Source of the DNA: Opitutaceae bacterium
Lineage (GTDB): Bacteria > Verrucomicrobiota > Verrucomicrobiia > Opitutales > Opitutaceae
NCBI GenBank assembly: GCA_027485815.1
Contig: JAIXQE010000188.1
Span: 1 to 48,139 of the forward strand
Direction of reading: 5' to 3'
DNA length: 48,139 nucleotides
Shown piece by piece: positions 1-48,139 of this stretch (position 1 is its first letter; each line of letters opens with the position of its first letter). A program made the translations under genes and the position numbers. The notes beneath the pieces were generated by a model. It worked only from the letters and a program-made list of their open reading frames with translations. It searched no databases and had not been told where the DNA came from.

Positions 1-156
1 CTGCATTTCCTGGATCGCGGCGCCGGGCGAGTGGCGTTCGACGATCAGGGGCCAGAGGTTGAGCTCGCGGGGCTGGGCCGCGTCCGCGCGCGCGGCCTCG
101 CCGGCTGGGAGGGACCCGGCGAGGGGCAGGAGGGCGAGGGCGAGCAGGCGGCGCAT
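1..156 (-). CDS. Secreted protein of unknown function, 5' end only (52 residues)
   Basis: The reverse strand opens with ATG at 156 and reads 52 codons without a stop to the window edge. The first residues are a good Sec signal peptide: MRR, then a Leu/Ala-rich stretch (LLALALLPLAGSL), then a small-residue region with a plausible cleavage after Ala-18 or the following Ala-rich stretch. The mature start contains RELNLWPLIVERH, which resembles the start of exported hypothetical proteins I associate with Opitutaceae, but I cannot name a family. No clear Shine-Dalgarno sequence precedes the ATG. The gene is divergent from rsmD. Most of it lies outside the window, so function is unknown; the gene call rests on the signal peptide and the open frame. 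Confidence 0.6.
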   Translation of the reverse strand, partial: MRRLLALALLPLAGSLPAGEAARADAAQPRELNLWPLIVERHSPGAAIQEMQ

Positions 157-257
157 CGGGAGCGGCGGGAGGAAGGTGCGGAAGGGTCAGCATCAACCAA
201 CGGAAGGCAGGCGGCAAATCCTATGTCGCACCAAGGGAAAGCCGCGGCGGAGCGGAG

Positions 258-287
258 TTCCACGCGGTCAGCTCGGCCGGCGTGGAA
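258..287. promoter_or_regulatory. Inverted repeat in the divergent rsmD / secreted-protein intergenic region
   Basis: Perfect 8-base arms TTCCACGC (258-265) and GCGTGGAA (280-287) are separated by 14 bases, in the 222-base gap between two divergently oriented genes. The geometry suits either an operator or a weak hairpin. No regulator is implied by the neighbours. Function is inference only. Confidence 0.3.
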
Positions 288-378
288 TCCCGTTGCGCGC
301 GCTCCGGTTGGTCTGGCAATCCCGGGGGATGTCGTCCGTGCCTTCCGCCGTTGTCGCCCCCGGGTGCAAGGAGGCGGT

Positions 379-960
379 ATGCGCCTGAGCGGCGGGGTCG
401 CCCGGGGGATCCCCTTGGTGGTGCCACCCGGCGACCGCGTGCGGCCGGCGACGGACGGGATGCGACAGGCGGTATTTTCCAGCCTAGCGGCGCTGGTGCC
501 GGGCGCCACGTGCCTAGACCTGTTCGCGGGCACCGGCTCCTACGGCCTCGAAGCGCTGAGCCGGGGGGCGGCGCGGGTCGTGTTCGTGGAGCGTAACCCC
601 AAGGCTCTCGGCTGTTTGCGCCGCAACCTAACGGCCGTGGAACGCAGCCTCGGCACCCCGCTCGAATCCGCGGGCCGGGCCCTGATCGTGGCCGGCGACG
701 CCACAACCTTCACGCCCCCGGGGGAGGGGCCGGACTTGGTGTTCATCGATCCGCCCTACGAACTCATCCCGGAGTTGGCGCCGGCCCTTTTCGCGCGCCT
801 AGCGACCCTGCTCGCGCCGAAGCCGGATGCCGTCGTGGTCTTGGAGTACCCCGGGGAACTGGACCTGGCGCCGGAGGGATGGGTTCTACGGAAAAGGTTG
901 GGCCACGGAGCGCGCCAGCCGACGGCCGGCTTCTTCCGCCGCTCGCCGCCCGCCGTCTGA
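379..960 (+). CDS. rsmD: 16S rRNA (guanine-N2)-methyltransferase, RsmD family
   Basis: 193 residues, the usual RsmD length. RsmD methylates G966 of 16S rRNA (E. coli numbering) in the assembling 30S subunit using S-adenosylmethionine. Seen in sequence: an N-terminal [10 protein letters not shown] start with the [13 protein letters not shown] block typical of the family, the SAM-binding motif [10 protein letters not shown] (residues 46-54), acidic motif II around VFVERN (68-73), and the catalytic motif IV DPPY (124-127). The open frame runs back to position 31, but ATG 379 is preceded by a strong Shine-Dalgarno AAGGAGG at 368-374 and fits the family N-terminus, so I chose it. The C-terminus is Arg/Pro-rich and divergent. 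The next gene starts 82 bases downstream on the same strand. Confidence 0.9.
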
Positions 961-992
961 CCGCGGCGTCAGCGCGCGTGGTCGGCTTAGGG

Positions 993-1020
993 TTGCAGTT
1001 GTCGCTTCCGGGCCTAGTCT
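993..1020 (+). promoter_or_regulatory. Possible sigma-70-type promoter before the DUF1552 gene
   Basis: TTGCAG (993-998), 16 bases, TAGTCT (1015-1020), 22 bases before the ATG at 1043. Both hexamers are partial matches to the bacterial housekeeping consensus and the spacing is acceptable. In such GC-rich DNA this is weak evidence; the 82-base gap after rsmD makes an own promoter reasonable. Confidence 0.25.
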
Positions 1021-1042
1021 CGCCGCAGTTACCCTGACCCTG

Positions 1043-2386
1043 ATGAGCACTCCCACCCCGGTTGCCCGCCCTGCGTTGCCGTCTGTCCGTGTCTCGACCC
1101 AGCGGAGCGTGTCGCGCCGGGGGTTTTTGCGGGCGACGGGCGTAGGGATGTCGCTGCCCTTTTTGGACGCGATGCGGCCGGCTTTTGCGCGGACCGCGGC
1201 GCCCGCCAAGCCGCGGCGCATGCTGGGCATCTGCAACAACCTCGGCCTGTTGCCGGACCAGTTCTTCCCCCAGCAGACCGGGCGCGGCTACGCGCTGTCC
1301 CCGTACCTCGAGACCCTGCGGGCGCACCGGGAGGACTTCACCGTCTTCAGCGGCGTGTGGCACCCGGACGTCGACGCGGGACACCCGGCGGACATCTGTT
1401 TCCTCACCGCGGCGCCGCGGCCGGGCAGCGGCGGGTTCCGCAACACCATCTCGCTCGACCAGTTCATCGCCGAGCGCATCGGCCACGAGACCCGCTTCCC
1501 CTCGCTCACCCTGGGTGTGAACGTCCAGCAGGGCCAGCGGAGCCTGTCGTGGACCGCCTCCGGCGTCCTCATCCCCTGCGAGGAGAAGGCGTCCGATGTG
1601 TTCCGCCGGCTGTTCGTCCAGGGCTCCCCCGCGGACGTCGCGGCGCAGCTGCGCCGACTGGCGCAGGGCCGGAGCATTTTGGACGCGGTGGGCGGGCAGG
1701 CGCGGGACCTGCAGCGCAGCGTGGGGGCGCGGGACCGGGACCGGCTCGACCAGTATTTCACCAGCGTGCGCGAGCTGGAGCAGCGCCTCCAGGCGGCGCG
1801 CGAGTGGGAGCACCGCCCGAAGCCGCAGGTCGCGGCCGCCGTGCCCCTCGATCCGGCGAGCCCCAAGGCGTACATGGACAAGGTGAAGCTGATGTACGAC
1901 CTGGCGCGGCTGGCGTTCCAGACCGACTCCACGCGCTCCATCTCGCTGCTGCTCGACAGCGTCAATTCCCCGACCATCGACCTCGACCACGAGGTGAAGA
2001 TCACGGATGGCTATCACAACCTGTCGCACCACGGCCGTTCGGAGGCGAAGATTGCCCAGTTGAAGGCGATCGACCAATGGCACCTGCGCCTGCTGGGGAA
2101 CCTGTTCGACGAGCTGAAGGCGCTGCCGGAGGACGGCGAGACCGTCTTCGACCGGACGATGATCCTGTACGGTTCGAACCTCGGCAACGCGAACACCCAC
2201 GTGACGACCAACCTGCCGACGCTGCTCGCCGGCGGCGGGTTCCGCCACGGCCAGCACCTGGCCTTCGACCGCGTGCACAATTATCCCCTGCCGAACCTGT
2301 TCGTCTCGATGCTCCAGCGGATGGGCATCCCGGCGGACAAGTTCGCCTCCTCCACCGGCACGATGCGCGGCCTCGACCTGGCCTGA
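1043..2386 (+). CDS. Tat-exported DUF1552 family protein
   Basis: 447 residues. The N-terminus carries a twin-arginine signal, [10 protein letters not shown] at about residues 23-32, followed by a short hydrophobic stretch ending near AFA. The body matches DUF1552: early [19 protein letters not shown], then PHPADICFL-like and [11 protein letters not shown] segments, a central helical ELEQRL region, and a C-terminal [29 protein letters not shown]-type region recalling the sulfatase/alkaline-phosphatase-like superfamily. The family is abundant in Planctomycetes and Verrucomicrobia and of unknown biochemical function; it is usually encoded beside a DUF1592/DUF1588 cytochrome-like partner, which is absent here. 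ATG 1043 was chosen because it places the Tat motif near the start; the upstream extension of the frame overlaps rsmD. A TonB-dependent receptor follows after 106 bases. Confidence 0.85.
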
Positions 2387-2393
2387 ACGCCGC

Positions 2394-2413
2394 GCCGGGG
2401 ACTTTACCCCGGC
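2394..2413 (+). terminator. Hairpin between the DUF1552 gene and the TonB receptor gene
   Basis: GCCGGGG (2394-2400), loop ACTTTA, CCCCGGC (2407-2413): a perfect 7-bp GC stem 8 bases after the DUF1552 stop codon. No T-run follows, so it is not a classic intrinsic terminator; it may terminate partially, attenuate, or protect the 3' end of the upstream message. Confidence 0.4.
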
Positions 2414-2492
2414 CGCTTCGGCTTGCCGCGGCGGCGGTGGGCCGGAGAGCGTGATCCCCCGGCTCCGCGCTGCCCGAACCCCTTTTCCCACC

Positions 2493-5400
2493 ATGACACC
2501 CAACCCTAACCCGATCCCGACCTGGCTGCGAACCTTGGTCGTGCTCTCCACCCTGTTCGCCCTGCCCGCTGTGCTCCGCGCCCAAGCCACCGGCATCATC
2601 CAGGGGCGCATCTTCAACCCCGTCAGCCAGGAGTACGTGCGCGATGCGCAGGTTACCCTCGATGGGACCAACCAGGTCACCTACTCCGAGGGCGATGGCT
2701 CTTTCCAGTTCGCCGGCGTGCCCGCCGGGTCGGCCTCCATCACCGTCACCTACACCGGCTACAACACGGTGAAGGAGACCTTCACCGTCGCCGCCGGCCA
2801 GACCGCGGTCCGGGAGATCCGCCTGACCAGCACCGCGGCGGCCGCGCCCGCCAAGGACGGGGTCGTGCAGCTCCAAGCCTTCACCGTGTCGACCGAGCGC
2901 GAGGGCAACGCCAAGGCCATCATGGCCCAGCGGCGCTCGATGAGCATCACCACCTCCGTGGCCTCAGACATCTTCGGTGACGTGACCGACGGCAACGTCG
3001 GCGAGTTCCTGAAGTACCTGCCGGGCGTCGACCTCGATTACGTCGAGTCGGAGGCGCGTGGTCCGCGCCTCGGCGGCATGGATTCCCAGTACGTGGGCGT
3101 GTCGTTCGACGGCATCCGCTCGGCGAGCGCGGACGCGAACCGCGGCGGCGGCGCCAATTCCCGTGCCACCTCGTTCGAGGGCTTCTCGATCACCGCCATC
3201 GAGTCGATCGAGATCAACCGCACCTCGGCGCCGGACTCGGACGCGGACAATCCCGCGGGCACCATCAACATGCGCACCAAGCGCGCCTTCGACCGCAAGG
3301 GCCGGAACGTGATCTACAACACCAGCCTCAACTTCAACGCCGAGGAGTTCACCTGGCGGAAGACGCAGGGCCCCCGTGACGGCGAGTCCTACAAGTGGAA
3401 GCCCAACTACTCCTTCGATTACGCGGAGTCGTTCCTCAACCAGCGCTTCGGCGTCCTCCTCTCGGCCAGCCACGCGCACTCCTACACCGAGCAGTACGTG
3501 GTGAACAACGGCTACAACCGCTCCCCCAACGCGAACGACCCGCGGCCGATGGTCATCCGCCAGATCGACTTCAAGGACGGCAACAAGACCATCCTGAAGG
3601 ACGCGGTGACGCTGACGGCCGACTGGAAGGTGACCCCGAGCCTCGTCGTCTCGATGACCGGCATCTACACCTACACCGAGGGTGAGTTCTGGAACCGGAA
3701 CTTCACCTTCGTGGCGGCCAACGACAACGCGAACGTCAACAACGGCCGCAACTCCGTCGGTGGCGACGGCATCAACACCATCATCGCCCGCCGCGAGGGC
3801 ACCGCGAACGCCGCGCAGCTCAACAACGGCGGCGGCACCTCGGCGAAGCTGACCTACACCCGGACCTTCTCCCCGCGCTTCGAGTACAAGTCCAGCCGCT
3901 GGGTGGTCGACGGTGCGCTCGGGTATTCGCGCTCCGTGAACAACTACGAGTCGCTGGAACGCGGCTTCTCCAACAGCGAGGGCGGCAGTTCGCAGTCGGG
4001 CTTCATCGCCACCCGCCCCCACCAGGAGTCGTGGGAGTGGACCATCCGGCAGACCTCGGGCAACGACTGGTTCAACTACGCGAACTACGTCGACACCAAC
4101 AACCGTTCCGGGGGCACGCGGGTGAACAACGACAACCGGACCTGGATCACGGAGATCCAGAGCGCGCAGCTGAACGCGCGGTGGGCGGTGCCGTTCCTTG
4201 AGCGGTTCCCGACCTCGCTGAAGTTCGGCGGCAAGATCGCGGCCGAGGAGCGCAACAACAACATCGTGAGCGACTGGGACATCTGGTCGTACACCGGGCC
4301 CGGCGGCAACACCGTGGGGGTCAGTCCGACCAACGGCGCCAACATCAACACGGCCTACGGCAACTGGGCGAACCTGGGGCCCCAGTTCATCTCCCCGCAC
4401 CCGTTCGATCTGGGCACGACGAACGGCCTCACGGTCTTCAATGTGAACGGCCAGCAGGGGATGCCGCAGCGCGTCAACCGCCAGGCGGTGGCGCTCCTGT
4501 TCCGCGATCAGCCGGGCTGGTTCACGCACATGGGCACGCCGGAGAACTACTACACGTCGTTCTTCGCGAACCCGCGCGACTTCCAGCAGACGGTCACCTC
4601 CGGCTACACCCAGGCCACCGTGCGCCTGTCGCCGAAGCTGACGATGCTGGGCGGCGTCCGGATGGAGGAGACGCAGAACGACGTGCGGGAGTTCGATCCG
4701 CTGACGCGCGCGCAGGTGCTCGCGGCTGGTTATCCGGTGAACGCGCCGGGCACCAACGGCGGCCGGGCCCTCACGCTCCCGGGCATGATCTACCAGTACA
4801 CCCACAACCCGCGGGTCACCCGCTCCTCGGTGTACCGGAATTACTTCCCGTCGATCATGTTCAAGTACTACATCCTGCCGGACTTCGAGTTCCAGATCGG
4901 CTTCAACAAGTCGATCTCCCGGCCGCCGATCGACAGCATCACGGGCGTCTGGGGCATCGATGAGGTGAACCTGCGCGTCTCCGCCCCCAACGCGGCGCTG
5001 CAGCCCGAGTACCACAAGAAGTTCCAGTCGCGCCTCGCGTACTACTTCCGTGGCCGCTCGCCCGGCCAGCTGACCCTCGACCTGACGCAGGTGAAGGCCA
5101 CGAACTTCCGCCAGACGTTCGACTTCACCGCGGAGGACTTCGGCGTGGATGACCCGGACTTCGCCCCGTACACGTTCCGCACGACGGTCAACAGCCCCGA
5201 CGAGCAGACGTTCCGCTCGATGGACCTGGCCTACAACCAGACCCTCGGGTTCCTGCCCAGCGAGTACCTGCGGGGCCTGAACTTCAACGTCGCGTTCTCG
5301 CGGGCCTACGCGGACCGCCGCCGCGCCAACCTCGCGCCCTACCGCGTGTCCTCGCGCCTCGGCTACGCCTACAAGAAGTTCAACGGCTCCGTCGGCATGG

Positions 5401-5651
5401 TCTGGCGTCCGGACACCCCGGACAGCACCACCTACGGCCAGTACCAGGGTGAGATCACGCAGTTCGACGTCTCGCTCAACTGGCGCCTCACCCCGCGGCT
5501 GACGCTCTACACGCAGATCCGCAACATCACCGGCAAGCCGGTGCTCTGGTACCACACCGCGCCCGGCGTGGTGGAGGGCCAGCAGCGCGCCCTGCGGCAG
5601 CTGCAGGAGTACGGGGCCAACTGGGTCTTCGGCCTCCGCGGCATGTTCTAA
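2493..5651 (+). CDS. TonB-dependent outer membrane receptor with carboxypeptidase-like N-terminal domain
   Basis: 1052 residues. Order of parts: Sec signal peptide (about 1-30, ending LRAQ), a carboxypeptidase-regulatory-like beta domain (about 32-112, starting TGIIQGRIFNPVS), a linker with QLQAFTVSTERE, which is characteristic of Opitutaceae receptors and may include the TonB box, the plug domain (about 135-265; GNVGEFLKYLPGVDL, IESIEINR, DADNPAGTINM), then a 22-strand-type barrel ending in aromatic GLRGMF, the expected BamA-recognised terminus. It imports a large or scarce substrate across the outer membrane, energised by TonB-ExbBD; the substrate cannot be read from sequence. ATG 2493 gives the proper signal peptide; an in-frame GTG at 2451 only adds 14 unlikely residues. 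No SusD-like partner is adjacent, as usual in this phylum. Confidence 0.93.
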   Translation: MTPNPNPIPTWLRTLVVLSTLFALPAVLRAQATGIIQGRIFNPVSQEYVRDAQVTLDGTNQVTYSEGDGSFQFAGVPAGSASITVTYTGYNTVKETFTVAAGQTAVREIRLTSTAAAAPAKDGVVQLQAFTVSTEREGNAKAIMAQRRSMSITTSVASDIFGDVTDGNVGEFLKYLPGVDLDYVESEARGPRLGGMDSQYVGVSFDGIRSASADANRGGGANSRATSFEGFSITAIESIEINRTSAPDSDADNPAGTINMRTKRAFDRKGRNVIYNTSLNFNAEEFTWRKTQGPRDGESYKWKPNYSFDYAESFLNQRFGVLLSASHAHSYTEQYVVNNGYNRSPNANDPRPMVIRQIDFKDGNKTILKDAVTLTADWKVTPSLVVSMTGIYTYTEGEFWNRNFTFVAANDNANVNNGRNSVGGDGINTIIARREGTANAAQLNNGGGTSAKLTYTRTFSPRFEYKSSRWVVDGALGYSRSVNNYESLERGFSNSEGGSSQSGFIATRPHQESWEWTIRQTSGNDWFNYANYVDTNNRSGGTRVNNDNRTWITEIQSAQLNARWAVPFLERFPTSLKFGGKIAAEERNNNIVSDWDIWSYTGPGGNTVGVSPTNGANINTAYGNWANLGPQFISPHPFDLGTTNGLTVFNVNGQQGMPQRVNRQAVALLFRDQPGWFTHMGTPENYYTSFFANPRDFQQTVTSGYTQATVRLSPKLTMLGGVRMEETQNDVREFDPLTRAQVLAAGYPVNAPGTNGGRALTLPGMIYQYTHNPRVTRSSVYRNYFPSIMFKYYILPDFEFQIGFNKSISRPPIDSITGVWGIDEVNLRVSAPNAALQPEYHKKFQSRLAYYFRGRSPGQLTLDLTQVKATNFRQTFDFTAEDFGVDDPDFAPYTFRTTVNSPDEQTFRSMDLAYNQTLGFLPSEYLRGLNFNVAFSRAYADRRRANLAPYRVSSRLGYAYKKFNGSVGMVWRPDTPDSTTYGQYQGEITQFDVSLNWRLTPRLTLYTQIRNITGKPVLWYHTAPGVVEGQQRALRQLQEYGANWVFGLRGMF

Positions 5652-5681
5652 GCCTCCGGGCGAACTTCCCGCCCGTTCGCG

Positions 5682-5712
5682 CCGGCGCGCTTCCCGCAAG
5701 GGGGCGCGCCGG
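5682..5712. terminator. Hairpin between convergent TonB receptor and lutC genes
   Basis: CCGGCGCGC (5682-5690) pairs with GCGCGCCGG (5704-5712) across a 13-base loop, giving a perfect 9-bp stem in the 97-base convergent gap. A short pyrimidine-rich stretch (TTCGCTTTCC) follows on the plus strand, but there is no strong T tract on either strand. It is well placed to stop transcription from both sides. Confidence 0.45.
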
Positions 5713-5748
5713 TTCGCTTTCCGGGGCCGGCGACCCCCGGCGTTCAGG

Positions 5749-6359
5749 TCAGGGGACGATCAGGGCGAGCTGTTCGCCGGGACCGTGGACGCCCTCGATC
5801 AAGATGCCCTCGACGTCGGCCGTCTTGGAGGGGCCGGTGCACCAGACCACGTTGCGGTCGTCCCCGAGGGCGGCGACGGCCTGCGTGACATCCCCGAAGA
5901 TGTCCGCGCGGGAGACCACGGCGATGTGGACCCAGGGGGCGAGCGCGGCGAGGCGGCTGGCGGTGGTGCGGTCGTGGAGGATGATCGTCCCGGACTCGGC
6001 GATGGCGCCCGCCGCGCGGGTGATGCCGAAGGCGTAGTCGTCGACGCGGGTGCGGTCGAAGCTCGTCTCGACCGTGAAGCCGTCGGCGAAATGCGGGGCG
6101 AGGTCGGGCCAGAGGGCGGGGTCGCAGTAGCCGTGGCGGTGGCCGCCGGCGCGGAGGTGCGCGACCACGGCGGCGGGGGAGGTGAGGGCGAGGCCGTTCA
6201 CGCGGCGCATCCGTTCCGCGAGGAGCTCGGCGAGGTCGCGCCCGGCGAGGAGGCCGCGGAGGACGGCGATCTCCGAATCGTAGGTCGGCAGCGGGGCGCG
6301 CTCGTGCAGCGGGGCGAGGGCGCCGCGGACGCGGGACAGGATGGACTCGCGGTCGTCGG

Positions 6360-6363
<4 letters not shown>
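5749..6363 (-). CDS. lutC: L-lactate utilisation protein LutC (LUD domain)
   Basis: 204 residues. LutC is the third component of the LutABC L-lactate oxidising complex that converts L-lactate to pyruvate in the cytoplasm. The protein is a single LUD (lactate utilisation) domain: RESILSRVRGAL at the start, a central DDYAFGITRAAGAIAESGTI segment, and the C-terminal HIAVVSRADIFGDV and NVVWCTGPSKTADVEGILIEGVHGP blocks, the latter being the family signature. The ATG at 6363 overlaps the stop of lutB by four bases (ATGA), so translation is probably coupled. It is the last gene of lutABC and converges with the TonB receptor gene. Confidence 0.92.
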
Positions 6364-7762
<1,399 letters not shown>

Positions 7763-7766
<4 letters not shown>

Positions 7767-8533
7767 GACTTGGCCTCCCCGCCCCGAAGGGCGTCGCGGA
7801 GCACCTGGGCGAGGTGGAGCGTCCGGATCGGCCGGCCCTCGCGGGCGGCGAGGCCGCCGAGGTGCATCATGCAGCTCATGTCCCCGGAGACGTAGACGTC
7901 GGGCTGCGCGGCGCGGACATGGTCCAGCTTCAGCTGCCCCATTGCGCCGGAGAGGTGGGGGAAGGTGACCGCGAAGGTGCCGCCGAAGCCGCAGCACTGC
8001 TCGGCCTCGCCGAACTCCACCACCTCGAGGCCGGCGATCGAGCGCAGGAGCGTGAGGGCGGCGGCGACGCTGTCCGTGCCGCGGGAGTGGCACGAGCGGT
8101 GGAACGCGACCCGGGCGGGGTAACGGCCGGGCCAGGTGCGGACGCCGAGGCCATTGACCAGGTAGTCGGCGAGTTCCCAGGTGCGTCGGCCGAGGGCCTC
8201 GACCGCGGGGGCGTCCGGCTCCTTTTCGAATTCCAGCACCGCCCCGTGGAACAGCATCGCGGCGCAGGAGCCGCTGGGCACGACGACCGGGTCCTCCCCC
8301 GCGAAGGTGCGCACCGTGTGGCGGACGACGCGGCGGGAGGCGGGCCAGTCGCCGCCGTTGAACGCGGGTTGGCCGCAGCAGGTCTGGCCCTCGGGAAAGG
8401 CGACCTCGACCCCGGCGTGCTCGAGCACCTCGACGGTCGCGGCGGCCACGTCGTCGTAGAAAGCGTCGCAGAGGCAGGTGGCCATCAGCTGGACCCGTCG
8501 GCCGGTGAGGGGAGTGCGCTCGCGGTTGAGCAT
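7763..8533 (-). CDS. lutA: L-lactate oxidation protein LutA (CCG-domain, heterodisulfide-reductase-like)
   Basis: 256 residues. Two cysteine-rich CCG domains are visible: CCGQPAFNGG in the N-terminal half and CCGFGGTFAV in the C-terminal half, with the associated FHRSCHSRG and SGDMSCMMHLGG segments. These are the signature of LutA and of GlpC/HdrB-type proteins that bind an iron-sulfur centre. The open frame starts at 8620, but ATG 8533 (MLNRERTPLTGRRVQL) matches the family N-terminus; the additional 29 residues are Arg/Pro-rich and implausible. No strong Shine-Dalgarno is evident. First gene of lutABC and divergent from rhaB across 122 bases, suggesting joint control of lactate oxidation and rhamnose use. 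Confidence 0.9.
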
Positions 8534-8574
8534 GAGAGTGTTGTCGAAGCTGCGCCGGGTCGGGGCGCTGGCAA

Positions 8575-8596
8575 CGGGATTTCTTGGATTTTCCCG
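8575..8596. promoter_or_regulatory. Candidate operator in the lutA-rhaB divergent region
   Basis: The only AT-richer island in the 122-base gap. It contains two direct copies of GGATTT nine bases apart (8577-8582 and 8586-8591) inside a short inverted repeat CGGGA (8575-8579) / TCCCG (8592-8596). It lies 42 bases before the lutA start and 60 before rhaB, suitable for a shared regulator, but no consensus I know fits it. Confidence 0.25.
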
Positions 8597-8655
8597 GCGG
8601 GGCCGGCCCGCGATTTTCACGTGACGCCGCCCCGGCGGCGGCTTTGCTCCGGGCG

Positions 8656-10113
8656 ATGCCCCGTACCGTCTACTCCGCCGCCCTCGACTTCGGCGCCACC
8701 AGCGGCCGCGTGATCCTCGGCCGTTGGGACGGCCGCCGCCTCGGCCTCACCGAGGTCCACCGCTTCCCGAACGCCTTCCGCAGCCTCGCCGGCCACGACT
8801 ACTGGGACCTCGGCACCCTCTGGCACGAGGCGCAGGCCGGCCTGCGCGCCGCCGCCGCCGCCCTCCCCCGCGGCGCCGTCCTCGCCTCGGTGGGCGTCGA
8901 CTGCTGGGGCGTGGACTATGCGCTCGTGAACGACGCGGGCCGGCTGGTGTTCCCGGTGCACGCCTACCGCGACGCGCGCACCCAGGAGGGTCTGGGCCGG
9001 CTGGCGCGGACCCCCGCGGCGCTGCAGCGCGTCTACGCGGCCACGGGCATCCCGAACGTCTTCTACAACACTTCCCTGCAGCTCGCGGAGACCGTCGCCC
9101 GCTGCCCGGCCATCACCGACCTCGCCACCCGCTGCCTGCTGCTGCCGGATTATTTCAACTTCCTGCTCTCGGGCCGGATGGAGAACGAGTTCACCGTCGC
9201 GAGCACCTCGCAGCTGATCGACGTCCGCTCGCGCGACTGGTCCCGCGCCACGCTGGACCATTTCCGCATCCCCCCCGGCTGGTTCACCCCGCCGCTGCCC
9301 GTGGGGGCCTCGCTCGGCCGGCTCCTGCCCGCCGTCGCCGGGACCGCGCCGCAGCTGCGCCGGACCAAGGTGATCGCCGTCCCCGGGCACGACACCGCCT
9401 GCGCCTACGACGCGATGCCGGCGGATCCGGACGGTGGCGATGCCTTCCTGAGTTCCGGCACGTGGTCACTGCTCGGCTTCGAGAGCGACACCCCGGTGCT
9501 CGGGCCGGAGGCGCTGGCGGCCCGGGTGGCCAACGAACGCATTGCCGACGGTCGCTACCGGCCGCTGACCAACGTGCCGGGCCTGTGGCTGCTCGAGGGC
9601 ACGCTGAAGGACTTCGCCCGGCGACCGGGCAACGACCGCGAATGGGCGGCCCTGATCACCGCCGCCGGCCGCCTGCCCGCGCCGGCGGGGCTGCTGCAGG
9701 TGACGGATCCCGCCTTCACCAACCCCAAGTCGATGCGCGCGGCGATCGACGCGCACCTGCGCGCGCGCCGGTTACCGGTCCCGACCGGCCTCCCGGGCTA
9801 CGTGCGCCTGATCTGCGATTCCCTCGGCCGTGGACACGCGGACGCGCTCGCGGCGTTCGAACGGATGACGGGCCGCCGTTTCCGGCGGATTTTGATCGTC
9901 GGCGGCGGCTCCCGCAACCGCCTGCTCTGCCAGGCCACGGCGGACGCGGCGGGCCTGCCGGTGGTCAGTTTCGCCCTCGAGGGCACGGCCGTCGGCAACC
10001 TCGCCCGGCAGCTGATCGCCCTGCGGGCCGTGCGCGACCTGCCCACCTTCCGGCGCCTGCTCGCCGCGGACCTCGCCCAGACCGTGTACCGCCCGGCCCG
10101 GCCGCGGACCTGA
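8656..10113 (+). CDS. rhaB: Rhamnulokinase (FGGY carbohydrate kinase family)
   Basis: 485 residues, the usual RhaB length. The enzyme phosphorylates L-rhamnulose to L-rhamnulose 1-phosphate with ATP. Visible family features: LDFGATSGRVILG phosphate-1 loop at about 9-21, the sugar-binding SVGVDCWGVDYALV block (about 80), the FYNTSLQL segment, the hinge-side FLSSGTWSLLGFE motif (about 270-285) typical of rhamnulokinases, and a C-terminal ILIVGGGSRNRLLCQ adenosine-binding motif (about 413-428). ATG 8656 was chosen because the preceding 24 codons of the open frame show no family similarity. It is divergent from lutABC; rhamnulose-1-phosphate aldolase yields lactaldehyde, which can be oxidised to lactate, giving the two units a common pathway. 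No rhaA or rhaD is in the window. Confidence 0.9.
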   Translation: MPRTVYSAALDFGATSGRVILGRWDGRRLGLTEVHRFPNAFRSLAGHDYWDLGTLWHEAQAGLRAAAAALPRGAVLASVGVDCWGVDYALVNDAGRLVFPVHAYRDARTQEGLGRLARTPAALQRVYAATGIPNVFYNTSLQLAETVARCPAITDLATRCLLLPDYFNFLLSGRMENEFTVASTSQLIDVRSRDWSRATLDHFRIPPGWFTPPLPVGASLGRLLPAVAGTAPQLRRTKVIAVPGHDTACAYDAMPADPDGGDAFLSSGTWSLLGFESDTPVLGPEALAARVANERIADGRYRPLTNVPGLWLLEGTLKDFARRPGNDREWAALITAAGRLPAPAGLLQVTDPAFTNPKSMRAAIDAHLRARRLPVPTGLPGYVRLICDSLGRGHADALAAFERMTGRRFRRILIVGGGSRNRLLCQATADAAGLPVVSFALEGTAVGNLARQLIALRAVRDLPTFRRLLAADLAQTVYRPARPRT

Positions 10114-10141
10114 CCGCTCGCGCGCTACTCCGCCTGCCGAC

Positions 10142-12325
10142 TCAGAGCCCGCCGTCGCCGCTCTCGGGTTTCGAGGGGGAGAGGCGGTAGACCTCGAAGC
10201 GGTCGCTCGTGAACACGCGGGCGCCCACCGGGAGGGTGACGGCCGCCCCGTCGCGCAGGTGGCGGTCGATCAGGGCGTAACTGGGCGCGGCGGCGACGAT
10301 CCCGGCCTCGAGCGGCTGGCCGCGGTAGAAGAAGTTAGCCGCGAGGTTGGCGCGGATCCGGGCCTTGGTCGTGTCGAGGATGTAGTGCGGCCCCTCGAAC
10401 CACAGGCGGCGCTCCGCGAGGGCCGAGTAGTAGAAATGGACGCCCATCAGCGTCCGGTCGAGCGCACCCCAGTGGTCGCGGCGCATGTTCTCCGGGGTGA
10501 AGGCATTGGGGACGAGCACCGCGTCCGATTCCGTGTGCTGGCGGATCCAGAGCAACGCCTCGCGCAGGTCCCGCATCTCCGGGTCCGGACGGAGGTCGCT
10601 GGCCGTGCGGGCCCATTCGCCGAGGCCGGGCAGGTTGCGGCGCCACCAGAGGGAGCCCTGGAGGCCGACGGTGAGCAGTAGCGCGAGGGCGCCGGCGGCG
10701 AGCAGGCTCCGGGTGACCGCCGGTCGCTGCGTCCAGACGGGGCCCTGGCCGGCGCGCCAGACGGCGGCGCGGCGCCACGCGGCCACCAAAAACCCGGCGG
10801 TGAGCACCGAGAGCGGCAGCCGCATCATCAGGATCAGGTAGAGTTCACCGTAGCTGTTCAGCTCGAGCAGCAGGCCCATCGCGAGGCAGGCGACGAAGAA
10901 CGCGCCCAGCCAGCCGGCGAGGAGCGGATCCCGCCGCGTCCGGTCGGCACCCAGCAGGTAGGGCAGGGCCAGCAGCCGCACGCCGCAGGTCCCGGCGAAG
11001 ATGGCGATGGCGCAGAGGAGTTGCGCGGCCCAGCCGGCGGCGCGGCCGGGCAGCCAGGGTGCGAGGGCGGCGGTCAGGCCGGCCAGATTCTCCTTCCAGA
11101 AGCCCGTCAGCTGGAACACGTGGAACGGGCGCAGCCGGGCGTCCCCGCTGCGCCACGAGGCCATCGTCTCGAGGTAGACAACGCTGAAGGCGGCGAGGAG
11201 GACGAGGGCGCAGCAGACCGTTTCCCACGGCAGGCGGCGGGTGCGCAGCCAGCGCCAGCCAGCCCAGAGGCCCAGCGCGGCGAGCACCACCGGCACGAGG
11301 GTGCCCTTGGCGCCGGTGCCGCCCGCGGCGAGCAAGCCCACCCACGCGTAGCGGCGGAGGTCGCCCGTGGGCGCGCGGTGCCAGCGGTGCACCGCCAGCA
11401 GCAGGGCCCCGCAGTACACCATCCCGAGGAAGAACGTCGGACTGACGAACAGCCACCGCACGAACAGGCCGAGGAACAGCGGCTCGCCGTAGGAGGGGCG
11501 CAGGGAAACCTCGCTGACGAAGATCAGGAGCAATGCGGCCAGGATCCCGCCCCAGGGGGTGCGGGCGAGGCGCCGGCCGAGCAGGTAGGCCTGGGCCACC
11601 AGGGCGAGCCCGAGGGGGGCGTAAATCAGGCGGAGCAGCAGCGAGCCCAGCTCCAGGCTGGTGGTCCACGAGGCCGCCGCGGCGTGAACCATCATCAGGT
11701 AATGGTACTGGAGCGGCGTGCCGGCGAGGCTGGGGTCGTCGAGGGGCCAGGTGTGCTTGATGACCCCGGCGCGACTGATGAGGTAGACCCAGTCGTGGAA
11801 GATCGCGCGGGTGGGCAGGCCGTCGGCGAGGGGCGATTCGGCGTACATCTGGCTGGCCGCCATCACCACCGTGCCGAGGAAGGCGAGCGCGAGCGCCGCG
11901 GCGAGGCCCGCGTGGTGGCCCGCCAGCCGCAGCCGCAGGAGTGGCCGCCCGCGGCGCCGGCGCAGCAGCGCCGCCAACGCGAGCCACGCGAGGGGACTCC
12001 AGAGGTGGAGCTCGCGGAGCCCGGCGGCCGCGGCCCCGAGGAAACCGATCGCCTCCAGGACGAAGCCCGCGGGCAACGCCAGGGCCAGCAACCCGCTCCA
12101 GCCCACGGGCCGCCGCTCCGCCCAGGCCAGCACCACCGCTCCGGGCAGCAGCACGTAGGCCAGCAGGTACGCCGCGTAAGTCAGCACGCCGGCCCAGTCG
12201 TAGCCGTTACCCCGGACCAGCGCGAACAGGGCCGCCGCCAGCACCAGCCCCGCGGCGCGCCAGAGACCCTCGGGGGCCAGGCGGAGGCCCGGGATGGGCA
12301 CGAGCGAGCGCAGCAGTGGATTCAC
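10142..12325 (-). CDS. Polytopic membrane protein, GT-C glycosyltransferase-like
   Basis: About 727 residues with roughly a dozen hydrophobic segments through the first three quarters and a soluble C-terminal domain of about 170 residues (from LREALLWIRQHTESDAVLVPN). A large hydrophilic loop after the fourth or fifth segment contains ADGLPTRAIFHDWVYLI and DDPSLAGTPLQYHYLM; the acidic residues in such a first periplasmic loop are typical of GT-C enzymes that use polyprenyl-linked sugars, so a role in glycosylation of envelope polymers is plausible but not proven. The open frame begins at a TTG (12394); GTG 12325 (VNPLLRSL) is the more natural start, though neither has a clear ribosome site. 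It converges with rhaB (28 bases) and is divergent from ettA. Confidence 0.65.
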   Translation of the reverse strand: MNPLLRSLVPIPGLRLAPEGLWRAAGLVLAAALFALVRGNGYDWAGVLTYAAYLLAYVLLPGAVVLAWAERRPVGWSGLLALALPAGFVLEAIGFLGAAAAGLRELHLWSPLAWLALAALLRRRRGRPLLRLRLAGHHAGLAAALALAFLGTVVMAASQMYAESPLADGLPTRAIFHDWVYLISRAGVIKHTWPLDDPSLAGTPLQYHYLMMVHAAAASWTTSLELGSLLLRLIYAPLGLALVAQAYLLGRRLARTPWGGILAALLLIFVSEVSLRPSYGEPLFLGLFVRWLFVSPTFFLGMVYCGALLLAVHRWHRAPTGDLRRYAWVGLLAAGGTGAKGTLVPVVLAALGLWAGWRWLRTRRLPWETVCCALVLLAAFSVVYLETMASWRSGDARLRPFHVFQLTGFWKENLAGLTAALAPWLPGRAAGWAAQLLCAIAIFAGTCGVRLLALPYLLGADRTRRDPLLAGWLGAFFVACLAMGLLLELNSYGELYLILMMRLPLSVLTAGFLVAAWRRAAVWRAGQGPVWTQRPAVTRSLLAAGALALLLTVGLQGSLWWRRNLPGLGEWARTASDLRPDPEMRDLREALLWIRQHTESDAVLVPNAFTPENMRRDHWGALDRTLMGVHFYYSALAERRLWFEGPHYILDTTKARIRANLAANFFYRGQPLEAGIVAAAPSYALIDRHLRDGAAVTLPVGARVFTSDRFEVYRLSPSKPESGDGGL

Positions 12326-12453
12326 GGCGGAGGGGTAGTGGGCGGGGTGGCCCGGGGGGAAATGGAGGAAGGCCGCCCGCGCGGGCGCAGGCAACGCCCT
12401 TTTCCCGCGAGTTTCCGCTTCTCTTGCCCCCGGGCCCCCGGTAATCGCCCCTC

Positions 12454-14142
<1,689 letters not shown>

Positions 14143-14152
14143 GCGCGGGGGT

Positions 14153-14683
14153 TCAGGGCGTGGGCGGGAGCGGGAGCAGCTCGTCGTGCGAGAGCTGCCC
14201 GTCCCGGTTCGCGTCGAGGGCGCCGAGGCTGCGCGTCGCGTTGGCCAGCTCGGCCGCGGCAAGGATCCCGTCCTCGTTGGCGTCGAGCGCCAGCATCACC
14301 AGGTCCGCCGGGTGGGCGCGGCCGGAGGTCGGGCGGCCCTCTGCGCGGGCCGGGCCGGCGCCCGCGGGGCGGCCGGGACGCTGGTCCGCCGCCGGAGATC
14401 CGGCGCGGGCCGGGCGGCGGGGGCCGCCGCGGCCGGGATGGAGTTCCGCGGACGAGAGCGCGCCGTCGCCGTCGGTGTCGAGGCCGCCGAGGGTGATCGG
14501 CGCCTGACTCACTTCGGTGGCGGAGAGCGCACCGTCGCGGTCGAGGTCCATCACGCGCACCAGCGGGTGACCGCGGAAGGGCGGGGTGCCGCGTCCCGGC
14601 GCGGGACGGTCAGGCGCGGGGCTGGTCTGGGCGAGGGCGGCCGCCGCGAGCGGCGCGAGGAGGGCGAGGGAACGGAGGATCAT
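14153..14683 (-). CDS. Exported EF-hand calcium-binding protein
   Basis: 176 residues. Signal peptide (MILRSLALLAPLAAAALA, cleaved near AQT) then four canonical 12-residue EF-hand loops of form DxDxDG...E: residues 46-57, 69-80, 134-145 and 157-168, arranged as two pairs separated by a Pro/Arg/Gly-rich linker (about 81-125). All have Asp/Asn at positions 1, 3 and 5, Gly at 6 and Glu at 12, so calcium binding in the periplasm is a fair prediction. The gene follows the CpxA-like histidine kinase gene on the same strand after 176 bases, and that gap contains a pair of CpxR-like half-sites (see separate entry). This recalls the known association of small periplasmic proteins with envelope-stress systems; the specific role here is unknown. 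Confidence 0.85.
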   Translation of the reverse strand: MILRSLALLAPLAAAALAQTSPAPDRPAPGRGTPPFRGHPLVRVMDLDRDGALSATEVSQAPITLGGLDTDGDGALSSAELHPGRGGPRRPARAGSPAADQRPGRPAGAGPARAEGRPTSGRAHPADLVMLALDANEDGILAAAELANATRSLGALDANRDGQLSHDELLPLPPTP

Positions 14684-14810
14684 GTGGGCAGGTGCCCGGC
14701 GGACCGTCGCCGCCCTCCGGAGGGGAGGGCTGGGAAGCGGGGTCCGCGGGGGACGGGTTCCATTTAACCGCGGCCACGTTCAGCCCCGATGTGCCCCGCG
14801 CGGGAAAGTT

Positions 14811-14826
14811 GTAAGCCCCGCGTAAA
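14811..14826 (-). promoter_or_regulatory. CpxR/OmpR-type tandem half-sites upstream of the EF-hand gene
   Basis: On the plus strand GTAAG (14811-14815) and GTAAA (14822-14826) are 11 bases apart start to start, one helical turn; read on the coding strand this is TTTAC-N6-CTTAC. The CpxR box is GTAAA-N5/6-GTAAA, so this is a one-mismatch match. The site is about 130 bases upstream of the EF-hand ATG and just downstream of the CpxA-like kinase gene. The binding regulator is not encoded next to it. Confidence 0.4.
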
Positions 14827-14859
14827 GTTTCCGTGAACGTCCCGGGTCCACCCGCCGGC

Positions 14860-16425
14860 TCAGGCTGCGGCGAGCGTGAGTTCCGCGCGGAAGCCCCGCG
14901 GCGTGCGGTTGGCGAAGCGCACCTCGCCCCCGCACGCGGCGACGCTGGCGCGCACGATCGCGAGGCCGAGCCCGACGCCGCCGCCCTCCCGCGTGCGGGC
15001 CAGCTCGGGCCGGAAGAACGGCTCCCCCAGGCGGTCGAGGTCCGCCGCGGGCACGCCCGGACCCTCGTCCTCGACCGCGAGGGTGACCCGCCCCGCGCCC
15101 GCCGTCCCCGAGAGCGTGATCGCGGTCCCCGCCCCGCCGTAGCGCGCGGCGTTGCGCACCAGGTTGCCCAGGGTGCGGCGCAGCAGGTCGGCGTCCGCGG
15201 CCACGCGCAGGTCCGGCGGGAACGCGAGGTGGACCGGATGGCCGGGCGCCTCGCGGGCCGCGACCTCGCGGGCGAGGGGCTCGACGGCCACGGGGCCGAG
15301 CGTGACCGTGCGCGGCTGCAGCCCGGCCTTGGTGAAGGCGAGCAGCTCGTTCACCAGCGTGCTGATCTGCTGCACCTCCTCGCGCACGTCGCCGACGGTG
15401 TCGCGCAGGCCCGCGGGTGCCTGGTCGGCGAGGATGCCGGTGGCGAGCTGGAGGCGGGCGAGCGGGGAACAAAGCTCGTGGGCGACGTCGCCGAGGAAGC
15501 GTTTCTGGCCGTGCTGTTGGGCCTCGAGCCGCGCGGCCATCCGGTTGACGGATTCCCCGAGGTGCCCGAGCTCGTCGCGGCGGCGCGTGTCGACGCGGGT
15601 GTCGAGCCGGCCCTCGGCGATCCGGCCGGTGGCGGCGGTGAGGTCGCGCACCGAGCGGGTGATGCCGCGCACGAGCGGCAGCCAGAACAGGATGGAGAGC
15701 GCGAGGACCGCGCCCGCGCCCAAGAGCCAGGACTGGAGGCCGATCAGGTGCAGGAGGCCCGGGAGGGTGTCGAGGCGGGCGAGCAGGATCGCGAACGGCG
15801 GCCGCCCGGGGCGTTCGCGGTCGGCCGGCGCGAAGTTCACGCGCAGCCCCACCCAGAACGCGGACGGGTCCGCGGTGCGGGCGATGAAGCGGAAGGGGCG
15901 GAGCTCGGCCGCGAGGAAGGGCGGGCCTTCGCCGCGGAACGGACCCTCGCCCTCCGGCCGCGGGCGCGGGGCGGGGCGGACCTCCGCGGGCTCGCCGGCG
16001 CCGGCGCGGGCGGCGGGTTCCGCGCCCTCGGGCCGTTCGCCGCGTTCGCGCGGGCGCCCGCCGAAAAACGGCCGGGGCAGGCTGCGGAACTCGAGGCGCT
16101 CCCGCAGCACGGGCGGCAGCGGCGTGCGGTGGCCCGCGAGGGCGAGCTCGCCCGGGCCGTGGAGCGAGAACTGCGCGCCGTAGGCCTCGCCGAACCGCGC
16201 GAGCACGGCGTCGCGGGCGGGGCCGGGCGCGGCGGCCGCGGCCTCGCCCGCGATCACGTTGAACAGCGCCTGCACCCGGTCCCCGCTGGGCCCGGCCACG
16301 AGCGCGCTCCAGCCCACGCCGCCCTGCGTGACGAAGAAGCCGGCCCCGAGGATCGCGAGCAGCAGCAGGTTCGCGGCGAGCCAGAGCGAGACCTTGAGCG
16401 AGAGGGGATAGGTGACCTTGGGCAC
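14860..16425 (-). CDS. Sensor histidine kinase, CpxA-like
   Basis: 521 residues. TM1 about 11-33, periplasmic sensor region 34-222, TM2 about 224-250, HAMP domain 251-303, HisKA domain with H-box FLGDVAHELCSPLARLQLA (phospho-acceptor His-316), HATPase with N-box NLVRNAARYG (421-430), G1 DEGPGVP and G2 GVGLGLAIV (483-491). The H-box variant HELxSPLxRLQ and HAMP spacing resemble CpxA, which senses envelope stress. The sensor region has an unusual Arg/Glu/Pro/Gly-rich stretch at about 122-168, probably disordered. Start codon GTG 16425. No response regulator gene adjoins it on either side; the gene downstream on the same strand encodes the EF-hand protein. The kinase call is certain, the signal is not. 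Confidence 0.92.
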   Translation of the reverse strand: MPKVTYPLSLKVSLWLAANLLLLAILGAGFFVTQGGVGWSALVAGPSGDRVQALFNVIAGEAAAAAPGPARDAVLARFGEAYGAQFSLHGPGELALAGHRTPLPPVLRERLEFRSLPRPFFGGRPRERGERPEGAEPAARAGAGEPAEVRPAPRPRPEGEGPFRGEGPPFLAAELRPFRFIARTADPSAFWVGLRVNFAPADRERPGRPPFAILLARLDTLPGLLHLIGLQSWLLGAGAVLALSILFWLPLVRGITRSVRDLTAATGRIAEGRLDTRVDTRRRDELGHLGESVNRMAARLEAQQHGQKRFLGDVAHELCSPLARLQLATGILADQAPAGLRDTVGDVREEVQQISTLVNELLAFTKAGLQPRTVTLGPVAVEPLAREVAAREAPGHPVHLAFPPDLRVAADADLLRRTLGNLVRNAARYGGAGTAITLSGTAGAGRVTLAVEDEGPGVPAADLDRLGEPFFRPELARTREGGGVGLGLAIVRASVAACGGEVRFANRTPRGFRAELTLAAA

Positions 16426-16742
16426 GGGAAAGGCGGGGACGCGGCGGCGGCGGAAGAGTTAACCCCCGCGGCCGCCGCGGCGAACCGTTTTCCCCGGACG
16501 TCATGGATTCCGCGAGGCCCGTCTCCGGCCCCGCCCGATACCGCGCGCGGCCCCGGGCCGGTATAACCACAGGATGAATTCGCCCCTCCCTGTTGCGCCG
16601 GTGGCCCCGTCACCCGGCGCGCGCGAGGACCCGGATTCCGCCGGCCTCCGGGAGGCCGGCTTCCTGGCCCTCTCCGCGGATTTCCTCCGGATCCCCGCGT
16701 TCGTGTCCCCGCTCTTCCCCTCCACCAACCTAGGCCCTGCCC
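16426..16742. other. 317-base divergent intergenic region with a hairpin
   Basis: This gap separates the histidine kinase (-) and a small unknown gene (+). It contains a hairpin GCCGGCCTCC / GGAGGCCGGC (16640-16649 and 16651-16660, effectively a 9-bp stem with a 3-base loop), a TATAAC hexamer at 16562-16567 that could be a -10 element without a convincing -35, and a GGCCCCGGGCC-type palindrome near 16549. A 64-codon open frame (16574-16768) runs through it into the next gene in another frame; its Pro/Ser composition gives no sign of being a protein. I see no RNA gene. Confidence 0.35.
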
Positions 16743-17285
16743 ATGAGCTCCCTCCTGTCCTCTCCTGAACCCGTCCGCCTTCCCGTCCTGCCGGCCCCCG
16801 TGGCCGATCCGGGCTACCTCAAGGTCGTGGTCGCCTTCGACGACCAGGCCGCCTACCGCCGCGCGCTCAAGCTGTGCGTGCGCGTCTGCAGCGAGCTTGA
16901 GGAGGGGCTCCGGGTGCAGCCGCTCCCGTGGACGCCCGACTACCTCGGCCGCTCCGACTGGCCGCCGCTGAGCCCGCGCCAGGCCGCCGAGGCCGACATC
17001 GTGGTGGTCGCCGCGTCGGAGCCGGAGGAGGTGCCCGCGGTGGTCCTCGCCTGGGTCGAGCAATGCTGCGCCCATCCGCGCACCGCCGCGGGGCTGCTGG
17101 TGGCGCTGCTCGGGGACAGCGGCGACGACGACTCGAACTCGTTCCTCGCCGAGGCGCTGCGCGCGATCGCGGCCCGGACGCACTTCGCCTACCTGGCGCC
17201 CGAGCACCTCGGCGAACTGCCGGTCGGCCGGGACCTCGCGCCGCGGACCCCCCGCACGTCGCCCCGCCGCGCGGCGGGCGGCTGA
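16743..17285 (+). CDS. Conserved-looking small cytoplasmic protein of unknown function
   Basis: 180 residues, no signal peptide or membrane segment. Residues about 25-155 form a recognisable alternating beta/alpha pattern: YLKVVVAFDDQAAYRRALKLC, then a helix, EADIVVVAAS, VVLAWVEQCC, GLLVALLGDS, then a helical ALRAIAARTHF. The organisation recalls a receiver-like or Rossmann-like alpha/beta fold, and I associate similar 'FDD...A..R' small proteins with Opitutaceae genomes, but I cannot name a family and no catalytic motif stands out. The last 20 residues are a basic/Pro-rich tail. The ATG at 16743 lacks a Shine-Dalgarno sequence. The HAD phosphatase gene follows 57 bases later on the same strand and may be co-transcribed. 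Confidence 0.7.
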   Translation: MSSLLSSPEPVRLPVLPAPVADPGYLKVVVAFDDQAAYRRALKLCVRVCSELEEGLRVQPLPWTPDYLGRSDWPPLSPRQAAEADIVVVAASEPEEVPAVVLAWVEQCCAHPRTAAGLLVALLGDSGDDDSNSFLAEALRAIAARTHFAYLAPEHLGELPVGRDLAPRTPRTSPRRAAGG

Positions 17286-17342
17286 CGCGCGGCCGCTTTC
17301 GCTTTGCCTCGCGGGGGCCGCGGACGCAGCGTCCCGGCCCCT

Positions 17343-17963
17343 ATGCTGCTGGAACTGCCGCCGGGTGAATTCGCCGGCTACATCTTCGATCTCGACGGGA
17401 CCCTCGTGGACACGATGCCCCTGCACTTCCGCGCGTGGGCGGCCGCGATGCGGGAGGCGGGGCTGCGCGAGGCCCTCGACGAGAACCTGTTCTACGCCCT
17501 CGGCGGCGTCCCGACGCGCAAGGTGGCCGAGCTGTTCGCGGCGCACTACCGGCTCACGATCGATCCGGACGCGGTCTTCCACCGGAAGGAGTCCCTGTTC
17601 CTCGAGCTGCAGGCCGAGGTCCGCGTCATCGAGCCCGTCGCGGCCATCGCCCGGCGCGCGGCGGCCGCCCTTCCGGTGGCCATCGCCTCCGGCGGTCCGC
17701 GGCCGATCGTGGAGCGCTCCCTCGAGATCACCGGCCTCGCGCCGCTCTTTCCCGTGGTGGTGACGGCGGATGACGTCATCCACGGCAAGCCGTCGCCGGA
17801 CATGTTCCTGCTGGCCGCCTCGCGGATGGGCGTCGCGCCGGCTGACTGCCTGGTCTTCGAGGATGCCGAGCCGGGGATCCGCGCGGCGGAGGCGGCCGGG
17901 ATGCGCTGGGTGCGCGTGCCGAGCCGGCCCGCGGCGCCATCGGCTTCCGGGGCTGGCCGCTGA
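17343..17963 (+). CDS. HAD-superfamily hydrolase, beta-phosphoglucomutase / YqaB-like phosphatase
   Basis: 206 residues. All four HAD motifs are present: I, DLDGTLVDT (Asp-16 nucleophile, Asp-18 acid/base); II, IASGG (Ser about 121); III, the Lys of HGKPSPDMF; IV, VFEDAEPGIRAAEAAGM. The cap segment beginning MPLHFRAWAAAM is the small helical subclass I cap of beta-phosphoglucomutase-like enzymes, and the overall pattern (TADDVIHGKPSPDMFLLAASRMG in pieces) most resembles YqaB, a fructose-1-phosphatase. It therefore acts on a small phosphorylated sugar; the exact substrate is uncertain. The frame opens at a TTG 13 codons earlier, but ATG 17343 fits better. Converges with the cytochrome c gene (13 bases). 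Confidence 0.88.
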   Translation: MLLELPPGEFAGYIFDLDGTLVDTMPLHFRAWAAAMREAGLREALDENLFYALGGVPTRKVAELFAAHYRLTIDPDAVFHRKESLFLELQAEVRVIEPVAAIARRAAAALPVAIASGGPRPIVERSLEITGLAPLFPVVVTADDVIHGKPSPDMFLLAASRMGVAPADCLVFEDAEPGIRAAEAAGMRWVRVPSRPAAPSASGAGR

Positions 17964-17976
17964 CCGGCGGGTGAGC

Positions 17977-19827
17977 TCAGGGCGCGGGCTGCCCGAACGC
18001 GGAGCGCAGGTAGGCCAGCACGGCCTGCCGCTGCAGCGGGGACAGGATCGCGCCGAAGGCCGGCATCGCCCGCGCCTCGTTGCCCTGCTCGATGAGGCGA
18101 AGGAGGTCGGCGTCCGGCTTCGCCAGGCGCGTCCGATCCTCGACGAAGTTGGCCGCCCCGCCCGGGATCCCCCGGCCGTCCGGCTGGTGGCACCCCGCGC
18201 AGTAGAGCCGGTAAACCTCCGCCCCGGCCGCGAGGAGGGCGCCCGGCGCGCGCAGGTCCGCCGCGCTTTCCCGCCCGCCGCGCGTGCCCTCGCCCGGGGC
18301 CGCGAGTCGGGTCGTGCCGCCCGTGGTGCCCCGCCCGTCGCGCCGGCGGTTCAGGGTGTAGTAGGCGAGCGGGTTGCCCAGCGGTTCACCCCGGGCCGCG
18401 CGCAGTTCCGGGAGGGAAAGCTCGTAGACGAAGCCGGGCTCGAGTTCCCGCGGGATGAGTTCCACGGACCGCCCGTCCGCCGCCGGGCGCAGCGCCGCGA
18501 GCGCGACCGGCGTCTCGTCGACGCGGGGCGACCCGTAGCGCGCGTGGTAGAGATAACGGAAGCGGCGCAGGGGGAAACGGGCGGGATCCGCGAGGTGCGC
18601 GGGATCGGCCGGCTGGGTGAACGTGAGCCGGAAACCCTCGTCCGTCAGCCGCCACGAGCGCAGCTCGAACGCCGCCTCGCCGTCCCAGCGCACCCGCTGC
18701 AGCCCGTCTTCCCCCGCGCCCCAGCCCGCGGTGGCCCCGAGGTAGAGCGCGCCGTCGGGCCCGAAGGCCGCCCGCGTCGCCCCGGCCTTGAGCCGCGCGC
18801 CGCGCACGTGCGGCGGGGCGTCGTTCCGCCCGAGGAAGGGAAAGCACGCGCCCTGCCAGGTCCCGGCCACGTCCTCGAGCTCCGCGCGCACCACCAGCCG
18901 GCTGTAATCGCCCACGAAGACCTGGCCCGCGAAGGGGCCGAAGGCGCCGCCCGTGGTGTCCCACACGGGTTGCCCCGGCGACTGCCCCATCGGCCCGTGG
19001 GGAAACACGACCGCGGGCGTCTTCAGCCGGCGCCACAGGACCTCGAGGCTCAGCGCCGCCGGATCGTGGCCGGGTTCCCACTTGAGGCCGGAGGGGTGCC
19101 CGTGGAAATCCCCGGCCGCCACGTGCAGCAGCCCGGTCGACGGCTTGTAGTCGCCCTGGTTGTCGGTGGCGAACAGCGCGCCCTCCGGACTGAGGCCGAG
19201 CCCGTTGGCCTGGCGGAACCCGCTCGCGAACGGCTCCGTGCGCCCCTCGGGTGTCATCCGCAGCATCCAGCCCCGCCAGGGCGTTTCCGAGCGGTGGCCC
19301 GAAAACTCGAGGACGTCGCTCAGGCTGCGCTGGCCGCGCACCGGCAGCCGCGGGTACGCCGCCTTCTGCTCCGGGCCGCTGGAAACGGTGGACTCGAGGG
19401 AAGGGGCCCCGAAGAAGGCGCCCGTGGGGTCGCGCGCGAGACCGAAGAAAAACGAGTGATAGTTGGGCGAGAGGCCCCAGTCGCCACCGATCACGCGGAA
19501 CGTCTCCGCCGCGCCGTCGCCGTCGAGGTCCTCGGCGCGCAGGATCTCCGGGCGGTGCGCGACGTGGATCCTCCGGGCGGAGTCGGCGATCAGCCCCGTG
19601 GGCTCGTCGAGCCCGGCGGCGAAGCGCCGCCACGCCCCGTCGCTCGCGCGGAGCCACACCTCGCCGTCGCGGGTGGCGATCACGAGTTCGCCGGCCGGCG
19701 TGAAGGTGAGGGCGGCGATCGCGGGACGGAGGCCCGGGGGCGGCGCGACGTCCTCGATCACGTAGCCGGCGGGCGCCGCCGCGGGGAGCGCGAGCGCCAG
19801 CCCGAGCGCGAGTCGGTGCCGGCTCAC
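17977..19827 (-). CDS. Secreted beta-propeller dehydrogenase-like protein with C-terminal cytochrome c domain
   Basis: 616 residues. Signal peptide (SRHRLALGLALALPAAAPA), then a PQQ/glucose-dehydrogenase-like six-bladed propeller region to about residue 400 (ALTFTPAGELVIATRDGEVW, ATDNQGDYKPSTGLLHV, FVGDYSRLVVRAEL, AAFGPDGALYLGATAGWG), a beta linker, and a class I cytochrome c domain with heme motif CAGCH (543-547) and a likely Met ligand in AMPAFG (about 588). This architecture is common in Verrucomicrobia/Planctomycetes, where the oxidised substrate is generally unknown. GTG 19827 overlaps the upstream stop in GTGA, and the preceding part of the open frame (to 20481) is a shadow of the neighbouring gene. 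Co-transcribed with 19824-20393. Confidence 0.87.
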   Translation of the reverse strand: MSRHRLALGLALALPAAAPAGYVIEDVAPPPGLRPAIAALTFTPAGELVIATRDGEVWLRASDGAWRRFAAGLDEPTGLIADSARRIHVAHRPEILRAEDLDGDGAAETFRVIGGDWGLSPNYHSFFFGLARDPTGAFFGAPSLESTVSSGPEQKAAYPRLPVRGQRSLSDVLEFSGHRSETPWRGWMLRMTPEGRTEPFASGFRQANGLGLSPEGALFATDNQGDYKPSTGLLHVAAGDFHGHPSGLKWEPGHDPAALSLEVLWRRLKTPAVVFPHGPMGQSPGQPVWDTTGGAFGPFAGQVFVGDYSRLVVRAELEDVAGTWQGACFPFLGRNDAPPHVRGARLKAGATRAAFGPDGALYLGATAGWGAGEDGLQRVRWDGEAAFELRSWRLTDEGFRLTFTQPADPAHLADPARFPLRRFRYLYHARYGSPRVDETPVALAALRPAADGRSVELIPRELEPGFVYELSLPELRAARGEPLGNPLAYYTLNRRRDGRGTTGGTTRLAAPGEGTRGGRESAADLRAPGALLAAGAEVYRLYCAGCHQPDGRGIPGGAANFVEDRTRLAKPDADLLRLIEQGNEARAMPAFGAILSPLQRQAVLAYLRSAFGQPAP

Positions 19828-20393
19828 GGCGCGCCCTCCCAGGATACCTCGAGGACGAGCGCGCCGGCGGCGTCGCGGTCCAGCGCGGCCGGCGGGCGGC
19901 CCTCGGTGACGTGCCACCAGCGGGCGTCGCCGCCGCCCGCCGGCACGAAGCGGCGCACCAGCCCGCGGCCGTCCGGCCGGGCCGAGACCTCCTCCCGGAC
20001 GGGCACCCCGTCGAGCGTGTAGCGGAACTCGATGGCGGCGGGCCGCAGGGTGTACCCCGTGAAGCTGAACGCGGGGGCGGGTGCGGGCTGGCCGCGGCGG
20101 AGTGGCGCCGGTCCGTCCTCGCGGTGGACGACCGGACCGAGCAGCCGGGCGGCGGCGATGAACTTGCCCGGACCCGGCCGCGCGGGCGCGAGGTCCAGGA
20201 AGCCGCCGGTCCAGACGTAACGCACGCCACCCCGGGCCGGGTCGTAGCAGAAGTTCACGCCGCCGGGCAGGCCCACCGCGAAGCTGCCGGGCGTCGCGCC
20301 CTCCGGGAGGAGCACGCGCTCCACCCGCACCTCGGCCCGGAGGGCGGGCACGAGCAGCGCGAGCAGCAGGACGAGGGGGGCGCGGGAGAGCAT
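19824..20393 (-). CDS. Secreted beta-rich protein partnered with a cytochrome c dehydrogenase
   Basis: 189 residues. Clear signal peptide (MLSRAPLVLLLALLVPALRA). The mature part has GGVNFCYDPARGGVRYVWTGGFLD, KFIAAARLLGPVV, FTGYTLRPAAIEFRYTLDGVPVREEV in short beta-type blocks. In related PVC proteins this module is often found as the segment between a propeller and a cytochrome c domain; here it is a separate gene overlapping the propeller/cytochrome gene by four bases. It probably forms a periplasmic complex with that protein; no enzymatic motif is visible. ATG 20393 was chosen because it starts the signal peptide; the longer frame to 21239 is antisense to the Gfo/Idh gene. Divergent from that gene by 102 bases. 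Confidence 0.72.
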   Translation of the reverse strand: MLSRAPLVLLLALLVPALRAEVRVERVLLPEGATPGSFAVGLPGGVNFCYDPARGGVRYVWTGGFLDLAPARPGPGKFIAAARLLGPVVHREDGPAPLRRGQPAPAPAFSFTGYTLRPAAIEFRYTLDGVPVREEVSARPDGRGLVRRFVPAGGGDARWWHVTEGRPPAALDRDAAGALVLEVSWEGAP

Positions 20394-20495
20394 CGTCGGC
20401 GGGCGTGAACGTGGCGGGCCGGGCCCGGGCTTTCGAGCGGGAAAGCGGCCGCGGCTTGCCTCGGTTGGCGCCAGCGGACAACGCTCGCTCCGCGT

Positions 20496-21626
20496 ATGCA
20501 GCACCCCCCCTTGGCGACGCGGCGCAGTTTCCTCGGCGGCCTGGCCGCGGGGGCCGCGACCCTCGGCTGGCCCGCGCGCGGGTCGGCCGGCGAACCCGAA
20601 CGCCCGCTCGGCGTCGCCCTCTGCGGCCTCGGCAACTACAGCCGCGGCCAGCTCGCCCCGGCCCTCCGTCTCACCCGCGCGTGCGCGCTGCGGGGCGTCA
20701 TCACCGGCAACCGCGACAAGGGCCTCGCGTGGGCGCGGGAGTTCGGGTTCCCCGAGCGCAACGTCTACTCCTACGCCACGATGGCGCGGCTGGTGGACAA
20801 CCCGGACATCGACATCGTCTACGTCGTCACCCCCAACGCCCTGCATCCCGAGCACGTGATCGCGGCGGCGTGGGCGGGCAAGCACGTCATCTGCGAGAAG
20901 CCGATGGCCAACACCGTGGCCGACTGCAACGCGATGCTCGCCGCGTGCCGCGCGGCGCGGGTGCGCCTGTCGATCGGCTACCGGCTGCACTTCGAGCCCC
21001 ACCACCGCGAGCTGCGGCGCCTGGCGCGCGAGGGGGACTTCGGGCCGCTGCGGCGTCTCTCCGGCGGCCTCGCCTTCACGATCAACCGCCGCGTCTGGCG
21101 CGTGGAAAAGGCCCTCGCGGGCGGCGGCCCGCTGATGGACATCGGTATCTATTGCGTGCAGGCGGCGTGCCTCGCGGCCGATACCGATGGCGCGGCGCAC
21201 GCCACCTTCGCGCCGGTCGCGGTGCGGGCCCGCGAGCACCCGAAGCGGCGGCCGGACCTGTTCCAGGACGTCGAGGAGGGGATCACCTGGTCGATGGAGT
21301 TCGCCAATGGCGCCGCGGGCGAATTCAGCACCAGCTACAACGGCGGCGAGGACCGGTTCCGCGCGGAGGGCGAGCGCGGCTGGCTCGAGTTCGCCCCGGC
21401 CTTCCCCTACGGCGGCATCCAGCTCCGCACCAGCGCGGGCGCGCCCCGGGTCGGCGCGGCGCCGCCGAGCCAGCAGGCCCTGCAGCTCGACGACTTCGCG
21501 CGCTGCGTGCGCGAGGGTCGGGAGTCACCGGTGCCGGGCGAGATGGGCCGGCGCGACGTGGTGATCCTCGAGGCGATCTACCGCTCCGCCGCCGCGGGCG
21601 GCGCGCGCGTCGAGGTGAAGATCTGA
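20496..21626 (+). CDS. Tat-exported Gfo/Idh/MocA family oxidoreductase
   Basis: 376 residues. N-terminal twin-arginine signal TRRSFLGGLAAGAATLG (8-24), then an NAD(P)-binding Rossmann domain with GVALCGLGNYSRG (39-51), NPDIDIVYVVTPNALH and the family motif CEKPMANT (133-140; Lys-135 is the expected catalytic/cofactor-contact residue), followed by the alpha/beta C-terminal domain with GGGPLMDIGIYCVQAA, where the Asp and Tyr/His-type catalytic positions lie. The architecture matches glucose-fructose oxidoreductase, a periplasmic enzyme with tightly bound NADP. The sugar substrate is not determinable. Divergent from the cytochrome c module, consistent with a sugar-oxidation locus, and convergent with a glycosyltransferase. 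Confidence 0.9.
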   Translation: MQHPPLATRRSFLGGLAAGAATLGWPARGSAGEPERPLGVALCGLGNYSRGQLAPALRLTRACALRGVITGNRDKGLAWAREFGFPERNVYSYATMARLVDNPDIDIVYVVTPNALHPEHVIAAAWAGKHVICEKPMANTVADCNAMLAACRAARVRLSIGYRLHFEPHHRELRRLAREGDFGPLRRLSGGLAFTINRRVWRVEKALAGGGPLMDIGIYCVQAACLAADTDGAAHATFAPVAVRAREHPKRRPDLFQDVEEGITWSMEFANGAAGEFSTSYNGGEDRFRAEGERGWLEFAPAFPYGGIQLRTSAGAPRVGAAPPSQQALQLDDFARCVREGRESPVPGEMGRRDVVILEAIYRSAAAGGARVEVKI

Positions 21627-21639
21627 ACCCGCGGGCGCC

Positions 21640-22332
21640 TCAGCGCCGCAGGAAGTTGTACTTCGCGATCGCCCAGAGGGCGCGGAAGCCGTCGCGCCAG
21701 CCGATCTTCTTCCCCTCGGCGTAGGTGCGCCCGTAGTAGCTGATCCCCACCTCGTAGATCACCACCCCGAGGCGGGCGACCTTGGCCGTGATCTCCGGCT
21801 CGAAGCCGAAGCGGTTCTCCTCGATCTCGATCCGCTGCAGCACCTCGCGGCGGAACACCTTGTAGCAGGTCTCCATGTCCGTGAGGTTGATGTTGGTGGC
21901 CATGTTCGAGAGGAGGGTCAGGACCTTGTTGCCCACCATGTGCCAGAAGTAGACCACCCGGTGCGGCTGGCCGCCCTGGAAGCGCGAGCCAAACACGACG
22001 TCCGCCTTGCCCTCGAGGATCGGCTGCAGGAGGCGCGGGTAATCCTGCGGGTCGTACTCCAGGTCCGCGTCCTGCACCACCACGACGTCCCCCGTCGCGG
22101 CGCGGAACCCCGTCCGCAGGGCCGCGCCCTTGCCCTGGTTAACCTCGTGGAAGAGCACCTTGTCCACCAGCGGCGCGATCTCCGACCGCATGAGGTCCCG
22201 GGTGCCGTCGCGCGAGCAGTCGTCGACGATGATGATCTCCTTTTCCGCCACCGGCGCGGCGCGCACGCGGTCCACGATGTGCCGGATGGTGCGGACCTCG
22301 TTGTAACAGGGGATGACGACGGAGAGCTTCAT
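21640..22332 (-). CDS. Family 2 glycosyltransferase, polyprenyl-phosphate hexosyltransferase (DPM1-like)
   Basis: 230 residues, one GT-A domain and no membrane segment. Motifs: [10 protein letters not shown] at the start, [13 protein letters not shown] (Asp-37/38), [24 protein letters not shown] (metal-binding DAD 88-90), [11 protein letters not shown], and the acceptor-site [21 protein letters not shown] region followed by [16 protein letters not shown]. This combination is characteristic of dolichol/undecaprenyl-phosphate mannose or glucose synthases. It would supply a lipid-linked hexose for envelope glycan synthesis or protein glycosylation; a GT-C acceptor enzyme such as the membrane protein at 10142-12325 is a possible but distant partner. 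It follows xseA by 43 bases on the same strand. Confidence 0.9.
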
Positions 22333-22375
22333 GCGCCGGTACGGACCGTAACGACGGCCGGCCGGGGGAAAAGGT

Positions 22376-23683
22376 TCAATTTCCCGGCTCCACGCGGAGG
22401 AGGCGGCGGCCGTCGGCGAACTCGGCCTCGAGGGCGGTGCCGGGCGCGGCGTCCGCGCGGCGCGTCACCGGCCGGCCGGCCGGGTCCCGGAGGATGACGA
22501 ACCCGCGGTTCAACACTGAGGCGGGGCTGGCGGCCTGGAGCCGCTTCCAGAGGGAGAGCAGCTGGTGGGAGGCGAGCTCGATGCGCGGTTCGGGCGAGGC
22601 GCGGAGCAGGCGGCCCCGCGCCTCGGCGAGCTCCTGCCGCCGGAGCTGGGCGAGGTGCCGCAGGGCGGCGCCGAGGCGGCCGCGCAACTCGTCCGCGCGC
22701 TGCCACGCCTGCTCGACGCGCGCCGCCGGCGACAGGAGCCGCAGCCGGGAACGGGCGTGGTCGAGGGCGGTGCCGTGGCGCTCCAGCGTGGCGTCGATGC
22801 GTTCGCCGAGGCGGTCGCCCGCGTGGCGGGTCCGCTCGAGGGCCGCGATGAACCCGCTGGTCAGGAGTTCCGCGGCGGCGCTGGGCGTCTCCGCGCGGTG
22901 GTCCGCCGCGAAGTCGCAGAGGGTGAAGTCGATCTCGTGCCCGACGGCCGAGAGCACCGGGATGGGCGACGCCGCCACGGCGCGCACGAGCGGCTCCTCG
23001 TTGAACGCCCAGAGGTCCTCGAGGCTGCCGCCGCCCCGGCCGATCACCAGCAAGTCGAAGCCGCCGACTTCCGCTGCGACGGCCAGCTGGGCCGCGAGCT
23101 CGGCCGCCGCGCCCTCGCCCTGGACGCGCGCGGGCAGAATCACCACGCGCCCGCGCCAGCCGCGCCGCTGGAGGATGCGGAGGAAGTCCTGCACCGCGGC
23201 GCCGGTCGGCGAGGTGATGAAGCCCACGGTCCGCGGCAGCGCGGGCAGGGGCCGCTTGCGCGCGCGGTCGAAGAGACCCTCCGCCGCCAGCCGCGCCTTG
23301 AGGGCCTCGAACTCCCGCTGGAGGCGGCCCACGCCGTCGTCCACCACCACCCGCACGATGAGCTGGTGCTGGCCGCGCGCCTCGTAGACGGAGACGTCCC
23401 CGTGCACGATGACCTGCAGGCCGTCCCGGAGGCGCACGGTCTGCCGGGCCGCATCCCCGCGGAACAGCACCGCCGCGAGCTGCGCCCCGGCGTCCTTCAG
23501 CGAGAAATAGGTGTGGCCGCTGGCCTGCGCCCGCAGGTTGGAGATCTCGCCGCGGATCCAGACGCTGCCGAGGCTGCCCTCGAGCAGCTGCTTCACGCGG
23601 CGGGTGAACGCGCTGACGCTTTCCGGCCGCGTGGCCCCGGGCGCTTCGGCGGGGTCGGCGGGAGCGGCGCCACGGACGCTCAC
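22376..23683 (-). CDS. xseA: Exodeoxyribonuclease VII large subunit
   Basis: 435 residues. N-terminal OB-fold domain (about 20-115: [31 protein letters not shown]), the catalytic domain with [61 protein letters not shown] and [32 protein letters not shown] (in pieces), and a C-terminal coiled coil. These are the hallmarks of XseA, which with XseB degrades single-stranded DNA in repair. The small subunit XseB is not seen nearby. The start is GTG 23683, overlapping the stop of the upstream VTT gene (GTGA). Confidence 0.95.
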
Positions 23684-24387
23684 GGGTTGGCCTTCCCCCG
23701 GCTGAGGTGCCGGCGGACCAGCCGGGTGGCGATCACCAGGCCCGCCAGGAGCCCGAGGGCGAGGAAGGCGATCCGGCCGCGACCCTGCGCGAGGGCGTCA
23801 CCGAAGAGCATCACCGCCGTGCCGAAGGCCCCCTGCACCAGCACGGACCAGCCGAGGTAGCGGCCGAAGGGAACATCCGCGAGGCCGAGGAGGTAGTTCT
23901 GGACGAAGAATGGCGGCCCGGGCGTCACGCGCACGAGGATGACCAGGCCGGTCGCGTCCTCGCCGGACGCCGCGGGCAGGCGGTAACCGAGGCGCGCGAC
24001 GAGGCGGGCGAGCAGGGGGCGGAGGGCGCGGCGCGCGAGCCAGTAGGCCAGGGTGAGGTTGATCGTGATGGCGGTGATCCCGCAGGCGAGGACGGCCGGG
24101 GTGCCGAGGCTCGCGCCGAACAGCGGCCCGGCCGCGAGGCTGAAGGGGGAGACGGGAAATCCGAACAGCGGCAACACCGCCATCGCGCCGAAGAACGCCG
24201 CCGGCCCCGCCGCGCTGAACGCGGCGAACGCGGTCGCCCAAGCCTGCCGCGCCTCCGCCACGAGCCGCGCGCCGCCGAGGAAATACAGCGCCGCCGCCGC
24301 CACCGCCCCGCCCAGCACCACGGCGATCGCGAGCGGGATGAGCCAGGGGGGACGGACCGGGGAAGGGACGGGCGCGGATGCGGACAT
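23680..24387 (-). CDS. TVP38/TMEM64 (VTT domain) family membrane protein
   Basis: 235 residues with about six hydrophobic segments. TM1 at about 15-38, then the VTT (DedA/SNARE-associated) core: AVLPLFGFPVSPFSLAAGPLFG, a re-entrant-loop type segment, NLTLAYWLARRALRPLL and VILVRVTPGPPFFVQNYLLGLADVPFGRYL, whose Pro/Gly-rich region resembles the F/Y-PGP signature of the family. Members are thought to act as lipid scramblases or transporters in the inner membrane, but the role in this family is not settled. The start is ATG 24387, one codon after a TTG that would also be in frame. First gene of a probable operon with xseA and the DPM1-like enzyme. Confidence 0.88.
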   Translation of the reverse strand: MSASAPVPSPVRPPWLIPLAIAVVLGGAVAAAALYFLGGARLVAEARQAWATAFAAFSAAGPAAFFGAMAVLPLFGFPVSPFSLAAGPLFGASLGTPAVLACGITAITINLTLAYWLARRALRPLLARLVARLGYRLPAASGEDATGLVILVRVTPGPPFFVQNYLLGLADVPFGRYLGWSVLVQGAFGTAVMLFGDALAQGRGRIAFLALGLLAGLVIATRLVRRHLSRGKANP

Positions 24388-24411
24388 CAACCGCAGGCTG
24401 TCCGCGCGGCC

Positions 24412-24433
24412 GCCGGGCGGTCAAGCGCCCGGC
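24412..24433. promoter_or_regulatory. Short palindrome in divergent promoter region
   Basis: GCCGGGCG (24412-24419) and CGCCCGGC (24426-24433) form perfect 8-base arms around GTCAAG, in the 104-base gap between the VTT gene (-) and a glycosyltransferase gene (+). It could be an operator or a leader hairpin. In DNA this GC-rich, chance is a real alternative. Confidence 0.25.
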
Positions 24434-24491
24434 CGGGTCGTTTCCGGATTCGACTCCCTGGCCCGGGCCGTGATGCTGCGTTTGCTTCCCC

Positions 24492-25223
24492 ATGTCCGCG
24501 GACCCCGCCTGCAGCCTGATCGTCACCTGCCGCAACCCCGGCGCGCGGCTCGGGCCGACGCTGGCCAGCGCGCTCGAGCAGCGGCGCGCGGCGGTCGAGG
24601 TGATCGTGGTGGATCAGGGCTCGACCGACGGCACGTGGGCCGCCCTCGAGGCGCGGCGGGGGGAATTCGCGGCGATCCTTGCCCTGCCCGGCGCGAGCCG
24701 CGTCGCGGCGGCGAACGCCGGGGTCGAGCGGGCGCGGGGCGACTGGGTGCATTTCCTGCGGCCCGGGGACCGGCTGGCCGGGGACGGCGTCGTGGCCGAG
24801 GTGCTGGTCTGGGCGCGGAAGACCGAGGCCGGGGTGGTTGTGGGCGAGACGGCTTCCGACGCGGGCGAGTTGCGGCGGCTGCCCGCGCGGGTGAACGCGC
24901 TCGCGGGGGAATTCGCGCCGCCCGCCGGCACGTTCTACCGGCGCTCGCTGTTCGCGGAGAACGGTCCGTTCGACCCGGACCTCGTGACGGCGGCGGACTA
25001 CGAGTTCCAGCTGCGGCTATGGAAGGGACGCGTGCGCTTCAAGCCCCTCCCGATCCGCGTCGCGGCCTGCGGGGCGCATCGCCCGGCCACCGGGCCGTGG
25101 CCGGGTTGGCGGGAGGAGGTCGCGGTGCGGCGGCGCTATTTCCCGCTGCACCGTGCGCTGCCGTGGGATGCCCTCGGCTTCGCCCGGGCAGCGGGGCGCA
25201 GCGTGTTCCCGCGCCGCGGTTAG
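24492..25223 (+). CDS. Family 2 glycosyltransferase (GT-A)
   Basis: 243 residues, soluble. The N-terminal nucleotide-sugar domain has SLIVTCRNPGARLGPTL, VEVIVVDQGSTDGTW (41-49), ASRVAAANAGVERARGDWVHFLRPGD, where the RPGD at about 89-92 occupies the usual DxD position but lacks the first Asp, and a later FDPDLVTAADYEFQLRL segment with the ED-like catalytic region. The glycosyl donor and acceptor are unknown. It is distinct from the DPM1-like enzyme encoded nearby and shares a divergent promoter region with the VTT gene. The downstream serine hydrolase gene starts 47 bases later on the same strand. Confidence 0.82.
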   Translation: MSADPACSLIVTCRNPGARLGPTLASALEQRRAAVEVIVVDQGSTDGTWAALEARRGEFAAILALPGASRVAAANAGVERARGDWVHFLRPGDRLAGDGVVAEVLVWARKTEAGVVVGETASDAGELRRLPARVNALAGEFAPPAGTFYRRSLFAENGPFDPDLVTAADYEFQLRLWKGRVRFKPLPIRVAACGAHRPATGPWPGWREEVAVRRRYFPLHRALPWDALGFARAAGRSVFPRRG

Positions 25224-25270
25224 CCCCTCCGGCGTTGCCGTCGTCACGACGGACGGAAAGGCTCCGCGCC

Positions 25271-26476
25271 ATGGCTCCGTACGCCCTGCTCCTGCTGGCC
25301 GCCGCGACCGCCGTGGTCGCCGCCCCCGTGCCGCCTCCGCGTGACCTCGCCGCCCTCTTCGCGTCGCAGGCCGAGCGGCTCGGTCCCATCCTCCGCGACC
25401 CGGCCGCGCACCGCGTCCAGGTCCTCGTCGCCGAACCGGTGCCGCTCCCCGACGGCACCCTCGGGGTGCGCCGCAGCGCCTATGGTGACCCCGCGCGGTA
25501 CTTCTACCCCGCCAGCACGGTGAAGCTCGCCGCCGCGGTCGCCGCCCTGCTCGAGCTCAACGCCCGCAACGCCCGCGACGGCACCGCCTGGGGCCTCGCG
25601 ACCCGCCTGCGCGTCGAGCCCCGCTTCCCGGGCGACCGGCTGATCGAGGCCGATGAGACGAACCGCGAGGGCGGCGCGCTGACCGTCGGCCACTGCATCC
25701 GCCGCATCTGCCTCGTGAGCGACAACGCCACGTTCAACCACCTCTACGAGCTGGTCGGCCAACGCCGCCTCAACGAGCGGATGTGGGAAGCCGGGTTCAC
25801 CTCCTTCCGCCTCCACCACCGCCTGGCCGAGGCGCGACCCCCCGCCGAACAGCGCCAGCACCGTCCGGTCGTCCTCGAGGACCGGGGCGCCACGCTGCGG
25901 ATCGCGCAGCCCGACAGCACGCTCGAGCTGGTGAACGACCTCTGGACCGACCAGCGCCTCGGGGTCGCGCGGATGGAAGGCGGCCGCCGGCTCGAGGAAC
26001 CGCTCGCCTTCGACACCAAGAACGCCGTCCGCCTGGCAGACCTCCAGGACCTGCTGCTGGCGGTGGTGAAGCCCGAGCTGCGCACGGGCCGCCGCGGGTT
26101 CCCGGAACTGACGGTGGAGCAGCGAGCCTTCCTCGTGCGCGCGCTGGGTGAGTACCCGCGGGAGTCGGCCAACCCGGTGTACGACCCGGCCAAGTACCCG
26201 GACGACTACGTGAAGTACGTGCTGCCCGGGCTCACGCGGGTCATCCCCGCGGCCCACCTGCGGATCTACTCGAAGGTCGGCTGCGCCTACGGGAACTCGA
26301 TCGAGAACACGTGGATCGAGGACACGCGCACCGGTCGGGGCTTCGCGCTCGCCGCCGTGGTGTACACCAATCCCGACGGCGTGATGAACGACGACCAGTA
26401 CGCCTACGAGACCCTGGCGTGGCCGTTCCTCGCCGCCGTCGCCGAGGTGGTCGCCCGCGCGGTGCTGGCGCCCTGA
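25271..26476 (+). CDS. Exported serine hydrolase, class A beta-lactamase-like fold
   Basis: 401 residues. Signal peptide (APYALLLLAAATAVVAAP). The penicillin-recognising enzyme motifs are in order: SxxK as STVK (Ser-82, Lys-85), SDN (150-152) and a KTG equivalent KVG (335-337). This is the beta-lactamase2/PF13354 type of serine hydrolase. It lacks an obvious class A omega-loop ExxLN, and the SDN-to-KVG distance is long, so a true beta-lactamase is unlikely; a peptidoglycan- or ester-related hydrolase is more likely. The chosen ATG 25271 begins the signal peptide; the long open frame upstream to 24053 overlaps other genes and is a shadow. Converges with the esterase operon across a repeat-filled gap. 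Confidence 0.85.
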   Translation: MAPYALLLLAAATAVVAAPVPPPRDLAALFASQAERLGPILRDPAAHRVQVLVAEPVPLPDGTLGVRRSAYGDPARYFYPASTVKLAAAVAALLELNARNARDGTAWGLATRLRVEPRFPGDRLIEADETNREGGALTVGHCIRRICLVSDNATFNHLYELVGQRRLNERMWEAGFTSFRLHHRLAEARPPAEQRQHRPVVLEDRGATLRIAQPDSTLELVNDLWTDQRLGVARMEGGRRLEEPLAFDTKNAVRLADLQDLLLAVVKPELRTGRRGFPELTVEQRAFLVRALGEYPRESANPVYDPAKYPDDYVKYVLPGLTRVIPAAHLRIYSKVGCAYGNSIENTWIEDTRTGRGFALAAVVYTNPDGVMNDDQYAYETLAWPFLAAVAEVVARAVLAP

Positions 26477-26490
26477 GGCTGTGGGTTGTG

Positions 26491-26733
26491 GTGGCCGCGG
26501 CCTTGGCCGCGGATTCGCTGGCTTTCGTTTGGTGTAGCCGGGGCGCGGCGCCCCGGTGCGCATCGGCCGAAACACCCTCCGTGACTGCCTCCCGCTTGAA
26601 ACGCGCAGGCTGCGCCGGAGGCACGGCGTTCCCGCCGTCCGGGGCACGATGTCCCGGCTACATCGAGCCGCTGCCTTGCGGTCCCAACGAGGGTAAGCCT
26701 TGGCGGCTCATCCGCGGCTGCAGCCGCGGCCAC
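26491..26733. repeat. Mosaic of hairpin repeat modules in inverted orientation (REP/BIME-like)
   Basis: The 292-base convergent gap is filled by small palindromic modules. Outer pair: GTGGCCGCGGC-N4-GCCGCGGAT at 26491-26514 and its inverted copy at 26710-26733; 20 of 24 bases match and only the four-base loop differs (CTTG versus TGCA). Inner pair: TGTAGCCGGG-N7-GCCCCGG at 26533-26556 and inverted at 26639-26662; only the seven-base core differs. Between them are further hairpins: GCGCAG/CTGCGC (26603-26615) and ACGGCG-TTCC-CGCCGT (26623-26638). Conserved stems with variable loops indicate selection for RNA or cruciform structure. No protein-coding potential is visible. It may also serve as a bidirectional terminator. 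Confidence 0.7.
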
Positions 26734-26768
26734 ATCCGAGCCGCGGCTATATCCCGACTGCGGCCGGC

Positions 26769-28559
26769 TCAGGCGCCCGGGGGCGGGTTGCCGGTCGCCT
26801 GCACCTTGCGGCGGAAGATGGCGTTGCCATTGGTGACGTAGAGGTAGCCCAGTCCGGGGCCGGACAAGGTGCAGCTGGTGAGCGGCTGGTCGGGCTGGGG
26901 CTTGGTGAGCACGCCGCAGAGGCGACCGGTCGGGTCGAAGACCTGGATCCCCAGCGGACTGGCGACGTACCAGCGGCCCGCGGTGTCGCTGGTCATCCCG
27001 TCCCCACCCGAGGCCTTCCGGTAGGGCGGCGGCTGGTTGAACTTGAACTCGCCCTTCGGATCGATCGGGCGGCGCAGGGTCATGTAGGGCGCCCGCGCGT
27101 CGAGGGTGCCGTCCGGCTGCACGCGGTAAACCTGCACGTGCTCCCCGCCCGCCTCACTCACGGCCAGGGTGTCATGGCGCGGCGACAGGGTGATGCCGTT
27201 GGGGTTCGCGAGGCCGGTGTCGGCCGCGCGCTTCTCGCGCGTCCGCGGATCGAGGAAGGTCACCTGCTTCTTTCCGGTTTCGGTGAAGAAGACGTGCCCG
27301 CGGCGGGTCACGGCGAGATCGTTCGGCTGCACGTCCTCGGTGAGGACCTCGATCGCCCCCGTGGCCGGGGTGATCGCGATCAGGCGGCGCTTGGCGCCCT
27401 GGCAGGCATACAGCCGGCCGTCGGGGCCGAACTTCATCCCGCTCACGCCCTCCTCGCTGAGGCGGGTGCGGGTGCCGTCGGGGGCGATCCGGTACACGCC
27501 GGCCGCGGGCGGGCGCATATCCGAGTAATAGAAGTTGCCCGCGGCGTCGGTGCAGGGCGCGTCGGCGAAGGCGAGGCCGTCGACCACCTTGGTCCAGCCC
27601 TCGCCCTCGACGAGCAGGCGGTGGAGGGTGAAGTCGCTGGCGAGGTCGCCCTTGGTCACGATCTCCGGGCGGTGGGTCTCCGCGCGCCAGAGCCAGCGCA
27701 GGGCGTCGGGGAAGAGGCTGCCGCCGTGATCGGCGTTGTGGCCGTAACCCTCCGCGTAGTCGAAGCGGACGTCGTAGCCCATGTAGCGGAGCGCGGCGTG
27801 CATCTGCTGGTTGGCGAGGGGCCAGTTGCCGTACGGGTTGTCGAGGTCGCCCGAGGCGTCCTCGAGGTAGACGCGGAGGGGCTTGCGCTCGGTCTTGCGG
27901 ATGAGGGACGGGTAAGCGTCGCCGCCCGCGAGGTGGACGAAGCTGCCGATGGTCGAGAGCACCTTGCGGAACTGGTCGGGTCGCTCCCACGCCGCGGTGA
28001 AGGCCGCAATCCCGCCGCTGCTCGAGCCCACCAAGGCACGACGCTCGGGATCGGCGGAGAACGGGTGCGTCTTGGCGACCGCGGGCAGAATCTCCTCCAG
28101 CAGGAAGCGCGCGTAGCGGTCACCAAGGGAGTTGTACTCCAGACTGCGGTTGCTGGGGCTGCCCGGCCGCTTCGGTGCCCCCTTCGACGGGTCGTGGCCC
28201 GGATTGATGAAAATCGCGAGGGTGACGGGCATTTCCCCGCGGGCGATGAGGTTGTCGAGGACGACGGGCGCGCGCCACGGGCCGGTGGGGCGGAGGTAAT
28301 TGGCCCCGTCCTGGAAGATCATCAGCGCGGCGGTGCCGTCGGGCTTGTACTGGGCCGGCACGTAGAGCCACCAGTCGCGGGTGGTGGCGGGGAAGACCTG
28401 CGACGCCCAGGCGGGCTGGGGCAGGACGGTGCCAGTGGGCACGCCGGGGCGGGGCTCGTGGTCCGGCGTGGGCCGGAACGCGCTGGGCGCGGCGGCGGGG
28501 AGGGGCGCGGCCGCGAGGAGCAGCGCGGCGAGAAGGGGAGAGGAGCGGAGGAGGGACAT
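26769..28559 (-). CDS. Secreted esterase fused to SMP-30/gluconolactonase-like propeller
   Basis: 596 residues. Signal peptide (SLLRSSPLLAALLLAAAPLPAAA). Residues about 35-295 are an alpha/beta-hydrolase of the esterase D/Fes-like (CE1-related) type: WWLYVPAQYKPDG, LMIFQDGANY, nucleophile elbow GSSSG (178-182; Ser-180), and GYGHNADHGGSLFPDALRWLW with the probable catalytic His-278. Residues about 305-590 are an SMP-30/gluconolactonase/LRE propeller (APCTDAAGNFYYSD, GPDGRLYACQG, PNDLAVTRRGHVFFTET, LANPNGITLSP). The fusion suggests two sequential ester or lactone hydrolyses outside the cytoplasm. It is the last gene of the importer operon, 12 bases after a paralogous stand-alone esterase. Confidence 0.88.
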   Translation of the reverse strand: MSLLRSSPLLAALLLAAAPLPAAAPSAFRPTPDHEPRPGVPTGTVLPQPAWASQVFPATTRDWWLYVPAQYKPDGTAALMIFQDGANYLRPTGPWRAPVVLDNLIARGEMPVTLAIFINPGHDPSKGAPKRPGSPSNRSLEYNSLGDRYARFLLEEILPAVAKTHPFSADPERRALVGSSSGGIAAFTAAWERPDQFRKVLSTIGSFVHLAGGDAYPSLIRKTERKPLRVYLEDASGDLDNPYGNWPLANQQMHAALRYMGYDVRFDYAEGYGHNADHGGSLFPDALRWLWRAETHRPEIVTKGDLASDFTLHRLLVEGEGWTKVVDGLAFADAPCTDAAGNFYYSDMRPPAAGVYRIAPDGTRTRLSEEGVSGMKFGPDGRLYACQGAKRRLIAITPATGAIEVLTEDVQPNDLAVTRRGHVFFTETGKKQVTFLDPRTREKRAADTGLANPNGITLSPRHDTLAVSEAGGEHVQVYRVQPDGTLDARAPYMTLRRPIDPKGEFKFNQPPPYRKASGGDGMTSDTAGRWYVASPLGIQVFDPTGRLCGVLTKPQPDQPLTSCTLSGPGLGYLYVTNGNAIFRRKVQATGNPPPGA

Positions 28560-28571
28560 CGGGGCGGGGCT

Positions 28572-29417
28572 TCAGGGTTGGGGCCAGTCGCGCCAGAGCC
28601 AGCGCAGGGTGTCGGCGAAGATGCTGCCCCCGTGCTGGGCGCTGTGGCCGCCGTCGCCGAGGACGAGGCGGTGGTCGTAGCCGGCGAAGGCGAGGGCGGC
28701 GGCCAGCTCGCGGTTGGCGAGGGGCCAGTTGCCGTGGAGGTTGTCGAGGTCGTTGACGCCTTCCTGGAGGAAGACGCGGAGCGGCTTCGCGGGCTTGGTC
28801 TGCCGGATGATCCCGGGGTAGGCGTAGCCGCCCCGGATGTTGGTGTAGCTGCCGATGTGGCTGATGACCTTGCGGAACTGGTCGGGACGCTCCCACGCCA
28901 CGGTGAAGGCGGCGATCGCGCCCGAGCTGTTGCCGGCGACGGCGCGGCCGGCGGGGTCGGCGGTGACGTTCAGGCCCCGCGTGGCGGCGGGCAGGAGTTC
29001 CTCCAGCAGGAAGCGGGCGTTGGTGTCGCCGAGGGAATCGTACTCGAGGCTCCGGTGGTTGCGCGGCGGTGCGCCCGGCTCGGCGGAGGGAACGACGCCG
29101 GGGTTCACGCCGACGGCGATCAGGACGGGGATTTCGCGGCGGGCGATCAGCTCGTCGAGGACGGCGGGCAGCTTGAAGGCGCCCTTGGGGTTGAAGAACC
29201 CGGCGCCGTCGAAGCACACCAGCAGGCAGGCGGGCCGCGCCGGGTCGTACTGGGCGGGCACGTAGACCTGGTACTCGCGCGTGGTGCCGGGGTAGATCCG
29301 GCTGGTCGCGAAGGTGCCGGTGCGGATCTCGCCGCGGGGCACGGCGGGGGCCGGATCGGCGGCGAGGGCGCGCGGGAGCGCGGCGAGCAGGGCGAGGAGG
29401 AGGAGCGGGAGGGGCAC
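28572..29417 (-). CDS. Secreted esterase, CE1/enterochelin-esterase-like
   Basis: 281 residues. Signal peptide (PLPLLLLALLAALPRALA). Single alpha/beta-hydrolase domain paralogous to the N-terminal half of the next gene: REYQVYVPAQYDP, LLVCFDGAGFF, NHRSLEYDSLGDTNARFLLEELLP in parts, nucleophile elbow GNSSG (162-166; Ser-164), and GGHSAQHGGSIFADTLRWLWRDW with the probable catalytic His. The start is GTG 29417. The gene follows the second binding-protein gene after 8 bases, so it is co-transcribed with the ABC importer. The natural ester substrate is unknown; feruloyl/acetyl-sugar esters, siderophore lactones or esterified peptides all fit the family. Confidence 0.86.
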   Translation of the reverse strand: MPLPLLLLALLAALPRALAADPAPAVPRGEIRTGTFATSRIYPGTTREYQVYVPAQYDPARPACLLVCFDGAGFFNPKGAFKLPAVLDELIARREIPVLIAVGVNPGVVPSAEPGAPPRNHRSLEYDSLGDTNARFLLEELLPAATRGLNVTADPAGRAVAGNSSGAIAAFTVAWERPDQFRKVISHIGSYTNIRGGYAYPGIIRQTKPAKPLRVFLQEGVNDLDNLHGNWPLANRELAAALAFAGYDHRLVLGDGGHSAQHGGSIFADTLRWLWRDWPQP

Positions 29418-29425
29418 GGGGAAGA

Positions 29426-31441
29426 TCAGGGTTCGCGGAACTGGTCGAAGCGCTGGAGGCCGCCGGGGAACGTGCGGCCGGAGCGGCGGGCCGCCTCGAC
29501 CTCCGCCTGTTCCGCCGGGTCGATCCAGTGCACGAAGAATTCCTCGAGGTTGCGGCTCTGCATCGGGTTAAAGCCCGCGGGCCACTTCACGTGGCGCCAG
29601 TACGCGCCGCGGTAGAAGGGTGTCGACCAGCCGTTGATCCAGGTGGCGTCCGCGAAGATCAGTTCCTCGATTTCCGCCGCCAGCCGCTTCACCTCGGCGA
29701 GCGTCTCCGCGCGGTCGTAGGCCTCGATCAGCAGGTCGAGCGCCGGCACGAAGGTCATCGTCATGTTGTTCGTCTGGGTGCGGAGCTGGGTGGGCGCGGG
29801 GTTGGCGACCGAGCCGGTGGCGACGGGCGTCGGCCGGCCGTCGCGGGTGTAGGCGTCGTGGTACGCGTTGCTGCCGTGGTAGAGCTCCCAGTAGCGCGGG
29901 TAGAGCTCCACCGAGCGGCTGAGGGCGACGAGCGCGATCTCGTGGTTCTTCTCCTGGGTCTTCTTGAAGCCGGTGGTACGGTCGAGCACCTCGAGCTTCA
30001 GTTCCACCCCGGCCTTGAGCGCCTCCTGCTTCAGGATCGGCAGCAGGTCCCGCAGGTCCTGGCGCCCGGTGGTCACGGTGAACGACAGGCGCCGGCCGGC
30101 GGCGTCGGCGAGGATCCCGTCGGCGCCCTGCTGGGTGAAGCCGGCCCGGGCGAAGGCGGCGCGGGCCGCCACGGGATCAAACGGCCGCGGCCGCAGCGTC
30201 GGGTGCATCCGCCAGCCGTAGCCGTCGGAACGGGTCTGCAGGCGCACGGCATCGCCGCGGAAGAACTGCTGGCAGACCAGGTCGAAGTTCACCGCGTGGT
30301 GCAGGCCGATGCGGACGTCCGGCTGGTCGAGCGGGGGCCGGGCGCGGTTGAGCCACAGGCCCCAGTCCGGCTGCGGCACGCGGTTGAAGAACTGGAAGCG
30401 CAGGATGCGGCCGGCGGCCACCTCGGGGTGGGTTTCCGGCAGGGTCTCGTACCAATGCTTGGGCGTCCCGAGGGTGATGGCGTCGAGGTTGCCGCGGGCG
30501 AAGGCCTCCACCGCCTTGTCCGGGTCGCGCACGACCTCGAGGCGGAAACGGTCGAAGTTGTAGCGGCCGCGGAAGAACCGCTTGTCCGCCGCCCACCAGG
30601 CCTTGACGCGGGTGAGGGTGACGGCGCGGCCCTTGTCGACGTCGCGGTCGCGCAGCTCGTAGGCGCCGACCTTCGGGGTGTTGCGCCACTGGAAGCGCTC
30701 GATCCACCCGGGCCCGAAGTCCGCGTAGGCGTGGCGCGGGTAGGGGGAGAAGTTGCCGAGGCGCGTCGCGAGGTCCGGCTTCCGCTCCGGGTGCACGAGC
30801 GCGAACGTGAGCCGGTCGTACACGATCAGCCGGGTGTAATTCTTGGTGTAGAAATCGTTGTACCACGGCTGGCCGAGGTGCGGGCTGCGGAGGAAATAGA
30901 AGGTGAACACCACGTCGTCCGTGGTCAGCGGCCGCCCGTCGGACCAGCGCGCCGCCGGATCGATGCGGTAATAGGTGGTCGCGCTCGCCGCGTCGACGGC
31001 CCACTGGCGGGTGAGGCCGGGATAGCCGGCGTCGGGCAGGTTCGGGTGGCGCTCGATGAAGCGGGGCTCGACGTAATCGAGGAGGAACGCCCGGATGCCC
31101 CCGGTCGCGTCCGGGCCGATGGTCCGCAGGGTGCGCGGGAAGTCCGGGATGAAGGTGGTGTAGGTCCCGCCCTTGCGGGCCGCCGGATCCGCGAACTCCG
31201 GGAGGTCCGCGCCGTCCTGCCAGGCGAGGTTCGCCGGCAGCTCGCTCAGGGGCCGGAAGGTGTAGAAGTCCGCCTGCTCCTTCAGCGTGCGCGCGAGGTC
31301 CTCCTCCATCACCGGCCCGGCCGCCGTCGTCGCGGTCTTCGGCGCGGCGGCGCCGGGCGCGGGCGGCGCCGGATCACGGCCGCACGCGGCCAGCAGCAGG
31401 CAGGCGAGGACGGCGAGGCGGGGCGGGTTGGGGCGGGGCAT
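29426..31441 (-). CDS. ABC importer substrate-binding lipoprotein (SBP family 5), second copy
   Basis: 671 residues. Lipoprotein signal LACLLLAAC with the lipobox Cys near residue 20, then a SBP_bac_5 (cluster C) fold: [47 protein letters not shown] in pieces, the DVRIGLHHAVNFDLVCQQFFRGDA hinge region, and a C-terminal [11 protein letters not shown] segment. It is longer than the oligopeptide-binding OppA (about 540), and like YejA (about 600) is of the large group. It is highly similar along its length to the product of 33478-35493 in the same operon, so the two arose by duplication. The substrate is probably a peptide or a peptide-like compound. Follows the OppF-like ATPase gene by 37 bases. 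Confidence 0.92.
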   Translation of the reverse strand: MPRPNPPRLAVLACLLLAACGRDPAPPAPGAAAPKTATTAAGPVMEEDLARTLKEQADFYTFRPLSELPANLAWQDGADLPEFADPAARKGGTYTTFIPDFPRTLRTIGPDATGGIRAFLLDYVEPRFIERHPNLPDAGYPGLTRQWAVDAASATTYYRIDPAARWSDGRPLTTDDVVFTFYFLRSPHLGQPWYNDFYTKNYTRLIVYDRLTFALVHPERKPDLATRLGNFSPYPRHAYADFGPGWIERFQWRNTPKVGAYELRDRDVDKGRAVTLTRVKAWWAADKRFFRGRYNFDRFRLEVVRDPDKAVEAFARGNLDAITLGTPKHWYETLPETHPEVAAGRILRFQFFNRVPQPDWGLWLNRARPPLDQPDVRIGLHHAVNFDLVCQQFFRGDAVRLQTRSDGYGWRMHPTLRPRPFDPVAARAAFARAGFTQQGADGILADAAGRRLSFTVTTGRQDLRDLLPILKQEALKAGVELKLEVLDRTTGFKKTQEKNHEIALVALSRSVELYPRYWELYHGSNAYHDAYTRDGRPTPVATGSVANPAPTQLRTQTNNMTMTFVPALDLLIEAYDRAETLAEVKRLAAEIEELIFADATWINGWSTPFYRGAYWRHVKWPAGFNPMQSRNLEEFFVHWIDPAEQAEVEAARRSGRTFPGGLQRFDQFREP

Positions 31442-31478
31442 GGGAGGAGGGGGGCGGGAGCGGCGCCCGCGGACCGAC

Positions 31479-32473
<995 letters not shown>

Positions 32474-32477
<4 letters not shown>

Positions 32478-33472
32478 CGGGGGGGCAGTTCGCGCCAGCG
32501 GTGGCAGGCGGTCTCGTGGCCGGGGCCGACGGCCTCGAGGGCCGGGGCCGTGGCGCAGCGGTCGACGCGGTGCGGGCAGCGGTTCTGGAAGCGGCAGCCG
32601 GCGGGCAGGTCCCGCAGGCCCGGGACCATCCCCTCGATCACGCGCAGGCGCGATTTGCGCGTGCCCTCGAGCCGCGGGATCGAGTCGAGCAGGCCTCGGG
32701 TGTAGGGATGCGCCGGGCGGTCGAAGATCGCCTCCACCGGCCCCGCCTCCGCGACGCGGCCCGCGTACATCACGATCACGTCATCGCAGGTCTCCGCGAT
32801 CACGCCGAGGTCGTGCGTGATCAGCACCACGGCCAGCCCGAGGTCCCGCTGCAGCGCCTGCATCAGCTCGAGGATCTGGGCCTGGATCGTGACGTCCAGC
32901 GCCGTGGTCGGTTCGTCCGCGATGACGACCGCCGGCTCGCAGGCCAGCGCCATCGCGATGACCACCCGCTGCCGCATCCCGCCCGAGAGCTGGTGCGGGT
33001 ACTCGTGCATCCGGACCTCCGGCGCGGGGATGCCGACCTTGCGCAGCATCTCGGTGCCCCGCCGCCAAGCCTCCGCCGGATCCTTGGTCCGGTGCAGGAG
33101 AAACACCTCGCTCAGCTGCCGGCCGATCGGCTGCACCGGATTGAGCGCCGTCATCGGCTCCTGGAAGATCATCCCGATCCGTCCGCCCCGGATGCGGTGC
33201 AGTTCGGCCGGCGGCAGGTTGGCCAGGTCGCGGCCCTCGAAGAGGATGCGCCCGCCCCGGATCTGGCCCATCGGCTGCGGCAGCAGCCGCATGATCGAGA
33301 GCGCCGTCACGCTCTTCCCGCAGCCCGACTCGCCCACGATCCCCAGCGTGCGGCCGCGGCGCACGTCGAAGCTCACCCCGTCGACCGCGGTCAGGCGGCC
33401 GGCGTCGGTGTCGAAGGTCGTGACGAGGTCGCGGACCGACAGGATGACGTCGTTGGCAGCGGGGGCGTCCAC
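32474..33472 (-). CDS. ABC importer ATPase, OppD/DppD-type
   Basis: 332 residues. Walker [10 protein letters not shown] (about 47-55), Q-loop [12 protein letters not shown], signature [16 protein letters not shown], Walker [14 protein letters not shown]-loop [11 protein letters not shown], and the C-terminal oligopeptide-type extension [15 protein letters not shown] with its cysteine cluster. Start codon GTG. It begins five bases after the stop of the first binding-protein gene and ends within the start of the OppF-like gene, so the set is tightly coupled. With its partner it powers the YejB/YejE-like permease pair encoded upstream. Confidence 0.93.
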
Positions 33473-33477
33473 GGGGA

Positions 33478-35493
33478 TCAGTTGCCCTTGAACTGGTCGA
33501 AGGTCCGCAGGCCGCCGGGGAACGTGCGGCCGCTGCGGCGGGCCTCGGCCGTCTCCTTCTGCAGTTCAGGTTCGATCCAGTGCACGAAGAATTCCTCGAG
33601 GTCGCGGGCCTGAGCGACGTTGAAGCCGGCCGGCCACCGCACGTGGCGCCAGGCGGCGCCGCGCAGGAACGGCCGCTGCCAGCCGTTCACCCAGGCGGCG
33701 TCGTCGTGGATGAGTTGCTCGATCTCGGCCGCGAGGCGCTTGATCTCGTCGAGGGTCTCCGCGCGGTCGTACGCCTCGATGAGGCGGTCGAGCTCCGGGA
33801 GGAAGGTCATCGTCATGTTGTTGGTCTGGACGACGACCTCGCGCGGCTGCGGGTTGGGCGTGGCGCCGGTGGCGACCTTGGACGGCTGGCCGTCCTTGGT
33901 GTAGGCGTCGGCGTAGGCGTTGGTGCCGTGGTACATCTCCCAGTAGCGGGGGTAGAGCTCGACGGAGCGGGAGAGCGCGGCGAGGGCGATCTCGTGGTTC
34001 TTCTCCTGGATCTTCTTCCAGCCCGTGGTGGTGTCCAGGATCTCGAGCTTGAACTCGAGGCCGGCCTTGAGGGCCTCCTGCTTGAGCACCGGCAGCAGGT
34101 CGCGCTGCGCCTGGCCGTAGGCGGTGATGGTGAAGGAGAGGCGCTGGCCGGCGGCGTTGCGCAGGACGCCGTCCTCCCCCTGCGTGGTGTAGCCGGCGCG
34201 GGCGAAGGCGGCGCGGGCCGCGACCGGATCGAAGGGCCGGGCGGTGATGGTCGGGTGCATCCGCCAGCCGTAACCGTCGGAGCGGGTCTGCATCTGCTCG
34301 GCGTCGCCGCGGAAGAACTGCGCGCAGACGAGGGCGATGTTGCTCGCGTGCTGGAGGCCGACGCGCACGTCGCGGTTGTCCAGGGGCGCCTTGGCCCGGT
34401 TGATCCACAGGCCCCAGTCGGGGCGCGGCGTGCGGTTGAAGAACTTGTAGCGGAGGATGCGGCCCGCGGCGACCTCCGGGTGGGTCTCCGGCAGCGTCTC
34501 GTACCAGTACTTCGGCAGGTTGAGGGGCATCAGGTCGAGGTCCCCGCGCGCGAACGCCTCGACGGCCTTGTCCGGATCGCGGATGACCTCGAGCCGGTAG
34601 CGGTCGGGATTGTAGCGGCCGCGGAAGAACCGCTTGTCGGCGGCCCACCAGTCCTTCACGCGGCTGAGCGTGACGGCGCGGCCTTTGTCGATGTCCTTCG
34701 CCTTCAGTTCGTAGGCGCCGAGCTTCGGGGTCTCGCGCCATTGGAAGCGCTCGATCCAGCCCGGGCCGAAGTCGGCGTAGGCGTGGCGGGGATAGGGCAC
34801 CCAGTTGCCGAAGCGCACGGCGAGGTCGGGTTTCCGCTCGGGGTGCACGGTGGCGAAGGTGAGGCGGTCGTAGACGATGAGCTGCCGGTAGTACTTCTTG
34901 TAGTAATCGTTGTACCACGGCTCGTTCAGGTGCGGGCTGCGCATGAAGTAGAGCGTGAAGATGACGTCGTCCGTGGTGAGCGGGCGCCCGTCCGACCAGC
35001 GGGCCCGCGGGTCGATGCGGTAATAGATGGTCTTGCCGTCGGGGCCGACGGCCCAGCTGGCGACGAGCCCGGCGTAGGCGCCGCCGGCGACGTTGGGGTG
35101 AGGGGCGATGAAGGGCGGTTCGACGTAGTCCAGCAGGTAGGGCCGGATGCCGCCGGTGGCGTCCGGGCCGATGGTGCGGAGGGTGCGCGGGAAATCCGGG
35201 ATGTAGTAGCTGAACGTCCCGCCCTTGCGGGCGTTCGGGTCCGCGAACTCCGGCAGCGCGGCGCCGTCCTGCCACGCGAGGCCGGCCGGCAGTTCCGCGA
35301 GCGGCTTGAACACGTAGAAGTCCGGCTCGGCGGCGAGGGTGCGCTTCAGGTCCGCCTCCATTTCCGGGGCGGCGGGGGCAGCCGCGGTCCCGGTCGCAGG
35401 GGCTGCCCCGTCCTTCGGGGCGGAGGGACCGCAGCCGGCGGTGAGTAGCAGGGCGGCGGCGAGGAGCGGGAGGGACCGGAACGGCGGGCGCAT
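33478..35493 (-). CDS. ABC importer substrate-binding lipoprotein (SBP family 5), first copy
   Basis: 671 residues. Lipoprotein signal [11 protein letters not shown] with lipobox Cys near residue 21, an Ala/Pro-rich tether, then an SBP_bac_5 domain: [66 protein letters not shown] and the C-terminal [12 protein letters not shown], all matching the second copy block by block. It differs from the other copy at scattered positions, for example [19 protein letters not shown] versus DAITLGTPKHWYETLPE, where the ligand pocket may lie. It starts three bases after the YejE-like permease stop. Having a second copy suggests that the same permease serves two related ligands. Confidence 0.93.
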
Positions 35494-35496
35494 GGG

Positions 35497-36570
35497 TTAC
35501 TGGTAAAGGGTGAACTTCTTCGGATCGAAGGCCTCGCGGATCGCCTCGCCGATGAACGTCACCAGGACGAGCACCAGCACGAGGGCGGAGAAGGCGGAGG
35601 CGACGATCCAGGGCGACTGCAGGTTGGAGGTGCCCTGGCGGAGCAGTTCCCCCCAGCTTGGCGTCGGCGGCGGCAGCCCGAAGCCGAGGAAGTCGAGCGC
35701 GGTCAGGGCGCTGATCGAACTCGCGATGGTGAAGGGGATGAAGGTGACGATCGTCGAGAGGACGTTCGGCAGGATGTGGCGGAAGAGGATCCGCGGCGTG
35801 GAGGCCCCGAGCACCTGCGCGGCGTGCACGTAGTCGCGCGCCTTCTCCCGGTAGGTCGCCGACCGCATGTAGTAGGTCATCCCGGTCCAGGAAAACAGCA
35901 CCACGATGGCCAGCAGCACGCCGAGGTTCATCCCGATCCCGGCGGGCACGATCGAGGCGACGATGATGACCACGAACAGGAACGGGATGTTGGACCAGAT
36001 CTCGATCAGGCGCTGGACGAGGAGGTCAAACCAGCCGCCGAAGTAGCCCATCAGGCAGCCGAGGCTGATGCCGACGGCGTAGGTGAGGAGGAGGAAGGCG
36101 GCGGCGAACGCGAGCGCGTTGCGGAACCCGTAGACGAGCCGGGCGAGGATGTCCCGGTTGATCTGATCGGTCCCGAGGAAGTTCTGGCGCGCCCAGTCCG
36201 GCGGCCGCGGGCGGAAGGTCTCCCCCGGGTGGCAGTTCTCGAGCGGGTTGTAAGGCACGGGCGGCAGCAGGACCCAGTTCTTCCCGACGGGCTCGGCGGC
36301 GAACTTCCGCTGCAGCTCCCGGTAGTTCACCTCGTAGGCGTAATCGAGGCCGAACTCCTTCCCGGTGTGGATGCGCCCGTAGGTGGGGAAGTGCCATTGG
36401 CCCTCGTGCCGCACCACCAGCGCGCGGCTGTTGACGAGCAACTCCGCCGCCAGCGACAGCACCACCGCGGTCGCCAGGATCAAAAACGACACGTACCCGC
36501 GCCGGATCGAGCGGAAGCGCTGCAGCTTCTTGCGCGTCAGCGGATCGAGGCGGAGCCGGGGCAGGTTCAT
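35497..36570 (-). CDS. yejE: ABC importer permease, YejE-type
   Basis: 357 residues. The N-terminal RFRSIRRGYVSFLILATAVVLSLAAELLVNSRALVVRHEGQWHFP (in pieces) closely follows E. coli YejE, including an extended periplasmic insert after TM1 with NFLGTDQINRDILARLVYGFR. Six membrane segments follow, with the binding-protein-dependent transport signature (ARDYVHAAQVLGAS...RHILPNVLSTIVTF) and the YejE ending SWGELLRQGTSNLQSPW...FIGEAIREAFDPKK. YejABEF in enterobacteria and alphaproteobacteria is known for import of peptides, microcin C and muropeptides. Begins 10 bases after the YejB-like permease gene. The permease type is certain, the ligand is not. Confidence 0.93.
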   Translation of the reverse strand: MNLPRLRLDPLTRKKLQRFRSIRRGYVSFLILATAVVLSLAAELLVNSRALVVRHEGQWHFPTYGRIHTGKEFGLDYAYEVNYRELQRKFAAEPVGKNWVLLPPVPYNPLENCHPGETFRPRPPDWARQNFLGTDQINRDILARLVYGFRNALAFAAAFLLLTYAVGISLGCLMGYFGGWFDLLVQRLIEIWSNIPFLFVVIIVASIVPAGIGMNLGVLLAIVVLFSWTGMTYYMRSATYREKARDYVHAAQVLGASTPRILFRHILPNVLSTIVTFIPFTIASSISALTALDFLGFGLPPPTPSWGELLRQGTSNLQSPWIVASAFSALVLVLVLVTFIGEAIREAFDPKKFTLYQ

Positions 36571-36580
36571 CGGCGGCGCG

Positions 36581-37597
36581 TCACTTGAACCGGATCCGCG
36601 GGTCGATCAGCGCGACCAGCACGTCCGCCAGGATGTGCCCCAGCAAAATCAGCACCGACGAGAGCAGCAGCACGCCCATCACCGTCGGGTAGTCGCGGTC
36701 CACCACCGAGGTGTACCCGAGCAGCCCCATCCCGTTGATGTCGAAGATGAACTCGATCAGGAACGAGCCCGTGACCAGCACGCTGAGGTGCTGGCCGAAG
36801 TGGGTGGCGATCGGGATGAGGGAGTTGGGCAGCGCGTGCCGCAGCACGGCCCGGCGGAACGTCACCCCCTTCGCCATCGCGGTGCGCACGAAGTCCGCCG
36901 CCAGGTTGTCCATCAGGTGGTTCTTCATCAGCAGGGTGACGAAGGCGAAGCTGCCCACGGTGTAGCAAACCAGCGGGAGGACGGCGTGGTGGAACAGATC
37001 CGCCGCCTTGCCCGCCAAGCTCAGGTCGGCGAAGCCCCGGCTGACGAACCCGCCCATCGGGAACCAGCCGAGGCGCGCCGAGAGGTACACGACCAGCAGG
37101 GCCCCGAGCGCGTAGCCCGGGATCGCGTAGCCGGTGAACACGACCGCGGACGAAACGTTGTCGATCCACGTCCGGTGCCGCACCGCCTTCACGATGCCCA
37201 GCGGGATGCAGACGCCGTAGACGAGAAGGGTGGTGACGAGGCCGTAGAGCAGGGACACGGGCAGGCGGTCCGCGATGATGTGGAGGACGGGCTCGTTGTA
37301 GCGGTAGGAGTTGCCGAGGTCGCCGCGCACGACCTTGCCCAGCCAGAGCAGGTAGGCCTCGAGGGGTGGCCGGTCGAAGCCGTAGTAGGCCTTGAGCTGG
37401 GCCATTTGCTCCTCCGAGATCGCGCCGCTGCCGATCTGGTTGGTCTGCGCGCCCCCCGCGTCCCCCATCCGCGCCTCCATCAGGGCCCGCTCGATCGGCC
37501 CGCCCGGCACCACCCGCGTGATCAGGAACACGATCAGCGTGATGCCCAGGAGGGTTGGGGGGATCAGCAGGAAGCGGCGGAGAAAGTAGTCCCGCAT
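36581..37597 (-). CDS. yejB: ABC importer permease, YejB-type
   Basis: 338 residues. YejB features: MRDYFLRRFLLIPPTLLGITLIVFLITRVVPGGPIE at the start (in pieces), a hydrophilic loop with EEQMAQLKAYYGFDRP, about six membrane segments, the EAA-type loop AAMAKGV..RAVLRHALPNSLIPI, and VTGSFLIEFIFDINGMGLLGYTSVVDRDYP at the C-terminal side, matching the YejB/DppB family. ATG 37597 is the proper start; the rest of the very long open frame up to 39988 is antisense to the protease gene and a composition artefact. First gene of the eight-gene importer operon; the promoter should lie in the 111-base gap to the divergent M16 protease gene. Confidence 0.93.
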   Translation of the reverse strand: MRDYFLRRFLLIPPTLLGITLIVFLITRVVPGGPIERALMEARMGDAGGAQTNQIGSGAISEEQMAQLKAYYGFDRPPLEAYLLWLGKVVRGDLGNSYRYNEPVLHIIADRLPVSLLYGLVTTLLVYGVCIPLGIVKAVRHRTWIDNVSSAVVFTGYAIPGYALGALLVVYLSARLGWFPMGGFVSRGFADLSLAGKAADLFHHAVLPLVCYTVGSFAFVTLLMKNHLMDNLAADFVRTAMAKGVTFRRAVLRHALPNSLIPIATHFGQHLSVLVTGSFLIEFIFDINGMGLLGYTSVVDRDYPTVMGVLLLSSVLILLGHILADVLVALIDPRIRFK

Positions 37598-37637
37598 GCG
37601 GGGGTCGGGTGAACCGGCGGAGCAGGACGCAACCGGG

Positions 37638-37674
37638 CCCCGGCCGCAAGCGTTACCGGCGGGCGCGGCCGGGG
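37638..37674. promoter_or_regulatory. Inverted repeat between importer operon and M16 protease gene
   Basis: Perfect 10-base arms CCCCGGCCGC (37638-37647) and GCGGCCGGGG (37665-37674) with a 17-base spacer occupy the centre of the 111-base divergent gap. The flanks continue the symmetry (CAAC on the left, GTTG on the right) after a small asymmetric insertion. It is a candidate operator or leader structure controlling both transcription units. Confidence 0.35.
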
Positions 37675-37708
37675 TTGAATCCGCGCCGCGAACCCGCACG
37701 GTGGCGGC

Positions 37709-40540
37709 GTGTTCGCGCGCGCGCTCCTCCTGCTGCTCCTCGCCGCTCCTGGCTTCGCCGCCGCCGTCCCCGCGGGCCCCCGCTCCGGCCGCTGGGCCCA
37801 CGAGGAGGTGAAGGGCGCCGTGCCCGACCCGCAGGTCACCTGGGGCCGCCTCGGCAACGGGTTCCGCTACGCGCTGCGGCCGCACGCCGGGACGCCGGGG
37901 CGAGTCACCCTCCAGTGGGTGGTGCTGGCGGGCTCGCTCGACGAGGGGCCGGACGAGCGCGGGCTGGCCCACTTCACCGAGCACCTCGCGTTCGGCGGCA
38001 CGCGGCGCTTCCCCCCGGGCGGGATGCTCCGCCTCTTCCAGCGCCTCGGCCTCGAGTACGGCAGCGACGTCAACGCGGAGACCGCGTTCGGCCACACCGC
38101 CTACCGCCTGGAGTTTCGCCGTGCCGATCCCGCGCTGCTGCGCGAGGGGCTGCGGCTCTTCCGCGACTTCGCCGACGGGATCACGTTCGCCCCCGAGGTC
38201 ATCGAGCGCGAGCGCCGCATCGTGCGCGCCGAGCTCCGGGGCCGCGCCAGCCTCGCGGGGTTGCGCCAGGAGGCCTCCCTGCCGCTGGTCTTCCGCGGGC
38301 TGGCCTTCCCGGAGCGTTCCCCCGGCGGCGGCGAGGAGCAGGTGGCGCGCCTGCGCCGGGAGCAGTTCCTCGATTTCCACGCCCGCCAGTACCGGCCCGA
38401 CCTGATGGTGCTGGTGGCGGCCGGCGACTTCGACCCCGCCACCCTGGCCGTGCTGCTCCGGGAGGAGTTCGGCGACTTGCCCGCGCCCACCCGGCCCGTG
38501 CCGCCCCGGCCCGAGGGTCGCCTCGACGCCCGCGCGCTCCGCGCCGGCCTGTTCCCGGTCCCCGGCCTCGGCTCCGTCCAGCTCGAGGCCGCCTGCGTCG
38601 CTCCCCCGCCGCCCGCCGACCCCCGCGCCGCCACGGCGGAGCGCCAGCGCCGCGCCTTCGTGCTGGAGCTCCTCGCGGCCCGCCTGCGCCGCGAATTGCC
38701 CGGCGCCGACGCCGGCTACGACGAGATCCTCGGCCACGGGGTCGCCGCCGCGACGCTCTCCGCGCCAACCGAGGCGTGGGTTGACGGACTGGCCTCCCTC
38801 GACCGCCTGCTGCGGCTGACCCTCGAGCGGGGCTTCGATGCCGCCGAGGTCGAGGCCCTGCGTCGCCGCCACCTCCGCGCCGCGACCCTCGCGGCGGAGC
38901 AACTCGCCGCGGCCGACCCCGCGCTGTTCGCCGCCGGCCTGGTCGAATCGATCGCGGAGCACCGCGTCTTCCTCGGCGTGGAGGCGGAGGAACGCCTGCG
39001 GCGGGAATGGCTGGAGAAATTCACCGCCGCGGACGCCTCCCGCCTCCTTCGCGCCCTCTGGCGCCCCGACGAGCTCGCGGTGCAGCTGGCCGGCGGCGTG
39101 CCCTTGGAGCTCACCCCCGACAAGGTGCTGCAGGAGCTGCGGCGCGCGCGCCGCGGCGGGACCGGCCAGGTGCTGGCCGCGACGGTGCGGGAGACGCCCT
39201 TCACGCTGCCGCGCTGGGGCCCGGGCGCCGGCCCGGTCGAGGAGCGCGAGCTGGCCGGCGTGGGCGCGCGGCTCGTGCGCCTCGGCAACGAGGTCCGCCT
39301 CAATGTCCTGCCCGGCCGGAGCGAGCCCGGACTGGTCCACGCGGTCGTGCGCGTCGGCACCGGCCTGCTCGAGCTGCCGGGGCAGAAGCCCGCCCTGAAG
39401 GAGTTCGGGCTGAACACCCTGCTGGCGGGCGGCGGCGTGCACTTCCGCCCGGAGGTGCTCCGCGCGCTCGTCGAGGAACGGCTCCTCGACTTCAGCTTCG
39501 ACGTCGCCGACCGCGACGCCTTCACGTTCCGCGGCGTGATGCCCGCGGACCAGCTGGAAGTGTTTTTCGCGCTGGTCACCGACATCCTGCGTGCCCCGCG
39601 GTTCAACAGCTTCACGCACCGGGACCAGCGCCTGCAGGCCGCGATGGGGCGCGCCGCCGCCAGCGCCGGCGTGGGTGAGGGCCTGCGCGAGCTGCACGAC
39701 CACCTCTTCCGGGGCGACGCGCGCTTCACCGGCGGTTCCCCGCTGGATTACGTCTCCCTCAGCGTCGTCGACGTCCGCCGCTGGATGGAGCCCTCCCTCA
39801 CGCGGGGCTACGTGGAGGCGACCGTGGTGGGCGACGCGGAGGCGGCGGCCGTGGTCGCGACGGCGGTCCGCACGCTCGGGACGCTGGCCCCGCGCGCCCC
39901 CCGCAAGGAAACCGGGGCCGCGCCTCGGCCGGTCCGCCTGGGCGCGGGCCCGGGGCAGCACCGCATCGAGTTCGTGGGCGAGCAGCACTCGGCGCTGGTG
40001 GTCGGCACGTGGCCGGTCGAGGGGGCCGCCGGCCCGCGGGACCGCCTGGCGCTCGAGGTGCTGGCCAAGGTCCTGGAGATGCGCGTCCGCGCCGAGGTGC
40101 GCGAGCGCCTTGGGTTGGCGTATTCACCGGCCGCCGAGTTCGAGCCCTTCACCGGGCTGCCCGGCTTCGCCCTCTTGCGGGCCCAGATCGATTGCGCGCC
40201 CGCCGACGCCGCGCGCGTCACGCCACGGGTGGTCGCGGTCGCCGCCGAGCTGGCGCGGACCGGCGCGGACGAGGGGGAATTCGAGGGCGCCCGGGGCATC
40301 GTGCAGGCCCGCGTGGGCGACGCGTTCCGCCGCCCGGCCTTCCTCGTGACGCTGCTGATGCGGGCCCAGGAGCGGCCCGAGGAGGCCGCGGCCGCCACCG
40401 CGCTGCACGCGGGCCTCGCCGCGGAGATCACGCGCGAGGAGGTCAACCGCTGGGCCGCGCAGGTGCTGCCCGCCGCGCGGTGCCGCGCCGCCGAGGTCGT
40501 GCCCAAGGCGTTCGTCGGCGTGTTGGCCCCCGGCCGCTGA
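37709..40540 (+). CDS. Secreted M16 family zinc metalloprotease
   Basis: 943 residues, two M16 halves in one chain (as in PqqL and pitrilysin-type enzymes). Signal peptide (FARALLLLLLAAPGFAAA). N-terminal half has the inverted zinc motif HFTEH (His-88, Glu-91, His-92) and the distal glutamate about 76 residues on within IERERRIV (about Glu-168). The second half (from about 500) has the inactive-type M16_C organisation: RLVRLGNEVRLNVLP, PGRSEPGLVHAVVRVGTG in pieces and the FGERFRGE-equivalent KVLEMRVRAEVRERLGLAYSP region that binds the peptide chain. The start is GTG 37709. It is divergent from the peptide-importer operon, so it may generate or process peptides in the periplasm. It converges with sufS. 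Confidence 0.92.
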   Translation: MFARALLLLLLAAPGFAAAVPAGPRSGRWAHEEVKGAVPDPQVTWGRLGNGFRYALRPHAGTPGRVTLQWVVLAGSLDEGPDERGLAHFTEHLAFGGTRRFPPGGMLRLFQRLGLEYGSDVNAETAFGHTAYRLEFRRADPALLREGLRLFRDFADGITFAPEVIERERRIVRAELRGRASLAGLRQEASLPLVFRGLAFPERSPGGGEEQVARLRREQFLDFHARQYRPDLMVLVAAGDFDPATLAVLLREEFGDLPAPTRPVPPRPEGRLDARALRAGLFPVPGLGSVQLEAACVAPPPPADPRAATAERQRRAFVLELLAARLRRELPGADAGYDEILGHGVAAATLSAPTEAWVDGLASLDRLLRLTLERGFDAAEVEALRRRHLRAATLAAEQLAAADPALFAAGLVESIAEHRVFLGVEAEERLRREWLEKFTAADASRLLRALWRPDELAVQLAGGVPLELTPDKVLQELRRARRGGTGQVLAATVRETPFTLPRWGPGAGPVEERELAGVGARLVRLGNEVRLNVLPGRSEPGLVHAVVRVGTGLLELPGQKPALKEFGLNTLLAGGGVHFRPEVLRALVEERLLDFSFDVADRDAFTFRGVMPADQLEVFFALVTDILRAPRFNSFTHRDQRLQAAMGRAAASAGVGEGLRELHDHLFRGDARFTGGSPLDYVSLSVVDVRRWMEPSLTRGYVEATVVGDAEAAAVVATAVRTLGTLAPRAPRKETGAAPRPVRLGAGPGQHRIEFVGEQHSALVVGTWPVEGAAGPRDRLALEVLAKVLEMRVRAEVRERLGLAYSPAAEFEPFTGLPGFALLRAQIDCAPADAARVTPRVVAVAAELARTGADEGEFEGARGIVQARVGDAFRRPAFLVTLLMRAQERPEEAAAATALHAGLAAEITREEVNRWAAQVLPAARCRAAEVVPKAFVGVLAPGR

Positions 40541-40580
40541 GCCGGGCCCCCGGCGTGGTCGCCGCCGCCGGGCTTCCGGC

Positions 40581-41810
40581 TCAGGCGACGCCGAAGAACC
40601 GCAGCACGCGACGGAGGGAGGCGACCATCCGCGCCACCTCCTCCTCGGTGTTGTAGAGGTAGAAACTCGCCCGCGTCGTGCTCGCGAGGCCGAGTTTCCG
40701 CATCAGCGGCTGGTTGCAGTGATGGCCGCCCCGCAGCGCAATGCCGTCCTCGTCGGCGAGGGTGACGACGTCGTGCGCGTGGACGTCCGCGAAGGCAAAG
40801 CTGACCAGCCCGCCGCGCGGGCCGCGGGGGCCGAGCAGGCGGATGCCGGGCAACTGGGCCAGCTGGTCGAAAGCGAGGCGCGCGAGGGCCGCGTCGTGCG
40901 CCGCGATCGCCTCGCGGCCGGCCGCCTCGAGGTAGTCGCACGCCGCCGCAAGGCCGATCGCCCCCGCGACGTGCGGTGTGCCCGCCTCGTGGCGCTCGGG
41001 GGCCGGCTTCCAGCGCGACTCCGTGAACCCCGCCTGCGCCACCATCCCGCCGCCGGTCTCGTCCGGCTCCAGCCGGTCGAGCAGTTCCCGCCGGCCATAC
41101 AGCACGCCGATCCCGGTCGGCCCGCACATCTTGTGGCCCGAGAAGGCCGTGAAGTCCGCCCCCAGCTGGCGCACGTCGAACGCGCCGTGGCCCACCGTCT
41201 GGGCGGCGTCCAGCACCGTCACCGCCCCCACCGCCCGGGCGCGCGCGCACAGCTCCGCCGCGGGGTTGACGGTGCCGAGGGTGTTGGAGCCGTGGGTGAA
41301 GGCGAAGACCTTGACCGCCGGCGTCAGCAGGGTGGCGAGCGCCGCGGAATCGAGCCCGCCCTCCGCGTCGGCCCCGGTCACCGGCACCAGCCGCAGCTCG
41401 GCGCCGCTGCGGCGGGCCGCCTGCTGCCAGGGCAACAGGTTCGAATGGTGTTCCATCTCGGTTGCGAGAATCACGTCGCCGGGTTTCAACGTGGCCGCGA
41501 GGCCCCGGGCGACGAGGTTGACGGACTCGGTGGTGCCCCGGGTGAACACGACCTCCGCCGCGTCCGCCGCGCCGATGAAGCGCGCCACGCGTTCCCGGGC
41601 CCCCTCGTAGGCGCGGGTGGCGCGCATCGACAGCGCGTGCAGGCCCCGGTGGACATTGCTGTTGTCCCGCTCGTAGAAGCCGACGATCGCGTCGATCACG
41701 GCGCGGGGCTTCTGCGTGGTGGCGGCGTTGTCGAGGTAGGCGAGCGGCCGGCCGTTCACCTGCTGGTGCAGCGCGGGAAAGTCGCGGCGGAGGTCCGGGA
41801 CGGAAGGCAT
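40581..41810 (-). CDS. sufS: Cysteine desulfurase SufS (PLP-dependent, group II)
   Basis: 409 residues. PLP lysine in FSGHKMCGPTG (Lys-227), cofactor segments TRGTTESVNLVA, EMEHHSNLLPWQ and VLDAAQTVGH, and the catalytic cysteine in RGGHHCNQP (Cys-365), the short-loop form typical of group II SufS rather than IscS. It converts L-cysteine to alanine and a protein-bound persulfide for iron-sulfur cluster assembly. The open frame begins with TTG 41822; ATG 41810 (MPSVPDLRRDFP) is the natural start. It follows sufU by 61 bases, forming the usual desulfurase-acceptor pair; sufBCD are not in the window. Confidence 0.95.
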   Translation of the reverse strand: MPSVPDLRRDFPALHQQVNGRPLAYLDNAATTQKPRAVIDAIVGFYERDNSNVHRGLHALSMRATRAYEGARERVARFIGAADAAEVVFTRGTTESVNLVARGLAATLKPGDVILATEMEHHSNLLPWQQAARRSGAELRLVPVTGADAEGGLDSAALATLLTPAVKVFAFTHGSNTLGTVNPAAELCARARAVGAVTVLDAAQTVGHGAFDVRQLGADFTAFSGHKMCGPTGIGVLYGRRELLDRLEPDETGGGMVAQAGFTESRWKPAPERHEAGTPHVAGAIGLAAACDYLEAAGREAIAAHDAALARLAFDQLAQLPGIRLLGPRGPRGGLVSFAFADVHAHDVVTLADEDGIALRGGHHCNQPLMRKLGLASTTRASFYLYNTEEEVARMVASLRRVLRFFGVA

Positions 41811-41871
41811 CGGGTCAGGCAACGCGGGGAAACGCCGGGAGTCACCCCCGGATTTTCCCCGCGCGGCGGCG

Positions 41872-42327
41872 TCAGTCGGCGCGGGTCTCGGTGGTGGCGG
41901 GGACGGCGTCGCCGTTGAGGGCGTTGAGGACCGCGTGCCAGCCGAGGGTCGCGCACTTGATCCGGGCCGGGAAGGCGTGGACGCCCGCGAAGGCGGCGAG
42001 GTCGCTGATCTCCGCGGGCGCCTCGCCGGTGGTCACGATGTGGTGGAAGGCGTCGTAGAGTCCCTTCACCTCGGTGGCCGTCTTGCCCTTCACCTGGGTG
42101 GTCATCAGCGAGGCGCTCGCCTGCGAGATGGCGCAGCCGGCCCCGTCGAAACTGATTTCAGCGATGCGGTCCCCGTCGAGGCGGACGTAGACGCTGCACT
42201 GGTCGCCGCAGGTGGGGTTGTCCCCGTGGGCGACGCGGGTGGCGGTCGGCAGGCGGCCCCGGTTCCGGGGGCGCTTGTTGTGGTCGAGGATGACCTGCTG
42301 GTAGAGCTCGGTGAGATCGCCGGACAT
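41872..42327 (-). CDS. sufU: Iron-sulfur cluster assembly sulfurtransferase SufU
   Basis: 151 residues. IscU-like fold with conserved Cys-40 and Asp-42 in NPTCGDQ, Cys-65 in GAGCAISQASAS and Cys-125 in RIKCATLGW, and the roughly 20-residue insertion between the second and third cysteines that distinguishes SufU from IscU. SufU uses a zinc ion held by these residues to accept sulfur from SufS. The C-terminal tail is short and polar. ATG 42327 follows the stop of the upstream dehydrogenase gene by 62 bases on the same strand; a promoter of its own is likely because the functions are unrelated. Confidence 0.94.
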   Translation of the reverse strand: MSGDLTELYQQVILDHNKRPRNRGRLPTATRVAHGDNPTCGDQCSVYVRLDGDRIAEISFDGAGCAISQASASLMTTQVKGKTATEVKGLYDAFHHIVTTGEAPAEISDLAAFAGVHAFPARIKCATLGWHAVLNALNGDAVPATTETRAD

Positions 42328-42389
42328 CCCGCGACGTTGGGGGAAAGGCGGGCCCGCGCAAATCTCGCTTTTGTCGGGCGTGCCGGCGC

Positions 42390-45302
42390 TCAGCGCAGGG
42401 TTTGCAGGTAGGCCTCGAGGTCCGAGATCTCCTGCGGGCTGAAGATGGTGCCCATCGGCGGCATCGGGGAGACCACGTAGTGCTCGAAGCCGCGCGCCAT
42501 CGCCTTGCTGGGCTCGAGCAGGCTCTCGCGGATCTGCGCGGGGGTGGCGCGCGTCGCGAGGCCGTCAAGCGCCGGGCCCACCGTGCTGCCCTGGCCGCCG
42601 AGCGCGTGGCAGAGCACGCAGGCCGCCGGGTGCCGGTGGAACAGCGCCGCGCCCCGCGCCGCATCCCCGGGGCCGGCGACCGCGGACTCCTCGATCGGCG
42701 TCAGCTCCACGAGGCGCAGGTCGTCGAAGGCGGCCTCGCCGCGCGCCACGTGGAGCACGTTGACGCTCGCCGTGGTGCGGTCACCGCTGTCGAACTCCAG
42801 CTCGACCTCCGTCCAGCCGGTTTCGCGGCGCCGGATGGTCTCCGTCTCCAACCGGGCCCCGTGGACGTTGAAGCTGGCCTTGCCGCCGAAGGCGGCGCCG
42901 GTGCGGATCCAGCCGGCGAGGCGGTAGCGCGTGTGCGGGCGCAGCGGCACGTCCGCGTGCAGGCTGGTGTCGGCGTCCGCCGTGGTGACCACGCGGATGC
43001 CCCGGCGTCCGGCCCGCGCGTCGGCCGGTTCCGCGGACGAGGTCCAGACGGCGTCGCGGTTGCCCGCGCGCGTGCCGTAATCGCGCCGCCGCCAGCCGGC
43101 TGGCAGGCCGTCCGCGCCGGCCGTCTCGAAACCGGGGTTCGGCAGCAGGTTCGGGCCCTCGCGGTGGGAGGCGACGCCGTGGACGCGGCCGAGGATCCGG
43201 CCCGCCTCGCGCAGCCATTCGTCCCGCTGGTGCGCGGGCTCGCGGAGGAAGTTGGCCGTCACTGTCCGGATGGCGGGAGAGGCGGGGAACTCGGCCAGCT
43301 TCACCGCCGCCGCGAGGCGGGTCAGCAGGTCCGGGTCGCTGACCACGGCGGAGCCGAAGAACAGGCTGATCGCCGCCTCGTCGCGGCCGAGGGCGCGGAC
43401 CGCGTTGCGTCGCACCGCGGGCTCGGGGTGGACGAGGGCCGTGCGGTGGGTCGCGGCGTCGAGCGCGCCGAGCCCGTGGAGGGTCCAGAGCGCGTGGAGG
43501 GCGGGCAGGGCCCGTGGATCCGCGGCCAGGCGGCGCAGGGCGGGCACGGCGGCCTGCCGCCGGCCTTCCACCAGCAGGCGTTGCGCGGTGAGGCGCCAGA
43601 AGGGGTTCGGGTCGGCCAGCGCGTCCGTCAACGCGGCTTCGTCCGCGCCCTGCAGGGTGCGCCGGGGCGCCGGCGCGGGGGAGTAACAGACCACGCGGTA
43701 GATCCGGCGGCGGACGTGGTCACGGAGCGGGTTCTCGTGCGCGCCGCCGACGCCGGTGCGGGCCGCGTAGCCGCCGCGTTCCGGGCTCGGGGTGGGGTTG
43801 TGCTGGATGATGTAGTTCTGCCAGTCGGCGAACCACACCGCGCCGTCGGGGCCGACCTCGGCGAAGACTGGGGACATCCATTCGTCGGTGCTGGCGACGA
43901 GGTTGAAGGCGTCATCCGCCGCGTACCCCGCGCCGTCCCGCCGGACGGAGAAGAGCGCGACGACCTTCATCGTGGGTTCGCACACCATCGCCTTGCCCTG
44001 CAGGCGCGGGGGTAGCTGGGCCGAGTGGATGAAGGCGCTGCCGGCGGCAGCGGTGTAGCCGCCGAACACGTCCACCTGGCGGAAGAGCGGGGTGATGGGC
44101 CGGGCGCGGTCCTCGGTGTTGATGCGCCGGGCGGTCTGCGCCCGCATCCCGCGGGGGAGGATTGTTGCCGGGATCCCGCCGAAGAAGAGCGGGGCGTTGT
44201 TCGCGGTGCCGCCGAACTGGTCCCCGGCCTCGTTCTGGGAGTGGCCCCAGGAGTTGTTCGTGAACTGGTGCAGGAACTCGAGCGCCGAGCCGTCGGCGCG
44301 GAACCGGAAGGTGCCCTGCGCGAACTGGCGCTCCTCTCCGCCGACGACGCCGCGGAAGCCGGAGTAGCCGACGCAGCCATAGAGCCAGTTATCGAGGCCG
44401 TAGTGCAGGTTGTTGGCCTGCGCGTGGGTGTCGCCCACGCCCCAGCCGGTCATCACCTCGCGGCGCTCGTCCGCCCGGTCGTCGCCGTCGGTGTCGCGGA
44501 GGAAGAGGAACCGCGGGGGCTGCGCCACGACGATCCCGCCGCCGGTGAAGACGAAGCCGGTGGGCAGGTTCAGGTTTTCCGCGAAGACGGTGAAGCGGTC
44601 GGCCCGGCCGTCGCCGTCGGTGTCCTCGCAGATGCGGATGCGGTCGTTGCCCCGGCCGTCCGGGCGCACGTCGTGGGGATAATCCTGGGTTTCGGCCACC
44701 CAGAGCCGGCCGCGCTCGTCCCAGGCGAGGAAGATCGGCTTCCCGATGTCGGGTTCGGCCGCAAACAGCTCCACGCGCAGGTCCGGGGCGACCTGGATGC
44801 GTTCCCGGCTGCCCTTGGTCGAGAGGGGCAGCTGGAACGTCACCGGCTCGGGCCGCTTCTCGTAATTGGCGATGGTCGGCCGTGTTTCGCGCTGCTCCGG
44901 TTCCCGGGCGGCGAGGAAACGCCGCCATTCCGCCGCGCGCGCTGGGCCCACCAGTCCGACGAGCCGCTCGCGGGCGCCAGCCGCGAAGTCCGGGGCGTCC
45001 GGCGCCCCCAGGGTCGCGGCCTCGAGGCGGCGGACCGCCGGGACCGCCGCGAGGGCCGGGAAACGTTCGGCCGGCGCGTCGAGGATCACCGCGTCGAAGC
45101 GGCGGAGCAGGTCGGGCGTCGCTTCGGCCGGCGTGGAAAGGTAATCAAACCAGAGGGCGTCCCGCCCCAGCTCCCGCATCAGGACTTGGCAGCGCCCCCG
45201 GGGTTCGACCGCGGGGGTGCCGAGGTAGAGCACGCGCAGCGGGGCGGCCGCGGTGGTCAGACTGGTCAGGAGCAGGGCGGTCAGGAGCAGGAGGCGCTTC
45301 AT
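42390..45302 (-). CDS. Secreted PVC-type dehydrogenase with ThuA-like N-terminus, HEAT repeats and cytochrome c
   Basis: 970 residues. Order: signal peptide (KRLLLLTALLLTSLTTAAA); a ThuA/class I glutamine amidotransferase-like segment (about 22-130, LRVLYLGTPAVEPRGRC, FDAVILDAP); a membrane-bound-dehydrogenase propeller (about 165-560: VELFAAEPDIGKPIFLAWDERGRLWVAE in pieces, EDTDGDGRADRFTVFAENLNLPTG, NNLHYGLDNWLYG, NSWGHSQNEAGDQFGG); Ala/Leu-rich HEAT repeats (about 575-720); a carbohydrate-binding-like beta domain (about 735-870, NLLPNPGFETAGADGLPAGW); and a cytochrome c domain with CVLCH (895-899) and M ligands in SPMPPMGTIFS. Such multi-domain proteins are abundant in PVC bacteria and tied to polysaccharide or sugar oxidation, but the substrate is not known. 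Confidence 0.88.
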   Translation of the reverse strand: MKRLLLLTALLLTSLTTAAAPLRVLYLGTPAVEPRGRCQVLMRELGRDALWFDYLSTPAEATPDLLRRFDAVILDAPAERFPALAAVPAVRRLEAATLGAPDAPDFAAGARERLVGLVGPARAAEWRRFLAAREPEQRETRPTIANYEKRPEPVTFQLPLSTKGSRERIQVAPDLRVELFAAEPDIGKPIFLAWDERGRLWVAETQDYPHDVRPDGRGNDRIRICEDTDGDGRADRFTVFAENLNLPTGFVFTGGGIVVAQPPRFLFLRDTDGDDRADERREVMTGWGVGDTHAQANNLHYGLDNWLYGCVGYSGFRGVVGGEERQFAQGTFRFRADGSALEFLHQFTNNSWGHSQNEAGDQFGGTANNAPLFFGGIPATILPRGMRAQTARRINTEDRARPITPLFRQVDVFGGYTAAAGSAFIHSAQLPPRLQGKAMVCEPTMKVVALFSVRRDGAGYAADDAFNLVASTDEWMSPVFAEVGPDGAVWFADWQNYIIQHNPTPSPERGGYAARTGVGGAHENPLRDHVRRRIYRVVCYSPAPAPRRTLQGADEAALTDALADPNPFWRLTAQRLLVEGRRQAAVPALRRLAADPRALPALHALWTLHGLGALDAATHRTALVHPEPAVRRNAVRALGRDEAAISLFFGSAVVSDPDLLTRLAAAVKLAEFPASPAIRTVTANFLREPAHQRDEWLREAGRILGRVHGVASHREGPNLLPNPGFETAGADGLPAGWRRRDYGTRAGNRDAVWTSSAEPADARAGRRGIRVVTTADADTSLHADVPLRPHTRYRLAGWIRTGAAFGGKASFNVHGARLETETIRRRETGWTEVELEFDSGDRTTASVNVLHVARGEAAFDDLRLVELTPIEESAVAGPGDAARGAALFHRHPAACVLCHALGGQGSTVGPALDGLATRATPAQIRESLLEPSKAMARGFEHYVVSPMPPMGTIFSPQEISDLEAYLQTLR

Positions 45303-45353
45303 CGGGGTGCGGGAAGCAGAGGGGGAACGGCGCCGCGGGGGAAGCGGAGAATT

Positions 45354-45370
45354 CCGAGTCGCAGACTCGG
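45354..45370. promoter_or_regulatory. Short palindrome upstream of response regulator gene
   Basis: CCGAGTC (45354-45360) and GACTCGG (45364-45370) are perfect 7-base arms around GCA, in the divergent gap between the dehydrogenase (-) and the response regulator (+). It may be a dyad operator or a leader hairpin. Confidence 0.3.
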
Positions 45371-45424
45371 CGCGGCCGCATACTTGTCAGTAGCCGCGGG
45401 CGAAAACTAGGGTTTACGCCTGAG

Positions 45425-45477
45425 AAGCGGGGCCCGTAATTTAAGCGGGTGTCGGTCGTCTACGCTTCACCCGCTTA
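45425..45477 (+). promoter_or_regulatory. Repeated AAGCGGG elements and 10-bp hairpin just upstream of the response regulator start
   Basis: TAAGCGGGTG (45442-45451) pairs perfectly with CACCCGCTTA (45468-45477) over a 16-base spacer, ending seven bases before ATG 45485. A third copy of AAGCGGG lies in direct orientation at 45425-45431. There is no Shine-Dalgarno sequence between the hairpin and the ATG. The arrangement suggests an autoregulatory operator for a NarL-type dimer or a translation-controlling stem. Confidence 0.4.
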
Positions 45478-45484
45478 CCCCCTT

Positions 45485-46177
45485 ATGTCCCCGGATTCCA
45501 CCCCAGCGGCAGTCTCTGCCGCGCCCGAGAAGCCTGTGCCGACCCGGATCCGGGTCGCGCTGATCGAGGATTCCACGGACTACGCCGCCGGGCTGGCGGA
45601 GTTCCTGAACGCGCAGCCGGACCTCGAGGTCTGCGGGATCTTCCGGACCGCCGACGACGTGCGGCCGTCGATCACGGCCGCGCGGCCGAACGTCATTCTG
45701 CTCGATATCGGCCTCCCCGGGGAATCCGGGCTGTCCCTGCTGCCCCAGTTGCCGGAGCTCGCGCCGGGGGCCGAGACGCTGGTGCTCACGACGTTTGAGG
45801 ATCCGGGGACCATCGCGGTCGCGGTGGAGCACGGGGCGAGCGGCTTCGTGCTCAAGCGCGGCGGCCTGGTGGAAATCGTCTCCGCGGTGCGCAAGGTGGC
45901 CGCCGGCGGGGTGGCGCTCAGCGATTCCGTTGCCCGGGAGCTGCTCCAGCAGTTCCGCAAGCGCCGCCAGACCGCCTCCCTGCTGCCGAACCTCAGCCCG
46001 CAGGAGAACCGCCTGCTGATGCTCCTGAGCGAGGGCCAGAGCCTGAAGCAGGCCGCGGCCGCCGCCGGCATCACCTACGAGACCAGCCGGCGCTACATGG
46101 TCTCGATCTACCGGAAACTGCGGGTGAACAGCATGACGCAGGCGCTCACCTACTACCTGCGCTCCCTCCGCGGCTGA
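45485..46177 (+). CDS. NarL/LuxR-family response regulator (orphan)
   Basis: 230 residues. Receiver domain (about 22-140) with acidic pocket Glu-28/Asp-29, phospho-acceptor Asp-74 in LLDIGLPG, Thr at LTTFEDP and Lys-124 in FVLKRGG, all expected for phosphorylation. C-terminal LuxR-type helix-turn-helix (about 165-228: LSPQENRLLMLLSEGQSLKQAAAAAGITYETSRRYMVSIYRKLRV in pieces), slightly unusual in the recognition helix (ETSRRYMV instead of the common TVKxHxxNI). No partner kinase is adjacent. The frame extends to GTG 45449; ATG 45485 is preferred because the GTG lies inside the inverted repeat. Converges with the Ig-repeat protein gene. Confidence 0.88.
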   Translation: MSPDSTPAAVSAAPEKPVPTRIRVALIEDSTDYAAGLAEFLNAQPDLEVCGIFRTADDVRPSITAARPNVILLDIGLPGESGLSLLPQLPELAPGAETLVLTTFEDPGTIAVAVEHGASGFVLKRGGLVEIVSAVRKVAAGGVALSDSVARELLQQFRKRRQTASLLPNLSPQENRLLMLLSEGQSLKQAAAAAGITYETSRRYMVSIYRKLRVNSMTQALTYYLRSLRG

Positions 46178-46197
46178 GCCGGGAGGCCCCGCCAGGG

Positions 46198-46224
46198 CCG
46201 CGGCCGCCGCGAGGGCGGCCGCGG
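46198..46224. terminator. Bidirectional hairpin between convergent genes
   Basis: CCGCGGCCGCC (46198-46208) and GGCGGCCGCGG (46214-46224) form a perfect 11-bp stem around a 5-base loop, in the 57-base gap between the response regulator (+) and the Ig-repeat gene (-). No T tract is present on either side. Position and stability suit a terminator or 3'-end barrier for both transcripts. Confidence 0.5.
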
Positions 46225-46234
46225 GGAAGTCCGC

Positions 46235-48139
46235 TCAGCGGACTTCGAAGACTTCCACCAGACCGATGCCCGAGGCCCCGCGGACCCCGGTCACGTGCAC
46301 GGTGTAGACGCCGGGGGCCAGCGTCAGGAGCAGGGCCGAGTCGCTCGTGCCCCGCGGCAGGCGCCAGGCGCCCGAACGATCGCTCGCCTCCTCGATGTCC
46401 GAGCTCTTGTCGTCATCGTCCTTGTCGTCGTCGTCATCATCATCGTCATCGTCGTCGTTCCGGGTCCACACGCTGTTGCCGGCGACGCGGGTGCCGCGGG
46501 CATCATAGACGGTGACCTGGGTGGCGCCGATGGCGCGGCTGAGGCCGAAGACGCGGCCGAGGCTGGGGCCAACGCCGCGGACAAGGACGGTGTCCGAGGT
46601 CGTGCCGCGGATCGCGAAGCCGGCGATCAGGGTGCCGGCGGCCTCCGCGCCGACGAGGGCGCGGGTGGAGAGGTTGACGATTTCCGCGGCGGGCGAGCCG
46701 GCGTCGGCGTCGTAGACCTCGAGCAGCGCGACACCCTTGGCGCCCGCGGGAGCGGACACCGCGCCGGTGTAGGTGCCGGCGCCGAGGGAGCTGAGGATGG
46801 CGGCGTCGAGCGCGTTGTCGGCCAGGGGGAAGGCCCCGACCTGCGGGAAGACCGTGGCCAGGTCGGCCGCGCCGCCCCAGCCGGCGTTCGTCTTGAGCAC
46901 GCCACCGCCGCGGCCGGTGCTCGAGAGCGTAAGGCGGGGGGCGGCGAGGGCGCCGGTCACGCCGAAGGCGCTGTTCAGGGTGGGGCCGATCGCGCGGACG
47001 AGGATCTTCTTGTCCTGCGCGCCGCGGGTGACGAAGCCGCTGATCAGGACGTCGTCGCCCTCGCCGACCTGGCCGCGGGTGGCGATGTTGACGAGGCGGG
47101 CGTCGGTGGTGACGGAGAGGCGGGCGGCGGAGGCGGCGGCCGCGCTGCTGCCGCGGGCCGAGACGGTGACCGTGTAGATGCCCTCGGAGAGCACGCCCGG
47201 ATTGGTCACCTTGAGGGTGGCGGTGGTGGCGCCGCGGAGCGTGCGGCCGTTGAACTTCCAGGCGTAGGTCAGGTCCGTGCCGGTCGCGACCACGGTGAAG
47301 GTCGCGTCGGTGCCCGAGTTGACCACCTGGGTGGCGGGGGGCGTGGTGATCGTGGCGGCGCCGTTCACGGTGAGCGCGGCCGGGGCGGAGGTGATCGAAC
47401 CGGCGCTGTTGGAGACGCGGACCGAGTAGAGCCCGGCGTTGTCGACCCGGGCGCTGCTGAGTTCGTAGGTCGCGGACTCCGCGCGCTCGATCTCGCGGCC
47501 GTCCTTGTACCAGCGGTAGCGGAGGGGGGCGGTGCCGGTGGCGACGACGGAGAAGGTGACCTTGGTGCCGGTGCTCGCGGTGGTCGCGGCCGGCTGGGTG
47601 GTGATGGCCGGGGCCGTGGCCGCCGGGCTGGAGCCGGAGCCCGGGGACGAGCCGCTGCCGGAACCGCTGCCGGAGCCTCCGCCGGAGGCGGCGGTGACGG
47701 TGAGGGAGGCGGACTCGGAAACCGCGCTGCCCGCGGCGTTGGAGACCACGAGGCGGTAGGTGCCGCCGTCGGAGGGCGCGACGCTGGCGAAGGCGAGGTC
47801 CGCATTCGACCCCGAGGCGACCAGGCGCCCCTCCTTGTACCAGGCGTAGGTAAGGGGAGCGGTGCCGGTGGCCGCGGCGCTGAACGTGTGGCTGGCGCCG
47901 GAGGCCACGCTCTTCGAGACCGGCTGCGTGGTGATCGCCGGTTTGGTGCCCGCCACGGGGGCGGCGTTGACCGTGAGGTTGGCGGAACTGGAGGTGACGG
48001 AACCGGCGGTGTTGGTCACCCGGACCCGGTACGAACCGGCGTCGCCGGCGGCCAAATTGGTCAGGGAAAGGGTGGCGGCCGTGCCGGCGGGGCGGGTGGT
48101 GTCGCCCTTGCGCCACTGGTAGGCAAGGGGCGCGGTGCC
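46235..48139 (-). CDS. Ig-repeat surface protein with polyaspartate tract, C-terminal part (635 residues visible)
   Basis: The reading frame is open from the window edge (48139) to the TGA at 46235, so the 5' end is outside. Visible order: end of one Ig-like domain, a complete Ig-like domain (TYAWYKEGRLV...GTYRLVVSNAAGS), a Gly/Ser/Pro linker, a second (RYRWYKDGREI...GLYSVRVSNSAGS) and third Ig-like domain (TYAWKFNGRTL...GIYTVTVS), then two copies of a beta-rich repeat beginning LVNIATRG / IVNLSTRA and containing VLVRAIGPTL / VLVRGVGPSL. The second copy carries an insertion NDDDD...K-DDDDK of 15 Asp and two Lys codons (46406-46459). The domain pairing is typical of extracellular verrucomicrobial proteins, probably adhesins or cell-surface scaffolds. 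No catalytic domain is visible. Confidence 0.88.
   Translation of the reverse strand, partial: GTAPLAYQWRKGDTTRPAGTAATLSLTNLAAGDAGSYRVRVTNTAGSVTSSSANLTVNAAPVAGTKPAITTQPVSKSVASGASHTFSAAATGTAPLTYAWYKEGRLVASGSNADLAFASVAPSDGGTYRLVVSNAAGSAVSESASLTVTAASGGGSGSGSGSGSSPGSGSSPAATAPAITTQPAATTASTGTKVTFSVVATGTAPLRYRWYKDGREIERAESATYELSSARVDNAGLYSVRVSNSAGSITSAPAALTVNGAATITTPPATQVVNSGTDATFTVVATGTDLTYAWKFNGRTLRGATTATLKVTNPGVLSEGIYTVTVSARGSSAAAASAARLSVTTDARLVNIATRGQVGEGDDVLISGFVTRGAQDKKILVRAIGPTLNSAFGVTGALAAPRLTLSSTGRGGGVLKTNAGWGGAADLATVFPQVGAFPLADNALDAAILSSLGAGTYTGAVSAPAGAKGVALLEVYDADAGSPAAEIVNLSTRALVGAEAAGTLIAGFAIRGTTSDTVLVRGVGPSLGRVFGLSRAIGATQVTVYDARGTRVAGNSVWTRNDDDDDDDDDDDKDDDDKSSDIEEASDRSGAWRLPRGTSDSALLLTLAPGVYTVHVTGVRGASGIGLVEVFEVR

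Follow-up and report, generated by a model that had tools for sequence, protein, structure and literature searches.

The window analysed here is a stretch of 48,139 nucleotides from an Opitutaceae bacterium (assembly GCA_027485815.1, contig JAIXQE010000188.1), 92% of which is coding according to a codon-usage gene caller. In this window, two convergent genes are separated by a 292-bp gap (26477..26768), within which two inverted pairs of hairpins are nested, in the order B, A, A, B from left to right (Table 1). The neighbour of the right-hand gene (28572-29417, - strand) also carries a PF00756 esterase domain, and paralogues of both PF00756 genes lie adjacent, with their order kept, in several congeners.

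Table 1. The gap between the two convergent genes, its flanking genes and its parts (window coordinates)
Feature	Coordinates	Strand	Description
Left gene	25271..26476	+	PF13354 (Beta-lactamase2) family protein; stop codon 26474-26476; start codon from our own gene call
Right gene	26769..28559	-	Esterase (PF00756) and SMP-30-like (PF08450) protein, 596 aa
Outer B doublet	26491..26733		243 bp; 113 bp once the inner A doublet is subtracted
Left family-B unit	26491..26512	+	GTGG tag and hairpin CCGCGGC-CTTG-GCCGCGG
Inner A doublet with a few flanking bases	26527..26671		Tags outward; 130 bp from tag to tag
Left family-A unit	26533..26556	+	TGTAG tag and hairpin CCGGGGCG-CGG-CGCCCCGG
Small hairpin	26623..26638		ACGGCG-TTCC-CGCCGT, in the A spacer; read directly from the sequence
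Right family-A unit	26639..26662	-	One A.C mismatch in the stem
Right family-B unit	26712..26733	-	GTGG tag and hairpin CCGCGGC-TGCA-GCCGCGG
Palindrome	26739..26748		AGCCGCGGCT, immediately beyond the right B unit; direct-repeat family D3; read from the sequence

The initial annotation described two 24-base hairpin modules, each present twice in inverted orientation, and both pairs are indeed found: the outer pair (26491-26514 and 26710-26733) is 83% complementary and the inner pair (26533-26556 and 26639-26662) 79%. The modules were correct as written, except that the seven-base “core” ascribed to module A includes stem positions. The A stem is perfect in the + copy and is interrupted by a single A.C mismatch in the - copy (CCGGGACA...TGCCCCGG), so the right A copy falls outside the strict pattern used below. 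The further hairpins mentioned there are also present, one between the A units and one outside the right B unit. Folded as DNA, 26485-26740 reaches a z of -4.10, and none of 200 shuffles folded as well. The inner A doublet (26527..26671) is 78% identical to a doublet on contig C7. A structured RNA family was rejected as a candidate for the block (no Rfam match at the gathering threshold in the window), as were an intrinsic terminator or sigma-70-type promoter (none found in 26300-26950), a phage origin (no DNA similar to the window block in the phage collection) and a plasmid origin (no DNA similar to the REP region of locus L103 in the plasmid collection).

Neither module is unique to this locus. 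Family A was searched with a strict pattern of TGTAG and CCGGGG...CCCCGG, and family B with GTGG and CCGCGGC-N4-GCCGCGG, in the assembly of the same genome (4,080,143 bp in 232 contigs, completeness 97.18%). The strict A hairpin has 91 copies and the strict B hairpin 64, against none for either reversed pattern, and TGTAGCCGGG occurs 120 times in these 4.08 Mb against 8 times for its reversed pattern. The repeated occurrence of both motifs is not due to chance. The intergenic preference anticipated by the initial annotation holds as well: with genes called by a short codon-usage script rather than a standard program, 152 of the 155 strict units are intergenic (90/91 A and 62/64 B), the exceptions being one A unit that overlaps a called gene and two B units inside called genes. 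Moreover, convergent gaps are preferred by A and B units, making up 47 of the 82 occupied gaps versus 7 of the 32 other gaps of the window and 17 of the 169 unoccupied gaps in the examined loci; the window gaps are the fairer baseline because the examined loci were picked for holding elements. Clusters of four to seven A units per short stretch or contig are seen at G000:C229:11240-11555 and G000:C13:558-3450, and elsewhere single doublets are the rule.

On loci chosen for their elements, scrambled tags give 5-42 hairpins versus 103 for GTAG and 90 for GTGG, a conservation that is only partly independent evidence since the tag letters belong to the search pattern. Where same-family units are neighbours (at most 400 bp apart), their tags point outward in 40 of 51 pairs. 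For family A (31 pairs), 21 have outward tags, 8 inward tags and 2 are in tandem; for family B (20 pairs), 19 have outward tags, two of these being overlapping palindromes, and one has inward tags. The ends of the doublets are conserved and the spacer is variable, and units also occur singly, outside doublets. Two B units (L199, G000:C59:25674-25699, and L230, G000:C179:5161-5186) are fully symmetric and carry the tag on either side (GTGGCCGCGGCTGCAGCCGCGGCCAC), resembling a doublet reduced to a single hairpin.

Within the hairpins, the first variable pair of the A stem is Watson-Crick in all 90 equal-length units (A-T 45, C-G 44, T-A 1), compared with a mean of 44.1 and a maximum of 61 in shuffles that ignore the relatedness of copies. 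By the same measure, the next A pair is Watson-Crick in 85/90 (shuffle mean 60.7, maximum 70) and the innermost outer-loop pair of B in 54/63 (shuffle maximum 36). The outer stem is uninformative on covariation because it is fixed by the search pattern. Thus, the inner A stem positions covary and the A hairpin is conserved as a structure, which would suit an RNA function as well as a transposase substrate. In addition, 16/91 A and 7/64 B units have ACGAAA in the 30 bases after the hairpin, versus 0.05% of the 30-mers of the window, which suggests that the two families share part of their body. Partners in a doublet carry different loops in 16 of 21 A doublets and 14 of 17 B doublets, values reached by 8.1% and 1.6% of shuffles with loop classes that we defined ourselves, a faint hint of a preference for different-loop partners. 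The dinucleotides expected as cleavage sites beside the hairpin, CT for GTAG and CC for GTGG in one system, stand upstream of 42/90 A units (CT; shuffle mean 36.5, maximum 50) and 32/64 B units (CC; shuffle mean 26.9, maximum 37), with no clear enrichment of either.

The two families differ in their distribution. Strict A is present in 17 of 27 genomes of the genus (this one included) and in 6 of 177 genomes sampled across the order, that is, in 6/15 of the same family and 0/162 outside it. Strict B is all but confined to this species, with 64 copies here versus 0-4 per genome in the 26 others of the genus. Sixty-eight strict A units were counted in genome G160 (one contig, 5,957,605 bp), which we take to be Opitutus terrae PB90-1. 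A 400-kb sample of G160 holds GTAG-CCGGGG hairpins (8) and a GTGG family with the stem CACGGG (13), and CCGCGGC, the family-B stem, was not among the frequent tagged stems seen in it. In this sample (L304-L323), GTAG stems CCGGGG, GGCCGG, CGGCAG and GGCGGG coexist with the GTGG stem CACGGG.

The same gaps were also compared in relatives. Four congeners (G019, G009, G010 and G007) have the same gene pair, with a right-hand protein 97, 96, 96 and 95% identical to that of the window, respectively, and in them the gap measures only 7, 6, 22 and 19 bp and holds no A or B motif. Thus, this lineage probably acquired the block by insertion. The comparison was extended to 13 loci, the window and 12 chosen from 27 candidate gaps, of which nine gave comparators; L182, L221, L234 and L213 gave none, although by its coordinates L213 appears almost empty in G009. 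At the six loci containing B units (window included), none of the 14 locus-genome comparisons holds either exact motif, and all 14 gaps are shorter than here. Of the three A-only loci with comparators, two are not simple empty sites: at L247, G021 has an A unit, G010 carries a degenerate copy and G007 lacks an exact one, and at L223, G009 has an A unit in a 1,053-bp gap. At the third, L209, both relatives lack an exact A unit, a site present in duplicate being counted a single time. These comparisons make the B insertions look recent and nearly lineage-private, and the A insertions older and shared. The dimensions of the block also speak to the order of events. The 16 other non-overlapping outward B doublets are 69-123 bp long, eight of them 110-112, and subtraction of the 130-bp A doublet from the 243 bp of the outer one leaves 113 bp, the usual B-doublet length. 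Hence, the A doublet was probably inserted into the B doublet, an order deduced from length because the spacers are too variable for alignment to show it.

Taken together, the block is very probably a nested pair of REP doublets, of the REPIN or BIME type, moved by a RAYT. The initial annotation had offered structural selection or a mobile REP/BIME-like family, and dispersal, intergenic bias and the absence of the block in four congeners support this. Both families show what is expected of GTAG/GTGG-tagged REPs, namely a tag with a stem-loop, a high copy number with mostly extragenic positions, and structural conservation of the stem; they also show what is expected of REPINs, inverted unit pairs with a spacer that are missing as entire doublets from the corresponding gaps of relatives. 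In single-stranded DNA, each hairpin together with the GTAG or GTGG tag on its 5' side would be the recognition site of a RAYT (TnpA_REP, of the Y1/HUH type), and two inverted units with outward tags would form a short non-autonomous element copied or moved to new sites, its two units presumably travelling as one. At this locus, a family-B doublet would have entered the short gap between the convergent genes, and a family-A doublet would later have entered its spacer. Convergent gaps may be the places where insertion harms least.

Such repeats have precedents. In the excerpts consulted, REPs are defined by a GTAG or GTGG tetranucleotide 0-2 nt 5' of a stem-loop (PMC6006769), and repeats with such tags are the RAYT substrates of the TnpA_REP/REPtron systems of E. 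coli, S. maltophilia and Marinomonas (PMC8266576). The GTAG tag beside the hairpin is common to those systems, as excerpted, and to the families described here, which are known from sequence alone. According to the same excerpts, a variant tagged GTGG is cleavable in vitro in the Marinomonas system, and the S. maltophilia type combines a perfect palindrome of 8 bp with a loop of 3 nt, an arrangement also possible for the inner A hairpins (PMC8266576). In the excerpted report on P. fluorescens SBW25, REPINs are mobile inverted REP doublets in extragenic space (Bertels and Rainey 2011, PMC3116915). Our doublets resemble them in their inverted units, conserved ends, variable spacer, long hairpin fold and extragenic position. 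However, at about 110-135 bp they are mostly longer than the 71 bp between 16-mers given there for the GI type, and, unlike those REPINs, they come from an assembly with no RAYT match.

The closest precedent is Opitutus terrae, for which Di Nocera et al. 2013 (PMC3733652), as excerpted, report GTAG-tagged REP families, one of which (GTAG-20) mostly carries GTGG. There, a 5' GTAG is followed by a perfect stem-loop, sub-families differ by complementary stem changes, doublets with outward tags are common, and convergent and unidirectional gaps are preferred. The likeness covers the bacterial family, the tag and stem-loop, the outward doublets and the preference for convergent gaps, and A and B were set beside the numbered O. 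terrae families by their excerpted descriptions; in contrast to those REPs, only 3 of our 155 units touch a called gene (PMC3733652). Among the papers listed by literature searches on such repeats in Verrucomicrobia or Opitutaceae, no other report on them was recognised. Thus, A and B are further families of an already reported REP type. REP/REPIN repeats had been described in this bacterial family before, which makes the finding genuine but for the most part unremarkable.

One may argue that the hairpins are kept for a host RNA function, as two-way terminators or 3'-end stabilisers of convergent transcripts, and that their spread is secondary. The bias towards convergent gaps (47/82) is strong, and the gap folded as RNA (26477-26768) is very stable, at -169.6 kcal/mol with a z of -3.96, none of 200 shuffles folding as well. 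Moreover, Di Nocera et al. suggest, in the excerpted text, that many REPs are transcribed and work at the RNA level (PMC3733652). Yet a search of 26300-26950 for terminator-like sites with a T-run came up empty, the gene pair is kept in four congeners without any block, and the tags, useless to a terminator, are nevertheless conserved (a conservation partly built into the search pattern). We therefore regard this explanation as very unlikely, and it would in any case be compatible with mobility.

Alternatively, the block may be ancestral, each of the four relatives having lost it on its own through deletion. Excision of REP doublets has been reported in P. fluorescens (PMC3116915, as excerpted). 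However, all four relatives having the gene pair lack the block, and the near-absence of strict B from the other 26 genomes of the genus is at odds with an ancestral element. By parsimony, then, the block was probably gained here rather than lost in the relatives, and we give ancestry even less credence than a host RNA function.

The RAYT that would move the doublets was anticipated by the initial annotation elsewhere in the genome. This was only partly borne out, in that the assembly of this genome gave no match but a RAYT-like gene flanked by A units exists in a congener (G009). Specifically, Y1_Tnp had no match in this assembly at E up to 10, and the G009 protein none at E up to 1e-5, which does not prove absence because the assembly is in 232 contigs and 97.18% complete. 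It is plausible that a RAYT of this genome fell into assembly gaps; 8 of the 155 units lie within 200 bp of contig ends versus 3.5 expected. Across the 27 genomes of the genus, this one included, Y1_Tnp has matches in 23 and the G009 protein in 21. The G009 protein, encoded on contig CAIOTK010000201.1 (by sequence match an uncultured Opitutae bacterium), is 307 aa long, has NHFH and YIHLNP motifs and scores 47 bits for Y1_Tnp against a cut-off of 23, but stays under the NCBIfam REP_Tyr_transpos cut-off (59.1 versus 80 bits). Exact A units lie both upstream and downstream of its gene (L103:451-1371), and a one-mismatch A unit forms an outward doublet downstream. Protein P0001 had no relative among solved-structure sequences at E up to 0.1.

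The association of A units with a RAYT is confined to that locus among the best matches listed, which comprise 34 entries or 31 distinct loci (three are duplicate public records, and partial genes are included). Hence, the remaining RAYTs observed have different repeats as partners or no repeats at all, and no RAYT is linked to family B. Genome G024 has 44 matches to the G009 RAYT, many of them short or with stop codons, and only one strict A unit; these look like a graveyard of RAYT fragments. Least probable of all is that the block is not a RAYT-linked REP but a hairpin-ended MITE belonging to another transposase class, that of DDE insertion sequences. The inverted ends, a length near 110-130 bp and the lack of a RAYT match in this assembly would also fit such an element, but a 5' GTAG or GTGG tag directly against a perfect hairpin, with outward doublets and single units, is the REP pattern (PMC3733652, as excerpted), and A units flank the RAYT-like gene of G009. 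RAYT-moved REP doublets thus remain our preferred reading. As an extension of it, which we consider doubtful, family B might be a newly arisen GTGG-tagged orphan REP family, without a RAYT of its own, that reached about 64 units after the split from sister species with hardly any and was mobilised in trans by a family-A RAYT since lost.

In summary, the general view of REP elements is unchanged by this finding. Its value lies in a clean comparative set, in which gaps occupied in one species can be matched with their empty counterparts in congeners, and in which one REP family is shared across the bacterial family and another is found almost solely in one species. With such a set, the birth of REP families and their dependence on RAYTs could be tested outside Proteobacteria.
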